From Citricoccus zhacaiensis (GTDB taxonomy: Bacteria; Actinomycetota; Actinomycetes; Actinomycetales; Micrococcaceae): a DNA stretch of 64,000 nucleotides. How positions within the stretch are numbered: the stretch's first letter is position 1; each line of letters begins with the position of its first letter. Positions 1-64,000 of this stretch are shown here, piece after piece. The notes below the pieces were generated by a model. The model was not told the DNA's origin and made no database searches. It worked only from the letters and a program-made list of their open reading frames with translations. Location: contig NZ_BMLQ01000002.1 of assembly GCF_014645315.1 (NCBI RefSeq), positions 372,001-436,000 of the forward strand, given 5' to 3'. Made by a program: the position numbers and the translations under genes.

Positions 1-20
1 GCCCTCCACGGGTCCCTTGT

Positions 21-208
21 TTGTCCACAGAGTTATCCACGGATGTGGATGAAATGACATGGCTGTGATTCGGGGCTTAAGTTATCCACAAGCGTTATCC
101 ACAGTGTGGATGAATCACACGCATGTTGTTCACACTGTGGATACCCCTGTGGATAGCAAAACCCCAGGTCAGAGCATGAATGACAAAGAGTCTGGCGACT
201 GTGGAAAA
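21..208. other. DnaA-box cluster (origin-like or DnaA-titration region)
   Basis: About ten nonamers within one or two mismatches of TTATCCACA lie in under 190 bp. Forward boxes are at 21-29 (TTGTCCACA), 33-41, 82-90 and 95-103 (both perfect TTATCCACA), and 126-134 (TTGTTCACA). Reverse boxes are at 44-52, 105-113, 136-144, 148-156 and 200-208. Base composition is lower in GC than the flanks. No dnaA, dnaN or rpmH is in the window, so this may be the edge of an origin, a secondary DnaA-binding site or a titration (datA-like) locus. The cluster may extend beyond the left edge. The presence of the boxes is seen directly; the role is inferred. Confidence 0.75.
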
Positions 209-276
209 CTCGGGCGTTTTGTTGATGCTCTCTGGCAGGTCTTCCACAATTGCGAAGGAGGCGGGAACATCGGTTC

Positions 277-903
277 ATGACCGAGGAAGCCGCTGAATCC
301 ACAGGCCTGTCGAAAGATAACCACAGGTCTGTCGGCCTGCCGCTCGAACAGCTGTCACAGCAATTGCGCTGGCATTGGGACCACCATCTGTCCGCCCGTC
401 TGGCGGGGATGAGCGACGAGGAGTACCACTGGGAATCGGCTCGCGGGGCGTGGGGGCTGCGTCCACGGGGCACCACGCCACCGGACTATCCGGGCGCCGT
501 GCAGGCCGGTGGCGGAGACTGGGTGGTCGACTTCGCCGTCCCCGAGCCGGAGCCCGCACCGGTGACGACGATCGCGTGGAGGATGGCCCACGTCCTCGTG
601 GGCGTGTTCGGGGCACGGATGGCGGGTCACTTCGGCGGTCCGGAGGTGGACTACTTCACCTATGACTACCCGGGGACGGCTCGGGAGGCCTATGAGAGGC
701 TGCACGCCGCTGTGACGGCCTGGTGTGAGGCGGTGGACTCGCTCGATGCCGGCGCGCTCGGCGCGGACGTGGGAGAGGCCGAAGGGCCGTGGAAGGAGCA
801 CTCCATGCTGGAGCTGGTCCTGCACATCAACCGTGAGGCCATCCACCACGGAGCAGAGATGTGCCTACTGAGGGACCTCTATCGCGCGGACAGGAACGTC
901 TAG
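277..903 (+). CDS. DinB-like family protein
   Basis: A protein of about 208 residues with the outline of the DinB_2 four-helix-bundle family, whose members bind metal through spaced histidines and may act as thiol-dependent transferases or of unknown function. Visible are an N-terminal helix with an LRWHWDHHL stretch, a central TTIAWRMAHVLVGVFG helix and a C-terminal LELVLHINREAIHHGAEM segment, the last resembling the typical DinB C-terminal HxxxH region. The ATG at 277 is preceded by AAGGAGG at 255-261, a slightly long spacing; a TTG at 250 is the alternative. The gene lies just downstream of the DnaA-box cluster and converges on crgA. Its substrate is unknown. Confidence 0.7.
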   Translation: MTEEAAESTGLSKDNHRSVGLPLEQLSQQLRWHWDHHLSARLAGMSDEEYHWESARGAWGLRPRGTTPPDYPGAVQAGGGDWVVDFAVPEPEPAPVTTIAWRMAHVLVGVFGARMAGHFGGPEVDYFTYDYPGTAREAYERLHAAVTAWCEAVDSLDAGALGADVGEAEGPWKEHSMLELVLHINREAIHHGAEMCLLRDLYRADRNV

Positions 904-935
904 CGCCGACGGGTGATCCTCAGGGTAGGAAGCGT

Positions 936-1253
936 CTAGCGCCAACGCGTGGTCATGAGGAAGCCGACGCAGGCGATGCCGAAGCCGATGCCGATGTTCC
1001 AGCCACCGGCCTGCGGGAGGGGGGCCACGCCCATGGTGAGGTAGTAGACGACGATCCACAGCAGGCCGACGATCATCAGGCCGAACATGATGGCCTTGTA
1101 CCAGGTGGGCAGGGGGCCCGGCTCGGGCTTCTCCGCGCGCAGATCGGCCCGGCGCTGGCTTCGTTCGGCCTGCGCAGCACTCTTGCTCTTCTGGCCGGTC
1201 TTGCGGGACTTCGACTCGGGCACTTCGATTCCTGTCCATGATGGTTCGGTCAC
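936..1253 (-). CDS. crgA: Cell division protein CrgA
   Basis: A small (105 residue) membrane protein matching CrgA, the actinobacterial septation factor that contacts FtsZ, FtsQ, FtsI and the class B PBPs. The first half is charged and Lys/Arg-rich and would be cytoplasmic. It is followed by two hydrophobic helices, one around AIMFGLMIVGLLWIVVYYL and one around IGIGFGIACVGFLMTTRWR, the last being the usual C-terminal signature. The start is a GTG at 1253. The neighbourhood (pabA divergent, PASTA kinase operon next) is the canonical one. A likely -10 (TAGACT, minus strand, 1310-1315) implies a leader of about 50 nt. Confidence 0.9.
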   Translation of the reverse strand: MTEPSWTGIEVPESKSRKTGQKSKSAAQAERSQRRADLRAEKPEPGPLPTWYKAIMFGLMIVGLLWIVVYYLTMGVAPLPQAGGWNIGIGFGIACVGFLMTTRWR

Positions 1254-1280
1254 GTCGCCGCACCGGAACCGGTCACGGCG

Positions 1281-1315
1281 TAGTCTGCTTCAGATGAAGT
1301 ACTCGGCCCAGTCTA
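1281..1315. promoter_or_regulatory. Divergent, closely spaced promoters of pabA and crgA
   Basis: On the plus strand TAGTCT (1281-1286) lies 7 nt before an in-frame ATG at 1294, which fits a leaderless start for pabA. On the minus strand TAGACT (1315-1310) could drive crgA. No clear -35 element is seen. Both hexamers follow the TANNNT pattern that recurs through this window. Confidence 0.4.
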
Positions 1316-1437
1316 GCGGCGAACGTGGGCCCGCCCATGAGGCTGCCCCGGGGGCTCGCCGACCCCCCGATGCGCCGAGTACCTCCGGACCCGCCTCCGC
1401 TGCCCTGCCCGCCCGACACACGATGGGACCTCCGCTC

Positions 1438-2130
1438 ATGACCTCCCCGACCGCATCCACCGACTCGGATCACGCCACCGTCTCCGAGGCCGTCTCCCCC
1501 GCCCGGATCCTCGTGGTCGACAACTATGACAGCTTCGTCTACACGCTCGTGGGGTACCTGCGGGAACTGGGGGCGGACACCCTCGTGGTCCGCAATGACG
1601 CCGTGAGCCTCGATGAGGCGACCGAGCTCGCGGCAGAGCGGGACGGGATCCTGTTGTCCCCCGGCCCCGGGACGCCCGCCGAGGCCGGCATCAGCACGGA
1701 CATGGTCCGGTGGGCCGCCGAGCAGGGCAAGCCCCTCTACGGGGTCTGCCTGGGCCACCAGGCGATCTCCGAGGCGCACGGGGCCACCGTGACGCACGCC
1801 GAGGAACTCATGCACGGCAAAACCTCCCGCGTCGTGCACGGCGGGCACCCGATGTTCGCCGGCGTCCCGGACCCCTTCACCGCCACCCGCTACCATTCCC
1901 TGGCGGCCGTGCGTGCCACGATTCCGGAGGAACTGGAGATCACCGCGGAGACGGACGGCGGGATCGTCATGGGTGTGGCCCACCGCAGCGTCCCCCTATG
2001 GGGTGTGCAGTTCCATCCGGAATCCGTGCTGACCGAGGGCGGCTACCGGATGCTGGGCAATTGGCTGGAGTCACTGGGCATGGTGGGCGCGGCCGCCCGG
2101 GCCGATACCCTTTCGCCCGTGATGGGCTGA
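1438..2130 (+). CDS. pabA: Aminodeoxychorismate/anthranilate synthase glutaminase subunit
   Basis: A class I glutamine amidotransferase that supplies ammonia to chorismate-using synthases, for p-aminobenzoate (folate) or anthranilate (tryptophan). It begins the fold with ILVVDNYDSFVY. The catalytic triad is visible: Cys104 in GVCLGHQA, and His193 and Glu195 in FHPES. The oxyanion region is LLSPGPGTP. Beside crgA and the PASTA kinases, actinobacterial genomes carry pabA here; no chorismate-binding partner is present in the window. The start is uncertain: ATG 1438 gives 230 residues, whereas ATG 1294 lies 7 nt after TAGTCT and would add 48 low-complexity residues as a leaderless product. Confidence 0.9.
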   Translation: MTSPTASTDSDHATVSEAVSPARILVVDNYDSFVYTLVGYLRELGADTLVVRNDAVSLDEATELAAERDGILLSPGPGTPAEAGISTDMVRWAAEQGKPLYGVCLGHQAISEAHGATVTHAEELMHGKTSRVVHGGHPMFAGVPDPFTATRYHSLAAVRATIPEELEITAETDGGIVMGVAHRSVPLWGVQFHPESVLTEGGYRMLGNWLESLGMVGAAARADTLSPVMG

Positions 2131-2162
2131 CACTCCCGCAGCGGCCGATTGCGGCGAGCCTG

Positions 2163-2210
2163 CCGCTCAGCCGCTCAGCCGCTCAGCCGCTCAGCCGCTC
2201 AGCCGCTCTG
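2163..2210. repeat. 8-bp tandem repeat at the pknB 3' end
   Basis: Five perfect copies of CCGCTCAG plus a sixth degenerate copy (CCGCTCTG) run head to tail. The stop codon of pknB (minus strand, 2199-2201) lies inside the array, so most copies are in the 32-68 nt gap between the convergent pabA and pknB genes. The unit is not a multiple of three. Changes in copy number outside the coding end would not alter PknB. Confidence 0.9.
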
Positions 2211-4346
2211 CCCGCGACCCCGGTTGTTGCCCGGCCCGGTGGGCTGGGACCCGGAGGCACCGGCAGATGATTCCGACGGGCTGGGTGACTCGCTGGGTGA
2301 GCCGGATGCGGAGTCGCTCGGACTCGGGGAGCCGCTGGGTGATTCACTCGACGGAGACGGAGAGGTGGACGGTTCCTCGGGAGCCTTCGCCACCTCGACC
2401 GTGACGGACGAGTCCTGGGGCACCTCGGTTCCCTCGGGCTGTTCCTGACCGACCACGGTGCCCGGTTCCACCGGGGCCTCGCGTTCCACCTCGGAGACGG
2501 TCATCTGCAGGCCCAGGTCCTGGAGGGCCGCCTGGGCCTCCTCCCGGGTCAGGCCGACCAGATTGGGCACCCCCACGTTGCCGGAGGACATCTGCAACTC
2601 CACCGACGAGCCGGACCTCACCGTGGCTCCGAGCTCCGGGGAGGTGCCGACCAGCCGGTCGCGCGGGACGTCGGCCGAGGGGACATAGCGGACCGAGGAG
2701 ATGGACAGGCCCAGTCCCTCGAGGGTGTCCCGCGCCGTGGCCTCCGACTGCCCGGCCAGGTCCGCGGGGATCTCCACCTGTTCGGGGCCGATGGAGATCA
2801 GGAGGGTGATCTCCTGGTTCTTCTGGACGACCGTGCCGCTGGCGGGTTCAGTGCCGACGGCGAGATCCCGTTGGATCTCGTCATCATGCACCTCCTCCAG
2901 GATGGGCCGCAGTTCTGCGGAGGTCAGCGCGTTCTGGGCCTCGATCTGGGTCATCTCGGCCACGGACGGGACCGTCACCTGATTGGCCTCCACCGTACGG
3001 CGGTTCAGCTCCTCCATCAGGAACCACCCACCGGCCACGGCGCCCAGGGCCAGGATGACCACGAGGATGGGCACCCAGACACGGTGTGCCTTGCGCTTCT
3101 TCGGCGGGCCGCCTGGGCGCGGCTCGTCGTCCAGGTCCAGCGGGTGGCGCGTGTTCTCCGGAGGTGCGGGCGGCGTGGCCGCGGTCGGGGCCGAGAGTCC
3201 CCCGGCCTGCTGACCGGAGTACCGGTCACCCGGGAAGCCCGTGTACCTCTCGGTCCCGGGCCCGGAACCAGAGTCATTCCCGACGGCGGCCATCGCCCTG
3301 GTCTCTCCCTCCGGCCGGGGAGGCACGGCCGTCATGGCCTCCGTGGCACCGTCCGGATACCTCCCGACGGCGGCAGCACCGGCGGCAGCTCCCGCGGCGG
3401 AACCGGCGGCGGAACCGGCGGAGGCATCGGCAACGCCACCGGAGCGGTCCCCAGCGGCAGCCGAGCGGGACGAGTGCTGCGCAGGGCCGGCGTCGGGCTG
3501 CTCCGCCGCGCGGTTCAGGCTGGCGCGGAATTCCAGGCCGGACTGGAACCGGTCCTCGCGGTCCTTCGAGAGCGCGCGGGAGACCACGGAATCCAGGGCG
3601 GGCGAGACGGTCGGGTTGAGCGTGGAGGGAACCGGAGGTTCCTCCCGGACGTGCTGGTAGGCCACGGCCACGGCGGAATCCCCCACGAAGGGCGGGCGCC
3701 CGGTCAACAGCTCGAACAGCAGGCAGCCGGCCGAGTACAGGTCCGACCGAGAATCCACGGACTCGCCCCGGGCCTGCTCCGGTGACAGGTACTGGGCGGT
3801 ACCGACCACGGCCTGGGTCTGAGTCATCGTGGCGGCCGAATCGGACAGGGCGCGGGCGATGCCGAAGTCCATGACCTTCACGGCCCCGGACTTGGTGACC
3901 ATGATGTTGGCCGGCTTGATGTCCCGGTGGACGATTCCTTCTTCGTGGCTGTAGTTCAGGGCGGCCAGTACCCCGGAGGTCCACTCGATGGCCTGGTCCA
4001 CGGTGACATCGTCATGGCGCAGCAGGTCGCGCAGCGTGCGGCCGTCCACGAACTCCATGACCATGAAGGGGCAGGCGACGCCCTGGTAGGCGCCGTCCTC
4101 GAACCGTTCCTCGCCCGTGTCGAACACCGAGACGATGTTCGGGTGGTTCAGCGCGGCGGAGGACTGGGCCTCCCGGCGGAACCGGGACTGGAACTGCGGA
4201 TCGCGGGCCAGGTCCGGGCGCATCAGCTTGATGGCGACCTTGCGGCCGAGTTTCTGGTCCCGACCCTGGAACACATCGGCCATGCCACCCCGGCCGATGA
4301 GGTCACCGACCTCGTAACGGCCGTTGAGGATGCGTTGATGTGGCAC
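2199..4346 (-). CDS. pknB: PASTA-domain Ser/Thr protein kinase PknB
   Basis: Transmembrane receptor kinase controlling cell-wall synthesis and division. The N-terminal Hanks-type kinase domain shows the Gly-rich loop at 18-24, VAIK (Lys40), HRDIKPAN (Asp142), DFG at 160-162 and an activation loop with TQT (Thr175, Thr177), the autophosphorylation pair known in mycobacterial PknB. An Ala/Gly-rich juxtamembrane linker precedes one TM helix (about 423-445). Three extracellular PASTA repeats follow (about 455-655), one fewer than the mycobacterial four, then a Ser/Pro tail to residue 715. The GTG at 4346 has an AGGA upstream and a 55-nt gap after pknA. Upstream in-frame starts would overlap pknA. 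It is last in the operon, and its stop lies in an 8-bp repeat array. Confidence 0.95.
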   Translation of the reverse strand: MPHQRILNGRYEVGDLIGRGGMADVFQGRDQKLGRKVAIKLMRPDLARDPQFQSRFRREAQSSAALNHPNIVSVFDTGEERFEDGAYQGVACPFMVMEFVDGRTLRDLLRHDDVTVDQAIEWTSGVLAALNYSHEEGIVHRDIKPANIMVTKSGAVKVMDFGIARALSDSAATMTQTQAVVGTAQYLSPEQARGESVDSRSDLYSAGCLLFELLTGRPPFVGDSAVAVAYQHVREEPPVPSTLNPTVSPALDSVVSRALSKDREDRFQSGLEFRASLNRAAEQPDAGPAQHSSRSAAAGDRSGGVADASAGSAAGSAAGAAAGAAAVGRYPDGATEAMTAVPPRPEGETRAMAAVGNDSGSGPGTERYTGFPGDRYSGQQAGGLSAPTAATPPAPPENTRHPLDLDDEPRPGGPPKKRKAHRVWVPILVVILALGAVAGGWFLMEELNRRTVEANQVTVPSVAEMTQIEAQNALTSAELRPILEEVHDDEIQRDLAVGTEPASGTVVQKNQEITLLISIGPEQVEIPADLAGQSEATARDTLEGLGLSISSVRYVPSADVPRDRLVGTSPELGATVRSGSSVELQMSSGNVGVPNLVGLTREEAQAALQDLGLQMTVSEVEREAPVEPGTVVGQEQPEGTEVPQDSSVTVEVAKAPEEPSTSPSPSSESPSGSPSPSDSASGSPSESPSPSESSAGASGSQPTGPGNNRGRGQSG

Positions 4347-4401
4347 TGTCGTTCGTCCTGTTCTCGCTGATGATGCTGGCTGGCCGGGGTCCCCGGGCGG
4401 T

Positions 4402-6189
4402 CTAAGCCGCGGAACCCTCGTCCGGTCCCGTGGGGGCGATGGGACTCTCGGCACTTTGGGGGGCCGTAGTGGCCGTGGGCGTTACGGTCGGAGTCGGCGA
4501 GGTCTCGGTGGGACCAGGGTCCGAGGGTGGTGGGGCTTCCGTGCCCGTGTCCGTGGGGGTGGATGGGGCCGGCGTGGTCGGATCAGGCTGCGGGCCGGCG
4601 GAGTAGGTGACGATGATGAGTGAGCCGACCTCGACGTCGGTGTTGCTTGGTGAGAGGTTGATGACCGTCCCGGCGGGGGCGTCGTTACGGATCTCGGCGC
4701 CCTCTACTTCCATGCCCAGGGCGCGCAGCTCACTCGCGACCGTCTCGAAGTCGCGGCCCTGATAGGACGCGGCCTGGATCGACACGGTCTCCGGTCCCGT
4801 CTCGGTCGGAGTCGGGGACTCGGTGGTCGGTTCGGAGGTGCTCGGTGAGGGCGAGGCAGACTCTGACTCCGACTCAGTGGCCGACGAGCTGGCGGAGGTC
4901 ACCGGTGCAGAGGAGTCCTCTTCACCGCCGGTCAACTGGGGTCCGAGCCAGATGCCGAGGATGACGAAGACGATGAGGGCAAGCAGCCCGATCAGCGGCC
5001 AGGTCCACGGGCTGCGCTTCTTGCGTCCGGCCGTGCGATCCAGCTGGTCGTTGTAGCCCTCGTCGTCCGGGTCCACGGAGTCTCCGGCGCGGTAGGCATC
5101 GGGATCCTCCGTGGCGGAGATGGCCCCGGCTGCACCAGCGCCGGCTCCTGCGCCGGCGGCCTCGGCCACGGGCAGTGCGGAGGTGCCCGTGCCCTCCGAG
5201 CCGGAGGCACCGCTGATGACCTCGGTGGCATGGGTGTCTGACATTCCCGAGTAGTCGACGGCTTGTGTGAGCGCTTGGGTCTGGGCGCCCTGGGCGGCAG
5301 CGGCCGCAGCGGCGGCTCCCCCGGTCAGGAACGGAATCATCCCGGGCACGGCGGCGGCAGCGGACGCCGTGTCCTGCTGACGAAGGGCCTCCGCGGCCTC
5401 GGCCAGGGCGGTGGCATTGGCCGGACGCTCGTGGGCCTCCTTGGCCAGCATGGACATGATCAGGGCCCGTACCGGCTCGGGGATGGTGTCCGGCAGGGGT
5501 GGTGGCGGGTCGTTGACCTGGGCCAGCGCGATCGCGATCTGGGACTCGCCGGAGAAGGGGCGGTGTCCCACGAGGCTCTCGTAGCCGATGACACCGAGGG
5601 AGTAGATGTCCGAGGAACCGGTGGCCTGCTGTCCCGTGGCCTGTTCCGGGGCCAGGTACTGGGCGGTGCCCATGACCTGGCCGGTGGCGGTCAACGGCAC
5701 CTGGTCGGCGAGCCGGGCGATGCCGAAGTCGGTGACCTTGACGCGGCCGTGCGGAGTGATCAGCAGGTTCCCGGGCTTCACGTCACGGTGCACCAGACCC
5801 TGGGCATGGGCGGCGGACAGGGCACGGGCCGTTTGCGCGATGATGTTCAGGGTCCGGTCCGGGGAGAGCACCTTCTCCTTGTCCAGGATCGCCGAGAGCG
5901 GCGGTCCCGGGACCAGTTCCATGACGAGGTAGCCGGAGCCGTCCTCCTCGCCGTAGTCGAAGACATTCGCGACGCCGGGATGGTTGAGCAGTGCCGTGTG
6001 CTGGGCCTCCGCCCGGAAGCGGCGCAGGAAGTTCGCGTCACCGGTGTACTCCTCCTTGAGGATCTTCACCGCCGTCAGCCGGCCCAGGATCTTGTCCTTG
6101 GCCTTCCAGACCTCGCCCATGCCGCCGATGGCGATGCGCTCGGTGAGCTGATACCTGCCGCCCAGCGTGATACCCGATGTCGGCCTCAC
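4402..6189 (-). CDS. pknA: Ser/Thr protein kinase PknA-like, with one PASTA domain
   Basis: Second kinase of the envelope operon. The kinase domain has VKIL (Lys42), HRDVKPGN (Asp136), DFG (154-156) and a PEQAT P+1 region. An Ala/Gly-rich linker (about 275-360) leads to a TM helix at about 396-416. A single PASTA-like domain (about 468-532) is followed by a Pro/Thr/Ser-rich tail. Mycobacterial PknA lacks PASTA domains, so the extracellular sensor is a difference, although PASTA-bearing second kinases occur in other actinobacteria. The GTG start at 6189 overlaps the pbpA stop by 4 nt (GTGA), indicating translational coupling. The protein has 595 residues. Confidence 0.92.
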
Positions 6190-7634
6190 TGTGTGACCAC
6201 CGCCTCCATGATTTCCTTCAGGTTGGTCGACGTCAGCTCACTGCCGGTGTCGAAGTCGATGTTCTGGTACACGATCGTGACGGCCACCTGCGGGTCATCG
6301 GCCGGGGCGAACCCGGTGATCCAGGAGTTGACCAGGTCGTTGTCCGCACCCAACTGGGCGGTGCCGGTCTTGGCAGCGATGTCCACGCTCTCGGACTGGG
6401 CGCGGTAGGCCGTACCGCCGTCGAGCGGACCGCGCATCAACTCCGTCATCTGCTCGGCGATCTCCGGGGTGGTGGAGCGCCTGAAGACCTCTGGCTGCAC
6501 GTCCTCCAGCAGTGTCAGGTCCGAGCCACGGATCGTGTCGATCAGTTGCGGCTTCATCATCGTCCCGTCGTTGGCGATCGCGGCGGCGACCATGTTCATC
6601 TGCAGGGCGGTGGCCTTGACGTCCCGCTGCCCGATCGAGGACTGGGCCAGGGCGGCGTCATCCAGGTCCTCGGGGAACTGCGAGGCCGCCACCGTCAGGG
6701 GGATCTCGAAGGACTCGTTGAACCCGAAGTTCTCCGCCGTGGTCCGGATCCGGTCCTGACCCAGCTCCATGGCCGCGAGGGCGAAGGGCGTGTTGCAGGA
6801 CTGCGCGAAGATCTCGGCGAGGGTGGCCTCGTCCATCCTGCCGCAGAGGCCGCCGCCGAAGTTGCCCAAGGGCGTGTTCGTGTTCGGCAGGGTGATGGAG
6901 TCCGGCACGTCGAGGACCTGGTCGGGTTGGTACTCGCCGGACTCGAGCATGGCCACTGTGTCGATGAGCTTGAACGTGGAACCCGGGGCCGGCAGGGAGG
7001 CGGTGGGCCGGTTGAGGTAGGGGCTCAGGCCCGGAACGGTCTGCAGCTCCGCCATGTTCGCCGAGGCCTCGGCCCCGCTGTGCGTGGCGAGCAGGTTCGT
7101 GTCATAGCTGGGCTTGGAGGCCATGGCCAGGATGTCCCCGCTCTCCGGATCGGTGATGACCACGGAGGCCTCCACCCCCTCCGGCATCACCGAGTAGGCC
7201 AGTTCCTGCATGGCCGGATCGATGGTCAGCTCCACCTGGGCGCCCTCCATCTGGGTGCCGGAGAACAGCTCGATGATGCGATCCACGAACTGGCCGTCCG
7301 AGGATCCGGCCAGATAGCGGTTGAGCTTGTCCTCGAGGCCCGTGGCGCCGTAGGTCAGCGAGTAGAAACCGGTCAGCCCTGAGTACAACTCGGTGTCGTG
7401 GTAGACGCGCTGGTAGTTGAAGTCGTCGTTGGACTCCACCGATTCGGCGATCGGGTTGCCGTCCACGAGGATCGGCCCACGGGCGGAGCCGAACTCCTGG
7501 TAGAGCTGCCGCGAGTTGAAGTCATTGTTCTTCAGGGCATCGGCGGCGATGACCTGGATGACGGAGATGGCCACCACGAGCACCATGAACATGGCGACGA
7601 TGACGACCCAGGAGTTGCGGATGGCCTGGTTCAT
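6186..7634 (-). CDS. pbpA: Class B penicillin-binding protein PbpA (peptidoglycan transpeptidase)
   Basis: Monofunctional transpeptidase that cross-links septal or lateral peptidoglycan together with the SEDS protein encoded upstream. An uncleaved N-terminal TM anchor (about 8-30) precedes the periplasmic dimerisation domain. The penicillin-binding domain carries all three motifs: STFK (Ser219-Lys222), SCN (279-281) and KTG (422-424). The length of 482 residues matches mycobacterial PbpA. The ATG at 7634 overlaps the rodA stop (ATGA), and its own stop overlaps pknA, so the three are translationally coupled. PbpA is a known context partner of PknB/PstP signalling. Confidence 0.95.
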
Positions 7635-9046
7635 GCGGTGACCCCTCCTGCCGGCGTCTCGACCGGAACCCCGGACGTGCGGTCCAGGTGCCCTGATCCG
7701 GAGCCGGACGCGTTGACCATGGGACCGACGGCGACGGGCTTGCGCGCGGACTGGGACACCATCAGCACGAGCGTCACCACGATCCAGTTGGCCAGCAGCG
7801 AGGAGCCACCGGCCGCCATGAACGGCGTGGTGAGACCGGTCAGGGGGATCACCATGGTGACTCCGCCGATGACCACGAAACACTGCAGGGCCATGGTGAA
7901 GGCCAGCCCGGCGGCCAGGAGCTTGCCGAAGGCGTCACGGGTTCCCAGTGCGGCGCGCAGCATCCGGGTCACCAGCAGCACGAACAGCATGAGGATCGCG
8001 GACAGGCCGATGAAGCCCAGCTCCTCGCCGAACGAGGCGATGATCATGTCCGAGTTGGCGTAGGCCACGATATCCGGCCGCCCCCCGCCCAGGCCGGTGC
8101 CGAGGAGTCCGCCGGAGGCGAGACCGAACAGGCCCTGGACGATCTGGTAACTGCCGGCCCCGCGGTTGTAGACCTCCGGGTCGAAGGCATGGAGCCAGGC
8201 GTCCACGCGCAGGCCCACGTGGGAGATGGTGTTCACGGCGATCAGTCCGCCCACGGCCACGAGGACCAGGCCGAGGATGATCCAGGACACCCGGGAGGTG
8301 GCCAGGTAGATCATGGCCATGAACAAGCCGAAGAACAGGATGGCGGAGCCGAGGTCCCGCTGGAACACGAGCACGCCCATGGAGATCAGCCACGCGATCA
8401 CCAGCGGGCCCATGTCCCGGAAGCGGGGGAAGGTCACGGGGCCGATCTTCTTGCCGGCCAGCAGGATGAGGTCCCGGTTGGCGGAGAGGTAGCCCGCGAA
8501 GAAGATGGCCAGGGTGATCTTGGCGATCTCCCCCGGCTGGAAGGAGCCCACGCCGAGGTTGATCCAGATCCGGGCACCGTTGATCTCCATGCCCAGCCCC
8601 GGGATCAGCGGCAACAGCAGCAGGATGCCGGAGGCGGCGAGGAACAGGTAGGGCCAGCGCCGCAGGACCCGGTGGTCCTTGAGCAGCCAGAGCAGGGCGA
8701 TCGCCACGCCCATGGCCACCACGGTCCACATCAGCTGGCGGGAGGCGGCGTCGTCCCCCTCGGCCACGTCGATGCGGTGGATCATGGCGATCCCGAGTCC
8801 GTTGAGGGTGACCACGATCGGCAGGATGTACGGATCCGCATACCGTGCGCGTAGCCGCAGCACCAGGTGGAAGACCAGGGACATGATGGCCAGTACGGCC
8901 GCCTGCACCCAGTAGTCAGAGGTGATCTCGCGGTCCATGCCGAGGCCGGCGAGCAGACTGGCGCCGGTGCCGATGCACAGGCCCAGGAGCAGCAGCACCA
9001 GTTCGGTGTTGCGCCGCGGGCGGGGGGTGGAAGAGACCTGGGACAT
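7631..9046 (-). CDS. rodA: SEDS peptidoglycan glycosyltransferase RodA/FtsW family
   Basis: Polytopic membrane enzyme (471 residues, roughly 10-12 hydrophobic segments) that polymerises lipid II into glycan strands and works with the class B PBP encoded next. Family hallmarks visible are the GARIWINLG segment, FQPGEIAKI, RDLGSAILFFG, and the C-terminal GLTTPFMAAGGSSL motif near the end. The operon position fits actinobacterial RodA rather than the dcw-cluster FtsW. ATG 9046 overlaps the upstream pstP stop by one base (TGATG), and its stop overlaps pbpA. Confidence 0.95.
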   Translation of the reverse strand: MSQVSSTPRPRRNTELVLLLLGLCIGTGASLLAGLGMDREITSDYWVQAAVLAIMSLVFHLVLRLRARYADPYILPIVVTLNGLGIAMIHRIDVAEGDDAASRQLMWTVVAMGVAIALLWLLKDHRVLRRWPYLFLAASGILLLLPLIPGLGMEINGARIWINLGVGSFQPGEIAKITLAIFFAGYLSANRDLILLAGKKIGPVTFPRFRDMGPLVIAWLISMGVLVFQRDLGSAILFFGLFMAMIYLATSRVSWIILGLVLVAVGGLIAVNTISHVGLRVDAWLHAFDPEVYNRGAGSYQIVQGLFGLASGGLLGTGLGGGRPDIVAYANSDMIIASFGEELGFIGLSAILMLFVLLVTRMLRAALGTRDAFGKLLAAGLAFTMALQCFVVIGGVTMVIPLTGLTTPFMAAGGSSLLANWIVVTLVLMVSQSARKPVAVGPMVNASGSGSGHLDRTSGVPVETPAGGVTA

Positions 9047-10617
9047 CAGCGATCACCTCCTGGAGGAGTGGATGGGGGCGTGGGGGTCGGACTGCCTGAG
9101 GGTGTCCCCGACGGCGAATCGCTCGGCGACTCGGACGGGGACGGACTCGGCGTGGCCGGTGGATCCGGGGTCACGGAGTTCTCCAGGTCGGCCACGATCT
9201 GCTGGGCGTGCTCGAGGTCGCGGGCCGGCAGGCCCGATTCGACGCGTTGACGTGAATATGCCGGCAGGTCCTCCAGCGCCACGTCCGTCTCGCTGTCGAG
9301 GTGGGACAACTGGATCGGCCCCAGCCGCTGGGAGACGCCGTTGTAGATGGCCACCCGGCCGTCCTGGGCTCCCACGTAGTACTGGGTCTGTGTCCACAGG
9401 TAGCCCCAGAGCAACAGCACGGCGAAGATCAGCGCCAGCAGGGCGGTGAAGACGGGGATGAACACGGAGCGACGCCGGCGCGGCCGCTCCTCGTCCCGTG
9501 TCCCGTCCCGGGTTTCCTCCGGTTCGGGCCTGCCGGAGCCCGCGCCGTCACCGAGACCGTCGTCTGAGCCATCGACCGGCCCACGATGGCCCTCGATGAG
9601 CTCTGAGGCAGCGGAGACCGCCAGCGGGTCGGGCAGGGCGCCGTCGGCCTGAGCACCGTGGCTGGCCGCGCCGGTCAGCAGGGCTGCCGCTCGCTTCTGG
9701 GTGCTGCGGCGGGTGACGATGGGGATCTTGCCGGTCTGGGTGGCCAGGTCGGCGGCGCCGACGAGCACGTGGGGCCGGGACTCCAGGTCCTCCCGCAACA
9801 GGGAGGCGGAGACGGGGCCGGCCTCGCCCGGGGTGGCGGCGGCGAGGGCCTGGTCGGAGAGGTGGGCGGGCGAGGGCAGGGCCGCCTCGGCCTCGGTGGC
9901 CTCGTCCACCTCCAGGGCCACGACGGTGACGTTGTCCGGGGCACCGCCGCTCAAGGTCAGCTCGACCAGTTCATCGGCCACGGCCTGCAGGTCGCTCCGG
10001 TGGCGCAGCTTCTGCTCGATCACCGAGGGCGGCACCACGGCCGTCAACCCGTCGGAGCACAGCAGCCAGCGCTCGCCGGGCGCGGCGTCCACGGCCGAGA
10101 TGTCCAGTTCCGGGGAGGCATCCACGTCCCCGAGCACCCGCATGAGCACGTTCTTGTGCGGATGCGACTCGGCCTCGGCCGGGTCCAGACGTCCCTCGTC
10201 CACGAGCCGCTGCACGAAGGTGTGGTCGATGCTGATCTGTTCGAATGTGCCGTCCTTGAGCCGGTAGGCCCGGGAGTCCCCGATGTGCGCCACGTGGATG
10301 GTCCGCCCGGCGAGCAGCATCGCCGTGCACGTGGTTCCCATGCCGGCGAGCTTGGGGCTGGCATGGACCAGGTCGTTGAGGATCAGGTTCGCGTTCTGGA
10401 TCTCGTCCGGCAGCACGGTCTCCGGGCTGGCATAGCCGGTGGCGTCCAGGGGTGCCAGGTCCAGCACCGTGGAGGCGCTGGCCACGTCGCCCCCCACGTG
10501 CCCGCCCATGCCGTCGGCCACGACGGCCAGGTGCAAACCGGCATAGGCAGAGTCGTCGTTCTTCGACCTGACCCTGCCCACATCGGATCGCGCAGCGAAG
10601 CGGAGGACCAACGGCAT
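9046..10617 (-). CDS. pstP: PP2C-type phosphatase PstP
   Basis: Metal-dependent Ser/Thr phosphatase that reverses PknA/PknB phosphorylation. The N-terminal PP2C domain (about 1-235) contains RSKNDD, VADGMGGH (first metal aspartate), GDSRAYR and LLCSDGLT; the final metal aspartate is in GAPDNVTV. A long acidic, low-complexity linker leads to a TM helix (FIPVFTALLALIFAVLLLWG) and an extracellular domain ending in a Ser/Pro-rich tail. The ATG at 10617 starts MPLVLRFAARSD, the usual PstP N-terminus, five bases after the fhaB stop. The protein has 523 residues. Confidence 0.95.
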   Translation of the reverse strand: MPLVLRFAARSDVGRVRSKNDDSAYAGLHLAVVADGMGGHVGGDVASASTVLDLAPLDATGYASPETVLPDEIQNANLILNDLVHASPKLAGMGTTCTAMLLAGRTIHVAHIGDSRAYRLKDGTFEQISIDHTFVQRLVDEGRLDPAEAESHPHKNVLMRVLGDVDASPELDISAVDAAPGERWLLCSDGLTAVVPPSVIEQKLRHRSDLQAVADELVELTLSGGAPDNVTVVALEVDEATEAEAALPSPAHLSDQALAAATPGEAGPVSASLLREDLESRPHVLVGAADLATQTGKIPIVTRRSTQKRAAALLTGAASHGAQADGALPDPLAVSAASELIEGHRGPVDGSDDGLGDGAGSGRPEPEETRDGTRDEERPRRRRSVFIPVFTALLALIFAVLLLWGYLWTQTQYYVGAQDGRVAIYNGVSQRLGPIQLSHLDSETDVALEDLPAYSRQRVESGLPARDLEHAQQIVADLENSVTPDPPATPSPSPSESPSDSPSGTPSGSPTPTPPSTPPGGDR

Positions 10618-10622
10618 CGGCG

Positions 10623-11174
10623 TCAGGACCTCAGTTCCAGGACGGTCTTGCCGATCCGGATCGGGGTGCCCGGGTCCACGGCCACGGTGCGGGTCAGCTG
10701 GGAGCCGGAGACGTAGGTCCCGTTGGTGGAGCCGAGGTCCTCGAGGAACCAGCGTGAGCCCTGCGGGAACAGGCGGGCATGACGGCCCGAGACGTAGTCG
10801 TCGTCCAGCACCAGGTCGGCCTCTTGGGCGCGCCCGAGCAGGAGCGGTGATCCGTGCAGGTCCACGACGGAGCCCTGGAGTGGGCCCTCGGTGACCTGGA
10901 GCCGCGTCGGCAGCGGTCGGGCCTGTTGCTGGCCGGTGCTCTGACCTCCGGTCCCGGAGGCGGGTGCACCGCCACTGGGGCCACCACTGGGGCTGCCGGC
11001 CGTACCGGCGGCCGCGCCGGCGGCGACGGGCGCGGGGTTCTTGCCGCGGGGACGGACCTTGTTGCGGGCGCCGACCATGAGATCCCGCCCCTGCGAGGAG
11101 ACGATCGAGATGATGAGGATCCACATGACCAGCAGCAGGCCCAGCCGCAGTGCGGCCACGGCAAGTTCACTCAT
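10623..11174 (-). CDS. fhaB: Membrane-anchored FHA-domain protein FhaB (FipA)
   Basis: Phosphothreonine-binding protein of 183 residues. An N-terminal hydrophobic helix (about 6-26) anchors it. A flexible Gly/Ala/Ser-rich stretch follows, then a C-terminal FHA domain with LLLGRAQEADLVL, the SGRHARL motif and DLGSTNGTYV, which are the phosphopeptide-binding loops. It probably reads PknA/PknB-phosphorylated partners in the septal/elongation machinery. The ATG at 11174 overlaps the fhaA stop (ATGA). Confidence 0.93.
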   Translation of the reverse strand: MSELAVAALRLGLLLVMWILIISIVSSQGRDLMVGARNKVRPRGKNPAPVAAGAAAGTAGSPSGGPSGGAPASGTGGQSTGQQQARPLPTRLQVTEGPLQGSVVDLHGSPLLLGRAQEADLVLDDDYVSGRHARLFPQGSRWFLEDLGSTNGTYVSGSQLTRTVAVDPGTPIRIGKTVLELRS

Positions 11175-12094
11175 GAGGCACCTCCCGGGCCCGGCGTGTC
11201 CCGCGCGGGCAGCATCCTGAAGACCATGGCAACACGTCCCATCGTGATTCGGTCACCGTGCCGCAGCACGGTGGAGCCGTCCACTTTACGGTCGTTGACG
11301 TAGATGCCGTTCGTCGAGCCCAGGTCCACCGCCATGACGGTGCTGCCCCGGGTGATGATCTCCAGGTGGCGGCGGGAGACGCCCGTGTCCTCCACCAGGA
11401 TGTCCGCGTCGGCCGAACGGCCGAGCACGATCGAATCGGCGTTGATGCCGTACTTGCGGCCGTCGATCTCGAGCACGGGCTGCAGTGGTGCGGCTGCCGG
11501 TCGGGACGGCTGGGCCGGGCGCTGGGGGAACGGGCTCGGCGTTGGCCGGACCGCTTCCGCCGGCGCGGCGGGCGAGGGCGCGGGCCGGGCGGCCGGGCTG
11601 GGGATCGCGGACGCCACCGGCGGGACGGGAACGTCCCGGTCCACCGGAGCCTGGGACACGACGGCGGCCGAGCCGGTCCCGGAGGGTGAGGAGCCGGCGT
11701 CGTGCATCTGGTCCGAACCGCCGGAGCGGTCCGAGGCGGACTCGATGTCCAGCTTGCCGGCGCGCAGCGACGCCTCCTCCACGAAGGTGACGCGGACCGG
11801 GCCATGCAAGGTGTAGCCCTGGTCCCGGGCATGCCGGATGGCCTCGTCGCAGAGTTCCTCCGCCAGGGCGGAGCCCCATTTGCGGGCCAGTTCGAAGTCC
11901 GGGGTGGAGAACCGGATGATGAAGACGTTGGGCACGAAGGTGCGGCCCTCGGAGAGGACCATGGCCTCATCGTCCATGGTCAGTCTGAGGGCGTTGGCGA
12001 TCTCGACCGGCTTGACTGCTCGGGAGCCGCCGGCCGAGAAGGCTGACTGCACAGCCTTCTCCAGGCCGCGCTCGAGGTTATCCAGAAGACCCAC
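11171..12094 (-). CDS. fhaA: DUF3662/FHA-domain protein FhaA
   Basis: First gene of the envelope-signalling operon. The N-terminal DUF3662 domain (MGLLDNLERGLEKAV onward, to about 125) is followed by a Pro/Ala-rich linker and a C-terminal FHA domain (about 215-295) with VLGRSADADILV, SRRHLEI and DLGSTNGIYV. In mycobacteria FhaA binds phosphorylated MurJ (MviN) to limit peptidoglycan synthesis. The GTG at 12094 (Val-Gly-Leu-Leu-Asp) has AAAGGAG about 10 nt upstream and fits the conserved family N-terminus, so longer readings up to 12184 are rejected. The protein has 307 residues. Confidence 0.95.
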   Translation of the reverse strand: MGLLDNLERGLEKAVQSAFSAGGSRAVKPVEIANALRLTMDDEAMVLSEGRTFVPNVFIIRFSTPDFELARKWGSALAEELCDEAIRHARDQGYTLHGPVRVTFVEEASLRAGKLDIESASDRSGGSDQMHDAGSSPSGTGSAAVVSQAPVDRDVPVPPVASAIPSPAARPAPSPAAPAEAVRPTPSPFPQRPAQPSRPAAAPLQPVLEIDGRKYGINADSIVLGRSADADILVEDTGVSRRHLEIITRGSTVMAVDLGSTNGIYVNDRKVDGSTVLRHGDRITMGRVAMVFRMLPARDTPGPGGAS

Positions 12095-12261
12095 GCGGGG
12101 GTGCTCCTTTCCGCAGATGTCTGTGTCGATAGTACGCGGCACGCATGAGCAAACCGTGAGGAACAGGCCGGTGACGGGTCTCAATGCGGTTTCAATGCGA
12201 TCTCCCAGGCAGGGCTCAGGCGCTCGGATGGCCTTCGATGTGCGTTCGATTGACCGCCGAT

Positions 12262-12290
12262 TTGGGAATCCGCCAGGGTGGGGATAGGAT
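12262..12290 (+). promoter_or_regulatory. Probable promoter of tRNA-Leu
   Basis: TTGGGA (12262-12267) and TAGGAT (12285-12290) are separated by 17 bp, which would start transcription near 12297, about 65 nt before the mature tRNA. Confidence 0.5.
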
Positions 12291-12362
12291 AGATCCTGCT
12301 GTTCTGACCGGTACGAAGGATTCCATACAGGCCTTTCGACCGGGAAGACAGACCAAAACCTC

Positions 12363-12446
12363 GCGCGAGTGGCGGAATTGGCAGACGCGCTGGCTTCAGG
12401 TGCCAGTGTTCGAAAGGACGTGGGGGTTCAAGTCCCCCCTCGCGCA
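12363..12446 (+). tRNA. tRNA-Leu (anticodon CAG)
   Basis: An 84-nt class II tRNA. The acceptor GCGCGAG (12363-12369) pairs with CTCGCGC (12439-12445), with discriminator A at 12446. The anticodon stem CTGGC/GCCAG encloses TTCAGGT, giving CAG at 12397-12399. A variable arm follows, then the T loop in GGGGGTTCAAGTCCCCC. CCA is not encoded. A tRNA-Leu next to fhaA is standard in Micrococcaceae. Confidence 0.95.
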
Positions 12447-12458
12447 CGCGAGTCAATA

Positions 12459-12497
12459 CAGCGAAGGCCCCGGATCATGGATCCGGGGCCTTCGCTG
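12459..12497. terminator. Bidirectional hairpin terminator between tRNA-Leu and glycosyltransferase
   Basis: A perfect 18-bp stem (CAGCGAAGGCCCCGGATC and its complement) with a 3-nt loop lies between converging transcripts. There is no strong T-tract on either side. Confidence 0.75.
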
Positions 12498-12547
12498 TCC
12501 CTGGGACGCTGCGGGCCGTCAGCACGTGAGGTGCCACGGCGCCGGCC

Positions 12548-13753
12548 TCAGTCCACCGCCCGCGGCATCGGCTTGGCGAAGCGGTCCAGGAAGGGCCCGT
12601 TGAGGTCCCGGTGCCCGTGGCTCCAGTGTGTCTCGATCGCCTGCTCGTAGAAGCCCACGAGGGCCTCCGTGGCGGCACGCCAGGAATGCCGTTCGGCTTC
12701 GGCGCGGGCGGCCTCGCCCATCGAGGCCCGGAATCCGCGGTCTCCGAGCACGCGCGCCAGGCGGTCCACCCAGCCGTCGATATCGCCGGGGTCGACCAGG
12801 AAGCCGGTGCCGCCGTCGTCGATCACGAAGGGGATGCCGCCGGCACGGGCTCCGACCACGGGCACCCCGGAGGCCATGGACTCCAGCGCCACCAGGCCCA
12901 GGGTCTCCGTGGTGGAGGGGAACGCGAAGACGTCCGCGCTGGCATACGCCGCGGCGAGATCCGCGCCGGACAGGTAGCCCGTGAACACGGTGTACGCCGG
13001 GTCGAACAAACGCTCCAGGTCCTCGCGGTACGGACCGGAGCCCACCATCGCCAGCCGGGCACCGGGAATCCGCTCGCGGACACGGCGCATCGTTTCCACC
13101 AGTTGGTCGAGGTCCTTCTCGCGGCTCATGCGTCCCACATAGACCACCAGCGGGGCCTCGGGGTGGCCCGCGGTCAGCTTCTCCCGCATTTGGTCCGTGG
13201 CCTTCGAGGGGTGGTAGCCGACCGTGTCCACGGCCTTCGGCCACAGGTCCACCCGCTGGATGCCGACCTCACGGGCCCGGTCCACCATGGGTCCGGAGGT
13301 GCACAGGTTCACCTCCGCCTTGTTGTGGAGGAACTGGATCCAGGACTCGAGGGGGTGCCGGGCCCAGCCCACGCGCAGTGATTCCGTGTACTTCGGCACG
13401 TCCGTGTGGAAACTCGCCAGCTGGGGCAGGTCCCGCCGCCCGGCCGAGAGCACGCCGTAGGCGGCCAGCCAGATCGGGTTGACGGTGTGGACCACGTGCG
13501 GGCGGAAGGCCTCCACCCGCCGGGCGATGGCCGGCGTCGGAACTCCCACCTTCAACTCCGGGTACAGGTAGCGCAGCGAGAAGCTCCGCACCCGCACCAC
13601 CTCATGCCCGGCATACTCCGCCGGCGGCTCACCCGGCGCGAAGAGCAGGACCTCGTGTCCCAGCTCCTCCAGCTGTTCCAGGGTGCGCACCACCCGGGTC
13701 ACCACGCCGTCGATCTTCGGCAGGAAGACCTCGGTGAACATCGCGATGCGCAT
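12548..13753 (-). CDS. GT4 glycosyltransferase, SQD2/MgtA-like
   Basis: A retaining GT-B glycosyltransferase of 401 residues. The start MRIAMFTEVFLPKIDGV is typical of the SQD2/GDP-mannose-dependent mannosyltransferase group. The donor-binding region has VVYVGRMSREKDLDQLV and the EX7E motif within ETLGLVALE, followed by SGVPVVGARAGGIP. It lies 18 nt downstream of a gene for a UDP-sulfoquinovose synthase-like protein on the same strand. In plants and some bacteria SQD2 transfers sulfoquinovose to diacylglycerol, so the pairing suggests sulfolipid (SQDG) assembly. On sequence alone, a mannosyltransferase acting on a glycolipid (MgtA) is the main alternative. It is convergent with tRNA-Leu and separated from it by a hairpin. 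Confidence 0.85.
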   Translation of the reverse strand: MRIAMFTEVFLPKIDGVVTRVVRTLEQLEELGHEVLLFAPGEPPAEYAGHEVVRVRSFSLRYLYPELKVGVPTPAIARRVEAFRPHVVHTVNPIWLAAYGVLSAGRRDLPQLASFHTDVPKYTESLRVGWARHPLESWIQFLHNKAEVNLCTSGPMVDRAREVGIQRVDLWPKAVDTVGYHPSKATDQMREKLTAGHPEAPLVVYVGRMSREKDLDQLVETMRRVRERIPGARLAMVGSGPYREDLERLFDPAYTVFTGYLSGADLAAAYASADVFAFPSTTETLGLVALESMASGVPVVGARAGGIPFVIDDGGTGFLVDPGDIDGWVDRLARVLGDRGFRASMGEAARAEAERHSWRAATEALVGFYEQAIETHWSHGHRDLNGPFLDRFAKPMPRAVD

Positions 13754-13771
13754 GCGCGGAGTCCGCTCCCG

Positions 13772-15100
13772 CTACTTCACCGGGGCATGAGCCGGAACAG
13801 CGGCCGGAACGGGGTCCGTCTCCGGGACCGGGGACGACGCCGGCCCGGCCGGGGGCGCTGCCGGGACGCCGGCCTGCTGGTCGGCGGTCCAGAGCGAGGT
13901 GGCGGGGATCTTGGACAGATCCGCGCGGTCCCGGTACTTCTCGGCGATCTGTTCGACCTCGAGCAGCAGTCCCTCGGACAGGGTGGTCGGGTGGAGTCCG
14001 AGGTCCAGGAACGTGTCGTTGACGACGTGCAGGTCGTTCTCGGCCGACTCCTTGCGCGGGTTCGGCACCATGGCCACCTCGGCGCCGGTGATCCTGCCGA
14101 TCAGCTCGGCCAGGTCCCGCACCCGGTGGGTCTCCGTCATCTGGTTGAAGATCTTGACGCGCTCGCCCGCGGCCGGAGGGTTCTCCAGGGCGATCTGCAC
14201 GCAGCGGACCATGTCCTGCAGGTGGATGAACGCGCGCGTCTGGCCACCCGTGCCATGCACCGTGAGCGGATGGCCCACGGCGGCCTGCATGAGGAAGCGG
14301 TTCAGCACGGTGCCGTAGTCCCCGTCATAGTCGAAGCGGTTGATCAGGCGTTCGTCGAGCTGCGTCTGGGCCGTGTGGGTGCCCCAGATGATGCCCTGGT
14401 GCAGGTCGGTGATCCGCACCGAGTCGTTCTTCACGTAGTAGGCGAAGAGGTGCTGGTCCAGGACCTTGGTCAGGTGGTAGATCGAGCCCGGGTTGGACGG
14501 GTACAGGATCTGCTGTTCGATGCGCCGCGGTTCGGCCGGCTGGTCGGACGGGCCGTTCACCTCACCGTTCGCAGCACCGTCCGAGTCGTCGTCTGCGGTG
14601 ACTTCGATGTCCAGGTAGCCCTCGGGGATCTTCATGCCAGCGGTGCCGTAGCCGTAGACGCCCATGGTGCCGAGGTGGACCAGGTGGATGTCCACGCCGG
14701 ACTCGACGATCGCGCTCAGCACATGGTGCGTGGCGTTGACGTTGTTGTCCACGGTGTAGCGCTTGTTCTTCGAGGACTTCATGGAATAGGGCGCGGCCCG
14801 CTGCTCGGCGAAGTGCACCACGGCATCAGGGCGCTCGGTGCGGAAGAACTCCAGCAGTCCCTCGTAGTCCTGGGCCACATCGATGAAGGCGAAGCCGATC
14901 TGGCGGCCGGAGACCTCCCGCCAAGCTGCGCGCCGTTCGGAGAGGGACCGGATGGGCGTCAGGGACTCGGCCTCGAGCTCCTCGTCGATCACACGCCGGG
15001 AGAAGTTGTCCACGATGGTGACCTCGTGGCCCTGGTCCGAGAGGTGCAGGGAAGCGGGCCAGCCGCAGAAGCCGTCGCCGCCGAGGATCGCAATCTTCAC
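13772..15100 (-). CDS. sqdB: UDP-sulfoquinovose synthase-like NAD-dependent epimerase/dehydratase
   Basis: An extended short-chain dehydrogenase resembling SQD1/SqdB, which makes UDP-sulfoquinovose from UDP-glucose and sulfite. The NAD motif GGDGFCGW is at 7-14. The segments VHFAEQRAAPYSM (95-107) and HLGTMGVYG (142-150), with catalytic Thr145, are SQD1-like. The Tyr-Lys pair is Tyr208/Lys212 in SIYHLTKV. A low-complexity insert of about 25 residues (168-192), rich in Asp/Gly/Asn, sits between Thr145 and Tyr208; plant SQD1 lacks it. The GTG at 15100 has GGGAG 5 nt upstream; a TTG at 15112 is less likely. The protein has 442 residues and is followed 18 nt later by a GT4 glycosyltransferase. 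Confidence 0.85.
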   Translation of the reverse strand: MKIAILGGDGFCGWPASLHLSDQGHEVTIVDNFSRRVIDEELEAESLTPIRSLSERRAAWREVSGRQIGFAFIDVAQDYEGLLEFFRTERPDAVVHFAEQRAAPYSMKSSKNKRYTVDNNVNATHHVLSAIVESGVDIHLVHLGTMGVYGYGTAGMKIPEGYLDIEVTADDDSDGAANGEVNGPSDQPAEPRRIEQQILYPSNPGSIYHLTKVLDQHLFAYYVKNDSVRITDLHQGIIWGTHTAQTQLDERLINRFDYDGDYGTVLNRFLMQAAVGHPLTVHGTGGQTRAFIHLQDMVRCVQIALENPPAAGERVKIFNQMTETHRVRDLAELIGRITGAEVAMVPNPRKESAENDLHVVNDTFLDLGLHPTTLSEGLLLEVEQIAEKYRDRADLSKIPATSLWTADQQAGVPAAPPAGPASSPVPETDPVPAAVPAHAPVK

Positions 15101-15484
15101 AAGTACTCCCAATGCAGGTTGTCGAGGGACCGATCACGGCGAGCCGCACTCGTGGTGCTCAGGCGGGCACCGTGGGTTGGCTGCCGTATCGGTCGAAGGG
15201 CTGCCTTGAGCCTATCCAAACGACTGAGACCCAGGAGCGGGTGAGACGCCCGGATGTCAGGGGATGCGCCGGGAGACCGGACGAAAGGCCCGGCTCCCCG
15301 CGGGGCCGGACCGCCGCCGTCGGCCGCCGTCCGCGGAGACGCCTCGATCAGTTCATCCGAAGTTCATTCCGGGGCCGGGAATAGTTCCGGGCCGACCGTG
15401 GTTCTATTGAACGTTCAACCAATATTGGTGGAACGGACGGGCTGCGGTCCGGACGCCACCGCATTCAACGCAAGGAGACCTCTC
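15101..15484. other. Divergent intergenic region between sqdB-like gene and yceI
   Basis: About 380 bp hold the outward promoters of both genes. The only clear structure is a pair of palindromes at 15407-15428. No further ORF with coding character is seen. Confidence 0.6.
15407..15428. promoter_or_regulatory. Abutting palindromes upstream of yceI (candidate operator)
   Basis: A perfect 12-bp palindrome TTGAACGTTCAA (15407-15418) is immediately followed by a perfect 10-bp palindrome CCAATATTGG (15419-15428), about 57 bp before the yceI start. MarR-family operators are short palindromes of this kind, and YceI genes are often MarR- or redox-controlled. No regulator gene is adjacent. Confidence 0.5.
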
Positions 15485-16054
15485 ATGACCGCATTGACCC
15501 CCGGAACCTGGAACCTGGACGCCACCCACACCGATGTGGACTTCACGGTCCGCCACGCTGGCATCTCCAAGGTCCGCGGCACCTTCAACGCCGTCGAGGG
15601 ATCGCTGGTCGTGGCCGATGACGCCACCGCCTCGAACGTGAACATCACCATCGACGCCAACTCGGTGGACACCGGCCAGCCGGACCGCGATGCCCACATC
15701 AAGGCCGCCGATTTCTTCGAGACCGAGGCCCACCCGAACATGACCTTCGTCTCCACCGAGGTCCGTGCCCAGGGCAACGACCCGCAGGAGTTCACCCTCG
15801 TGGGCAACCTGACCATCAAGGGTGTCACCAACCCGGTCGAGCTCAAGGCGGAGTTCGGCGGCCAGACCGTCGACGCCTTCGGCATGACCCGCGCCGGCTT
15901 CGAGGCCGCCGGGGAGATCTCCCGCAAGGACTTCGGCATCACCTGGAACGCCCCGCTGCAGGCCGCGGCCGGTGGCGTGCTCGTCTCCGACGCCGTCAAG
16001 ATCCAGATCGACGCCTCCTTCGTCCTGCCGGCCGAAGAGGGCGCCCAGGCCTGA
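15485..16054 (+). CDS. YceI family polyisoprenoid-binding protein
   Basis: A 189-residue lipocalin-like beta-barrel protein of the YceI family, which binds isoprenoid or amphiphilic ligands and is often induced by stress or base. The hallmark start is GTWNLDATHTDVDFTVRHAGISKVRGTF, given here in outline, with the conserved SVDTGQPDRDAHIKAADFF region at the centre and DFGITWN near the end. There is no signal peptide, so it is probably cytoplasmic, unlike E. coli YceI. ATG 15485 has AAGGAG at 15472-15477. A double palindrome upstream suggests control by a dimeric repressor. A strong hairpin ends the transcript. Confidence 0.93.
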   Translation: MTALTPGTWNLDATHTDVDFTVRHAGISKVRGTFNAVEGSLVVADDATASNVNITIDANSVDTGQPDRDAHIKAADFFETEAHPNMTFVSTEVRAQGNDPQEFTLVGNLTIKGVTNPVELKAEFGGQTVDAFGMTRAGFEAAGEISRKDFGITWNAPLQAAAGGVLVSDAVKIQIDASFVLPAEEGAQA

Positions 16055-16089
16055 GCCTGAGCACGCCCCCGCCTGCAACGGCAGGCCAG

Positions 16090-16135
16090 AGCGCCCCGTT
16101 GTCCCGGAGATCATCCGGGACAACGGGGCGCTTTT
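16090..16135. terminator. Strong bidirectional intrinsic terminator after yceI
   Basis: A perfect 19-bp stem (AGCGCCCCGTTGTCCCGGA and its complement, 16090-16132) with a 5-nt loop is followed by TTTT. It sits between convergent yceI and the aquaporin gene. Confidence 0.9.
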
Positions 16136-16171
16136 GACCTCTGGAGGCGACCTGGCGCGGCAGGCAACCGC

Positions 16172-16957
16172 TCAGGCGGTGGCGTCGTTGGCTTCCCGCC
16201 CGGCGATGCCGGCGTTGACGTCTCCTCGGTCCGGGAGCAACAGGTTGTAGGTCAGACCGGCGATCGCCGCGCCCACGAGCGGGGCCAGGATGAACAGCCA
16301 GACCTGACCCAGTGCCTCACCGCCGGCGAACCAGGCCACGCCGAGGGAGCGGGCCGGGTTCACGGAGGTGTTGGACACCGGGATGGAGATCAGGTGGATC
16401 AGGGTCAGGGACAGGCCGATCGCCAGCGGTCCGAAGCCGGCCGGGGCGCGGCGGTCCGTGACACCGAGGATGACGTAGAGGAACACGGCGGTCAGGACGA
16501 CCTCGATCAGCAGCACGGACAGCATGGTGTAGCCGTCCGGTGAGCGCTCCCCGTAGCCGTTGGTGGCGAATCCGGACTCCTGGGCATCGAATCCGGTCTT
16601 CCCGGAGGCGATCGCCAGTAGGACGCCGCCGGCCACGGTGGCACCGAGGATCTGGATCAGCATGTAGGGACCGACGTCGGACCACTTGGTCCGGCCTGCC
16701 AGGGCGGTGCCCAGCGTGACGGCCGGGTTGAAGTGGCCGCCGGAGATGTGTCCCACCGCGTAGGCCATGACCACCACGGTCAGGCCGAAGGCGAGGGCGA
16801 CCCCGAGGAAACCGACGCCCATGTTGACGCCGGCGGGATCGTCCATGACCTGGGCGGCGAAGACGGCGGTGCCGCAACCGCCGAAGACGAGGACGAAGGT
16901 GCCGATGAACTCGGCCACCAGGCGGGCCGGGGTGCTGGGAGCAGATGAAGCAGGCAT
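16172..16957 (-). CDS. aqpZ: Aquaporin Z family channel
   Basis: A MIP-family channel of 261 residues with six predicted TM helices and both re-entrant NPA boxes: GHFNPAVT in the first half and SVNPARS in the second. The Arg after the second NPA belongs to the selectivity filter. The [19 protein letters not shown] first helix and the short loop D favour a water-specific AqpZ over a glycerol facilitator. ATG 16957 follows GGAGGATCG closely; upstream in-frame codons to 17020 look non-conserved. The gene is isolated and divergent from the dienelactone hydrolase gene. Confidence 0.93.
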
Positions 16958-17051
16958 GGTGCGATCCTCCAGTGCTGTGATGGCAGATCGGCACCGGCCC
17001 TCCGGGTGGACGGGCAACACGGGCGACTGCCGGAAGCCCCAGTATCTCCAC

Positions 17052-17079
17052 TTGTCCGGCCTGAAGGCACGCCTAGACT
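17052..17079 (+). promoter_or_regulatory. Promoter of the dienelactone hydrolase gene
   Basis: TTGTCC (17052-17057) and TAGACT (17074-17079) are 16 bp apart. Predicted start is near 17086, giving a leader of about 40 nt with an AAGGAGG ribosome-binding site before ATG 17125. Confidence 0.55.
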
Positions 17080-17124
17080 GACCGTGACCGTTACCAGCTT
17101 CATCCGCGGATCCAAGGAGGACCC

Positions 17125-17847
17125 ATGGCCGGAAAGACCCCGCACCAGAACACCACCTTCGCCCTCCCGGAGAAGGAAGGCTCCGATGGCGGGATAAACC
17201 TCGGCCACGGCTACCTGGCCACCCCAGAATCCGGGTCCGGCCCCGGCGTCATCGTCATCCAGGAGTGGTGGGGCCTCACCGACCACATGCGGGACGTCTG
17301 CGACCGGTTGGCGGCGGAGGGCTTCACCGCCCTGGCCCCGGACCTGTTCGGCGGTTGGGTCGCCCATGATGGCGAGGAGGCGGGCGAGATGATGCAGAAC
17401 CTCCCCGCGGCGGAGGGGGCCCGCCAGCTGGCCGGGGCCGTCGACTACCTGCTGTCCCTGGACTCGGTCACCTCGAAGACCGTCGGTACTGTCGGGTTCT
17501 GCATGGGTGGCGGGTTCGTGCTCGCCCTGGCCGCTGACCAGGGTGCGAAGGTCTCCGCCGCGGTGCCGTTCTATGGCGTCGGCCAGGCCGTCCCGCAGGC
17601 CTACGCCGGGGTGAAGGCTGCTGTTCAAGGCCACTACGCCGAACAGGACTCCATGTTCCCGCCCCAGGACGCACGCGCCCAGGAACATCAGATCCGCGAA
17701 GAGTCCGGTGCCGAGGTCGAGTACTTCTTCTACGATGCCCCGCACGCCTTCCATAATGACGAGAATCCCCAGGGCAACTACCGCCCCGAGGAGGCCGAGC
17801 TCGCCTGGTCCCGCACCGTGCGGTTCCTGAAGGACAAGGTCGAGTAA
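17125..17847 (+). CDS. Dienelactone hydrolase family protein
   Basis: An alpha/beta-hydrolase (240 residues) of the carboxymethylenebutenolidase family. The catalytic Cys lies in VGFCMGGG, the acid in HYAEQDSMF and the His in DAPHAFHND; the conserved EWWGL loop near residue 48 carries the Glu that holds the Cys in its resting state. These enzymes open lactone rings in aromatic catabolism, but no ring-cleavage genes are nearby, so the physiological substrate is unknown. The next gene starts 6 nt downstream, suggesting one transcript. Confidence 0.9.
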
Positions 17848-17853
17848 CCGCCG

Positions 17854-18831
17854 GTGCCACCGTCCTCGCCCCCGCCCGGGCGGTCTTCAACAGACGAGAT
17901 CGTCCCGGAGACGCTGTTCCTCTCCACCATCCCCGGCGCCTCGCCCTCCAAGTGGGTGGACCGTTTCACCTCCCGTGAGCGGCGGGTCCAGTTGGTGAAC
18001 CACGACGTCGGCGCGCAGGTCGCGTTCCTGGCCCCCGGCCCGGACGGCTCGGCCCCGCGCGGACTCCCGCAGCTGGGCTACCTGCGCTGGCGGCTCGACT
18101 CCACCCCCGAGGCACTCCTCAACGCCGGCGGCGTGGATCCCGCCGACGTGCACGTGGTCCGGTTCTACGAGGAGGACCCGGTGGTCTGCGTAGGCCAGGA
18201 TCACCTGCTGGCAGCGTGGGATGCCGCCGCCGACGGCCCCGTCCCGTGCTCCGAGCTGGACGCGGCCGAACAGTTGGATCCGGCGAGGTTCGCGCCCGAG
18301 CCGCCGATCGATGCGCTGGACGCCCCGGAGGTCCCGGGTTCGGGCGAGCGGATGGCCGTGGAGATCGTGGCCACGGGCGCGGGCCACGTGGTCCTGCCCG
18401 CCTCGGTGGCCCGCATGTTCGGCCGCAAGGACGTGGTGGTGCTGCCGCTGGAACGCCGCGGTGACGCCCCGGAGGCATCCGACGGCCACCCCGGATGGGG
18501 CGTGGGCCTGGCCTGGTTGAAGACCGTGGACTCCCAACTCGTGCAGGACTTCGTCGGCGCGGCGAAGGGCCGCCGCCCCGGCTCCTCCCGGAATGACCAC
18601 CTCCAGGCCTCCCCCGCGGCGCCTCAAGGCGGCGCCACGGCCGCCGGTGCGTCCCGCAGCGGCAAGGCCACCACCGCGGGCCGCAACCGCGCGGCCACGA
18701 AAGGTGCCAAGGGTGCCACCGGGGCAGGCTCCAAGAGTTCCAAAGGCGGGTCAAAGGGCGCGGCCAAGGGATCGAAGGGTTCGAAGGGGTCCCCGGGATC
18801 GAAGGGCGGCAGGGGCGGCAATCGCCGCTGA
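17854..18831 (+). CDS. LysR-type effector-domain-like protein with Lys-rich tail
   Basis: A 325-residue protein starting at GTG 17854. Residues 15-235 resemble the substrate-binding (periplasmic-binding-fold) half of LysR-type regulators, starting with ETLFLSTIPGASPSKWVDRF and including VHVVRFYEEDPVVCVGQDH. No helix-turn-helix precedes it. After about residue 240 the chain becomes a low-complexity Lys/Gly/Ser/Ala tail with repeated GSKG and KGAKG units, a composition seen in actinobacterial nucleic-acid-binding tails. It follows the dienelactone hydrolase by 6 nt. Related stand-alone proteins occur in Micrococcaceae with no established role. DNA or RNA binding through the tail is inference. 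Confidence 0.7.
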   Translation: MPPSSPPPGRSSTDEIVPETLFLSTIPGASPSKWVDRFTSRERRVQLVNHDVGAQVAFLAPGPDGSAPRGLPQLGYLRWRLDSTPEALLNAGGVDPADVHVVRFYEEDPVVCVGQDHLLAAWDAAADGPVPCSELDAAEQLDPARFAPEPPIDALDAPEVPGSGERMAVEIVATGAGHVVLPASVARMFGRKDVVVLPLERRGDAPEASDGHPGWGVGLAWLKTVDSQLVQDFVGAAKGRRPGSSRNDHLQASPAAPQGGATAAGASRSGKATTAGRNRAATKGAKGATGAGSKSSKGGSKGAAKGSKGSKGSPGSKGGRGGNRR

Positions 18832-18902
18832 ACGAGCCCTGACCTGCGGACGGGGAGGACCGGCGTCGTGCATGTGCGCCGTTGCCGCCGTGGCCGTGCG
18901 GG

Positions 18903-20342
18903 TCAGCCCAGGCGGCCGGGTTCGGAGGACTCGTAGGGATTCTCGTCCGGATCCTCGGGTACGGGTTCGGTGCCGCGCCAGCGGGCGATGGCGGTCATGA
19001 GGTGGAAGACCACGAGCACGGTCGCGGTGCCGAGGGCGATGCCGCCGAACTGCATGCCGGCGACGTCCAGGGTCGGGTCGGCGATCGCGACGATGAGGCC
19101 TGCGCCGGCGGACATCAAATTGATGGTGTTCGAGAAATCCACGCGGTTCTGTACCCAGATGCGCACGCCCATCACGCCGATCATGCCGTAGAGGATGATC
19201 CCCGCACCTCCGGCGACACCCGCGGGGATGGTGTTGATCAGGGCGCCGAACTGGGGGAAGAACGCGAGGGCGAGGGCCACGATCCCGGCCACCCAGTAGG
19301 CGGCGGTGGAGTAGACGCGGGAGGAGGCCATGACGCCGATGTTCTCCGCATAGGTGGTGGTGCCCACGCCGCCGCCGAGGCCGGAGAGCGTGGTCGCCAG
19401 GCCGTCGGCCATCAGGGCCCTCCCGTTGGAGGAGTCCAGGTTGCGGTTCGTCATGAGGCCGACCGTCTTTACGTGGCCGATGTTCTCCGCCACGAGCACC
19501 AGCACCACGGGCAGGAAGAGGAACAGCACGTCCCAGTGGAACTCCGGGGCGTGGAAGGGCGGCAGGCCGACCACGGCGGCCTCGCCGATGGGACTGAAGT
19601 CGATCTGGCCCTGGGCCAGGGCCACGAGGTAGCCGACGATGATGCCGAGCAGGATGGACAGCCGGCCCAGCAGGCCCTTGAACAGCACGGCGCACACCAC
19701 GATGGCCAGGGCAGTGGAGAAGGTGGTCAGGGGCACCGTGACCATGGCCTCCGTGGTAGAACCGGCGAGGTTCAGGCCGATCAGGGCCACGATCGTGCCC
19801 ATGACCACCGGGGGCATGAGCGCGTGGATCCATCCGGTCCCGGCCCGCTGCACGACCAGGCCGACGAAGAACAGGGCGACTCCGGAGACGAGGACGCCGC
19901 CGAGGGCTCCGCCGATGCCGTGCTGGCTCATGGCCGCGCTGATGGGCGCGATGAACGCGAACGAGCTGCCGAGGTAGGAGGGGACCCGGCCGGCGGTGAT
20001 GATCAGGAACAGCAGAGTGCCCACGCCCGAGAAGAACAGGGACGCGGTCACGGGGAAGCCGGTGATGGTGGGCACGAGCACGGTGGCGCCGAACATGGCC
20101 ATCACGTGCTGGATGCCGACGCCGACGGTCTGTGGCCAGGCGAGCCGCTCGTCCGGGGCGACGACCTCGCCCGGGGTGATGCGACGGCCGTCGCCATGCA
20201 GGTGCCAGCCCATGCCGAGCCGGCGGGCCAGGGACCGCTGCTCTCCGGCGTCGGACGCGGTGGTGGCTCCCGCGGCTCCGTCGGTGGCTTCCGCGGCGGG
20301 TCCGTCGGTGGGCTCTGTGGGGTCCTTCGAGGTCACGGGCAT
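18903..20342 (-). CDS. NCS2 family uracil/xanthine permease
   Basis: A 12-14 TM nucleobase:proton symporter (UraA/NAT group), about 479 residues. The acidic cytoplasmic N-terminus (rich in Asp, Glu, Ala, Thr) ends at a conserved GMGWHLHGDGR. Substrate-binding elements visible are the QHVMAMFGATVLVP first helix, the VLVAENIGH motif and NRNLDSSNGRALMADGLATTLSGLGGG with TTYAENIGV. This pattern favours uracil. Start: ATG 20342, or GTG 20336, which is better spaced from GGAAAG. It diverges from the PfkB-kinase gene. Confidence 0.9.
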   Translation of the reverse strand: MPVTSKDPTEPTDGPAAEATDGAAGATTASDAGEQRSLARRLGMGWHLHGDGRRITPGEVVAPDERLAWPQTVGVGIQHVMAMFGATVLVPTITGFPVTASLFFSGVGTLLFLIITAGRVPSYLGSSFAFIAPISAAMSQHGIGGALGGVLVSGVALFFVGLVVQRAGTGWIHALMPPVVMGTIVALIGLNLAGSTTEAMVTVPLTTFSTALAIVVCAVLFKGLLGRLSILLGIIVGYLVALAQGQIDFSPIGEAAVVGLPPFHAPEFHWDVLFLFLPVVLVLVAENIGHVKTVGLMTNRNLDSSNGRALMADGLATTLSGLGGGVGTTTYAENIGVMASSRVYSTAAYWVAGIVALALAFFPQFGALINTIPAGVAGGAGIILYGMIGVMGVRIWVQNRVDFSNTINLMSAGAGLIVAIADPTLDVAGMQFGGIALGTATVLVVFHLMTAIARWRGTEPVPEDPDENPYESSEPGRLG

Positions 20343-20424
20343 CTTTCCGGTCGGTTCGGGGGTGCGGGAATTGCCCTGCGGACGTCCGGAGAGCCGGTCG
20401 AAAACTGCGAGGGCAACTGAGCGG

Positions 20425-20435
20425 TAGGGTACCGT
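20425..20435. promoter_or_regulatory. Back-to-back -10 elements for pfkB-type kinase and NCS2 permease
   Basis: The stretch TAGGGTACCGT contains, on plus, TAGGGT (20425-20430) and TACCGT (20430-20435); the latter lies 6 nt before GTG 20442, so the kinase mRNA would be leaderless. On minus, TACCCT (20431-20426) can serve the permease with a leader of about 75 nt. The two promoters would physically exclude each other. Confidence 0.5.
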
Positions 20436-20441
20436 TGATCT

Positions 20442-21392
20442 GTGACTGATTACGTGGGTGTGATCGGCGAGGCGCTCGTCGACGTCGTCCTTTCCGATAC
20501 CGCGACGCCGCGGGTCCACGTCGGCGGCAGTCCCCTCAATGTGGCCGTCGGCCTGGCCCGTCTCGGGGAGAACGTGTTCTTCGCCGGCCGCTACGGCCGC
20601 GATGACTACGGCACCATGGTCCGCGAGCACCTCGACCGCAACGGCGTGAACACGGTGCTGGACCCGGACGGCCTGCCGACCTCCGTGGCCACCGCGCGCC
20701 TGGACCCCACCGGGGTGGCCCACTACGAGTTCGACCTGGACTGGTCGCTGCCTGATCCGGACGAGACGGCGCGGCTGGTGCGCGCCGTGCTGGACAAGGA
20801 CGGACGGGCACGGACCCTCAAACACCTGCACACCGGATCCATCGCCACGATGCTCGAGCCGGGTGCCTCCACCGTCATGGAGTTGCTGACCACGCTCGAG
20901 CCGGATGTCACCCTGAGCTACGACCCGAACTGCCGCCCGTCGATCGTGCCCGACCGGATCACCGCCCGCCGCCGGGCCGAGGAGTCGGTGGCGTTCGCGG
21001 ACATCGTGCACGCCTCGGACGAGGACCTGGCCTGGCTGTATCCGGATCGCGCGCTCGAGGACGTGATCGTCGAGTGGCAGCGGATCGAGCCGGCCATGGT
21101 GGTGGTGACCCGCGGGGAGGCCTCGCTCCTGTGCGCCACCGCTGCCGGCGTGACCGAACATCCCGTGACGCCCGTGGAGGTCGCGGACACGGTGGGTGCG
21201 GGCGACTCCTTCACCGCCGCCCTGCTGGTCGCCTTGAAGGACCGCGGGCTCCTGGGCGCCGAGAACCGCGGGGCACTGCGGACCATCAGCCCGGAGGACA
21301 CCACGGCGGTACTCGCCTACGCCGCGCGGGCGGCGGCCATCACCTCGTCCCGGCTGGGGGCCGATCCGCCCACGCGTGACGAGCTCGGCTGA
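20442..21392 (+). CDS. PfkB family carbohydrate kinase (probable fructokinase)
   Basis: A ribokinase-fold sugar kinase of 316 residues. The N-terminal GEALVDVV and GGSPLNVAVGLARLG elements and the C-terminal DTVGAGDSFTAALL, with catalytic Asp in GAGD, are diagnostic. The GGSPLNVA form and overall length resemble bacterial fructokinases more than ribokinase or 1-phosphofructokinase. The start GTG 20442 lacks a ribosome-binding site and lies 6 nt after TACCGT, so it appears leaderless. Following genes on the plus strand (HAD, GDPD, ALDH) each have their own -10. Confidence 0.88.
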   Translation: MTDYVGVIGEALVDVVLSDTATPRVHVGGSPLNVAVGLARLGENVFFAGRYGRDDYGTMVREHLDRNGVNTVLDPDGLPTSVATARLDPTGVAHYEFDLDWSLPDPDETARLVRAVLDKDGRARTLKHLHTGSIATMLEPGASTVMELLTTLEPDVTLSYDPNCRPSIVPDRITARRRAEESVAFADIVHASDEDLAWLYPDRALEDVIVEWQRIEPAMVVVTRGEASLLCATAAGVTEHPVTPVEVADTVGAGDSFTAALLVALKDRGLLGAENRGALRTISPEDTTAVLAYAARAAAITSSRLGADPPTRDELG

Positions 21393-21440
21393 GACGCCCC
21401 GCCGGTTCGCCTCGCGCCGTCACCCCGCGGGCCCGCGGCC

Positions 21441-21446
21441 TAGAAT
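21441..21446 (+). promoter_or_regulatory. Leaderless-type -10 (TAGAAT) of the HAD gene
   Basis: TAGAAT ends 7 nt before ATG 21454; no ribosome-binding site is present. Confidence 0.55.
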
Positions 21447-21453
21447 GGGGGCC

Positions 21454-22365
21454 ATGTCCCGTCCAGAACCGACCTACGAACCGGCGCCGCCGGCTCCGGC
21501 CGGTCCGGCCGTCCGCCGGCCCCGGATGATCGCCAGTGACCTGGACGGCACCATCATCGGGTACGACCACACTCGCACCGGGCTGATCTCGCCGCGGACA
21601 GTGGAGGCCTTCCAGGCCGCTCATGACGCCGGCATCCAGGTGGTCTTCGTGACCGGGCGGCCGATCCGCTGGCTGACGCCGCTGACCGAGGCGCTGGGCC
21701 ATGCCGGGCCCATTATCTGCTCGAACGGGGCCGTCATCTACGACCTCGTCCGGGAGGAGGTGCTTGACTCCAAGCCGATGGACTTCGAGACCGTGCTGCA
21801 GGCACGCGAGATGATCGCCGCCCTGGACCCGTCGGCGTCGTTCGGGATGGAGACACTCGAGGGTTTCCACCTCGATGCCGCCTTCATCGACCGCCAGGAC
21901 GCGGAGGCCACCGGGGACCTGGTATCTGGCGAACTGGCCGCCGGAGTCCACGTGGCACCTCGTCTGGACGAAGTCCTGCCGGCGGATCCTGCCGTGGTGA
22001 AGTTCCTGGTCAAGACCCGCTCCCACGAGCCCGATGCCTTCCTGGCCGAGGTCCGGGACCTGCTGGGGGACCTGCTCGCCGTGACGCATTCCGCACCGGG
22101 GATGACCCTGCTGGAGTTGTCCCGGCCGGAGGTCAACAAGGCCACGACCCTGGCCGGCTTCGCCGCCGAGCACGGCATCTCCGCCGGCGAGGTGGTGGCG
22201 TTCGGGGACATGCCCAACGATTTGGAGATGATCCACTGGGCCGGCACCGGGTACGCCGTGGCCTCGGGGCACCCGACCCTGCTGGCTGCCGCGGACGCGA
22301 CCACAGGGGCCTGCGATGACGACGGGGTGGCCGAGGCCATCGAGCATCTGCTCACGCTCGACTGA
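21454..22365 (+). CDS. HAD superfamily hydrolase, Cof-type
   Basis: A 303-residue haloacid-dehalogenase-fold phosphatase of the Cof/YbiV type. Motif I is ASDLDGTI (nucleophile Asp near 31), motif II VFVTGRP, and motif IV GDMPNDLEMI with the two metal aspartates; Lys of motif III lies in RPEVNKATTL. The large cap between motifs II and III fits sugar-phosphate phosphatases (class IIB). A Pro/Ala-rich N-terminal tail of about 25 residues precedes the fold. The mRNA appears leaderless. Substrate unknown. A second Cof-type protein is encoded at 34735-35658. Confidence 0.88.
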   Translation: MSRPEPTYEPAPPAPAGPAVRRPRMIASDLDGTIIGYDHTRTGLISPRTVEAFQAAHDAGIQVVFVTGRPIRWLTPLTEALGHAGPIICSNGAVIYDLVREEVLDSKPMDFETVLQAREMIAALDPSASFGMETLEGFHLDAAFIDRQDAEATGDLVSGELAAGVHVAPRLDEVLPADPAVVKFLVKTRSHEPDAFLAEVRDLLGDLLAVTHSAPGMTLLELSRPEVNKATTLAGFAAEHGISAGEVVAFGDMPNDLEMIHWAGTGYAVASGHPTLLAAADATTGACDDDGVAEAIEHLLTLD

Positions 22366-22369
22366 CGGA

Positions 22370-22375
22370 TAGGGT
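22370..22375 (+). promoter_or_regulatory. Leaderless-type -10 (TAGGGT) of the GDPD gene
   Basis: TAGGGT ends 6 nt before GTG 22382, placing the predicted +1 on the G of the start codon. Confidence 0.6.
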
Positions 22376-22381
22376 GGACGC

Positions 22382-23293
22382 GTGAAGCGCACCTTCCTGC
22401 CTCCCTATCTGACGGACTCCCTTCCCGCGCGCCGAGGATGGCCGCTGGCCTTCGCCCACCGCGGGGCGGACACCACCCGGGAGAACACGCTGACCGCGTT
22501 CCGCAGTGCCGTGGACCGCGGCTACGGCTACCTCGAGCTGGACGTGCGCACTTCGAAGGACGGGGTGCTCATGGTCTTCCACGACGAGGTCCTGGACCGC
22601 GTCACCACCGGCTCGGGCCGGATCTCCGACCACACCTGGGAGGAACTCAGCGCGTTGCGTGTGCTGGATCCGGCCACCAGGCAGGGGTCCGACCGCGGTC
22701 CGGTGGGGGCGCGGGTGTCCTCCGGTGGTGGTGAGGCGCTGGACCCCGAGGTGGGGTTCGCCGGGAGCGACCTGCTCGAGGGAGAGCACCTGCTGCGCTT
22801 CGAGGACCTGCTGACCGAGTGGCCTGACGTGCACCTCAACGTGGACCTCAAGGACGATGCCGCCGGCGAGGCCATGGTGCCCCTGCTCGCCCGCCATGAT
22901 GCCTGGGACCGGGTGCTGATCGCCTCCTTCCATGATTCCCGACGCCGGCGATTCACTCGGACGGCCGGCCGCCGGATCGCGATGTCCGGCGGAGGGTGGG
23001 CCATCGCCGCCCTCGTGGTGGCGGCTCCGTTGGGCCTGACCCGGTTCGTGGCGCGCCGGCTCGTGCACGTCGACTGCGTCCAGGTCCCCGTGAAGCAAGG
23101 CCCCATCCCCGTGGTGACCCGCACGTTCGTGTCCCGGTGCCAGGCCGCCGGGCTGCAGGTCCACGTCTGGGTGGTGGACGAGCCCGCGGAGATGGAGCAC
23201 CTGCTGGCCCTCGGCGTGGACGGTCTGATGACGGACGACGCCGAGGCCCTGGCCTCCGTGATGGAGGCCCGCGGGTACTGGCCGCAGCGCTGA
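22382..23293 (+). CDS. Glycerophosphodiester phosphodiesterase
   Basis: A TIM-barrel GDPD enzyme of 303 residues that releases glycerol 3-phosphate from phospholipid-derived diesters. The catalytic pair is seen in FAHRGADTTRENT (His with Arg, and Glu) and in VFHDEVLDRVT (second His); the metal ligands include ELDVRTSKDG. A less conserved insert (about 95-135) lengthens one loop. There is no signal peptide, so it should be cytoplasmic. GTG 22382 is leaderless. Confidence 0.92.
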   Translation: MKRTFLPPYLTDSLPARRGWPLAFAHRGADTTRENTLTAFRSAVDRGYGYLELDVRTSKDGVLMVFHDEVLDRVTTGSGRISDHTWEELSALRVLDPATRQGSDRGPVGARVSSGGGEALDPEVGFAGSDLLEGEHLLRFEDLLTEWPDVHLNVDLKDDAAGEAMVPLLARHDAWDRVLIASFHDSRRRRFTRTAGRRIAMSGGGWAIAALVVAAPLGLTRFVARRLVHVDCVQVPVKQGPIPVVTRTFVSRCQAAGLQVHVWVVDEPAEMEHLLALGVDGLMTDDAEALASVMEARGYWPQR

Positions 23294-23394
23294 ACCCCCG
23301 CCTGTGGGGGCAGAGAAGGGTACCCATCGCTGCCTGTCAGCAGAATCGAATTCGCCGTGACCAGAGCGGCTGCGCGGTATCGGGCCCTTGCCAT

Positions 23395-23400
23395 TACCGT
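23395..23400 (+). promoter_or_regulatory. Leaderless-type -10 (TACCGT) of the ALDH gene
   Basis: TACCGT ends 6 nt before ATG 23407, with the predicted +1 on the A of the start codon. Confidence 0.6.
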
Positions 23401-23406
23401 GGGGGC

Positions 23407-24999
23407 ATGCCCCAGATTCCGGACTTCATCGCGGACCAGACCCTGAACCCCGGCCAGCACGGCGAGGGACCCGGGCAGGATGACGCCGCCCTCGATCCGG
23501 CGTCGATGCTGCACGTCCCCGCCGGGCCGGACGTGGCGAGCGGAAACGAGGAGCCGGGCGCCGCCGTCGCCAGGATGCGCCAGGCCGCCGCGCTGCGGTT
23601 GGCGCACCCGCGGCGTTTCCGGGCCGGTCAGCTCAAGGGCCTCCGGCGGATGCTGGAGGAACAGGCCGACGCGATCTGCGCGGCCTTGGCGGCCGACCTC
23701 GGCAAGCCCAGCGTCGAGGCGATGCTGACCGAGCTCCAGCCCACGCGATCCGAGGTGGACCACGCCTTGCTGTACCTGACCGATTGGATGGAGCCGGAGT
23801 CGGTGAAGGTGCCGCTGGCGTTCCGGCCCGCCAGCGCCAAGGTCGAGGCCCGGCCCCTGGGGACCGTGCTGATCATCGGCCCGTGGAACTACCCGGTCCA
23901 GACCTTGCTCGGCCCGCTGGTGGCGGCCGTGGCGGCTGGCAACTCCGTGGTGCTCAAGCCCAGCGAGAAGGCCCCGGCCACCTCCGAACTCATCGGCCGG
24001 CTCATCCCGCAGTACCTGGATCCGCGTGCGGTCGCCGTGGTGCAGGGCGGGGCCGAGGCCGTGCAGGCCCTGCTGACCGAGAAGTTCGACCACATCTTCT
24101 ACACGGGAGGGGAGCGCGTGGGGCGGATCGTCTACGAGGCCGCGGCGAAGCAGCTGACCCCGGTGACCCTGGAGTTGGGCGGCAAATCCCCGTGCGTGGT
24201 GGCGGACGGGCGCAACTGGCCGGCGATCGCCCGCCGGATCGCCTTCGGCAAGTTCACCAACGCCGGGCAGACCTGCGTGGCCCCGGACTACGTGCTGGCC
24301 GTGGGCGAGGAGACCCAGCGGCAGCTCGAGAAGCACCTGCCGAAGGCCATCGAGGAGTTCTACGGCAAGGACGCGCAGCAATCGCCGGACTACGGCCGCA
24401 TGGTCAGCACCGAGCACCTGGAACGGACCGTGGCCCTGCTGGAAGACGCGCTGTCGGGTGGCGGCCCGGGTGCGGGTGCTGAGGACGGTGCCGGCGCTCG
24501 GGCCGGCGGTGAGGGGCACCCGCCGGCGCGGCTCGTGCATGGCGGCCGGGCCGACGTCGCCGACCGGTTCCTGGAACCGACCGTGGTGGCGGACGTGTCA
24601 CCGGACAGCGCCCTGATGGCGGAGGAGATCTTCGGGCCGGTGTTGCCGATCGTCCGGGTGGATACCTTCGAGGAGGCCGTGGAGTTCATCACGGCCCGGC
24701 CGCACCCCCTGGCCGCCTACCTGTTCACGGACAAGCACCGCTACCACCGGGCCTTCGAGGAGCGCGTCACGGCCGGCGGCATGGCCTTCGACGTGGCCCT
24801 GCTGCAGGTGGGACTGCCCACGCTGCCCTTCGGCGGGGTGGGGGCCTCCGGCCTGGGTGCCTATCACGGGCGGGCCGGGTTCGAGACGTTCTCCCAGTTG
24901 CGCCCGGCCCTGACGAAGACCGATCAGGTGGACACCCTGAGGATGGTCTACCCGCCCTACACGTGGACCAAGCGTCAGGCCCTCAAGCGCCTGCTGTAG
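23407..24999 (+). CDS. Aldehyde dehydrogenase, class 3-like
   Basis: An NAD(P)-dependent aldehyde dehydrogenase of 530 residues. Conserved elements are IIGPWNYPVQ (cofactor site), VVLKPSEKAP, FYTGGERVGR, LELGGKSPCVV (catalytic Glu) and FTNAGQTCVAPDY (nucleophilic Cys). GPWNYP and the hydrophobic C-terminus (QALKRLL) place it with class 3/fatty-aldehyde and coniferyl-aldehyde dehydrogenases. Two additions are notable: an N-terminal extension of about 55 residues and a Gly/Ala-rich insert of about 25 residues (roughly 355-380) in the catalytic domain. It converges on pgm with only 15 nt between stops. Confidence 0.9.
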   Translation: MPQIPDFIADQTLNPGQHGEGPGQDDAALDPASMLHVPAGPDVASGNEEPGAAVARMRQAAALRLAHPRRFRAGQLKGLRRMLEEQADAICAALAADLGKPSVEAMLTELQPTRSEVDHALLYLTDWMEPESVKVPLAFRPASAKVEARPLGTVLIIGPWNYPVQTLLGPLVAAVAAGNSVVLKPSEKAPATSELIGRLIPQYLDPRAVAVVQGGAEAVQALLTEKFDHIFYTGGERVGRIVYEAAAKQLTPVTLELGGKSPCVVADGRNWPAIARRIAFGKFTNAGQTCVAPDYVLAVGEETQRQLEKHLPKAIEEFYGKDAQQSPDYGRMVSTEHLERTVALLEDALSGGGPGAGAEDGAGARAGGEGHPPARLVHGGRADVADRFLEPTVVADVSPDSALMAEEIFGPVLPIVRVDTFEEAVEFITARPHPLAAYLFTDKHRYHRAFEERVTAGGMAFDVALLQVGLPTLPFGGVGASGLGAYHGRAGFETFSQLRPALTKTDQVDTLRMVYPPYTWTKRQALKRLL

Positions 25000-25014
25000 G
25001 CGGAGTGCCCGGGG

Positions 25015-26769
25015 TCAGGCGATGACGGAGTCCACGATCGCCTTGGCCTCCGCCTGCACCTGGGCCAGGTGTTCGGCGGAGACGAACGACTCGGCATAGA
25101 TCTTGTACACGTCCTCGGTCCCGGAGGGCCGGGCCGCGAACCAGGCGTTCTCGGTGGTGACCTTGAGGCCGCCGACCGCCGCGCCGTTGCCGAGGGCCTC
25201 GGTCATCTTGGCGGTGATCGGTTCGCCGGCCAGGGTGTCCGCGGTGACGTCGGACGGGGACATCTTCTTCAGCTTCGCCTTCTGCTCGGTGGTGGCCGGC
25301 GCGTCGATGCGGGCATACACGGGATCGCCGTACTGCTCCACCAGCTCCGCGTAGTACTCGGTGGGCGTCTTGCCCGTCACCGCACGGATCTCCGCGGCGA
25401 GCAGGCACAGCAGCAATCCGTCCTTGTCTGTGGACCAGGCGCTGCCGTCGAAGCGCACGAAGGAGGCGCCGGCGGATTCCTCGCCGCCGAACACCCCGGT
25501 GCCGTCCAGCAGTCCGGGCACGAACCACTTGAATCCGACCGGCACCTCCACGAGGGGCCGTCCCAGTCCCGCGGCCACCCGGTCGATCATCGAGGAGGAC
25601 ACCAGGGTCTTGCCGACGCCGGCCCCCGCCGGCCAGCCGTGCCGGTGCCGGTAGAGGTAGTCAATGGCCACGGACAGGAAGTGGTTCGGATTCATCAGCC
25701 CGCCGTCCGGGGTGACGATCCCATGGCGGTCGGCGTCGGCGTCGTTGCCGGTGGCGATGTCGAACGGGGCAGCGCCGGCCGACTCGTTCTCCCCGGTGTC
25801 CTCGGACCGCATCCGTTCGATCAGCGAGGCCATCGCGTTGGGGGAGGAGCAGTCCATGCGGATCTTGCCGTCCCAGTCCAGGGTCATGAACCCCCACTGC
25901 GGGTCGACCTCCGGGTTCACCACGGTCAGGTCCAGCCCGTGCCGGGTTCCGATCTCTCCCCAGTACCCCACGGAAGCGCCGCCCATGGGGTCCGCTCCGA
26001 TGCGTACCCTGGCCTGGCGGATGGCATCCAGGTCGATGACCTTGGGTAGGTCGGAGACGTAGCGACCCAGGAAGTCGTAGGTCCCGAGTGCCTCGTGCTG
26101 CCGGGCCTCGGCCAGCGGGATGCGCTGGACGTCCGCGAGGCCGCCGGCGAGCAGGGCATTGGCGCGGTCGGCGATCCAGTTCGTGGCGTCCGTGTCCGCG
26201 GGGCCGCCGTGCGGAGGGTTGTACTTGATGCCGCCGTCGGTGGGCGGGTTGTGGGACGGAGTGATGACGATGCCGTCGGCCTGCCCCGTCTGTCCGGCCT
26301 CCGAGGGCCCGACGCCGGCCGGCACCTCCGCGTTCAGCGCCAGGATCGCGTGGGAGACGGCGGGGGTGGGCGTGAACCCGTCACGGGAGTCGATCAGGGT
26401 GTGCACGCCGTTGCCCATGAGCACCTCGAGCGCGGTGTCCTGTGCGGGGCCCGAGAGGGCATGGGTGTCCCGGCCCATCAGCAGGGGGCCGGTCACGCCC
26501 TGGGCGGCACGGTACTCGATGATCGCCTGGGTGATGGCGGCGATGTGGTCCTCGTTGAAGGAGGCCTTGAGCGAGGAGCCGCGGTGGCCTGAGGTCCCGA
26601 AGGAGACCTGCTGGGCCGGGTTGGCGGGATCGGGATGCAGTTCGGCATAGGCGGCGAGCAACGCCGGCACGTCCACCAGATCCTGCGCGAGGGCGCGAGT
26701 CCCGGCTCGTTCGGCGGCGGGCTTCACCTGGGTGGCGGCGGGATCGGGTGAGGCGTTCTCAGAGCTCAT
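25015..26769 (-). CDS. pgm: Phosphoglucomutase (alpha-D-glucose specific)
   Basis: Interconverts glucose 1-phosphate and glucose 6-phosphate, linking glycolysis to UDP-glucose and cell-wall or glycolipid precursors. The active-site serine is Ser172 in TPSHNPP, the metal loop is [10 protein letters not shown], the sugar loop GEESAG, and the phosphate-binding loop ARPSGTED. The 584-residue length and [12 protein letters not shown] start fit the Pgm group (about 545 residues) with an N-terminal extension of about 30 residues. CACAGT lies 6 nt before ATG 26769, a near match to the leaderless signature. It could feed UDP-glucose to the sulfoquinovose synthase-like enzyme, although the genes are unlinked. 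Confidence 0.95.
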
Positions 26770-26878
26770 GCCACCACTGTGGCACGCCCGGCCCGGGGCG
26801 GGTAGCGAGAGTGTCTACCGTGACACCACTTGGTTCCTCTCAGCATTCCGGTCAGTGCCGGACCACTGGGGTGCGGGA

Positions 26879-27280
26879 CTACTGGGGTGCGGTGACCACG
26901 GAGATGAGCGCATCCACCTCCGGATCACGACGCCGGCCCTCCTCGTCGCACTGCAGGGAACCTTCCCCACACCTCACGGCCCAGACGAAGCCGTCCCGCA
27001 CCCGACCCGGTCCCCCATGCCCCGGCTCGTCTGTGCCCAGCCCTTCTGCGCTCGGCTCTGCTGTGCTCAACTCCGCGATCCGGTGCGCCGCACGCGAGGC
27101 CGGGCCGCCGTCGTCGGGAACCGGGGCGGACCACCGGCGCACCATCCCGGCGATCCCGCCGGAGCGCTCCACCGTGACCTCGAACAGTGCGGTGCCCGAG
27201 CCTTGCTGAGGTGCTGCAGGAACACCAGGTTCTCCAGGAGCCCTCAGTGGTCCCGGAGGGCGGTCAGCAGTGCCATCCAT
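26879..27280 (-). CDS. Emfourin-like protease inhibitor
   Basis: A 133-residue protein with a Pro/Gly-rich N-terminus (about 30 residues) and a compact core starting ALFEVTVERSGGIAGMVRRW. The RSGG-(F/I)AG pattern and the position directly downstream of a protealysin-like M4 protease gene identify it as related to emfourin (M4in), a slow tight-binding inhibitor of M4 proteases first described in Serratia. It presumably protects the cytoplasm from the partner protease. ATG 27280 lies 6 nt after TAGGCT (27292-27287), so it seems able to be made from its own leaderless mRNA as well as by read-through from the protease gene (50-nt gap). The C-terminal half is less conserved; binding residues cannot be assigned. 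Confidence 0.75.
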   Translation of the reverse strand: MDGTADRPPGPLRAPGEPGVPAAPQQGSGTALFEVTVERSGGIAGMVRRWSAPVPDDGGPASRAAHRIAELSTAEPSAEGLGTDEPGHGGPGRVRDGFVWAVRCGEGSLQCDEEGRRRDPEVDALISVVTAPQ

Positions 27281-27286
27281 GGTGCA

Positions 27287-27292
27287 AGCCTA
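27287..27292 (-). promoter_or_regulatory. Leaderless-type -10 (TAGGCT) of the emfourin-like gene
   Basis: Minus-strand TAGGCT ends 6 nt before ATG 27280, within the protease-inhibitor gap. Confidence 0.55.
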
Positions 27293-27329
27293 CGCAGGGG
27301 GTGCCCGGTGCCGGTTGTTCCGAGTCCGC

Positions 27330-28406
27330 TCAGGATCGGGCGGTCAGGACCCCGACCTGCTCCCAGGCGTCCCGGACCGCCGTGGCCACGGCCTCGTCGA
27401 ATCGTTCGCCGGCCGCCAGAACCGTAGCTTCCGCGAAACCGGCGAAGTCGGCATCACGCGGCAGTGTCTCGCCCGTGACGACGTCGAACCAGACCTGCCC
27501 TGCCCGCTCCCAGGCGTGTCCGCCGAGGGCCATCGCCGCGAGGTGGAAGGCCTTGTTGGGGATGCCGGAGTTCAGATGCACCCCGCCGTAGTCCGCCTGA
27601 GTCTCCACGTAGTCGTCCATGTGCGCCGGTTGCGGATCCCGCCCCAACCGCGGGTCGTCATAGGCGGTTCCCGGCGCGGCCATAGACCGTAGCCCGTCAG
27701 CCTGGACGCCCTCGCCGAAGATCTCCGAACCGATCAGCCAGCTCGCCTGCTCGGCCGTCTGGCCCTGCGCGTACTGGTCCACCAGGGCGCCGATCACGTC
27801 GGAGAAGGACTCGTTCAGGGCACCGGACTGGCCCTCGTAGAGCAGGTCCGAGGAATACTGCATCAGCCCGTGCGCGAGCTCGTGGGCGATCACGGACACC
27901 GAGGGCGTGAAGCCCGTGAAGACCTCACCGTCGCCGTCCCCGAACACCATCTGCGTCCCGTCCCAGAACGCGTTGTCATAGCGCTGGCCGTAGTGGACGG
28001 TCGCGAGCAGTCCCAGCCCGGTCCCGTCCAGGGAGGACTGCCGGTAGACCTCCTCGAGAAACGCGTGCACGGAGCCGATCCCGTCATAGGCCTCGTTGAC
28101 GGACACATCCTCCACCGGTGGCTGTCCCTCCGTCCGCACGGTCCTGCCGGGGAGTTCCTCGGTGTTCTCCGCATCCGAGATCGTGCGGTCCAGGGTGCCC
28201 GCCGGGGCCACCAGCGCGCGTTCCGGCAACGCCCCACGGTGGCGCCGCTCGCGGACCTGGTCATCCAGCTCTAGGGTCCTCACAATGGCGGCCGGCGGCC
28301 GGTGCCGGGACAGGTGCTCCAGCAGATACGGGGGCACGGCGCAGTGGCGTTGATATCCCGGCACCATGGCGGTATCGCGCGGTGTCGTTGCCGTGAACAT
28401 CATCAT
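27330..28406 (-). CDS. Protealysin-like M4 (thermolysin family) metalloprotease
   Basis: A zinc endopeptidase of 358 residues. Zinc ligands are His175 and His179 in HELAHG and Glu199 in ALNESFSD; the transition-state His277 is in VHLNSGIPNKAF. It lacks a signal peptide and the long FTP/PepSY propeptide of thermolysin. Instead, a short N-terminal region has HCAVPPYLLEHLSRH (21-35), the propeptide signature of the protealysin subfamily. Protealysins are cytoplasmic or exported without a classical signal and cleave actin in host cells in Serratia; the role here is unknown. Three consecutive ATGs (28406, 28403, 28400) follow GGGAGGGA; 28406 or 28403 is likely used. An emfourin-like inhibitor gene follows. 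Confidence 0.9.
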   Translation of the reverse strand: MMMFTATTPRDTAMVPGYQRHCAVPPYLLEHLSRHRPPAAIVRTLELDDQVRERRHRGALPERALVAPAGTLDRTISDAENTEELPGRTVRTEGQPPVEDVSVNEAYDGIGSVHAFLEEVYRQSSLDGTGLGLLATVHYGQRYDNAFWDGTQMVFGDGDGEVFTGFTPSVSVIAHELAHGLMQYSSDLLYEGQSGALNESFSDVIGALVDQYAQGQTAEQASWLIGSEIFGEGVQADGLRSMAAPGTAYDDPRLGRDPQPAHMDDYVETQADYGGVHLNSGIPNKAFHLAAMALGGHAWERAGQVWFDVVTGETLPRDADFAGFAEATVLAAGERFDEAVATAVRDAWEQVGVLTARS

Positions 28407-28527
28407 CAGTTCCCTCCCGTGGCCGCCAGCGTCGGACGGTCCGGCCCCTGCGGTCTTCATCATCCTGCAGGCGGCCAGGGACACGATAGGGATCCGCTGC
28501 GACCGGGACGGTGTCTGATCCGTTCCG

Positions 28528-28533
28528 TAGACT
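28528..28533 (+). promoter_or_regulatory. Probable -10 (TAGACT) of the DUF4190 gene
   Basis: TAGACT would start transcription near 28540, giving a leader of about 75 nt with an AAGGGGAG ribosome-binding site just before ATG 28615. Confidence 0.4.
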
Positions 28534-28614
28534 GGGCTCATCATTCCGCCTGCCGGCGGCTGGCTCGTCCAGTTTCCGGTCCGGCCCGCAGCAGCCGAAG
28601 ACCCAAGGGGAGCC

Positions 28615-29214
28615 ATGTCCGATCGGGACCCACGCCAGCACGGTGGCCAGTCGTCCGAGTCGTCGGACGGCGACCGGCCGTTCAACGACCCGCATCACCC
28701 CTCCTGGTACTCGGACCCCTCCGCGCCGGCCACGCCCGCCGCTCCGCAGCAGTCACCCGGACAGCAGGCCGCCGCACGCAACCCCTATGCCGATCAGCCG
28801 CTGGCCGGCCCCTACGGCAACGGCCAGGGGCAGTACCCGATCCAGGGCGAGTATCCCGTCATCGCCAATCCGTCAGGCCAGGGCGGGGCCGGAAACCCCT
28901 ACGGCTCACGTGCGGGCCACACCGGACCGTGGGACGCGTCCGGTCGTCAGGCGGGCAGCCCGTTCCCCACGGCCGGCCACCCGGCGCAGCCCAGTGGCCT
29001 GGCCGTGGCATCCATGGTGTTGGGCATCGTCGGCGTGGTGACCGGCGGGTTCCTCTTCGTGCCCCAGATCCTGGCGGTCATCCTCGGTCACGTCAGCCTG
29101 AACCGGGACCGTCAGAGCCGGGGCTTCGCGATCGCCGGACTGGTCATGGGCTACCTGATGACCGGGCTCACGCTCCTCGGCGTTCTCGGATTCATGGCGC
29201 TGCTCTTCGTCTGA
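28615..29214 (+). CDS. DUF4190 domain membrane protein
   Basis: A 199-residue protein with a long hydrophilic N-terminal region rich in Pro, Gly, Gln, Ser and Tyr (1-125), followed by a DUF4190 domain with two TM helices: LAVASMVLGIVGVVTGGFLF and a second one ending in FMALLFV, separated by a loop with AVILGHVSLNRDRQSRGFAIAGL outlined here by its ILGH and RGFAIAGL motifs. The family is common in Actinobacteria and has no assigned function; the Pro/Gln-rich domain is likely cytoplasmic and disordered. It diverges from the M4 protease gene and converges on the amidase gene. Confidence 0.85.
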   Translation: MSDRDPRQHGGQSSESSDGDRPFNDPHHPSWYSDPSAPATPAAPQQSPGQQAAARNPYADQPLAGPYGNGQGQYPIQGEYPVIANPSGQGGAGNPYGSRAGHTGPWDASGRQAGSPFPTAGHPAQPSGLAVASMVLGIVGVVTGGFLFVPQILAVILGHVSLNRDRQSRGFAIAGLVMGYLMTGLTLLGVLGFMALLFV

Positions 29215-29230
29215 CCGGGTCTGACCGGGT

Positions 29231-30649
29231 CTAACCGGCCAGCAGCTGCTCCATTCGCGCGGCGAGGGCCAACAGGGGCCCCTCCGTTCCGGGCCGGCCG
29301 ATGGCCTGGACGGACCAGCTGAACCCGTCGGCGTCCCGCAGTACGGGGACGGAGATGGCCGGCAGCCCCATGACATTGACCATGGACGTGTACGGAGTGA
29401 ACCGGCACTGCAGTTCGTAGTCCTCGGCCGGGGGCAGGGCGGTGAACGTGCCGATGGCCGGCGGGGCGAAGGCCAGGACCGGCGTCAGCACCACATCGTG
29501 CGCGGCCAGCTGACGGCGGGCATCGGCGGCCCATGCGGTCAGGCGGCCCACCGAGGTGGCGAGCTGGTCCTCGGAGTAGCCACGGGCCAACTCCAGGAAG
29601 TGGGCGGAGAGGGGCCCGAGGAGTGGCTCTGCGCCGTCCGGCAGGGGCACCCTGGTCAGCGCCGACGTCCAGACGGTGCGGAAGTCCCGGTGGTATCCGG
29701 GCGCGTAGGAGAGGTCGGCCTCCACCACCTCGTGCCCGTCCCGGCCCAGCGCCGCCGCGGCGGCGGTGAGGGCGTCCACGGCAGGCCGGGCCAGCGTGAT
29801 GTCCAGGTCCGGGGAGAAGGGGGAGGCGGTGGAATACCCGATGCGCAGTTGTCCCGGCGCGGCCTCCAGGGCCCGTGGCAGGCTTCGACCCTCGCCGCCG
29901 GGGCCACCCAGCATGGCGTCGTACAACAGGGCCGCATCCACGGCGTTGCGGGCGATGGGCCCAGACACCGAAAGATTGCGCACCGAGTCCTCCTGCTGAT
30001 CGGTGGGGACGGCCCCCCGTCCGGGTTTCAGGCCCACCAGCCCGCAGGCCGCCGCCGGGATGCGGACGGACCCGCCGCCGTCGTTCCCGGGTGCGAACGG
30101 CAGCATGCCGGCCGCCACAGCCGCGGCACCGCCGCCCGTGGAGCCGCCCGCGGTGCGATCGGCGTCGAGCGGATTGCGCGCGGGGGCGGAGATGAGATTC
30201 TCCGAGTGGCAGGGCAGACCGAACTCCGGAACGGTGGTCTTGCCGGTGGAGAGGGCCCCGGCGGCGTGCAGGGAGGCTGCCAGCGGGTCGTCCTCCGTGG
30301 CTACGGGGGCCTGTGCCATCACACGGGAGCCGAAGGTGGTGCGCATCCCGGCCACATCCACCAGGTCCTTGAACGCCAACGGCATCCCGTGCAGGGAACC
30401 GGTGGCGCCGGCCTCAGCGAAGCGTTGGTCCAGCTCCTCGGCCCGCTGGAGGGCGGCCTCCGGGTCCAGGGTGATGAACGCCCCCAGCTCGGGGTTGCGC
30501 TGCTCGGCGACGGCCAGGAAATGCCGCGTGACGTCCACGGTGGAGACCTGCCCCGCGGCGAGGGCGTCGCGGAGTTGCAGAGCGGTGAGGCCGTCCAGGC
30601 CGGGGCCGGTCGGGTCGGCCGCGTCGGCAGGGGTATCCCGTTGATTCAT
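29231..30649 (-). CDS. Amidase signature family hydrolase
   Basis: An amidase of 472 residues with the Ser-cisSer-Lys triad: Lys94 in AFKDLVD, cis-Ser170 in AGGSTGGGAA and nucleophile Ser194 in GGGSVRIPAA; the 24-residue spacing between the two serines matches GatA. The second Ser of the usual GGSSGG box is Thr171, a position not in the triad. No gatC or gatB is adjacent, so this is probably a catabolic or detoxifying amidase rather than the aminoacyl-tRNA amidotransferase. The ATG at 30649 appears leaderless. It converges on the DUF4190 gene with 16 nt between stops. Confidence 0.92.
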   Translation of the reverse strand: MNQRDTPADAADPTGPGLDGLTALQLRDALAAGQVSTVDVTRHFLAVAEQRNPELGAFITLDPEAALQRAEELDQRFAEAGATGSLHGMPLAFKDLVDVAGMRTTFGSRVMAQAPVATEDDPLAASLHAAGALSTGKTTVPEFGLPCHSENLISAPARNPLDADRTAGGSTGGGAAAVAAGMLPFAPGNDGGGSVRIPAAACGLVGLKPGRGAVPTDQQEDSVRNLSVSGPIARNAVDAALLYDAMLGGPGGEGRSLPRALEAAPGQLRIGYSTASPFSPDLDITLARPAVDALTAAAAALGRDGHEVVEADLSYAPGYHRDFRTVWTSALTRVPLPDGAEPLLGPLSAHFLELARGYSEDQLATSVGRLTAWAADARRQLAAHDVVLTPVLAFAPPAIGTFTALPPAEDYELQCRFTPYTSMVNVMGLPAISVPVLRDADGFSWSVQAIGRPGTEGPLLALAARMEQLLAG

Positions 30650-30655
30650 CCCCCC

Positions 30656-30661
30656 ACTGTA
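30656..30661 (-). promoter_or_regulatory. Leaderless-type -10 (TACAGT) of the amidase gene
   Basis: Minus-strand TACAGT is followed by six G residues and then ATG 30649. Confidence 0.6.
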
Positions 30662-30717
30662 ACGATCGCCGCCCGGGGAGGGCGGGACGCATGGTTCCAG
30701 CGGTCCGCCTCCCTCTA

Positions 30718-30723
30718 TAGGCT
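30718..30723 (+). promoter_or_regulatory. Leaderless-type -10 (TAGGCT) of the rhodanese-pheA operon
   Basis: TAGGCT ends 7 nt before ATG 30731; no ribosome-binding site. Confidence 0.55.
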
Positions 30724-30730
30724 GGGAACC

Positions 30731-31057
30731 ATGAGCATGTTCGAAACCGTCCCCGTCGGCGACGTCCCTGAGAACGCCACCATCCTCGATGTCCGGGAGG
30801 ACGACGAGTGGGTCCTGGGCCGCGCTGCCGGCGCCGTGCACATTCCCCTCGGCGAGCTGCCCGAGCGGCTCGATGAGCTGGACCCGGACACCGACTACTA
30901 CGTGATCTGCCGGACCGGCGGCCGCTCCATGCGCGCGGCCGGATTCATGGTGGACCGTGGCTACTCCGCCATCAACATCGCCGGTGGCTCCGGTGCCTGG
31001 CTCGAGTCCGAGCGGCCCATGGAGGCGGACGGCGGCGCCGAACCGACCGTCAAGTGA
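30731..31057 (+). CDS. Single-domain rhodanese
   Basis: A 108-residue sulfurtransferase-like protein. It has the ILDVREDDEW start, IPLGELPERL, the active-site loop CRTGGRS with its Cys near residue 60, and the GGSGAW end typical of single-domain rhodaneses (GlpE/PspE-like). It may handle persulfide sulfur or respond to cyanide or redox stress. It overlaps pheA by 4 nt (GTGA), which indicates co-translation; a functional link with phenylalanine synthesis is not obvious. A second ATG at 30737 is an alternative start. Confidence 0.9.
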   Translation: MSMFETVPVGDVPENATILDVREDDEWVLGRAAGAVHIPLGELPERLDELDPDTDYYVICRTGGRSMRAAGFMVDRGYSAINIAGGSGAWLESERPMEADGGAEPTVK

Positions 31058-32049
31058 GCGCTGCCGTTGCGCCTTCGGGCACTGCGCACGACGTCGGCGC
31101 GGCCACCTCGACCACGGAGGGCACCGGCCGCGCCCGGTACGTCTACCTCGGTCCTGAGGGCACGTTCACCGAGGCCGCCCTGCGCCAGGTCCCGCGCACG
31201 GAGCAGGCCCAGTGTGATCCCGTCGGCTCGGTGATCACGGCGCTCGCGGAGGTCCGTCAAGGCACCGCCGACTATGCCGTGGTGCCGATCGAGAACTCCG
31301 TGGAGGGGGGCGTCACCGCCACCCTGGATGACATCGCCGCGGACGACAACCTGCAGATCCGGCGCGAGATCCTGGTGCCGATCAGCTTCGTGCTGGTCGG
31401 CCGGCGTCAGCTGGAGCTGAACGAGATCCGGACGGTCTCCACCCACACCCACGGCTGGGCGCAGGTGCGCAACTGGGCCGCGGCCCACATCCCCCAGGCG
31501 GAGTTCGTCCCCGGCAACTCGACGGCCGGCGCGGCCCGGGGCCTGCTGGACGACTCCACCACCTACGATGCCGCCGTCTGCGCGCCGCTCGTGGCGGAGC
31601 AGACGGGCCTGCCCGTGCTGGCCTCGGCCATCGAGGACACCGCCGGCGCCGTGACCCGATTCGTCCTCGTCTCCCGCCCGGGAACCGTGCCGGCGCCGAC
31701 GGGCTCGGACAAGACGACCGTCGTCGTGCCCCTGCCGGAGGACCACCCCGGCGCGCTGATGGACATCCTGGACCAGTTCTCGACGCGCGGGATCAACCTC
31801 TCGCGGATCGAGTCCCGCCCCACGGGGGCCGGGTTGGGCAGCTACTTCTTCTCGATCGACTTCGAGGGCCACGTGGCCGAGGAGCGGGTGAAGGCCGCGC
31901 TCGCCGCCCTGTACCGGATGATCCCGGGCATCCGCTTCCTCGGGTCCTATCCCCGTGCCGACAAGCTGAAGTACTCGATCCCGGCGCACACCCGGGATGC
32001 GGCCTACCGGGCCGGGCAGGAGTGGGTCGCGGCGATCATGGAGCGGTAG
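31054..32049 (+). CDS. pheA: Prephenate dehydratase
   Basis: Converts prephenate to phenylpyruvate in phenylalanine biosynthesis. The monofunctional protein (331 residues) has an Ala/Thr-rich N-terminal extension, the YLGPEGTFTEAAL start of the PDT domain, the catalytic AVTRF motif near residue 208, and a C-terminal ACT domain with PGALMDIL and SRIESRPT that binds phenylalanine for feedback control. It lacks chorismate mutase, as in most actinobacteria. GTG 31054 overlaps the rhodanese stop. Its stop is only 3 nt from that of the convergent lipid-kinase gene, with no terminator between. Confidence 0.95.
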   Translation: MSAAVAPSGTAHDVGAATSTTEGTGRARYVYLGPEGTFTEAALRQVPRTEQAQCDPVGSVITALAEVRQGTADYAVVPIENSVEGGVTATLDDIAADDNLQIRREILVPISFVLVGRRQLELNEIRTVSTHTHGWAQVRNWAAAHIPQAEFVPGNSTAGAARGLLDDSTTYDAAVCAPLVAEQTGLPVLASAIEDTAGAVTRFVLVSRPGTVPAPTGSDKTTVVVPLPEDHPGALMDILDQFSTRGINLSRIESRPTGAGLGSYFFSIDFEGHVAEERVKAALAALYRMIPGIRFLGSYPRADKLKYSIPAHTRDAAYRAGQEWVAAIMER

Positions 32050-32052
32050 GGC

Positions 32053-33285
32053 TCAGTCCTCTGCGGCCGGGACCGCCTCCGGCCGCATGAGCGGGGCGGC
32101 GGCCGAGTCCGGCACGTCCGTGGCCGGCATCTGCACCCGCAGGGAATCCGGCTTGACCCGCGCGTCGATGACCTTGACCTCCATGATCGCGTCGCCGTCG
32201 AGCTGGGCGGTCATCGGCTCATGCAGCACCACACGGCACCGGGTCGCCTGGTGGGTCTCCATCACGGGGATCTCAGTGGTGGACTTGGTCAGCGTCTTGG
32301 CGGCGATGCGAACCCAGTCGCCCACGTGGCGCGGGGAGAGCATGACGACGTCCAGCAGGCCGTCGTCGAACCGGGCGTCCGGGATGAAGTCCATGCCCGC
32401 GGTGAGCTCGCCGCAGTTGGCGACCATCACGGACCGGACCTTACGCCGCTGGGGGGCGCCGCCGTCGAGCGAGACGGAGATCTCCTTGCGCTTGCCCGGC
32501 AGGTGCCGCATGCCCGCCTCGCCGTAGGCCAGCCAGCCGGCCCGGGCCTTGAGGTCGTCACGGGTGTCACCCATGACCTCCGCGTCGATGCCGGCGCCGG
32601 CGATGACCAGGAAGGTGTTCTTCTTGACCTGCCCGTCGGTGCCCTCGAGCTTGATGCTGACGGAGTCGATCTCCCGCGTGGACCCGTGGATGGCCGTGTT
32701 GATGCAGGCTTGGTGGTCGTCCAGCGGCAGCTTGAGGTTCCGCGCCAGCAGGTTGCCGGTGCCCATCGGCACCAGCGCCAGCGCGACGTCGGTCCCGGCC
32801 AGTTCCTCGGCCACGAACCGCACCGTGCCGTCGCCACCGGCGGCGATCACGACGTCGGCGCCGTCCCGGATGGCATCGCGCGCCATCTGCTGTCCCGGAT
32901 CCTCCACGGTGGTCTCATAGACCTGCAGCTCGGGCAGCCCGGCCTCGGCGACGGCGGCGGTGGCCATCGCGCGGATGCGGTCCGCACCGTTCTTGGAGGG
33001 GTTGAGCACCAGGGCGATGCGCTGGGGGTGGTCCATGGCGCGGGCCACCAGTGGTGCGTCGGCGATCTCGCTGACCTGCCCGTCCAGGACCTGGACCCTG
33101 CCGTTGAGGTCGTCCATCCGGCCCGGCAGGGTCTGGACGTTGCCGTGCAGCGAGGTGACCTGGCCGTCGAGGCGGTCCATGCGACTGCGCAGGCGCCGCT
33201 GCCCGGTCCAGAGTCCCGTGGCGAAGGCCAGCGCGGCCACCACGAGGACAAGGGCGATGATGACCAGGACCAGTTCAACGGGCAT
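32053..33285 (-). CDS. Membrane-anchored diacylglycerol kinase-like lipid kinase
   Basis: A DagK/YegS-family lipid kinase of 410 residues. It has an N-terminal TM helix (about 3-23), a heptad-like coiled-coil segment (about 30-75) with LDGQV/LNGRV repeats, then the catalytic domain with IALVLNPSKNGADRI, the nucleotide-binding GGDGTVRF and the PMGTGNLLARN motif; the C-terminal half has DFIPDARFDDGLLDVV. It probably phosphorylates diacylglycerol or a related lipid at the membrane. The TM plus coiled-coil N-terminus is an addition to the usual 300-residue cytosolic form. ATG 33285 lies 7 nt after TAGACT and is probably leaderless. Confidence 0.88.
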   Translation of the reverse strand: MPVELVLVIIALVLVVAALAFATGLWTGQRRLRSRMDRLDGQVTSLHGNVQTLPGRMDDLNGRVQVLDGQVSEIADAPLVARAMDHPQRIALVLNPSKNGADRIRAMATAAVAEAGLPELQVYETTVEDPGQQMARDAIRDGADVVIAAGGDGTVRFVAEELAGTDVALALVPMGTGNLLARNLKLPLDDHQACINTAIHGSTREIDSVSIKLEGTDGQVKKNTFLVIAGAGIDAEVMGDTRDDLKARAGWLAYGEAGMRHLPGKRKEISVSLDGGAPQRRKVRSVMVANCGELTAGMDFIPDARFDDGLLDVVMLSPRHVGDWVRIAAKTLTKSTTEIPVMETHQATRCRVVLHEPMTAQLDGDAIMEVKVIDARVKPDSLRVQMPATDVPDSAAAPLMRPEAVPAAED

Positions 33286-33292
33286 GCGCTGC

Positions 33293-33298
33293 AGTCTA
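33293..33298 (-). promoter_or_regulatory. Leaderless-type -10 (TAGACT) of the lipid-kinase gene
   Basis: Minus-strand TAGACT ends 7 nt before ATG 33285. Confidence 0.55.
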
Positions 33299-33408
33299 CG
33301 GGGGCGGGCCCCGGCTCCCGCGTCGGCGTGGGTGGTCAGATGATGCCGCGCTTGGCTGCGCAACCGCGACATCAAGTGACGACTCACGGTGGTGGCGGGT
33401 GGGCCGAC

Positions 33409-33414
33409 TAGGCT
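33409..33414 (+). promoter_or_regulatory. Leaderless-type -10 (TAGGCT) of serS
   Basis: TAGGCT ends 7 nt before GTG 33422; no ribosome-binding site is seen. Confidence 0.6.
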
Positions 33415-33421
33415 TGACCCC

Positions 33422-34708
33422 GTGATCGACGTCAAGCACCTCATCGAAAACCCGGACCTCTATGTGGCCTCCCAGCGAGCCCGCGGCGCCGACGAGTCCC
33501 TCGTCGAGCAGATCGTGTCCGCCGACGCGGAGCGCCGTTCCTCGATCACGGCGTTCGAGGAGCTCCGCGCCGAGCAGAAGGCCTTCGGCAAGCGGGTCGC
33601 TGCCGCCAAGGGTGACGAGAAGCAGCAGCTGCTGGCCGAGGTCAAGGAGCTCTCCGCCAACGTCAAGGCGGCCGAGGCTGCCTCGGACGAGGCGAAGGGC
33701 CGGCTCGACGGTCTGCAGCGCCGGTTCCCGAATCTCATCGAGGACGGAGTGCCCGCCGGTGGCGAGGATGACTTCAGCACCGTCAAGACCGTGGGTACCA
33801 TCCGGGACTTCTCTGCCGACGGCTTCACCGCGCGGGACCACCTGGAGATCGGCGAGCTGATCGGAGCGATCGACATGGAACGCGGCGCCAAGGTCTCCGG
33901 CTCCCGGTTCTACTTCCTCAAGGGCGTGGGCGCCCGCCTGGAGCTGGCGCTGATGCAGATGGGCCTGGACCTGGCCCTGAAGAACGGCTTCATCCCCATG
34001 ATGACCCCCACCCTGGTGCGTCCCGAGACCATGCAGGGCACGGGCTTCGACGTGGAACACGACGACGAGATCTACAAGCTCGAGCGGGATGACCTGTACC
34101 TGGTCGGCACCTCCGAGGTGGCCCTGGCCGGCTATCACGCGGACGAGATCCTCGAACTGGGGGAGGAGCCGATCCGCTACGCGGGCTGGTCCACCTGTTA
34201 CCGCCGCGAGGCCGGTTCGGCCGGCAAGGACACCCGCGGCATCATCCGCGTGCACCAGTTCAACAAGCTGGAGATGTTCATCTACACCTCTCCGGAGAAG
34301 GCCGCCGAGGAGCACGCCCGGCTGCTGGACTGGGAGGAGCAGATGCTCGCCATGGTCGAGCTGCCCTACCGCGTGATCGACACGGCTGCCGGCGATCTCG
34401 GCATGAGTGCCGCCCGCAAGTTCGACTGCGAGGCCTGGGTCCCCACCCAGGAGACCTACCGGGAGCTGACCTCCACTTCGAACTGCACCACGTTCCAGGC
34501 CCGCCGGTTGAACATCCGTGAGCGCGTGGCCGCCGAAGACGGCAGCAAGGGCGGCACGCGCATGGTCGCCACCCTCAACGGCACCCTGGCCACCACCCGG
34601 TGGCTCGTGGCCATCCTGGAGAACCACCAGAACCCGGATGGCTCCGTCAATGTTCCCGCGGCCCTGCAGCCCTACCTGGGTGGCCTCGAGGTCTTGCCGG
34701 TGCTCTGA
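33422..34708 (+). CDS. serS: Seryl-tRNA synthetase
   Basis: Class II aminoacyl-tRNA synthetase charging tRNA-Ser (428 residues). The N-terminal arm is the long antiparallel coiled coil (about 30-105) that binds the tRNA-Ser variable arm. The catalytic core has [10 protein letters not shown] (motif 1), STCYRREAG (motif 2) and [16 protein letters not shown] (motif 3), plus the TSEVAL serine-binding loop. GTG 33422 gives the standard [12 protein letters not shown] start. The mRNA appears leaderless. Confidence 0.97.
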
Positions 34709-34734
34709 CCCGTGCGATCTGCTTGACTAGAGGC

Positions 34735-35658
34735 ATGCTCAATTCAAGGAACGCCGGCAACGAAGACCGGCACGAAGAACGGAACCCGATCACCGGTTCC
34801 CTCCAGACCACCTACCGTCCCACCTCGGACATGACCTCTTCAGGCCACCAGCCCCACGGCAACGGGTCCCGCAAGATGGTGTGCCTGGACGTGGACGGCA
34901 CGCTCGTGGACCATGACGGCCACATGGACGACGAGGTACGGGATGCCGCGCGGGCCGTCGTCGAGGCCGGCCACCACGTCCTCATCGCCACCGGGCGCTC
35001 GCTCGCGGCGACCCTGCCCATCATCCAGACCATCGGCCTGGAACAGGGGCACAGCGTCTGCAGCAACGGCGGTGTCACCTTGAAACTGTCCACCGCCCTC
35101 GAGGAGGGCTACGAGGTCATCGACCGCCGGACCTTTGACCCGGCACCGGCCCTCCGCTCCCTGCGCCACCGCCTGCCGAGCGCGAAGTACGCCATCGAGG
35201 ACGACCGTGGACGCTTCCTGTCCACTGAGCGCTTCCAGGACATGAGCTTCGGCGTCCAGGCCGAGGGCGTGACCTTCGAGGAGTTGATGGAGGCCACCGC
35301 GGTGCGCCTCGTCGTGTTCTCCACGGATTCCTCGGCCGAGGAGTTCGGCGAGGCCGTCGAGTCGATCGGCCTGCAGGGTGTCACGTACTCCGTGGGCTGG
35401 TCCGCTTGGCTGGACATCGCCGCCGCCGGCGTCACCAAGGCATCCGGACTGGAGGCCCTGCGTGACCATCTGGGCGTGCACATCGACGACACGGTGGCCG
35501 TCGGTGACGGCCGCAACGACATCGAGATGCTGGCGTGGGCCGGCCGCGGCGTGGCCATGGGCCAGGCGCCCCCGGAGGTCGTCAAGGTCGCCGATGAGGT
35601 CACGGGACACGTCAATGAGAACGGCGCCGCCGCCGTCCTGCGCTCGCTGCTGGACTGA
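34735..35658 (+). CDS. HAD superfamily hydrolase, Cof-type (second)
   Basis: A HAD phosphatase with motif I CLDVDGTLVD, motif II ATGRS, motif III Lys in AGVTKASGL and motif IV GDGRNDIEML, and a large class IIB cap. ATG 34735 gives 307 residues with a hydrophilic N-terminal extension of about 45 residues. ATG 34831 (MTSSGHQP) would give about 275 residues and sits nearer the conserved fold; neither start has a strong ribosome-binding site, so the start is uncertain. It follows serS by 26 nt and converges on the next gene with 3 nt between stops. Similar proteins follow serS in related genomes. Confidence 0.85.
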   Translation: MLNSRNAGNEDRHEERNPITGSLQTTYRPTSDMTSSGHQPHGNGSRKMVCLDVDGTLVDHDGHMDDEVRDAARAVVEAGHHVLIATGRSLAATLPIIQTIGLEQGHSVCSNGGVTLKLSTALEEGYEVIDRRTFDPAPALRSLRHRLPSAKYAIEDDRGRFLSTERFQDMSFGVQAEGVTFEELMEATAVRLVVFSTDSSAEEFGEAVESIGLQGVTYSVGWSAWLDIAAAGVTKASGLEALRDHLGVHIDDTVAVGDGRNDIEMLAWAGRGVAMGQAPPEVVKVADEVTGHVNENGAAAVLRSLLD

Positions 35659-35661
35659 CCC

Positions 35662-36303
35662 TCAGCGGGGGAGTTCCACCGCGTCCACCAGTGAGAGCAG
35701 TCGTTCGGCCGCCGGGCGGCAGGCGTGCTCCTCGTTCCAGAAGGACCGCTGCACCGCCTTGGAGACGGCCTGCACCGTGATCCCGAGCTCGGCGGCCACG
35801 GGCTTCTGCTGTCCCCGGACCCCCGGGACCAGCAGGTCGAGCACCGCCCACTCCGCGTCCGTGCGGGTGAGCACCAACTGCCCGATGAGCCGCAGCACGG
35901 CCTGGGCCTCCTCGGCCACGTCCGCATCGGGGCCGTCCACGGCCACCGGAACGCGGACCCCGGTCCTGGCAGCCTCCTCCACCGCCCGCCGCGCGTAGAC
36001 CAGGCCCGGCCCGCCGACGTCGTGGATCACCTGGGTGTCCGGCAGGGAACCGCCGCGTGCCGGGTCGGCCGGCCCCACCGAGCCGACGCCGATGCCCACG
36101 TTCCAGCGCCGCTGGCGCAGGGCCCGCATCGCCGCGTCGACGGCAGACCGGGCGTCCGGCACGATGCCGATGGCCTCGTCGCCGAAGGAGCGCTGGAAGG
36201 GCACCACCGTGCCCACGGGCCGCAGTGATCGCAACAGGTCGCCGACCATGTCCCCGACCTCCCGCGAATCACGCTGGTTGATCGTCAGGACGTAGTGAGG
36301 CAT
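35662..36303 (-). CDS. SatD-like/HTH-tailed protein of unknown function
   Basis: A 213-residue protein. The N-terminal half (YVLTINQRDSREVGD, FQRSFGDEAIGIV, WNVGIGVGSV, GPGLVYARRAVEEA) resembles the SatD family, a nucleotide-cyclase-like fold found in Gram-positive bacteria with no proven activity. The C-terminal part has GVRGQQKPVAAELGITVQAVSK, outlined here by AAELGITVQAVSKAV, which looks like a helix-turn-helix. The combination suggests a sensor/regulator, but no target is evident. CAGAAT lies 7 nt before ATG 36303, a near match to the leaderless signature. Confidence 0.6.
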   Translation of the reverse strand: MPHYVLTINQRDSREVGDMVGDLLRSLRPVGTVVPFQRSFGDEAIGIVPDARSAVDAAMRALRQRRWNVGIGVGSVGPADPARGGSLPDTQVIHDVGGPGLVYARRAVEEAARTGVRVPVAVDGPDADVAEEAQAVLRLIGQLVLTRTDAEWAVLDLLVPGVRGQQKPVAAELGITVQAVSKAVQRSFWNEEHACRPAAERLLSLVDAVELPR

Positions 36304-36339
36304 AGCCCCGATTCTGCCAGTGTTGCCGCCGTTCTCCGG

Positions 36340-37473
36340 TCATGACGCCGGGATGTTCTGACCTGACGCCCATCCCACCGGTGGCCCTGGCAGAGCGTTC
36401 GCCTGACCCATCTCGGTGTGGGACCAACGGATCTCCATGCGGGGGTCTGAACTGCGGCGCACGGCATCCGTGGTCGCCCGGTCCAGCTCGCCCCGCCACT
36501 GCTCGAGGGCGAGCAGATCCGAGGAGCGCAGCAACGGTTGCCGGTAGATGCACAACGCCCGGTCCAGATCGCCCTCCTCGAGGGCAGCTCGGAGGCGTGC
36601 CACGTCGCTGGTCACGCGTGAGGCGTCCGTGAAGCGATAGGGGGTTGCGGCGATCACTGCTCCGAGACGGCGGCGGGCCCGGTGGATCTCGATTCGGACC
36701 GTGCCCGGCGAGCCGTGGTCACCGTAGAGCTCATAGGCCATCTCCTCGGCGCTCCACCCGCGATCGCGCAGGCTGAGCAGGGCGAGGATCTCCGCGGTAC
36801 GGGTGGGGAGGGTGAACCAGTCTCCGTTATTGACGCGGGCCGCGGCGGGTTCGGCGAGCAGGCGCAGCTCCAGGAGGGGGACGGCGTCAGCGCTGGCTGG
36901 CCGGGACGGTGGGACGGACAGCAAGGCCTCAACGACCCGCGCAGCCGACCTGACCAGCCTTCTGGTGTCAGGGTTGGCGCTGCCCCGGGGCCCGGACAGG
37001 TCGATGACTCCGAGGACCTCCCCGCTCTCCGGGCGGTGCACGGGTGCGGAGGTGCAGTCCCAGGTGCTGTGGGACAGGGCGAAGTGTTCCGGTCCGCTGA
37101 GCTCTTCCGCAGTTCCGCTGCGGAGTGCCTGGGCGATGGCGTTGGTACCCACGTGGTGCTCGTCCCACCCGGCACCCTCGACGAATCCGAGATGGTCAGC
37201 GCGGCGCAGCGGTGCGCGGCCACCGCGGCGCCACAGCACCGTACCGTCCGGGCCGGTGAGAATGGCCACCCGTGGCTCGGCCGAGCCCTGGGAGACGCCC
37301 AGGATGTCCGCGACGACGTCGACGTGCCTGCCCAGGGGCGAGAGGTCGCGCCGGTGCCGAATGTCCTGGTCCGGAAGCACCTGGGGCGGGCCGTCCAGCT
37401 CCCGGGAGAGGCCCTGTGCCGCGCACCGCTCCCAGGCGGAGCGAATCCTCTCGGTCGCCTCCATCGATCCCAT
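36340..37473 (-). CDS. GAF-domain transcriptional regulator
   Basis: A 377-residue regulator. After a helical N-terminus with IRSAWERCAAQGL, typical of AcoR/GAF activators, a GAF-type sensory domain spans about 50-190 (VAILTGPDGTVLWRRGG, GTNAIAQAL, DCTSAPVHRPESGEVLGVIDLSGP in part). The C-terminus (about 225-330) has FTLPTRTAEILALLSL and RIEIHRARRRLGAVI, which fits a winged helix of the kind seen at the end of actinobacterial GAF regulators; no AAA+ sigma-54 domain is present. It is transcribed away from the neighbouring FAD monooxygenase gene, which it probably controls. Starts at 37473 or 37464 are possible. Confidence 0.8.
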   Translation of the reverse strand: MGSMEATERIRSAWERCAAQGLSRELDGPPQVLPDQDIRHRRDLSPLGRHVDVVADILGVSQGSAEPRVAILTGPDGTVLWRRGGRAPLRRADHLGFVEGAGWDEHHVGTNAIAQALRSGTAEELSGPEHFALSHSTWDCTSAPVHRPESGEVLGVIDLSGPRGSANPDTRRLVRSAARVVEALLSVPPSRPASADAVPLLELRLLAEPAAARVNNGDWFTLPTRTAEILALLSLRDRGWSAEEMAYELYGDHGSPGTVRIEIHRARRRLGAVIAATPYRFTDASRVTSDVARLRAALEEGDLDRALCIYRQPLLRSSDLLALEQWRGELDRATTDAVRRSSDPRMEIRWSHTEMGQANALPGPPVGWASGQNIPAS

Positions 37474-37549
37474 ACCGCCCACCGCACTCTTCCGTGTAGT
37501 CCACCTGATCCACGATGCAACCCCGGGGAAACCCCCGCCACCCCATAGT

Positions 37550-37565
37550 GGTGACACACATCACA
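37550..37565. promoter_or_regulatory. Crp/GlxR-like dyad upstream of the monooxygenase gene
   Basis: GGTGA-N6-TCACA matches nine of ten conserved half-site bases of the Crp/GlxR consensus TGTGA-N6-TCACA. It lies 48 bp before ATG 37613 and 77 bp from the GAF regulator start, inside the divergent promoter region. Confidence 0.5.
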
Positions 37566-37612
37566 CCGGACACTATGCCACCGGGCGTCCCCGGGTAAAC
37601 GAAGGAGGAACC

Positions 37613-39421
37613 ATGACTGAGACTGACACCGGCACCACCGTCGGAACAGACACCGCACAGGCCTGGCTGGATGACTTGGACGCGGCGCTCGCGGCCGGAG
37701 ACGCGCACGCAGCTGCGGAGTTGTTCGAGCCGGGCGGCTTCTGGCGCGACTTCCTGGCCTTGACCTGGAATCTGAAGACCATGGAGGGGCGAGACCGGAT
37801 CTGTCAGATGCTCGCGGAGATGCTCCCGCACATCCGGCCCTCCGGGTGGACCGTGGAGGGGAAGCCGACGGTCGCGGATGGCGTCACGGAGTGCTGGGTG
37901 CGTTTCAGCACCAGTGCCGGGTCCGGGTGGGGTTACCTGCGGTTGCGCGACGGTCAGGCGTGGACGCTGCTGACCACGCTGCAGGACCTGCGCGGCTTCG
38001 AGGAGAAGAAGGGGCCCCGCCGAGACCGCGGGGTGGTCCACGAGATCACCCGCGAGCGCACGACCTGGCTGGAACGGCGTCAGGCACGGGAAAGGGTCCT
38101 CGGTCACACGGAGCAGCCGTACTGCCTCGTGGTCGGTGGAGGGCAGGGCGGCATCGGCCTGGCTGCCCGCCTGGCGCGCATCGGCGTCCCCACGATCGTG
38201 GTGGACAAGCATGAGAAGGCAGGAGACGCCTGGCGCCACCGCTACAGTTCCCTGCACCTGCACGACCCGGTCTGGTACGACCACATGCCCTACCTGCCGT
38301 TCCCGGACGACTGGCCGGTCTTCCCGGCCAAGGACAAGATCGCGGACTGGCTCATGCACTACGCGGACATCATGGAGCTGAACTACTGGGCGAAGACGGA
38401 GTGCCGGTCCGCCGAGTGGGACGAGGCCTCCGGCACCTGGACGGTCGTCGTGGACCGGGACGGCGAGGAGGTCACGCTGCACCCGACCCAGCTGGTCTTC
38501 GCACTGGGCGTCTCCGGATATCCCCGGATACCGGACTTCCCGGGCGCCGAGACGTTCCGTGGCCGTCAGCATCACTCCTCCGACCATGCCGGGGGTGACG
38601 ACTGGGCGGGCAAGCGGGCCGTGGTGATCGGATCCAACAACTCCGCCCACGACATCTGCGCGGATCTGTGGGAGCACGGTGCGGAAGTCACCATGGTCCA
38701 GCGCTCCTCCACGCACATCTCGCGCAGCGAGTCCCTCATGGACCTGGTCCTGAAGCCGCTCTACTCCGAGGAGGCGCTGGAGGCCGGTATCACCACCGAA
38801 ATGGCGGACATGCTCTTCGCCTCGTGGCCGTATCGCGTGCTGCCCGAGGTCCAGCGCCCGGCCTTCGAGGAGATGGCAGACCGGGACCGCGAGTTCTACG
38901 ACGCCCTGGAGGCCGCCGGCTTCGACCTGGACTTCGGCGAGGACGGCTCGGGGTTGTTCCTGAAGTACCTGCGCCGGGGGTCCGGCTACTACATCGACGT
39001 CGGCGCCTCCCAACTGATCATCGACGGTCGGGTCCGCCTGGCCACCGGTCAGGTCGACCACCTCACCGAGGACGCGGTGGTCCTGGACAACGGGGCCAGG
39101 TTGCCGGCGGACCTGGTGGTCCACGCCACCGGCTATGGCTCCATGAACGAATGGCTGGCCGATCTCATCTCGCCGGACGTCGCCGACCGCGTGGGCAAGT
39201 GCTGGGGCTACGGCTCGGACACGACCCGCGACCCCGGCCCATGGGAGGGAGAACTGCGCAACATGTGGAAGCCCACCAATGTGGAGAACCTCTGGATTCA
39301 CGGGGGCAACCTGCACCAGAGCAGGCATTACTCCAAATACCTCGCCCTGCAACTCAAGGCGCGGATGGAAGGCCTGCCCACCCCCGTGTTCGAGCTGGAG
39401 GAATCCCACCACTCGCGGTGA
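37613..39421 (+). CDS. FAD-dependent monooxygenase with N-terminal NTF2-like domain
   Basis: A 602-residue flavoprotein. Residues 10-130 form an NTF2-like (SnoaL-type) module: WLDDLDAALAAGDAHAAAELF, FWRDFLALTW, then beta strands with VRFST and WTLLTTL. Residues 168 onward are a flavin-containing monooxygenase: GGGQGG at 175-180 for FAD, FRGRQHHSSDH at 315-325 (an FMO/BVMO-type motif) and a second Rossmann loop GSNNSAHD at 340-347 for NADPH. Such fusions are annotated as flavin-containing monooxygenases in Actinobacteria and proteobacteria; substrates are mostly unknown. A strong ribosome-binding site (GAAGGAGG) precedes ATG 37613. The GAF regulator gene diverges from it. Longer upstream reading in this frame runs antisense through the regulator and is rejected. 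Confidence 0.9.
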   Translation: MTETDTGTTVGTDTAQAWLDDLDAALAAGDAHAAAELFEPGGFWRDFLALTWNLKTMEGRDRICQMLAEMLPHIRPSGWTVEGKPTVADGVTECWVRFSTSAGSGWGYLRLRDGQAWTLLTTLQDLRGFEEKKGPRRDRGVVHEITRERTTWLERRQARERVLGHTEQPYCLVVGGGQGGIGLAARLARIGVPTIVVDKHEKAGDAWRHRYSSLHLHDPVWYDHMPYLPFPDDWPVFPAKDKIADWLMHYADIMELNYWAKTECRSAEWDEASGTWTVVVDRDGEEVTLHPTQLVFALGVSGYPRIPDFPGAETFRGRQHHSSDHAGGDDWAGKRAVVIGSNNSAHDICADLWEHGAEVTMVQRSSTHISRSESLMDLVLKPLYSEEALEAGITTEMADMLFASWPYRVLPEVQRPAFEEMADRDREFYDALEAAGFDLDFGEDGSGLFLKYLRRGSGYYIDVGASQLIIDGRVRLATGQVDHLTEDAVVLDNGARLPADLVVHATGYGSMNEWLADLISPDVADRVGKCWGYGSDTTRDPGPWEGELRNMWKPTNVENLWIHGGNLHQSRHYSKYLALQLKARMEGLPTPVFELEESHHSR

Positions 39422-39441
39422 CCTCGGCGATCACGGCGGGA

Positions 39442-39484
39442 ACGGGGCACCGGCGCGGAACAGACGTCCGCGCCGGTGCCCCGT
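39442..39484. terminator. Bidirectional hairpin between monooxygenase and ppa
   Basis: An 18-bp perfect stem (ACGGGGCACCGGCGCGGA and complement) with a 7-nt loop separates the convergent genes; no T-tract on the plus side. Confidence 0.75.
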
Positions 39485-39493
39485 CCTCTCGAA

Positions 39494-40072
39494 TCAGTCG
39501 CGACCCTGCGGATCGTCGGAGGACACGACGGGATCCTCTTCCGCAGTCTCGACGTCGCGGCCCTGCGGCTCGTCCTCCGGCGTCTCCTCGCCATGGGCGG
39601 CGAAGCGCTCGACCGAGGCGGCGAGTTCAGCCTCGGCGGCCTCGCGGCCCTGCCAGCCCTCGGCCTTGACCCACTTGCCGGGCTCCAGGTCCTTGTAGCG
39701 GGTGAAGAAGTGCTCGATCTCTTTCTTCAGCCACTCGTCGATGTCCTCGAGCTCCTGGATGTGGTCGAAGCGCTTGTCCTCCGGGACGCAGAGCAGCTTG
39801 GCGTCGCCGCCGCCGTCGTCCGTCATGTTGAACACGCCGATGGGGCGGGCCTCCACGATCACACCGGGAACCAGGTCGAAGCCGGGCAGGAACACCATGG
39901 CGTCCAGCGGGTCGCCGTCCTCGCCCAGCGTGTCCTCGAAGTACCCGTAGTGCGTGGGGTACTGCATGGACGTGAAGAGGATGCGGTCCAGGCGCAGGCG
40001 CCCGGACTCGTGGTCGAACTCGTACTTGACGCGGGATCCGGCCGGGATCTCGATGGTGACGTCATGGCTCAT
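39494..40072 (-). CDS. ppa: Inorganic pyrophosphatase, family I
   Basis: Hydrolyses pyrophosphate to drive biosynthetic reactions. The family I core is complete: [36 protein letters not shown] outlined by GDPLDAMV (metal aspartates), [12 protein letters not shown] and [15 protein letters not shown] in part. The core ends near residue 155; an acidic tail of about 35 residues (rich in Glu, Asp, with two PQGRD copies) is additional to the usual 160-170 residues. ATG 40072 has AAGGAG 8 nt upstream. The protein has 192 residues. Confidence 0.95.
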
Positions 40073-40148
40073 GGAATGCACTCCTTGGCGCTGCTTCACG
40101 GTGGGATGGGCGGTCACCGCGCCGGATGGCGATGCCAGGCGCGGCGTC

Positions 40149-40154
40149 TAGAAT
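40149..40154 (+). promoter_or_regulatory. Probable -10 (TAGAAT) of dacB
   Basis: TAGAAT would start transcription near 40161, giving a 30-nt leader with AGGAAAG before GTG 40191. Confidence 0.45.
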
Positions 40155-40190
40155 CAAGGGTATCCCGCGCCCCACCAGGAAAGCCCCACC

Positions 40191-41849
40191 GTGACCGAAC
40201 GCCCCGCCCTGCGCCGGCCTGCCCGCGCGGGCAGACCGGTCTCCTTGACGGCGCGAGCGGCGAGAGTGGCGATGGGGGCTGCGGCGGCCACCCTGCTGGC
40301 CGGCTGCACCGTGATCCCGGTCCCGGCGTCCTCCGGCACGGCGTCCGGTGCGGTCGCAGGCACCAGTATCAGCAGCACCACCACCAGCACGACGCCGGCC
40401 GGCGCCTCCCAGTCCGGCCAACCTTCCAGCGCCGTCCTGTTTCCCAGTGCCGCGGAGCCTTCCAGCACCGACGAACCGCTGACGGCGGCCTCCGCGGCGG
40501 CCACCCTGACCGAGTTCCTTGACTTCCCGGACCTGACGCCGCTGCTGGTCCCGAGGCCGGACCCGGAGGTCCTGAAACCCTTGCTGGACGAGGCGCTGAC
40601 GGTGCAGGACGGCTCCGTCTCCGCCGCGGTCCGGGACGGGCTGACCGGGGAACTGCTCTACGACCAGGGGGCGGACACTGCCGTGGTGCCGGCCTCTGCC
40701 GTCAAGGTCCTGACCGCGGTGGCCGCCCTGGAGGTGCTCGGCCCGGACCACCGCTACACCACCGCGGCCGTGGGCATGCCCGCGGGACCGGAGGGCACCG
40801 CCGTCGTGCTGGAGGCCGGGGGAGACGTGATGCTGGGGACCGGCGCGAACGCTGACGAGGCGAACGGCCGGGCCGGACTGGGGACGCTGGCGCTCAGGAC
40901 GGCCGAGGCGCTCCAGGCCCAGGGCACCACGGGTACGGTCTCGGTCAAACTCGACGACTCGGGCTATGAGGGCCCCACGGTCTCGCCGGACTGGAGCAGC
41001 GACATCGTGTCCTCCGGCAACGCCTCCGCGGTGCAGCCGATGGCCACCTACGGCGGCCGGGCCGTGCCCAGCAGGGACACCGATCGCCTCCACGACCCGG
41101 CATTGTATGCCGCCGAGGTGTTCGGGGACCAGCTGGCCGCGCACGCGCAGACCCTCGGACTGGACATCACCCTCGCCGCGGAGACGAGCCGCGTTCCGGT
41201 TGAATCGGCGGCGGCTGAGCCGACGTCGACCGAGTCGGCATCGGCGGAACAGGCCTCACCGGGTTCGACGTCACCGGCGCCGGCTTCACCGGGCACCGAG
41301 CTGGCGAGCGTGCAGTCCGCGCCGCTGTCCGAGCAGATGGCCTACATGCTCCAGACCTCGGACAACCAGGTCGCCGAGGCCACCGGTCGCAACCTGGCGC
41401 TCGCCGCCGGCGCTCCGGGCAGTTTCGCCGGGGCCGCACAGACCATCGAGGAGACTCTCGCGGAACTCGAGGTCGACACCTCGGGGCTGGCCCTGGTGGA
41501 TGCTTCCGGCCTGTCCGGCGAGAACCTGGTGTCCGCCGCCCAGCTGACCGCCGCCCTGCAGGTCGCGACGACGGCCCCGGAGCTGGAGGCGGCCGCCACC
41601 GGCCTGCCCGTGGCCGGGGAGCAGGGCACACTGGAGCAGCGCATGGTCGGGACCGATGCCGCGGGCAATGTGCAGGCGAAGACGGGCACGCTCAGCTCCG
41701 TCGCCTCACTGACCGGCACGGTCCAGACCGAGGACGGCCGGACGCTGTTGTTCAGCTTCGTCGCCAACAAGCAGCCGGGCGTGCTGACTAACGCCCGCTT
41801 CGCCGTGGACCGCGGGGCCGTCGTCCTGGCCGGATGCGGCTGCCGCTAG
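40191..41849 (+). CDS. dacB: D-alanyl-D-alanine carboxypeptidase/endopeptidase (PBP4-type)
   Basis: A class C low-molecular-weight PBP that trims or cuts peptidoglycan cross-links outside the membrane. It has an N-terminal signal with a possible lipobox (LLAGC, Cys39), so it may be a lipoprotein, then a Ser/Thr/Ala-rich linker. The penicillin-binding motifs are SAVK (Ser169-Lys172), SDN in QTSDNQVAEA and KTG in QAKTGTL. A Pro/Ser/Ala-rich insert (about residues 340-375) interrupts the domain before SDN. The gene starts the conserved dacB-metalloprotease-tilS-hpt-ftsH order. The protein has 552 residues. Confidence 0.93.
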   Translation: MTERPALRRPARAGRPVSLTARAARVAMGAAAATLLAGCTVIPVPASSGTASGAVAGTSISSTTTSTTPAGASQSGQPSSAVLFPSAAEPSSTDEPLTAASAAATLTEFLDFPDLTPLLVPRPDPEVLKPLLDEALTVQDGSVSAAVRDGLTGELLYDQGADTAVVPASAVKVLTAVAALEVLGPDHRYTTAAVGMPAGPEGTAVVLEAGGDVMLGTGANADEANGRAGLGTLALRTAEALQAQGTTGTVSVKLDDSGYEGPTVSPDWSSDIVSSGNASAVQPMATYGGRAVPSRDTDRLHDPALYAAEVFGDQLAAHAQTLGLDITLAAETSRVPVESAAAEPTSTESASAEQASPGSTSPAPASPGTELASVQSAPLSEQMAYMLQTSDNQVAEATGRNLALAAGAPGSFAGAAQTIEETLAELEVDTSGLALVDASGLSGENLVSAAQLTAALQVATTAPELEAAATGLPVAGEQGTLEQRMVGTDAAGNVQAKTGTLSSVASLTGTVQTEDGRTLLFSFVANKQPGVLTNARFAVDRGAVVLAGCGCR

Positions 41850-41922
41850 GGTCGGCGCGCGGTTTCCCTGTGGAGTTCCTCCGGGGGTCCCGCCAGCACC
41901 TTTGCCTTCGCAAATCATCGGA

Positions 41923-41928
41923 TAGGAT
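41923..41928 (+). promoter_or_regulatory. Leaderless-type -10 (TAGGAT) of the HTH gene
   Basis: TAGGAT ends 7 nt before ATG 41936. Confidence 0.55.
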
Positions 41929-41935
41929 GAACCCC

Positions 41936-42421
41936 ATGCCTTCGCCGGACACCGATCAGCGCCTCGCCCAGCAGCAGGCCATCTACGGGATCTCCCTGTC
42001 CGAGCGCTTCGGCGTCATCATGGCCGCCTATGGACTCAGTCAGCGCTCCCTGGCCCGCGTCCTGGGACTCTCCGCACCCATGCTCTCCCAGTTGATCAAC
42101 GCGCAGCGCATCAAGATCGGCAATCCCGCCGTCTATGAACGCCTCGTCATGCTGGAGGAGCGCCAGGACGAGGCGGACCTGACCCAGGTGCTGTCCGAGG
42201 TGGAGGCCTCGGAACCGGTGCTCACCACCCATGCCTCCCGGGCCCGGCAGGCCCGTCTCCTGATGCCCGACGCCGGCGCCCTCCCGGTTGCCGATCCCGC
42301 CGTGCCGCTGGGTGGGCTGGCCACGGCCGAGCAGTTCCGCGCCACGGCGCAGGCCGCCCGTGCCACCGGTGCCGCCGACCTCGCCGACGTCCTGGACCGG
42401 GCGGCCGCCCTGCACGGCTGA
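41936..42421 (+). CDS. Helix-turn-helix DNA-binding protein
   Basis: A 161-residue protein with an XRE-like HTH near residues 20-60: FGVIMAAYGLSQRSLARVLGLSAPMLSQLINAQRIKIGN outlined by GLSQRSLARVL and APMLSQLINAQR. The C-terminal half is Ala/Leu-rich and helical (LATAEQFRATAQAARATGAADL), perhaps for dimerisation. It is inserted between dacB and the zincin gene, which are normally adjacent in relatives, and has its own leaderless promoter. Targets are unknown; control of the neighbouring wall gene is possible but unsupported. Confidence 0.8.
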   Translation: MPSPDTDQRLAQQQAIYGISLSERFGVIMAAYGLSQRSLARVLGLSAPMLSQLINAQRIKIGNPAVYERLVMLEERQDEADLTQVLSEVEASEPVLTTHASRARQARLLMPDAGALPVADPAVPLGGLATAEQFRATAQAARATGAADLADVLDRAAALHG

Positions 42422-42511
42422 ACGGCCCCCCTGACTCGCACCGGCTGCCGCCGTCGCTGCCGTGGCCGCGATGCCCTGCGCGGCCGACCTGCCGTGTGAT
42501 GGGATGGGTCC

Positions 42512-43684
42512 ATGGAATCCGTCTCCCGTCAGACCGTCCCGTCCCCGGTGAATTGGGACCTGGCCGCCAGCACCGCCGCCCGCCTGTGTGCTGCGGGGCC
42601 GCGGTTCACCCGGCACCAGGCCGAGCGTGAGGCCAACGGCCTGCGCCGTGCCGCCGAGGCGTCCGTGGACCACGTCCACCGGATCACCCGGCTGGACGCC
42701 GCGAAGGACCTGCACGATTCCGAGGTGCTGGTGGTGGACCGCCCCACCTGGACGCAGGCCAATGCCCAGGCCTTCTCCACCCTGCTGGAGCCGGCCTTCG
42801 AGCACGTTCAGTCGATCCGCCCGGCCGAGTATGCCCGCGCCACCAGCGGACTCGGCACCGTCGCCACCGCCATGGAGGCCGGCGCCGTCCTGGCGTTCCT
42901 CTCCTCCAAGGTCCTCGGCCAGTACGAGCCGTTCTGTGCCCTGCCGGGGCCGGACGGGACCTCCGCCGGACCCGAGGGCGGCCGCCTGCTGCTGGTGGCA
43001 CCCAACATCGCCGAGGTCAGGGTGGAGCTCAACGTGGACCCGGAGGACTTCCGGCTCTGGGTCTGCCTGCATGAGCAGACCCATCGCGTGCAGTTCGCCG
43101 CCGCCCCGTGGCTCCGCGAGCACCTGCAGTCCCACATCACGGCCCTGGTCTCCGGCATGTTCGAGAAGGCCGACACCCTGCCCGAGCGCCTCTCCGCCCG
43201 TGTCCGCGCCCTGCTGCAGGGACCCGAGGCGGACCGGGGCTCCGTGGAGCGGGGCCAGGGCTCTGCCGAGCTGGGCACGGACGAGCATCCCGCCTCCATG
43301 GGTCTGCTCGAGCTGATCCAGGACCCCGAGGACAAGAAGCGGCTCGCCCACCTCAACGCCGTGATGTCCCTGCTGGAGGGGCACGCCAACGTGGTGATGG
43401 ATGCCATCGACTCCTCGGTGGTCCCCACGGTCAAGACCATCCGCCAGCGCTTCGACCACCGCGGCGCCACCCGCTCCTCCCTGGACCGCTGGGTCCGCCG
43501 TTTCATGGGCATGGACGCCAAGATGCGCCAGTACCGGGAGGGCCAGCGCTTCGTGAAGCACGTGGTCCGGGAACTCGGCATGGACGGCTTCAACGTGGTG
43601 TGGGAGTCGGCCGAGAACCTGCCCGGCGAGCAGGAGATCCAGTACCCGGACCAGTGGATCCAGCGCATCCGGGAGACAGGCTGA
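42512..43684 (+). CDS. Zinc-dependent metalloprotease (zincin_2 family)
   Basis: A 390-residue cytoplasmic protein of the family once labelled 'coenzyme F420 biosynthesis-associated' and now zincin-like. The HExxH motif is in VCLHEQTHRVQF, with a distal LLEGHANVVMDAID segment that probably supplies the third ligand. The family is conserved in Actinobacteria immediately upstream of tilS, as here, but no substrate is established. A Gly/Glu-rich loop (about 245-265) is variable. Its stop codon overlaps the probable CTG start of tilS. Confidence 0.88.
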   Translation: MESVSRQTVPSPVNWDLAASTAARLCAAGPRFTRHQAEREANGLRRAAEASVDHVHRITRLDAAKDLHDSEVLVVDRPTWTQANAQAFSTLLEPAFEHVQSIRPAEYARATSGLGTVATAMEAGAVLAFLSSKVLGQYEPFCALPGPDGTSAGPEGGRLLLVAPNIAEVRVELNVDPEDFRLWVCLHEQTHRVQFAAAPWLREHLQSHITALVSGMFEKADTLPERLSARVRALLQGPEADRGSVERGQGSAELGTDEHPASMGLLELIQDPEDKKRLAHLNAVMSLLEGHANVVMDAIDSSVVPTVKTIRQRFDHRGATRSSLDRWVRRFMGMDAKMRQYREGQRFVKHVVRELGMDGFNVVWESAENLPGEQEIQYPDQWIQRIRETG

Positions 43685-44886
43685 GCACGGTACCGGACGG
43701 CCCCGCATCAGCCGGCCCGGAAGCCAGCACGACTCCGGCCGGTCCGGCCGCCTGGCCGCCCGCCTCCCGCTGGCCGGAGGTACTCCACCGGGCCGTGCAT
43801 GCGGTCGCGGCCGCCACCCAGGGCCGCCGGACGCCGCTGGTCGGCCTCTCCGGCGGCGCGGACTCCCTCGCGCTCGCCGTGGCCACCGCGGAGGCGGTCC
43901 GTACCCGGGCCAACCCGGCGCTGGCCGGTGGTGCGGGCGCCGTCGTCGTGGATCACGGTCTCCAAGCAGACTCCGCCGCCGTGGCAGAGCGCGCCGCCGC
44001 CATCGCACGGCGACTGGGGCTCGATCCGGTGGTGATCGAGCGCGTCCACGTCACCGCCACCGGTGACGGACCCGAGGCCGAGGCCCGCCAGGCCCGCCAC
44101 GCCGCGCTCGAGGCCGCAGCCCAGCGCCTGGGCTCCGGCGCCGTGCTGCTGGCGCACACCCGCGATGACCAGGCCGAACAGGTCCTCCTGGGTCTCGCCC
44201 GGGGTTCCGGGACGCGGTCACTCGCGGGGATCCCCCGCCGTCGGGGGCTGATCCTGCGTCCACTGCTGGACCTGACGCGGCAGGAGACGGAGGCCATCTG
44301 CCGCTGGGCCGGCGTGCGCTGGTGGCAGGACCCGGCCAACGCGGATCCGGCCTATCTGCGCTCGCGGCTCCGCACCCGTGTGCTGCCCGCGCTCGAGGAT
44401 CCGGACGAGGGCCTGGGCCCCGGCCTGTCCGCGGCCTTGGCGCGCAGTGCGGACATCGCGGCCGAGGACGCCGATGCCCTTGAGCAGTGGGCGTCCCGGG
44501 AGTACAGCCGGCTCGTGAGGTACCGGCCCGGCGAGCACGCCTCCGGTGCCGGCAATCGTCTCGGCATCACGGCCGGCCGGGGCGCGAACCTGTCCCTGCC
44601 GCTGGAGGAGCTGGCGGAGCTGCCGGACGCGATCCGGTACCGGGTCATCGGCACCGCCGCCGTCTCCGCGGGGGGAGAGCGGCCCAGTCGCGAACGCGTG
44701 CTGGCCGTGGACCGGTTGATCGCCGGCCGGGCCGGCGGGGGGACCTCGGCCGGACCGGTCCAGTTGCCGGGCGGCGTGGTCTCCCGCCGTCGTCGTACCG
44801 GCGGGTATGCGACACTGGACTTCGACGCCGGAGAGGTACTGGAGTCCCCCGCGGACGCCCCAGTTCCCCCGGCGCCGTCCCGGTAG
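43681..44886 (+). CDS. tilS: tRNA(Ile)-lysidine synthetase TilS, possible CTG start
   Basis: Modifies C34 of tRNA-Ile(CAU) to lysidine so that it reads AUA. The PP-loop is LSGGADSLAL near residue 60, followed by VVVDHGLQ, and LAHTRDDQAEQVLLGLARGSG. The C-terminal domain has RRRTGGYATLDF. About 401 residues. No ATG, GTG or TTG lies in frame between the upstream stop and the N-terminal helix (WPEVLHRAVHAVAA). CTG 43681 overlaps the metalloprotease stop (CTGA) and follows GGGAG with 5-nt spacing; the only downstream alternative is GTG 43795, which would cut that helix, and upstream GTGs would overlap the previous gene by about 90 nt. The start is therefore uncertain. Confidence 0.88.
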   Translation: MSTVPDGPASAGPEASTTPAGPAAWPPASRWPEVLHRAVHAVAAATQGRRTPLVGLSGGADSLALAVATAEAVRTRANPALAGGAGAVVVDHGLQADSAAVAERAAAIARRLGLDPVVIERVHVTATGDGPEAEARQARHAALEAAAQRLGSGAVLLAHTRDDQAEQVLLGLARGSGTRSLAGIPRRRGLILRPLLDLTRQETEAICRWAGVRWWQDPANADPAYLRSRLRTRVLPALEDPDEGLGPGLSAALARSADIAAEDADALEQWASREYSRLVRYRPGEHASGAGNRLGITAGRGANLSLPLEELAELPDAIRYRVIGTAAVSAGGERPSRERVLAVDRLIAGRAGGGTSAGPVQLPGGVVSRRRRTGGYATLDFDAGEVLESPADAPVPPAPSR

Positions 44887-44922
44887 CGCAAACCACAGAA
44901 ACCCGCAGCAGGAGCAGCCCGC

Positions 44923-45474
44923 ATGGAAGCACAGGACGTGCACGGCGACCTGGATCATGTGCTCATGACCACAGAGCAGATCCAGGACACCATCAAGGAT
45001 CTGGCAGCCCAGATCGACCGCGACTACGAGGGCAAGGACGTCCTCCTGGTGGCGGTGCTCAAGGGGGCGGTGATGGTCATGGCCGACCTCTCCCGCGCAC
45101 TGCACTCGCACGTCACCCTCGACTTCATGGCCGTCTCCTCCTACGGCTCGGGGACCCAGTCCTCCGGCGTGGTGCGGATCCTCAAGGACCTGGACGCCGA
45201 CCTCATGGGCCGCCACGTGCTCATCGTCGAGGACATCATCGACTCCGGCCTGACCCTGTCCTGGCTCAAGACCAACCTCGAGTCCCGCGGCCCCGCCTCG
45301 GTCGAGATCTGCGCGTTCCTGCGCAAGCCGGAGGCCATGAAGGTCGAGATCGACGTCAAGTACGTCGGCCAGGACATCCCCAACGAGTTCGTGGTCGGCT
45401 ACGGCCTGGACTTCGACGAGAAGTACCGCAACCTGGACTTCATCGGGACCCTCGCCCCGCACGTCTACTCCTGA
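44923..45474 (+). CDS. hpt: Hypoxanthine phosphoribosyltransferase
   Basis: Purine salvage enzyme of 183 residues. The PRPP-binding loop is [14 protein letters not shown], with the flexible-loop Ser-Tyr in [13 protein letters not shown] and the purine-binding [16 protein letters not shown]. An AGGAG lies 9-10 nt before ATG 44923. It sits 36 nt after tilS in the standard tilS-hpt-ftsH order. Confidence 0.96.
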
Positions 45475-45542
45475 CGCCGTCCGCCGCGGGCGCCGGCAGC
45501 CATTCCACCGCCCGCGAACGGCGGACTCCCAGACCCCGGCCG

Positions 45543-45680
45543 TAGACTGTCCCCCGGTACCGTGGACGGGTACGGCTGTGCCCGGTGCCGGTGGCTCCGT
45601 TCCGCAGCGGGTCAACGGCACAGTGCCGTACCGGATGGGCACGCCGTGCCCATCGGCGCAGGTCAAGGTCAGGAGAGTTG
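45543..45680 (+). promoter_or_regulatory. Promoter and structured leader of ftsH
   Basis: TAGACT (45543-45548) would start transcription near 45555, leaving a leader of about 125 nt. It contains a short perfect hairpin (ATGGGCAC-GCC-GTGCCCAT, 45635-45653) about 17 nt before the AGGAGAG ribosome-binding site (45671-45677), plus further GGTACCG/CGGTACC-type complementary segments. Confidence 0.4.
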
Positions 45681-47855
<2,175 letters not shown>

Positions 47856-47862
47856 CCGGTCC

Positions 47863-47890
47863 GGCCGGGCCACCGTCCGGTGGCCCGGCC
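47863..47890. terminator. Hairpin after ftsH
   Basis: A 13-bp perfect GC-rich stem (GGCCGGGCCACCG and complement) with a 2-nt loop lies between ftsH and the folE promoter. No T-tract. Confidence 0.6.
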
Positions 47891-47912
47891 ACCGCACCGG
47901 TTCACCCACCGA

Positions 47913-47918
47913 TAGGAT
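47913..47918 (+). promoter_or_regulatory. Leaderless-type -10 (TAGGAT) of the fol operon
   Basis: TAGGAT ends 7 nt before GTG 47926. Confidence 0.6.
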
Positions 47919-47925
47919 CGGAATC

Positions 47926-48573
47926 GTGGAGCAGACACAGAACACCCTGAGGGACGTGGACGTGGACGTGGACGTGGACGTGGACGACGAGGCTGGGCTG
48001 GCCCCAGCCGGTGTGGACCGTCCGCGCATCGAGGCCGCCGTGCGCGAGATCCTCGAGGCGATCGGCGAGGATCCGGACCGGGAGGGTCTCCAGGACACCC
48101 CGAAGCGCGTGGCCAAGGCCTACGACGAGTTCTTCGCCGGCGTGAAGCAGGATCCCGGTGACATCCTGGGTACCACCTTCGACATCGCGCATGAGGAACT
48201 CGTGCTGGTGAAGGACATCCCGTTCTACTCCACGTGCGAACACCATCTGGTGCCCTTCCACGGCACGGCTCACATCGGCTACATCCCCTCCCCGGAGGGG
48301 CTGGTCACCGGGCTGAGCAAACTGGCCCGGCTGGTGGAGGTCTTCGCCCGGCGTCCCCAGGTGCAGGAGCGGCTGACCACGCAGATCGTGGAGGCCCTCA
48401 TGACCCACCTGACCCCCCGCGGGGCCATCGTGGTGATCGAGGCCGAGCACATGTGCATGTCCATGCGCGGGGTCCGCAAGCCCGGCGCCAAGACCGTGAC
48501 CTCGGCCGTCCGGGGCCAGCTCCGCGACTCCTCCACCCGTTCCGAGGCCATGAGCCTGATCCTGCACGGTTGA
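47926..48573 (+). CDS. folE: GTP cyclohydrolase I
   Basis: First step of pterin synthesis, GTP to dihydroneopterin triphosphate (215 residues). Zn-binding CEHH is in [13 protein letters not shown], with the third ligand Cys in [16 protein letters not shown]. The N-terminus contains five tandem Asp-Val pairs encoded by a perfect GACGTG hexamer repeat (47953-47982), which is not part of the fold. GTG 47926 appears leaderless. It heads the run folE-folP-folB-folK-DUF3180. Confidence 0.96.
47953..47982 (+). repeat. Hexanucleotide tandem repeat (GACGTG x5) inside folE
   Basis: Five perfect GACGTG copies, followed by a GACGAC variant. Each copy adds Asp-Val to the N-terminus without shifting frame, so length changes would be tolerated. 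Confidence 0.95.
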
Positions 48574-48658
48574 GCTCGGCACCACCGCGCCACCGCCTGC
48601 GTCTCTGACCTGCCGCGCGCCACTGGCGTGACCGGCCACCGCGATGAAAGGACCACCG

Positions 48659-49597
48659 ATGGACTCGATGGCAGCACAGACCGGAACGGGGCCCAACACC
48701 GGCCCTCTCTCGGTGGTCCGCAAGGTTCGCCGCCGCACCCTTCGCGACCTGCCCACGGACCGCACGCTGATCATGGGCGTCGTGAACGTCACCCACAACT
48801 CCTTCTCGGACGGCGGGGAGTACCTCGCCGCGGATGCCGCCATCGAGCAGGGCCTGCGCCTGCACTATGCCGGTGCGGACATCATCGATGTGGGCGGGGA
48901 GTCCACCCGTCCCGGGGCGGAGTCCATCGACCCCGTCACGGAGCAGAACCGCATCCTGCCCGTCATCGAGGCCCTCGTGAAGGCCGGCGCCGTGGTGTCC
49001 GTGGACACCATGCATACGGTCACCGCGGAGGCCGCCCTCAAGATCGGTGACGTCATCATCAACGACGTCTCCGGCCTGAACTACGAACCCGAGATGCCCG
49101 AGCTGATCGCCCGCACGGGGGCGACGTACATCCTCATGCACAACCGCGGGGACTCCAAGACCATGGACTCCCTCGCCGACTATGGGGATGTGGTCGAGGA
49201 CGTGGCACAGGAGCTGACCGAGTTGAAGGACGCGTTCCTGGCCGCCGGCGTGCAGCCCGAGCAGCTCATCCTGGACCCGGGGCTGGGCTTCGCGAAGGCC
49301 GGAGCGCAGAACTGGGAGCTGCTGCAGGGCCTGGACCGCCTGCAGTCACTCGGATTCCCGGTCCTCGTGGCCGCCTCCCGCAAGCGCTTCCTCGGCACCC
49401 TGCTGGCCAACGCGGCCGGTGCCGAGCCGGCGCCCGCGGACCGCGACCACGCCACCGCAGCCGTGTCCGCCCTGTCCGCCCTGCACCGGGTGTGGGGAGT
49501 GCGGGTCCACGAGATCGAGCCCAGCCTTCACGCGGTCAAGGCCGCCCGGGCCTGGCTGGACCCGGAGTCCGCCGGCGTCCGCCGTCGGGGGGCCTGA
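48659..49597 (+). CDS. folP: Dihydropteroate synthase
   Basis: Joins 6-hydroxymethyl-dihydropterin pyrophosphate with p-aminobenzoate; the sulfonamide target. The TIM-barrel landmarks are IMGVVNVTHNSFSDGG, DVGGESTRPGA, NDVSG, ILDPGLGFAK and VAASRKRFLG. ATG 48659 follows AAAGGA by 6 nt, so the upstream ATG at 48644 is less likely. About 25 N-terminal residues precede the fold. The protein has 312 residues. PabA at the left end of the window could supply its p-aminobenzoate. Confidence 0.96.
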   Translation: MDSMAAQTGTGPNTGPLSVVRKVRRRTLRDLPTDRTLIMGVVNVTHNSFSDGGEYLAADAAIEQGLRLHYAGADIIDVGGESTRPGAESIDPVTEQNRILPVIEALVKAGAVVSVDTMHTVTAEAALKIGDVIINDVSGLNYEPEMPELIARTGATYILMHNRGDSKTMDSLADYGDVVEDVAQELTELKDAFLAAGVQPEQLILDPGLGFAKAGAQNWELLQGLDRLQSLGFPVLVAASRKRFLGTLLANAAGAEPAPADRDHATAAVSALSALHRVWGVRVHEIEPSLHAVKAARAWLDPESAGVRRRGA

Positions 49598-49600
49598 GCC

Positions 49601-49990
49601 GTGGTCGAGAGTACCGGTGGGCGCCCGGCCGACCGCATCACCCTCACCGGGCTGACCGTCCGGGGCTTCCACGGCGTCTTCGCCGAGGAAAAACGTGACG
49701 GCCAGGACTTCACCACGGACGTGGTGGTGCACCTGGACGCGGCACCGGCCGCCGACGGTGACGACCTTGCCCGCACCGTCAACTATGCCCAGGTTGCCGA
49801 AACGGTGCTCGGGGTGGTCACGGGGGAGTCCCTCGACCTCATCGAGACCGTCGCCGACCGCATCGCCCGCGCCCTCCTCGCCGAACAGCCCGTGGCCACC
49901 GCTGTCGAGGTGACCGTGCACAAACCACATGCCCCCATCGAGGCCGACTTCGCCGACGTCGCGGTCACGGTCTTCCGGAGCCGGACGTGA
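49601..49990 (+). CDS. folB: Dihydroneopterin aldolase
   Basis: A 129-residue enzyme making 6-hydroxymethyl-dihydropterin. It has the GLTVRGFHGVFAEEKRDGQ start with its substrate-binding Glu, VNYAQVAETV and VTVHKPHAPI with the catalytic Lys. GTG 49601 is 3 nt after the folP stop, and the gene overlaps folK by 4 nt. Confidence 0.95.
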   Translation: MVESTGGRPADRITLTGLTVRGFHGVFAEEKRDGQDFTTDVVVHLDAAPAADGDDLARTVNYAQVAETVLGVVTGESLDLIETVADRIARALLAEQPVATAVEVTVHKPHAPIEADFADVAVTVFRSRT

Positions 49991-50565
49991 CCTCGCCCGC
50001 CTCACCCGCGGACGAGGCCGGTCATCACGGCACTGACCTCGACCGCGTCCCGTCCGCCCCGGTTCCGGCGGTGCTGGCACTCGGAGCGAATCTGGGAGAG
50101 GCGGCCGCGACCCTCGAGGCCGCGGTCCGCCAGCTCGCCGAGACCCCGGGGATCGAGCTGACCGGGGTGTCCCCGGTGGCGGTGACCCAGCCGGTGGGCG
50201 GGCCCCCGGGCCAGCCCGACTACCTGAACCTCGTGCTGACCCTGATGACGCGCCTGTCCCCGCGCGCTCTGCTCGCGGCCGGCCAGGAGATCGAGCGCAC
50301 GCACCACCGCACCCGCGAGGTGCGCTGGGGACCGCGCACCCTGGACATCGATGTGATCACCTACCAGAATCTGACCTCGGACGATCCCGAGCTCACCCTT
50401 CCCCACCCACGCGCCCACCTCCGCGCGTTCGTGCTCACCCCGTGGTCCTGGGTGGACCCCGAGGCCATGCTCGCCGGAGCGCGCGTCGCGCACCTGGCCG
50501 CACAGGCGGACGACGCCGGCTCGGTACGGCGGCTGCCCACCGGCACCGAGGGGCCAACCTCATGA
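49987..50565 (+). CDS. folK: 2-amino-4-hydroxy-6-hydroxymethyldihydropteridine pyrophosphokinase
   Basis: A 192-residue HPPK with ALGANLGEA, the QPVGGPPGQPDYLN substrate loop, RWGPRTLDIDVITY (Mg-binding aspartates) and PHPRAHLRAFVLTP. GTG 49987 overlaps the folB stop (GTGA); its stop overlaps the DUF3180 start (ATGA). Translation of the whole fol block seems coupled. Confidence 0.95.
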   Translation: MTSPASPADEAGHHGTDLDRVPSAPVPAVLALGANLGEAAATLEAAVRQLAETPGIELTGVSPVAVTQPVGGPPGQPDYLNLVLTLMTRLSPRALLAAGQEIERTHHRTREVRWGPRTLDIDVITYQNLTSDDPELTLPHPRAHLRAFVLTPWSWVDPEAMLAGARVAHLAAQADDAGSVRRLPTGTEGPTS

Positions 50566-51113
50566 ACGGCATCCGACCCCTGTGGCTGCTGCTGATCCTG
50601 CTCGTCTCCGGCGGTCTGGGCTGGGTGGCCGCGCTGCTGACGGCCGAGGCGGGCGTGGTCGCACCAGTACTGGTGCGCTCCTCCACGATCACCCTCGGAT
50701 CCGTCGCCCTGCTGGTGCTGGTGCTCGGCATCCGCGTCCAGCGGGACAAGAAGCGCCCGCCGGCAGCCCGGATGAACCCGCTCGTGGCCACTCGGACCCT
50801 GGCACTGGCACAGGCCGGCGCCTACGCGGGATCGCTCATCGCCGGCTGGCACGGGGGCGTCCTCGTCCACCTGACCTCGGCCACCGGCTTCGGCACTCCC
50901 ACCGTGAACGATGCCCTGTTGATGGTGGTCGGGGGGTTGGTTCTGGTTATCGTGGGGTACATCGTGGAGCAATTCTGCCGCCTACCCCCGGAAGACAGGG
51001 CGGACGGCACCACAGACGCAAACGGCCGGAACGGCGAGGGGCACCGGGGACAGACCGGACCCGCCTACGGCGCGGAGGGGGAAGGCGGATATGCCCGGAC
51101 GAACAACTCATGA
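50562..51113 (+). CDS. DUF3180 membrane protein
   Basis: A 183-residue protein with four hydrophobic segments: LWLLLILLVSGGLGWVAALL, TITLGSVALLVLVLGI, an Ala/Gly-rich one around ALAQAGAYAGSLIAGW and LLMVVGGLVLVIVGYIVEQF. A hydrophilic Gly/Asn-rich tail follows. The family is regularly encoded directly after folK in Actinobacteria and has no known function. Its 3' end overlaps the next gene by 23 nt. Confidence 0.9.
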   Translation: MNGIRPLWLLLILLVSGGLGWVAALLTAEAGVVAPVLVRSSTITLGSVALLVLVLGIRVQRDKKRPPAARMNPLVATRTLALAQAGAYAGSLIAGWHGGVLVHLTSATGFGTPTVNDALLMVVGGLVLVIVGYIVEQFCRLPPEDRADGTTDANGRNGEGHRGQTGPAYGAEGEGGYARTNNS

Positions 51114-51615
51114 CGTGGCTGACCTGGAGCAGGTGGAGTGGACCCCGGTGTCCCCGAAGCTGGTCCCGGCCCATCTCATCTCCACTGGCCTCACCACGCT
51201 GATCATCACGGCGGTCCTGGCCGTCCCGCTGGTCCTCATGCTGGTGGACGTCTGGCCCGCCTATCCGGCCTGGCTGGCCTGGGGGCTGCCGGGGATCGTG
51301 CTGGTGTGGGGCCTCGTGGACCTGGCCCTCGTCCCCCGCCGTGTGCGTGCCATGGGCTACGCCGAGCGTGAGGACGACTTCGTGTTCAAATCCGGGCTCT
51401 GGTTCCGGCGCGTGCTGGCCGTCCCCTACGGCCGCCTCCAGTATCTCGACGTCAAGGAGGGTCCCGTGCAGCGGCGCTTCGGCATCCGCTCCCTGGAACT
51501 GCAGACCGCCTCCGCGGCCACCAACGCCACCATCGAGGGCATCCCGGCCGAGGACAGTGAACGGCTCCGCGACCAGCTCATGGCCCGCGGACAGGCACGT
51601 CTGGCCGGACTGTGA
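51091..51615 (+). CDS. PH-domain (bPH2/DUF304, YdbS-like) membrane protein
   Basis: A 174-residue protein with two TM helices (about 30-75) followed by a bacterial PH-like domain: EREDDFVFKSGLWFRRVLAVPYGRLQYLDVKEGPVQRRFG in outline, with the typical YGRLQ and ELQTASAATNATIEGI strands. ATG 51091 lies inside the end of the DUF3180 gene, with a GGAGGGGGAAGG purine run upstream. Its partner gene follows with a 4-nt overlap, the YdbS-YdbT arrangement of Bacillus, where the pair affects resistance to membrane-active bacteriocins. Confidence 0.9.
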   Translation: MPGRTTHDVADLEQVEWTPVSPKLVPAHLISTGLTTLIITAVLAVPLVLMLVDVWPAYPAWLAWGLPGIVLVWGLVDLALVPRRVRAMGYAEREDDFVFKSGLWFRRVLAVPYGRLQYLDVKEGPVQRRFGIRSLELQTASAATNATIEGIPAEDSERLRDQLMARGQARLAGL

Positions 51616-53315
51616 CGGCGCCGCAGGAGCCGGAGGAGTCGGCAGGCGTCCGGCCGGAACAGACGCAGCCGGACAGCACCGCCACGGAGCCGGCCGAACC
51701 CCCTCTGCCGGATCCCGGCTCGGGCCGTCCGGAGGCGGCCGACGGCGAATGGCACCGCGTGCATCCCATCAGCCCCTGGGTGCGGGGCTGGGTGATCCTC
51801 GTCGCCATGTTGTTCTTCGCCACCCAGTCCTTCGGCGAGGACATGGTCCGGGCGCTGGTCGGCCAGGGCGAGTTCCAGGCCGCCGAGGGCCTGTGGGTCA
51901 CCCTGGCCATCTATGGCGGGGTGTTCGTGGTCATGGTGATCATCTACTACTTCTCCTGGCGCTTCACGAAGTACCAGCTTGCCGAGGAACAGGTCCTGCT
52001 GGACACCGGCGTGATCTTCCGACAGCACCGGCGTGTCCGCTATGACCGCGTCCAGGCCGTGGACATCCGCCAGCCGCTGGTGGCGCGCATCTTCGGGCTC
52101 GCGGAACTGAAGTTCGAGGCGGCGGACGGCGGCAGCACGGCCATGCAGCTGGCCTTCATCAAGGAGGGCGAGGCCCGCATCCTCCGCGCCGAGATCATGG
52201 GCCGTGCCGCAGGCATCCGTGCCGGGGCGGCTCCCGAGGAGGTTGCACGCCGGGGTGCCGGGGCGGCCATTGCGGAATCAGGCGAGGAGCCGAGCGAGGG
52301 TCCAGGCGAGGGCCCGCGCCCGGCCGCGGCCCCGACGTCGGCCCTTCCGGAGGCGCCCGAGCACGTCATGCTCAAGGTCCCCGCGGGTCGGATGATCGGT
52401 TCGGTGCTGTTGTCCACGGCGATGATCGTGATGGTCTCGATCATCGTCCTCCTGGTCCTGGGTGCCTGGATCCTGGACATGACCATCCCGCAGGACGGCG
52501 AGGACAACTGGTGGCTGATCCTGTTGTTCGTCCTGCTGCCCTTCGTGTTCTCCCTGGTCGGCGTCGCGTGGGGCGGATTCAACAAGGGCTACAACTTCAC
52601 GGTCGCCACCTCTCCGGACGGGCTGCGCCTGCGGTACGGCCTGCTTGAGACCTCGCAGCAGACAGTCCCGCCAGGCCGTGTCCAGGCGGTGCGCATCAGC
52701 CAGGGCCTGCTGTGGCGGGCCTTCGGCTGGTACAAGATGAGCGTCAACGTGGCGGGTTATGGTGCCGTGACGGAGGGCAGCGGAGCCGACAACTCCACGG
52801 TGCTGCCCGTCGGGACCATCGAGGACGTCATGCGCGTGCTCTCCGTGGTGGCGCCGGACCCGGGCGTGGAGAACGCGCCGGAGGTCATCCGTGAAGGCAT
52901 CACCGGCAGCGGCGACGGGCAGGGCTTCACGCACTCCCCGCGGCGTGTGTGGTGGTTGGACCCGCTGACCTGGAAGCGCAACGCCTACCGGTCCACGGAC
53001 ACCATGGTCCTGCTGCGCTCGGGCAGGATCGAGCGCTACCTGGTCCTGATGCCGCACGAGCGGATCCAGTCCATCGGGCTGCACCAGGGCCCCCTCGAGC
53101 GCCGCCTGCGCGTGGCCACCCTGCGGTTCCACTCCACCGCGGGTCCCGTGGTGCCATTGCTGCCGCACGCGGATGCGGACGTTGCCGTCCGACTGTTCAA
53201 CGAGGAGGCGGACATCGCCGCCGTCTCCCGCCGCATGCGGGACCGCAACCAGTGGATGCGTCAGGACGAGCTGGACCGCTTCGAGCAGCGCACGCAGCAG
53301 GTGATCGAGCAGTGA
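51612..53315 (+). CDS. PH-domain (DUF304, YdbT-like) multi-pass membrane protein
   Basis: A 567-residue protein with an acidic Pro/Glu-rich N-terminus, paired TM helices (about 55-110), a first PH-like domain (TGVIFRQHRRVRYDRVQAVDIRQPL), an Ala/Glu/Pro linker, another TM pair (about 260-315), a second PH-like domain (RLRYGLLETSQQTVPPGRVQAVRISQ, outlined by QQTVPPGRVQ) and a third (MVLLRSGRIERYLVLMPHERIQS, outlined by MPHERIQS). GTG 51612 overlaps the preceding stop. With the smaller partner it probably forms a membrane complex; function unproven in Actinobacteria. Confidence 0.88.
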   Translation: MTAPQEPEESAGVRPEQTQPDSTATEPAEPPLPDPGSGRPEAADGEWHRVHPISPWVRGWVILVAMLFFATQSFGEDMVRALVGQGEFQAAEGLWVTLAIYGGVFVVMVIIYYFSWRFTKYQLAEEQVLLDTGVIFRQHRRVRYDRVQAVDIRQPLVARIFGLAELKFEAADGGSTAMQLAFIKEGEARILRAEIMGRAAGIRAGAAPEEVARRGAGAAIAESGEEPSEGPGEGPRPAAAPTSALPEAPEHVMLKVPAGRMIGSVLLSTAMIVMVSIIVLLVLGAWILDMTIPQDGEDNWWLILLFVLLPFVFSLVGVAWGGFNKGYNFTVATSPDGLRLRYGLLETSQQTVPPGRVQAVRISQGLLWRAFGWYKMSVNVAGYGAVTEGSGADNSTVLPVGTIEDVMRVLSVVAPDPGVENAPEVIREGITGSGDGQGFTHSPRRVWWLDPLTWKRNAYRSTDTMVLLRSGRIERYLVLMPHERIQSIGLHQGPLERRLRVATLRFHSTAGPVVPLLPHADADVAVRLFNEEADIAAVSRRMRDRNQWMRQDELDRFEQRTQQVIEQ

Positions 53316-54220
53316 GCACCCAGCCCTGGGCCGCCGAGCCGCAGAACCGGCCGGGCCGGCTGGGCGTCGGCGTCATCGGGGCCGGCAAGGTCGGTGCCGT
53401 GCTCGGGGCCGCCCTGCGCAACGCCGGCCACGCCGTCACGGGCGTGCACGCCGTCTCCGAGGCCTCCCGCAGCCGGGCAGAGTCCCTGCTGCCGGAGGTG
53501 CCGGTGCTGGAGATCCCGGAGATCCTGCGCCGCTCCGAGATGGTCCTGCTGGCCGTTCCCGACGACGTGCTGCCGGACTTGGTCTCGGGGCTCGCCGAGG
53601 CCGGGCACTTCCAGACCGGCCACCTCGTGGTCCACACCTCCGGTGCGCACGGGGTCTCCGTGCTGGACCCGGTGCGGGCCTCCGGGGCGATCCCGCTCGC
53701 CATCCACCCGGCCATGTCCTTCACCGGGCTGACCCTGGACCTGGCCCGGCTGCAGGACTGCATGTTCGGGGTCACCGCGGACCCGATCGTGCTGCCGGTG
53801 GCCCAGGCGCTCGTGGTGGAGATGGGCGGGGAGCCGGCCGTCATCGCCGAGGCAGACCGCGGGACCTACCACGCGGCCCTGGCGCACGCCTCGAACCACC
53901 TCGTCACCCTGACCGCGCAGGCCGCGCAGATCCTGGCCTCGATCGGGGTGGAGCAGACCGACCGCATGCTCTCCCCGTTGTTGAACGCCTCCCTGGAGAA
54001 CGCCCTCGCCAACGGGGACGGGGCCCTCACCGGGCCGGTGGCCCGCGGGGACGTGGGCACGGTGCGCCGGCACCTGCAGGTGCTCGCCGCCGAGGGGATC
54101 CCGGCCGACGTCGGGCAGGCCTACCGGGCCATGGCCACGGCGACCGCACAACGCGCCCTGGCCCGTGGCGCGCTGTCCGAGGCGAGCGTGGCCGAACTGC
54201 TGGACCTGTTGGGCCGGTAA
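53312..54220 (+). CDS. DUF2520 Rossmann-fold oxidoreductase-like protein
   Basis: A 302-residue protein with the N-terminal Rossmann motif GVIGAGKVGAVLGAALRNAGH, outlined by GAGKVG, then VPDDVL, HTSGAHG and a C-terminal all-helical DUF2520 domain (ASNHLVTLTAQAA, GPVARGDVGTVRRHL). The architecture resembles ketopantoate reductase and pyrroline-carboxylate reductase. It is encoded directly before panC, as in many actinobacteria, so a role in the pantothenate branch is plausible but untested. GTG 53312 overlaps the upstream stop. Confidence 0.88.
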   Translation: MSTQPWAAEPQNRPGRLGVGVIGAGKVGAVLGAALRNAGHAVTGVHAVSEASRSRAESLLPEVPVLEIPEILRRSEMVLLAVPDDVLPDLVSGLAEAGHFQTGHLVVHTSGAHGVSVLDPVRASGAIPLAIHPAMSFTGLTLDLARLQDCMFGVTADPIVLPVAQALVVEMGGEPAVIAEADRGTYHAALAHASNHLVTLTAQAAQILASIGVEQTDRMLSPLLNASLENALANGDGALTGPVARGDVGTVRRHLQVLAAEGIPADVGQAYRAMATATAQRALARGALSEASVAELLDLLGR

Positions 54221-54259
54221 CCCGGTGACCTCACGGGCAGCGCCTCGCCTGAACCGCCC

Positions 54260-54265
54260 TAGACT
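54260..54265 (+). promoter_or_regulatory. Leaderless-type -10 (TAGACT) of panC
   Basis: TAGACT ends 7 nt before GTG 54273. Confidence 0.6.
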
Positions 54266-54272
54266 CACCTGC

Positions 54273-55286
54273 GTGACCCCGCTTGACCGCGTTCCCGACC
54301 GCACCCCCGTCCCCGCCGGCACCGGCCTGACCCTGGAGGACACAGCCCGTCAGCCGCCTGCGGGTGCCGGTGACCTGCCCGCCGTGCACACCACCCGGGC
54401 GGCATTCAAGGCCGCGCTCGCGGACAGGGTGCGCGCCGCCGTCGCCGCCGGGGTTCCCGAGCCGACCGTGGGATTGATCCCGACCATGGGTGCGCTGCAC
54501 GGCGGCCATGCGGCCCTGGTCCGGCAGGCCCGCGAGGAGAACGACATCGTCATCGCCTCGGTGTTCGTCAACCCGCTGCAGTTCGGCGACCCGTCCGACC
54601 TGGAGAACTACCCGCGCACCCTCGAGGCGGACCGGGCGATCCTGGGTGCCGAGGGCTGCGAGCTGGTCTTCGCCCCGGACCTGCACCAGATGTACCCCGG
54701 CTATCCGGACGCGCCCATGGTCACCGTCACGGCGGGCCACATGGGCGAGGTCCTCGAGGGGGCCGCCCGCCCGGGGCACTTCGACGGCGTCTGCACCGTC
54801 GTCGCGAAACTCTGGCACGCGGCGATGCCGCCAGCCCCGGCCCGGTTGCGCAGCTACTTCGGCCAGAAGGACGCCCAGCAGCTGGCCGTCCTGCGCCGGA
54901 TGCGGGCGGACCTGGACTTCGACCTCGAGATCCGACCGGTCCCGCTGGTCCGCTCGCCGGAGGGCCTCGCGCTCTCCAGCCGGAACACCCGGCTGTCCCC
55001 CGCGGGGCTGGAGGCTGCCCTCGTGCTGCACCGCGCCCTGGAATCGCTGCGTCGGGCCGCCGACGCCGGCCGTCCCCTCGATCTCGACGCGGCCCGGACG
55101 CTGGTCCGGGCCGAGCCCCTGGCGGACCTGGACTATCTGGAGGTCGTGGACCACTCGACCCTGGAGCCCCTGAGCGCCGAGCAGCTCGCCGCCCCGCTGG
55201 AACGTGAAGCGCTGGCCCTGGTGGCCGCCACCGTCGAATCGGTCCGGCTCATCGACAACATGATCCTGCCGGCCACCCGGCAGTAG
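54273..55286 (+). CDS. panC: Pantothenate synthetase
   Basis: Condenses pantoate and beta-alanine with ATP. The HIGH-like motif is MGALHGGHAALV, with SVFVNPLQFG, FGQKDAQQLAVLRRM and the KMSKS-like SSRNTRLSP. An N-terminal extension of about 55 residues, not part of the usual 280-residue fold, is Pro/Ala/Thr-rich. GTG 54273 lies 52 nt after the DUF2520 stop and has its own leaderless signature, so panC can be transcribed apart from the fol run. No panB or panD is nearby. Confidence 0.95.
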   Translation: MTPLDRVPDRTPVPAGTGLTLEDTARQPPAGAGDLPAVHTTRAAFKAALADRVRAAVAAGVPEPTVGLIPTMGALHGGHAALVRQAREENDIVIASVFVNPLQFGDPSDLENYPRTLEADRAILGAEGCELVFAPDLHQMYPGYPDAPMVTVTAGHMGEVLEGAARPGHFDGVCTVVAKLWHAAMPPAPARLRSYFGQKDAQQLAVLRRMRADLDFDLEIRPVPLVRSPEGLALSSRNTRLSPAGLEAALVLHRALESLRRAADAGRPLDLDAARTLVRAEPLADLDYLEVVDHSTLEPLSAEQLAAPLEREALALVAATVESVRLIDNMILPATRQ

Positions 55287-55395
55287 GCGGGGGAGGCCGG
55301 GACGGGCTGGCAACCGCTCCGGCTGATCGGTCCGGCTGGCTCCGGCTGACCGGCCGGCGCACCACTGCCCTTGAAAGTCGGGCGCCGGGCGTGTT

Positions 55396-55401
55396 TAGGG
55401 T
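55396..55401 (+). promoter_or_regulatory. Leaderless-type -10 (TAGGGT) of the SRPBCC gene
   Basis: TAGGGT ends 5 nt before ATG 55407 (11 nt before a second ATG at 55413). Confidence 0.5.
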
Positions 55402-55406
55402 GCAGC

Positions 55407-55883
55407 ATGACGATGAACGAGACCGCACACGGCGAGAAGAAGCAGACTGTCACCCGGACCATCGAGGCCCCGGCCAAGGACATCTTCCAGATCCTGACCC
55501 TGCCGGCCCGGCATCAGGAGTTCGACGGCTCCGACATGGTGCGCGCGGATGAGAAGTCCCAGCGCATCCAGCAGGTCGGCGACACGTTCGTCATGAACAT
55601 GCACGCCGAATCCCAGGGTGGCGACTACCAGCGTGAGAACCACGTGGTGGCCTATGACGAGAACAAGCTCGTGGGCTGGAAGCCGGGCCCCGTCGGCGGA
55701 GAGCCGGGCGGCTGGCAGTGGGTGTACCAGCTGGAACCGGTGGACCAGGACACCACGGAGGTCTCCCTGACCTACGACTGGTCCCAGGTCACCGACCAGG
55801 AGCTGCTGGCCAAGAACATCTTTCCCGCCATCAGCTCCGACCAGATGGATCAGTCCCTGGCCCGCCTGCAGTCGCTCGTCTGA
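55407..55883 (+). CDS. SRPBCC (START/Bet v1-like) family protein
   Basis: A 158-residue helix-grip protein of the polyketide cyclase/dehydrase superfamily. It begins with a beta strand TVTRTIEAPAKDIFQILTLPARHQEFDGS (outlined by IEAPAKDIFQIL), continues with strands around NHVVAYDENKLVGW and WQWVYQLEPVDQDTTEVSLTYDW, and ends in a long C-terminal helix. Such proteins bind hydrophobic ligands; the specific function is unknown. It stands alone between panC and the M13 peptidase gene. Confidence 0.85.
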   Translation: MTMNETAHGEKKQTVTRTIEAPAKDIFQILTLPARHQEFDGSDMVRADEKSQRIQQVGDTFVMNMHAESQGGDYQRENHVVAYDENKLVGWKPGPVGGEPGGWQWVYQLEPVDQDTTEVSLTYDWSQVTDQELLAKNIFPAISSDQMDQSLARLQSLV

Positions 55884-55901
55884 GTCGGGGCCCTTCGCCG
55901 C

Positions 55902-55907
55902 TAGGAT
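55902..55907 (+). promoter_or_regulatory. -10 (TAGGAT) of the M13 peptidase transcript
   Basis: TAGGAT ends 8 nt before ATG 55916, which opens a five-codon ORF ahead of the peptidase start GTG 55942. Confidence 0.5.
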
Positions 55908-55915
55908 CGGTGGAC

Positions 55916-55933
55916 ATGCCCGGCCCTTCCTAG
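55916..55933 (+). CDS. Possible leaderless five-codon uORF (MPGPS)
   Basis: ATG CCC GGC CCT TCC TAG starts 8 nt after TAGGAT. Its stop codon TAG (55931-55933) overlaps the ribosome-binding site TAGGAG (55931-55936) of the downstream peptidase. A ribosome finishing this ORF would sit on or near the site and could couple or block initiation at GTG 55942. Too short to be anything but regulatory; translation is not shown. Confidence 0.35.
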   Translation: MPGPS

Positions 55934-55941
55934 GAGCATCC

Positions 55942-58020
55942 GTGACTGAAACCACCCCATCCCGGCAGCCCAGCGCCCGCGAGGACCTCTACCGGCACGT
56001 CAACGGTGCCTGGCTGCAGTCCAACTCGATCCCGGCGGACCAGGGTGCCTACGGGGCCTTCATGGAGTTGCGGGATGCCTCGGAACTGGCCGTGCGGCAC
56101 ATCGCCGAGGACGCGGCCGCGCACTTCTGGTCCGGCCCGGGCGCGGGGCGTGAGTCCGGTTCCTTCACCGCGGGCAATGACGACGACGGCGCTCGCCGCC
56201 GGATCGGCGCCCTCTACGCGTCCTTCATGGACGAATCCGGAGTGGAGGAGCGCGGACTCGAACCGATCGTGGCCGACCTCGCCCAGATCGAGGGCGTGTC
56301 CACCCCGGAGGAGTTCATCCACCTCTCCGGCCAGCTGCAGCGTGCCGGCGTCAGCGGGCTGATCGGCACGGGTTCCCTGAATGACGCCGGCAACCCCGAG
56401 CGCATGCTGCTGCACCTGATCCAGGACGGCCTCGGCCTGCCGGACGAGTCCTACTACCGCGAGGAGAAGTTCGCGGATCTGGTCATGGACTACCGCCAGC
56501 ACGTGGACAACGTGTTCATGCTCGCCGGCATCGGCGGGGACCGGGACGAGGCCGAGCGGGACGCGGACCGGGTGGTGGACCTGGAGACCAAGATCGCCGC
56601 CGCCCACTGGGACGTCGTCAAGGTCCGTGACGCCGTGGCCCGGTACAACCTCCTGGACCGGGACGCCCTGCTGCAGACCTTCCCGCTGGCCGAGCGCTGG
56701 CTCGAGGGTGTCGGTGCCTCCGGTGGCCGCAGCGCCGAGGTCGTCGCCTGGCAGCCGGACTTCCTGGCCGCGATGCAGACGCTGCTCGTGGAGGAGGATC
56801 TGGGCACGTGGAAGCGGTGGCTGCAGCTCCAGCTGCTCCGATCCGCTGCGCCCTACCTGACCGAGGCCTTCGTCAACGAGAACTTCGAGTTCTACGGCCG
56901 CAAGATCGCCGGCACCGAGGAGGTCCGGCCCCGCTGGAAGCGCGGCGTCGCGTTCGTGAACGGCGCCGTGGGCGAGGATGTCGGCCGGCTGTATGTGGCC
57001 AAGCACTTCCCGGCCGGCCATCAGGCCGCCATGGACAACCTCATCTCCGCCCTCATCGAGGCCTACCGCCGGTCGATCAGCACCCTCGACTGGATGGGCG
57101 AGGACACGCGCCAGAAGGCCCTCGAGAAGCTGTCCATGTTCAAGCCCATGGTGGGGTTCCCCGTGAAGTGGATCGACTACTCGTCCCTGGCCGTGGATCC
57201 GGAGGACCTCATCGCCAACGTCCGGGCCGCCCACGCCTTCGAGTTCGAACGCGACCTCGCCAAGATCGAGACGGGGCCGGACCCGGAGGAATGGCACATG
57301 ACCCCGCAGACGGTCAATGCCTATTACTCGCCGCTGGAGAATGCGATCGTGTTCCCCGCCGCCATCCTCCAGCCCCCGTTCTTCGACCCGAACCGTCTGG
57401 CCGCGGAGAACTTCGGGGCTATCGGCGCGGTGATCGGCCACGAGATCGGCCACGGCTTCGACGACCAGGGCTCCCAGTACGCCGGTGACGGATCCCTGCA
57501 GAACTGGTGGACCGACGCGGACCGCGCGGCCTTCGAGGAACGCACGGCCCGGCTCGTCGGCCAGTACGAGGTGCTCAGCCCCGCTGAGGCGCCCGAGCAC
57601 CGGGTCAACGGCGAGCTCACGCTCGGCGAGAACATCGGCGACCTGGGCGGACTCGGCATCGCCTCCCAGGCGTTGGGCATCTGGCGCGAGGAGAACCCCG
57701 TCTCGGACGGTGCCGACGCTGACGGTGAGGGGTCGGTCGCCGAAGGCCTCCCGGACACCGGCGGGCCGGTGGAGCGCGCCGATGCCGCCGAGGCCTCGCG
57801 CGAGCAGGACCGGGCGTTCTTCGCCTCCTGGGGCGAGTGCTGGCGCCAGCTGACCCGCACGGAGACCGCCATCACCCGCATCACCTCGGACCCGCACTCG
57901 CCCAACGAGTTCCGCTGCAACCAGGTGGTGAAGAACCTGGACGCGTTCCATGAGGCCTACGGCACCGAACCCGGTGACGCGATGTGGCTGGACCCGGAGG
58001 ACCGTGTCACCATCTGGTGA
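55942..58020 (+). CDS. M13 family (neprilysin-like) metallopeptidase
   Basis: A 692-residue zinc endopeptidase of the PepO/neprilysin family. The zinc site is HEIGHGFDD and the third ligand Glu is in GENIGDLGG; NAYYSPLENAIVFPAA is the substrate-binding element, and the C-terminal CNQVVKNLDAFHEAYG is also conserved. No signal peptide or TM helix is present, as in PepO, so it is cytoplasmic or exported by a non-classical route. An Asp/Gly-rich loop (about 580-610) is unusual. GTG 55942 follows AGGAG by 5 nt. Confidence 0.94.
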   Translation: MTETTPSRQPSAREDLYRHVNGAWLQSNSIPADQGAYGAFMELRDASELAVRHIAEDAAAHFWSGPGAGRESGSFTAGNDDDGARRRIGALYASFMDESGVEERGLEPIVADLAQIEGVSTPEEFIHLSGQLQRAGVSGLIGTGSLNDAGNPERMLLHLIQDGLGLPDESYYREEKFADLVMDYRQHVDNVFMLAGIGGDRDEAERDADRVVDLETKIAAAHWDVVKVRDAVARYNLLDRDALLQTFPLAERWLEGVGASGGRSAEVVAWQPDFLAAMQTLLVEEDLGTWKRWLQLQLLRSAAPYLTEAFVNENFEFYGRKIAGTEEVRPRWKRGVAFVNGAVGEDVGRLYVAKHFPAGHQAAMDNLISALIEAYRRSISTLDWMGEDTRQKALEKLSMFKPMVGFPVKWIDYSSLAVDPEDLIANVRAAHAFEFERDLAKIETGPDPEEWHMTPQTVNAYYSPLENAIVFPAAILQPPFFDPNRLAAENFGAIGAVIGHEIGHGFDDQGSQYAGDGSLQNWWTDADRAAFEERTARLVGQYEVLSPAEAPEHRVNGELTLGENIGDLGGLGIASQALGIWREENPVSDGADADGEGSVAEGLPDTGGPVERADAAEASREQDRAFFASWGECWRQLTRTETAITRITSDPHSPNEFRCNQVVKNLDAFHEAYGTEPGDAMWLDPEDRVTIW

Positions 58021-58065
58021 CGTGGGCGTGGCTGTAGCGGCAGTTGGTGTCCCGCCGGGGGCACG

Positions 58066-58071
58066 TAGACT
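58066..58071 (+). promoter_or_regulatory. Leaderless-type -10 (TAGACT) of lysS
   Basis: TAGACT ends 8 nt before GTG 58080; the ATG at 58074 is only 2 nt away and so less likely to be used. Confidence 0.5.
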
Positions 58072-58079
58072 GGATGACC

Positions 58080-59615
58080 GTGACCACCGAGAAGACTCCG
58101 ACCTCCGCGACCCCCGCCACCAGTGCCGACCAGCGTCAGGTGCGCCAAGACAAGCGCGCCGAGATCCTGGCAGCCGGCGGCGAGGCGTACCCGGTCTCCG
58201 TCGGGCGCACCCACTCCCTGCAGCAGGTCCGTGAGGCCTATCCCGACCTCGAGCCGGGCTCGGAGACGGGGGACACGGTCGGCGTCGCCGGCCGCGTGGT
58301 GTTCCTGCGGAACACCGGCAAGCTGTGCTTCGCCACCTTGCAGGAAGGCGGCGACGGCGGCGAAGGCGTCCGCCTGCAGGTCATGGTCTCCCTGGCGAAC
58401 GTCGGCGAGGACTCCCTCGCGGACTGGAAGCACCTGGTGGACCTCGGCGACCACCTGGCCGTGAGCGGCGAGGTCATCGCCTCGCGCCGCGGCGAGCTGT
58501 CCATCATGGCCGACTCCTGGCAGATGGCCTCCAAGGCCCTGCGGCCGTTGCCCGTGCTGCACGCCGAACTCAACGAGGAGACCCGGGTCCGCCAGCGCTA
58601 TGCGGATCTGATCGTGCGGCCCGAGGCTCGGAAGATGGTGCACACCCGTGCCGCCATCATCCGCTCGATCCGCTCCACCCTGGAAGCGCGCGACTACGTC
58701 GAGGTCGAGACCCCGGTCCTGCAGCTCATCCACGGCGGCGCGCACGCGCGTCCGTTCGAGACGCACCTGAACGCCTTCGACCAGGGCATGACGTTGCGCA
58801 TCGCTACGGAGCTCTACCTCAAGCGGGCCGTGGTCGGCGGGATCGACCGTGTGTTCGAGATCGGCCGCGTCTTCCGCAATGAAGGCGTGGACTCCACGCA
58901 CTCACCCGAGTTCACGACCTTGGAGTCCTACGAGGCCTGGGCCGACATGTACGTCATGGCGGACCGCATGAAGGAGATGATCCTCCACGCTGCGGATGCC
59001 GTGGGCGCCGGTCGAACGGTCGAGACCCCCAACGGCACCGTCGACCTGGACGGGGACTGGGCCTGGGTCGAGGTCTACCCCGGGCTGTCCGAGGCCGTGG
59101 GCCAGGAGATCACCCCGGACACCACCGTCGAGGAATTGCGGGCGGTCGCCGAGAAGCACGAGGTGAGGTTCGATCCGTTCTGGGACGCCGAGAAGATGGT
59201 CATCGAGCTGTTCGGCGAGATCGTCGAACCGACCCTGATCAACCCGACCTTCGTCTACAACTACCCGCCCGCCGCACAGCCGCTGGCCCGCCCGCACCGT
59301 GACCAGCCGGGGGTCATCGAGGCCTGGGACCTGATCATCGGTGGAATGGAGCGTGGGACCGCGTTCTCCGAGCTGATCGACCCGGTCATCCAGCGCGAAC
59401 GGCTCGTGGAGCAGTCCCGGGCCTCAGCCGCCGGTGACGACGAGGCGATGCAGTTCGACGAGGACTTCCTGCGGGCCCTCGAGTACGGGGCCCCGCCCAT
59501 GGGCGGTATCGGCCTCGGCATCGACCGGCTCGTCATGCTCTTCACCGGAGCCGGTATCAGGGAGACGATCCTGTTCCCGCTGCTCAAGCCAGAGGCGCCC
59601 GGGGGCGATCACTGA
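58080..59615 (+). CDS. lysS: Lysyl-tRNA synthetase, class II
   Basis: Charges tRNA-Lys (511 residues). The N-terminal OB-fold anticodon-binding domain spans about 60-165 (VAGRVVFLRNTGKLCF). The class II core has the RSTLEARDYVEVETPVLQ motif 1 region, FEIGRVFRNEG (motif 2) and GGIGLGIDRLVMLF (motif 3). The ending lacks the extra MprF-like membrane domain of LysX, so this is the housekeeping enzyme. GTG 58080 appears leaderless; ATG 58074 would add two residues. Its stop overlaps the next gene by one base. Confidence 0.96.
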   Translation: MTTEKTPTSATPATSADQRQVRQDKRAEILAAGGEAYPVSVGRTHSLQQVREAYPDLEPGSETGDTVGVAGRVVFLRNTGKLCFATLQEGGDGGEGVRLQVMVSLANVGEDSLADWKHLVDLGDHLAVSGEVIASRRGELSIMADSWQMASKALRPLPVLHAELNEETRVRQRYADLIVRPEARKMVHTRAAIIRSIRSTLEARDYVEVETPVLQLIHGGAHARPFETHLNAFDQGMTLRIATELYLKRAVVGGIDRVFEIGRVFRNEGVDSTHSPEFTTLESYEAWADMYVMADRMKEMILHAADAVGAGRTVETPNGTVDLDGDWAWVEVYPGLSEAVGQEITPDTTVEELRAVAEKHEVRFDPFWDAEKMVIELFGEIVEPTLINPTFVYNYPPAAQPLARPHRDQPGVIEAWDLIIGGMERGTAFSELIDPVIQRERLVEQSRASAAGDDEAMQFDEDFLRALEYGAPPMGGIGLGIDRLVMLFTGAGIRETILFPLLKPEAPGGDH

Positions 59616-59890
59616 TGGCAAGTTTCTGGGATTACTTCTCCGTCCTGGCCCCCTCCGTGGGTCTGGCCCTGATCTTCTGGCTCGTCATGCGGTCGGTGTT
59701 CCGGGTGGACACCGGAGAGCGCCAGGCCAAGGCGGAACTCGAGGAACGCGAGGCGCAGGAATGGGCTCGCCAGCGCGCAGAGCAGGGCTCAGCAGCGGAC
59801 CTGCAGAACGGCTCAGATCATGCAGACGGAGTTGATCAGCTCGACGGCTCCGGCCGGCCCGACGGACGCGGTCAGCCCCCCCGCGACTGA
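59615..59890 (+). CDS. Small single-pass membrane protein
   Basis: A 91-residue protein with one N-terminal TM helix (about 8-27, VLAPSVGLALIFWLVMRSVF) followed by a charged helical segment rich in Glu, Ala, Arg (ERQAKAELEEREAQEWARQR) and a Gly/Asp tail. ATG 59615 overlaps the lysS stop (TGATG), so it is translationally coupled to lysS. Similar small proteins follow lysS in Micrococcaceae; function unknown. Confidence 0.8.
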   Translation: MASFWDYFSVLAPSVGLALIFWLVMRSVFRVDTGERQAKAELEEREAQEWARQRAEQGSAADLQNGSDHADGVDQLDGSGRPDGRGQPPRD

Positions 59891-60279
59891 ACCTCCGGAC
59901 ACTTCTGGGCGCCGCGTGGCAGGGTTTCACTCCCTGGATCCAGAGAAATTGGATACCGGGAAAACAACCCCATTCTGGTGCCAATGGCACGCGAATATGT
60001 CACTCCTTGATCCGTGAATACCCTGTCACATCAGGCTGAAAGACAGCGATGAGGATCTTTGCTGTTCGGAATCATCACGCATTCGAAACCTGTGAGTTCG
60101 CATGGAATGATGGCGTGCAAGCCCTTCTGAGTTGAAGGTTTCTTATCCTCTCGGCAATACTCGGCATTAGGATCAAAATCAGTGGATCAGATTCCAGATT
60201 GCCGATGCATTGTCCGTGGATCACCGCGGCCGATTGAACGGATGCTGGAGAGGGAATAGCAGAACACCTAGGGGGAGTC
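59891..60279. other. AT-richer intergenic region upstream of lsr2
   Basis: About 390 bp with visibly lower GC than both flanks and several A/T runs. TAGGAT at 60168-60173 may be the lsr2 -10 (leader about 100 nt). No ORF of coding character is seen. AT-rich DNA is the preferred Lsr2 target, so autoregulation is plausible. Confidence 0.6.
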
Positions 60280-60579
60280 TTGGCACAGAAAGTGGAAGTG
60301 GTCTTGGTTGACGATCTGGACGGAACACCGGCCGAAGAAACCGTTCAGTTCTCCTTGGACGGGCGTCACTACGAAATCGACCTTTCGGTGGAGCACGCCA
60401 AGGAATTGCGCACGACCCTGAAGGGGTACATCCGCAAGGCCCGCGCTGTGGCGCCGCCGGCCCCCGCCAATGAGGCGGCGAAGATCCGTGAGTGGGCCGC
60501 GGACAACGGTTACGAGGTGTCCCGCCGAGGACGGTTGCACCGGGAAATCGTCGAGGCCTACCGGAACGCGAAGAAGTAG
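60280..60579 (+). CDS. lsr2: Nucleoid-associated xenogeneic silencer Lsr2
   Basis: A 99-residue H-NS-like protein that binds AT-rich DNA and silences acquired genes. The N-terminal dimerisation domain is VEVVLVDDLDGTPAEETVQFSLDG in outline, with DDLDGTPAEETV as the family signature. The C-terminal DNA-binding domain has IREWAADNGYEVSRRGRLHREIVEAY, with the AT-hook-like RGR triplet in SRRGRLH. The start is TTG 60280, just after GGGGGAG (60271-60277). It precedes clpC, as in many actinobacteria. Confidence 0.96.
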   Translation: MAQKVEVVLVDDLDGTPAEETVQFSLDGRHYEIDLSVEHAKELRTTLKGYIRKARAVAPPAPANEAAKIREWAADNGYEVSRRGRLHREIVEAYRNAKK

Positions 60580-60635
60580 TCGGTGGCGCGGTAGGGCGGA
60601 CCGCTCCGCTCCCGCCCCGCGCTTCACCCACGCCC

Positions 60636-60677
60636 CTTCGGGCGGCTGTTCTCCCAGTGGCGAACAGCCGCCCGAAG
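60636..60677. terminator. Hairpin between lsr2 and clpC
   Basis: A perfect 16-bp stem (CTTCGGGCGGCTGTTC and complement) with a 10-nt loop; no T-tract. It ends about 15 bp before the clpC -10. Confidence 0.6.
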
Positions 60678-60692
60678 TCGTCCTGCGGTGCG

Positions 60693-60698
60693 TAGCAT
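60693..60698 (+). promoter_or_regulatory. Probable clpC -10 (TAGCAT)
   Basis: TAGCAT would start transcription near 60705, giving a 24-nt leader with AAGGAG (60715-60720) before ATG 60729. Confidence 0.45.
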
Positions 60699-60728
60699 CG
60701 ACACCACAGTCAGCAAGGAGTGTGCCCA

Positions 60729-63266
60729 ATGTTTGAGAGATTCACGGACCGTGCCCGGCGGGTGGTGGTACTCGCGCAGGAAGAAGCGCGGATGCTCAAC
60801 CACAGCTACATCGGTACCGAGCACATCCTGCTCGGTCTGATCCACGAAGGCGAAGGAGTGGCCGCCAAGGCCCTCGAGTCGCTCAACATCTCCCTGGGCG
60901 CCGTGCGCGAGCAGGTCCAGGAAATCATCGGCCAGGGTCAGCAGACCCCGTCCGGCCACATCCCCTTCACGCCGCGGGCGAAGAAGGTCCTGGAGCTCTC
61001 CCTGCGCGAGGCCCTCCAGCTGGGCCACAATTACATCGGTACCGAGCACATCCTGCTGGGGCTGATCCGCGAGGGCGAGGGCGTGGCCGCCCAGGTGCTG
61101 GTGAAGCTCGGCGCTGACCTGAACCGGGTCCGCCAGACCGTCATCCAGTTGCTCTCCGGCTACCAGGGCGGTGCCGGCGGCAAGGAGACCGCAGGAGCCG
61201 GCGTCTCCGCCGGCGGCCAGTCCGAGGGGGCCCCGGCCGGCTCGGTGGTGTTGGACCAGTTCGGCCGCAACCTGACCGCCGCAGCCCGCGAGGGCAAGCT
61301 GGACCCGGTCATCGGACGGGCCCTGGAGATGGAGCGGGTCATGCAGGTGCTGTCCCGCCGCACCAAGAACAACCCCGTGCTCATCGGTGAGCCCGGCGTC
61401 GGCAAGACCGCCGTGGTGGAGGGACTGGCCCAGGCCATTGTCCGCAACGATGTCCCGGAAACCCTGATGGACAAGCAGCTGTACACGCTGGATCTCGGCT
61501 CGCTGGTGGCCGGTTCCCGCTACCGCGGTGACTTCGAGGAGCGCCTGAAGAAGGTCCTCAAGGAGATCCGCACCCGTGGGGACATCATCCTGTTCATCGA
61601 CGAGATCCACACTCTCGTGGGTGCGGGTGCCGCCGAGGGTGCCATCGATGCCGCGTCGATCCTCAAGCCGATGCTGGCCCGCGGCGAGCTGCAGACCATC
61701 GGTGCCACCACCCTGGACGAGTACCGCAAGCACATCGAGAAGGATGCCGCGCTGGAGCGCCGCTTCCAGCCGATCCAGGTCAACGAGCCCTCCGTCGAGG
61801 AGACCACCGAGATCCTCCGGGGGCTGCGTGACCGCTACGAGGCACACCACCGTGTCTCGATCACGGATGAGGCCCTGAAGTCGGCCGCCACCCTGGCTGA
61901 CCGGTACGTCTCGGACCGGTTCCTGCCGGACAAGGCCATCGACCTGATCGATGAGGCCGGGGCGCGGCTGCGCATCAAGCGGATGACCACGCCGCCGGAG
62001 ATCAAGGAGTTCGAGGCCCGGATCGCCGAGGTCCGTGCCGAGAAGGAGGCCGCCATCGACGGCCAGGACTTCGAGGGTGCCGCCAACCTGCGCGACCAGG
62101 AGCAGAAGCTCACGGACGAGCGCAACCAGAAGGAAGAGGAATGGCGGACCTCCGTCACCGAGGGCATCGCCGAGGTGGATGACGATCTCATCGCCGAGGT
62201 GCTCTCCACCTCCACCGGCATCCCGGTCTTCAAGCTCACCGAGGAGGAGACCGACCGCCTGCGCAACATGGAGGCCGAACTCCATCAGCGGGTCATCGGC
62301 CAGAACGAGGCCATCAAGTCGCTGTCCCAGGCGATCCGCCGGACCCGCGCGGGCCTGAAGGATCCGAACCGCCCCTCCGGCTCGTTCATCTTCGCCGGGC
62401 CCACGGGCGTCGGCAAGACCGAGCTGGCGAAGGCCCTGGCAGAGTTCCTGTTCGGTGACGAGGAAGCGCTCATCACGCTGGACATGTCCGAATTCCAGGA
62501 GAAGCACACCGTCTCCCGCCTCTTCGGTGCCCCTCCCGGATATGTCGGCTACGAGGAAGGCGGCCAGCTGACGGAGAAGGTCCGCCGGCGCCCGTTCTCC
62601 GTGGTGCTGTTCGACGAGGTGGAGAAGGCCCACGCGGACCTGTTCAACTCGCTGCTGCAGATCCTGGAGGACGGCCGTCTGACCGACTCCCAGGGCCGTG
62701 TGGTGGACTTCAAGAACACCGTGATCATCATGACCACGAACCTCGGCACCAAGGACATCTCCAAGGGCGTCATGACGGGCTTCCAGTCCGCCGCGGACAC
62801 CCAGACCGGGTACGACCGCATGAAGGGCAAGGTCCAGGAGGAGCTGCGCCAGCACTTCCGGCCGGAGTTCCTCAACCGCGTGGACGACGTGATCGTCTTC
62901 CCGCAGCTGTCCAAGGGCGAGATCGTGCAGATCGTGGACCTGTTCATCGCACGCCTGCAGAAGCGCCTGGACGAGCAGGACCTCACCATCAGCGTGTCCA
63001 CCCCGGCCAAGGAGTTCCTGGCCCATCGGGGCTACGACCCGGCCATGGGCGCCCGCCCGTTGCGCCGCACCATCCAGCACCTCGTGGAGGACCAGCTCTC
63101 CGAGCGAATCCTCTTCGGGGAGATCACGCCGGGTTCCGCCATCAGCGTGGGTCTGGAAGGGGAGGCGGAGACGGCCAAGCTCACCTTCACCGTCGCCCAC
63201 CAGCCCGAGGTCCTGGAAGCGGCCCCCGAGCACCCGGAGATCGAGGCCTCGGCCTCCGGACAGTAG
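60729..63266 (+). CDS. clpC: AAA+ unfoldase ClpC
   Basis: Hsp100 chaperone that feeds proteins to ClpP (845 residues). Two N-terminal Clp repeats (1-145) each contain [11 protein letters not shown]. The first AAA+ ring has Walker A GEPGVGKT (220-227) and [14 protein letters not shown]; a UVR-type middle coiled coil follows ([17 protein letters not shown]). The second ring has GPTGVGKT and [11 protein letters not shown], and the ClpP-docking loop is in the C-terminal half (VMTGF). ATG 60729 gives the invariant [11 protein letters not shown] start. A hairpin (63318-63349) follows the gene. Confidence 0.97.
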
Positions 63267-63317
63267 GAGTCGGCCCCGCCGTCAGTTCGGCCCCGTGCTT
63301 GACGGCAACGGATGCCG

Positions 63318-63349
63318 AGAGGACCCGCCCCGTCAGGGGCGGGTCCTCT
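63318..63349. terminator. Hairpin terminator after clpC
   Basis: A perfect 14-bp stem (AGAGGACCCGCCCC and complement) with a 4-nt loop (GTCA); no T-tract. Confidence 0.7.
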
Positions 63350-63381
63350 GCCGTAGGGGCCGGATGCCGCTGCCGCAGTCC

Positions 63382-63387
63382 TACACT
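63382..63387 (+). promoter_or_regulatory. Leaderless-type -10 (TACACT) of argA
   Basis: TACACT ends 6 nt before ATG 63394, putting the predicted +1 on the A. Confidence 0.55.
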
Positions 63388-63393
63388 GAACTG

Positions 63394-63906
63394 ATGGACT
63401 CCACTGAACCCGTCATCCGGCCCGCGCGCACGCAGGACGTCCAGGCCATCCGCGCCCTCGTGGATCCGCTGGCGCGTGATCGCGTGCTGCTGCAGAAGGA
63501 GGCCGTGGCCTACTACGAGGCCATCCAGGAGTTCACGGTGGCCGAGGCGCCGGACGGCACCCTGGCGGGATTCGGCGCCCTCCACGTGATCTGGGAGGAC
63601 ATCGCCGAGGTGCGCACGCTGGCGACGTCGAGTCAGTGGCGCGGCCACGGGGTGGGCCACCGCATCCTGGACCGCCTGCTGGATCGGGCCCGTGCGCTGG
63701 GCGTGTCCCGGGTGTTCTGTCTGACGTTCGAGGTCGATTTCTTCGGCCGCCACGGATTCTCGGTCATGGCAGACCAGTCCGTCGTCGACCCGGAGGTCTA
63801 CTCCGAGCTGCTGCGCTCTCAGGACGAGGGCGTGGCCGAGTTCCTGGATCTGGCCCGGGTCAAGCCCAACACCCTCGGCAACACCCGCATGATCATCACC
63901 CTGTAG
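63394..63906 (+). CDS. argA: Amino-acid N-acetyltransferase (short, single-domain ArgA type)
   Basis: A GNAT-fold enzyme of 170 residues. It matches the short actinobacterial N-acetylglutamate synthase (Rv2747 type), which starts arginine biosynthesis and lacks the kinase-like arginine-binding domain of classical ArgA. Visible are VIRPARTQDVQAIRALV, the acetyl-CoA loop SSQWRGHGVGHRIL and CLTFEVDFFGRHGF. It follows clpC, as in relatives. ATG 63394 appears leaderless. A general GNAT of other specificity is the alternative. Confidence 0.85.
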   Translation: MDSTEPVIRPARTQDVQAIRALVDPLARDRVLLQKEAVAYYEAIQEFTVAEAPDGTLAGFGALHVIWEDIAEVRTLATSSQWRGHGVGHRILDRLLDRARALGVSRVFCLTFEVDFFGRHGFSVMADQSVVDPEVYSELLRSQDEGVAEFLDLARVKPNTLGNTRMIITL

Positions 63907-63986
63907 CCACAGCTCGGGGTGCCGTGTTTGACTGCAGGGGCAAGGGTCGGCAGGTGCCGGCCGTTCACCGTAGCGAGGAGGAGACC

Positions 63987-64000
63987 ATGGGTACCGGAGA
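63987..64000 (+). CDS. Start of a gene cut by the window edge
   Basis: ATG 63987 is preceded by GAGGAGGAG (63974-63983 region) at proper spacing, so a new plus-strand gene probably begins here. Only about four codons (Met-Gly-Thr-Gly) are inside the window; product unknown. Confidence 0.45.

What the first reader, a model, noticed from the sequence alone, without database searches (positions are those of the whole stretch)
26879..28406. Protealysin-like protease with an emfourin-like inhibitor on its own leaderless promoter
The protease has the short protealysin-type propeptide and all zinc ligands. The downstream inhibitor has a TAGGCT 6 nt before its ATG, so it could be made without the protease. 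This resembles the logic of a toxin-antitoxin pair, where the antidote must outlast or exceed the toxin.
Basis: partly seen in the sequence, partly recalled or inferred. Interest (0 to 1): 0.6.

Follow-up and report, generated by a model that had tools for sequence, protein, structure and literature searches.

The report
Protease with separately promoted inhibitor gene
An actinobacterium carries a protein-cutting enzyme next to the gene for its likely inhibitor, and the inhibitor gene appears to have its own built-in on-switch, a feature that recurs in several related bacteria and would let the antidote be made without the enzyme.

Summary
Observation confirmed. On the minus strand, 28406..27330 encodes a 358-aa protealysin-type M4 protease (best PDB match: protealysin precursor) and 27280..26879 a 133-aa divergent emfourin-like inhibitor. 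TAGGCT ends 6 nt before the inhibitor's ATG. Tests support a leaderless promoter. In 268 genes called in part of this genome, TANNNT stands 6-7 nt before the start in 28, against 16 at 36 other distances. TAGGCT-N6-ATG is kept in all 6 genus members found with both genes, although the gap differs (9 versus 44-49 nt). In 158 unfused pairs (the window's included), TANNNT lies 6-7 nt before the inhibitor start in 38, against 3 at 38 other distances; the other 120 lack it there. In 14 of 83 loci the inhibitor is instead fused to the protease.

The protease-emfourin operon is known (Serratia, PMC9505478); rhpPC of Pseudomonas (PMC6490944) is probably the same kind: protease toxic alone, separate inhibitor transcript inferred by qPCR. 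I found no leaderless promoter for the inhibitor in the papers I could search. Inhibition and transcription were not tested. The toxin-antitoxin likeness is a fair analogy for how it works, not membership. Verdict: new variant of a known kind.

The parts
27330..28406 (-). protealysin-like M4 metalloprotease gene, 358 aa, ATG start
   Evidence: Pfam M4 domains; PDB 2vqx E 1.3e-110; active-site motifs at residues 175, 198 and 276. My simple gene caller put the start further up, at 28463; the ATG at 28406 is kept in the two sister species
28412..28418 (-). Shine-Dalgarno-like GGGAGGG, 5 nt before the protease ATG
   Evidence: read directly
26879..27280 (-). emfourin-like inhibitor gene, 133 aa, with a Pro/Gly-rich N-terminal extension of about 30 aa
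   Evidence: iterated profile; alignment A1; 27 of 27 members match PF20242 at E<=0.1
27287..27292 (-). TAGGCT, likely -10 box of a leaderless promoter, 6 nt before the inhibitor ATG
27281..27329 (-). 49-nt gap between protease stop and inhibitor start; alignable with the gaps of 49 and 44 nt in two sister species, while three other genus members have 9 nt
28403..28501 (-). likely remnant of the 3' end of a lost DNA/RNA non-specific endonuclease gene, now the protease's leader
   Evidence: blastn 71% over 101 columns, E 8e-8 against the window; tblastn 33 aa at 61%, E 1e-10 against this stretch alone without composition correction, but only E 6.6 against the whole window; intact gene in L018 (Pfam Endonuclease_NS E 1e-39); no match of that family in this genome at E<=0.001
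28483..28488 (-). TATCGT, the only TANNNT in the 234 bases scanned upstream of the protease; a weak promoter candidate
   Evidence: not kept in L003
25015..26769 (-). phosphoglucomutase-type gene downstream on the same strand (name recalled from the sequence, not searched); could share transcripts

Best explanation
This is a protealysin-emfourin pair. The protease has no recognisable secretion signal (judged by eye) and is made as a short-propeptide precursor. The small protein downstream binds and blocks it inside the cell. The inhibitor gene can be transcribed in two ways: by read-through from the protease, and from its own leaderless promoter whose -10 box (TAGGCT) places the transcript start at the ATG. 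This gives the cell inhibitor before, or in excess of, protease. Shown here: family membership, gene order, the start-anchored -10 motif and its conservation. Inferred: that the promoter is active, that the protein inhibits this protease, that the protease is harmful when free, and that excess inhibitor is the reason for the promoter.
For: In 268 called genes of this genome, TANNNT is found at spacing 6 in 19 and 7 in 9, against 16 at the 36 other spacings from 0 to 37. TAGGCT-N6-ATG is kept in all 6 genus members that hold both genes, across two gap architectures. In 65 unfused distinct loci, 13 at spacing 6, 9 at 7 and 3 at 38 other spacings; in 93 further loci 11, 5 and 0. Counting every candidate start without choosing: 16 and 9 against 7 elsewhere, among 97 starts that include three repeated genomes. 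Hexamers differ between lineages (TAGCAT, TACCAT, TAACAT), so a Shine-Dalgarno AGG does not explain them. The motif stays at the inhibitor's start while the gap runs from -4 to 142 nt, plus 1116 nt in L037. In 10 of 18 motif-bearing loci examined the next gene is on the other strand, so the promoter can serve only the inhibitor there. Precedents in print: RhpP/RhpC, Serratia emfourin deletion, and leaderless transcripts over-represented among toxin-antitoxin pairs in Mycobacterium tuberculosis.
Against: No transcript start is mapped. The motif is missing in 43 of 65 and 77 of 93 loci. Seven of the 22 positives in the first set have the T and A of the box inside the protease's stop codon; without them the excess at gaps up to 20 nt is weak (4 of 29 against 3 of 107, p 0.037). 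Fisher tests are not corrected for relatedness. Control genes with a co-directional neighbour 21-150 nt upstream also carry the motif fairly often, 16 of 118. Four of 83 loci have the protease with no inhibitor detected beside it. Divergence among the three closest species is low (10-13% at fourfold sites), so their conservation alone proves little. In this species the downstream gene is on the same strand.
Confidence: 0.68

Rival explanations
1. Ordinary two-gene operon: one transcript from a promoter before the protease, and the TAGGCT is chance or only a weak ribosome site (AGG 8 nt before ATG).
For: Of the pairs with a gap up to 20 nt, 25 of 36 and 52 of 61 lack the motif, and many of them have a Shine-Dalgarno-like site or an ATGA-type overlap. 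Serratia pln-m4in is reported as one operon.
Against: Start-anchored TANNNT peak in this genome; TAGGCT kept in six species across different gaps; in other lineages the box has no AGG.
Confidence: 0.15
2. The internal promoter exists to drive the downstream phosphoglucomutase-type gene, and the inhibitor merely lies in its path.
For: In the window and two sister species that gene follows on the same strand, about 92-109 nt after the inhibitor. In 8 of 18 other motif-bearing loci the next gene is also on the same strand.
Against: In L018/L102 and L020/L099, with the same TAGGCT, the next gene is on the opposite strand; the same holds for L029, L037, L038, L044, L057, L061, L066 and L072. Much of the gap before the phosphoglucomutase-type gene is conserved in the sister species, so it may have a promoter of its own.
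Confidence: 0.07
3. The small protein is mainly a folding or export chaperone for the protease (as proposed for RhpC), and its separate promoter tunes export rather than protects the cell.
For: RhpC is needed for RhpP to reach the periplasm.
Against: RhpC also blocks RhpP activity and its growth effect in E. coli; an actinobacterium of this kind has no outer-membrane periplasm (general knowledge); fused forms keep the domain attached.
Confidence: 0.1

Closest known systems
protealysin-emfourin operon (pln-m4in), Serratia proteamaculans (passages of PMC9505478 read)
   Same: M4 protease with short propeptide followed by a small inhibitor gene; same protein families
   Different: reported as a single operon; no start-anchored promoter for the inhibitor in the passages read; the inhibitor here is very divergent
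rhpPC, Pseudomonas savastanoi pv. phaseolicola (abstract, passages and two sections of PMC6490944 read)
   Same: M4 protease of 356 aa plus 11-kDa inhibitor 20 bp downstream; protease toxic alone; separate inhibitor transcript inferred
   Different: promoter not located in the sections read; RhpC called a chaperone; that RhpC is an emfourin was not tested here
bacterial toxin-antitoxin modules
   Same: possibly harmful enzyme with adjacent antidote; possible antidote excess
   Different: protease is a zymogen; an unstable antidote and autoregulation were not tested; antidote fused to the enzyme in some lineages
leaderless actinobacterial promoters (TANNNT -10; passages of PMC3898074 read)
   Same: same box at the same distance from the start codon
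   Different: here it lies inside a two-gene unit, directly before the inhibitor

Membership tests
protealysin-like M4 protease | M4 catalytic domains with zinc ligands | tested here: met
protealysin-like M4 protease | short propeptide instead of long FTP/PepSY propeptide | tested here: met
   aligns to the 2vqx precursor from residue 20; no long-propeptide domain in the Pfam scan
protealysin-like M4 protease | proteolytic activity after autoprocessing | not testable with these tools
   needs purified protein
emfourin (PF20242) | match to the Pfam model over its cut-off | tested here: inconclusive
   window protein alone 14.5 bits, cut-off 27: not met; genome search with the model finds nothing at E 0.001; but all 27 members of its alignment, itself included, match at E<=0.1, best 3.9e-17
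emfourin (PF20242) | gene beside a protealysin-like protease | tested here: met
   domain downstream or fused in 82 of 86 loci, 79 of 83 after removing three repeated genomes
emfourin (PF20242) | inhibits M4 proteases | not testable with these tools
   assay needed
leaderless promoter | TANNNT 6-7 nt before the start codon, above background, in this organism | tested here: met
   28 of 268 genes against 16 at 36 other spacings
leaderless promoter | transcript begins at the start codon | not testable with these tools
   needs 5'-end mapping
toxin-antitoxin system | toxin harms its own cell unless antidote present | not testable with these tools
   precedents only
toxin-antitoxin system | always paired | tested here: inconclusive
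   79 of 83 distinct loci have an inhibitor detected beside or fused, 4 do not; in the genus 6 of 8 have both, G003 neither, G007 only a 5'-truncated inhibitor remnant; one inhibitor-like match elsewhere has no protease on its strand in the 3.4 kb fetched (L206)

The most novel reading that the evidence does not exclude
Several actinobacterial lineages have, more than once, given the protease inhibitor an insulated leaderless promoter fixed to its own start codon, sometimes made out of the protease's stop codon, so that antidote is transcribed and translated independently of the protease and preferentially when growth stops; other lineages reached safety by fusing inhibitor to protease. This would be a toxin-antidote dosage device built on leaderless translation.
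Probability: 0.3. Interest if true: 0.62.

Novelty: new variant of a known kind. Interest (0 to 1): 0.46.

Why it matters
Intracellular proteases need a brake made in time. A conserved separate promoter for the brake would explain how the pair is kept safe and gives a concrete, cheap test. The separate rhpC transcript in Pseudomonas was inferred from RNA ratios, with no promoter located in the sections I read; here a precise candidate element exists. The protease-inhibitor fusions offer natural one-to-one controls.

Tried and rejected
Tried: (1) Pattern count of TANNNT-N6-ATG in the window alone: not significant. (2) sigma-70 style scan of 26600-28700: no site. (3) Conservation of the 49-nt gap among the three nearest species: too little divergence to decide. 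(4) A possible orphan inhibitor in G007: it is a 5'-truncated remnant with the protease gone, so not evidence for an independent inhibitor. (5) PDB search with the inhibitor and with its profile: nothing at E<=10 for the first, one unrelated chain at E 0.24 for the second. (6) First fold of a fused protein with 14 rows was poor, pLDDT 59; with 85 rows good, pLDDT 92, pTM 0.83, protease part like 2vqx, but no coordinates were given, so docking of the inhibitor domain on the active site could not be judged. (7) Four loci without detected inhibitor (L059, L089, L091, L094): six downstream frames of these gave no Pfam match; inhibitors elsewhere in those genomes were not searched.

Considered and rejected: classical toxin-antitoxin membership; a promoter for the downstream gene only.

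Choices and dropped rows: starts in the first survey were chosen by rule, then L006 and L007 were set by hand to the ATG that aligns with L005's only candidate (L064 was also written in, unchanged); without that, spacing 6 would count 11, not 13. L018-L020 were dropped as the same genomes as L005-L007. The inhibitor of L006 (G004) runs to the end of its contig, and a second contig of that genome holds another piece. In the second survey 111 loci were read; dropped were 1 repeat, 7 copies of the first survey (one of them fused), 1 without protease on the strand (L206) and 2 without a usable start (L236, L237); 8 were fused, counting the copy; 93 remained. Places fetched for it were part only: 40 of the 55 places without a locus and 20 of the 42, so its proportions are not a census.

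Full report
What is there. Two genes lie on the minus strand: 28406..27330 (358 aa) and 27280..26879 (133 aa). The first has both Pfam M4 domains and is closest among solved structures to 2vqx, the protealysin precursor (E 1.3e-110; other M4 chains follow at E 1.8e-45 and weaker). HELAH, NESFSD and VHLNSG are intact. By eye the N terminus has no secretion signal. It is the only Peptidase_M4_C match in the genome at E<=0.001. The second protein alone scores under the Emfourin cut-off, and the Pfam model finds nothing in this genome at E 0.001. An iterated profile started from it finds an emfourin-like domain beside or fused to the protease in 82 of 86 loci, and each of 27 aligned members, itself included, matches Emfourin at E<=0.1. 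A protease-emfourin pair on a Klebsiella aerogenes plasmid record matches at 70.6 bits, with overlapping genes. So the pair is a divergent member of the protealysin-emfourin kind.

The organism. The window lies in a genome of 3.69 Mb. I infer a Citricoccus-type genus.

The promoter. TAGGCT ends 6 nt before the inhibitor ATG. I called 268 usable genes in the window plus 15 stretches of 20 kb with a simple codon-usage caller. TANNNT stands at spacing 6 in 19 and at 7 in 9; the 36 other spacings together have 16. The caller is crude: it missed the inhibitor and put the protease start at 28463. The signal nevertheless shows that leaderless promoters are common here. Among co-directional genes with gaps of 21-150 nt, 6 of 61 in this genome have the motif at 6-7; with gaps up to 20 nt, 2 of 73. 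In the flanks of the relatives the figures are 10 of 57 and 1 of 34, and the proteases themselves have it in 6 of 81. Over the whole genome TAGGCT-N6-ATG occurs 36 times against 11 for the reversed pattern.

Conservation in the genus. Of 8 genus genomes, 6 have the protease and the same 6 have the inhibitor; that of G004 runs to a contig end, with a further piece on another contig. G003 has neither. G007 has only the 3' part of the inhibitor and no protease. In the window species, G001 and G006 the gap is 49, 49 and 44 nt; in G002, G004 and G005 it is 9 nt. All six read TAGGCT-N6-ATG. In the latter three, TAG is the stop codon of the protease; in the former three it is not, yet it is kept. Divergence among the three nearest species is only 10-13% at fourfold sites, so the comparison across the two gap types carries the weight.

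Conservation beyond. In 65 distinct unfused loci (the six of the genus included) the motif lies at 6 in 13 and 7 in 9, with 3 at 38 other spacings. By gap: 11 of 36 (up to 20 nt), 10 of 26 (21-150) and 1 of 3 (longer). Against the pooled control genes (3 of 107 and 16 of 118), p is 1.4e-5 and 0.0085; leaving out the 7 where the protease stop supplies the TA, 4 of 29, p 0.037. These tests ignore relatedness. Positive rows are the window genus, Cryobacterium (7 of 7), Mycetocola (2 of 2), Frigoribacterium, Rathayibacter, Leifsonia flava, Agromyces, Okibacterium, Microbacterium stercoris and Arthrobacter pullicola. The Streptomyces, Rhodococcus, Clavibacter and Herbiconiux rows and the other Arthrobacter rows are negative. 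A second set of 93 loci gave 11 at 6, 5 at 7 and none elsewhere: 8 of 8 loci in two genera of one unnamed family (f19, by its boxes probably Microbacteriaceae), 0 of 7 in a third genus of that family (g59), 7 of 10 in one genus of the window's own family (g32), where the box lies inside the protease's last codons, and one more (L207). On a protease tree of 83 rows the motif needs at least 7 changes, 4 of them forced by well-supported branches: it was gained or lost repeatedly.

Only for the inhibitor? In the window the next gene downstream is on the same strand. In 18 motif-bearing loci examined (16 from outside the genus plus L018 and L020) the next gene is on the other strand in 10 and on the same strand in 8. 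The 10 argue that the promoter belongs to the inhibitor.

Fusions. In 14 of 83 distinct loci (mostly Intrasporangiaceae) the inhibitor domain is joined in frame to the end of the protease by a linker of variable length; 7 further ones appeared in the second set. The label needs 2 changes on the tree. A model of one fused chain is confident (pLDDT 92), with the protease part like 2vqx, but the relative placing of the domains could not be inspected.

The lost third gene. In L018 a DNA/RNA non-specific endonuclease gene overlaps the protease start; in L020 the like sequence runs in frame into the protease (open frame of 809 aa in G002). In the window the endonuclease's 3' end probably survives as the protease's leader: blastn E 8e-8 over 101 columns against the window. 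The protein-level match of 33 residues is strong only when that stretch alone is searched and not significant against the whole window (E 6.6). The family has no match in this genome at E<=0.001.

How it works. Most likely: a zymogen protease kept in check inside the cell by its partner, with the partner made both by read-through and from its own leaderless promoter. In print, RhpP alone inhibits growth of Pseudomonas and E. coli through its active site, RhpC blocks it, and the two transcripts respond oppositely to nutrients, from which the authors infer separate promoters. Serratia without emfourin loses optical density earlier. In M. tuberculosis leaderless transcripts are over-represented among toxin-antitoxin pairs and rise in starvation. 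That RhpC is an emfourin was not tested.

Not in print? Searches of the held library for emfourin, protealysin, protealysin-like, emfourin-like, M4in, RhpP and RhpC showed no description of a leaderless promoter for an emfourin gene or of the fusions in the listings and passages seen. The founding paper on emfourin is not held, so it may contain either.

Noticed in passing
L032, L036, L040, L045, L046, L051, L058, L063, L068, L070, L073, L074, L076, L080: Emfourin-like domain fused in frame to the C-terminus of the protealysin-like protease, mostly in Intrasporangiaceae; inhibitor and enzyme in one chain.
   Followed up: partly
window 28403-28501: The leader of the protease gene looks like a remnant of the 3' end of an endonuclease gene that is intact in a genus mate and has no match in this genome.
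   Followed up: yes
L007 and L020 upstream of the protease: An endonuclease-like sequence runs in frame into the protease (open frame of 809 aa), a possible nuclease-protease fusion or a frame error.
   Followed up: no
L005, L006, L007 at the protease stop: The protease stop codon TAG doubles as the start of the inhibitor's likely -10 box.
   Followed up: partly
window and L103-L117: About one called gene in ten (28 of 268) carries TANNNT exactly 6-7 nt before its start, a strong leaderless signal.
   Followed up: partly
L122, L138, L140, L142, L143, L144, L179: In one genus of the window's family the box TAACGT or TAATGT sits inside the last codons of the protease, where relatives mostly have a glycine codon.
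   Followed up: no
L037 and L158: The inhibitor with its box lies about 1.1-1.2 kb after the protease; a 362-aa frame between them in L037 has no Pfam match.
   Followed up: partly
L206: A second inhibitor-like match in genome G037 with no protease on its strand in the 3.4 kb fetched; a possible orphan.
   Followed up: no
L239 (NZ_CP081947.1): A plasmid labelled Pseudomonas carries a protease-inhibitor pair that looks actinobacterial by eye; the label may be wrong.
   Followed up: no
L098:7672-7998: Truncated inhibitor remnant in a genus mate that lost the protease.
   Followed up: yes
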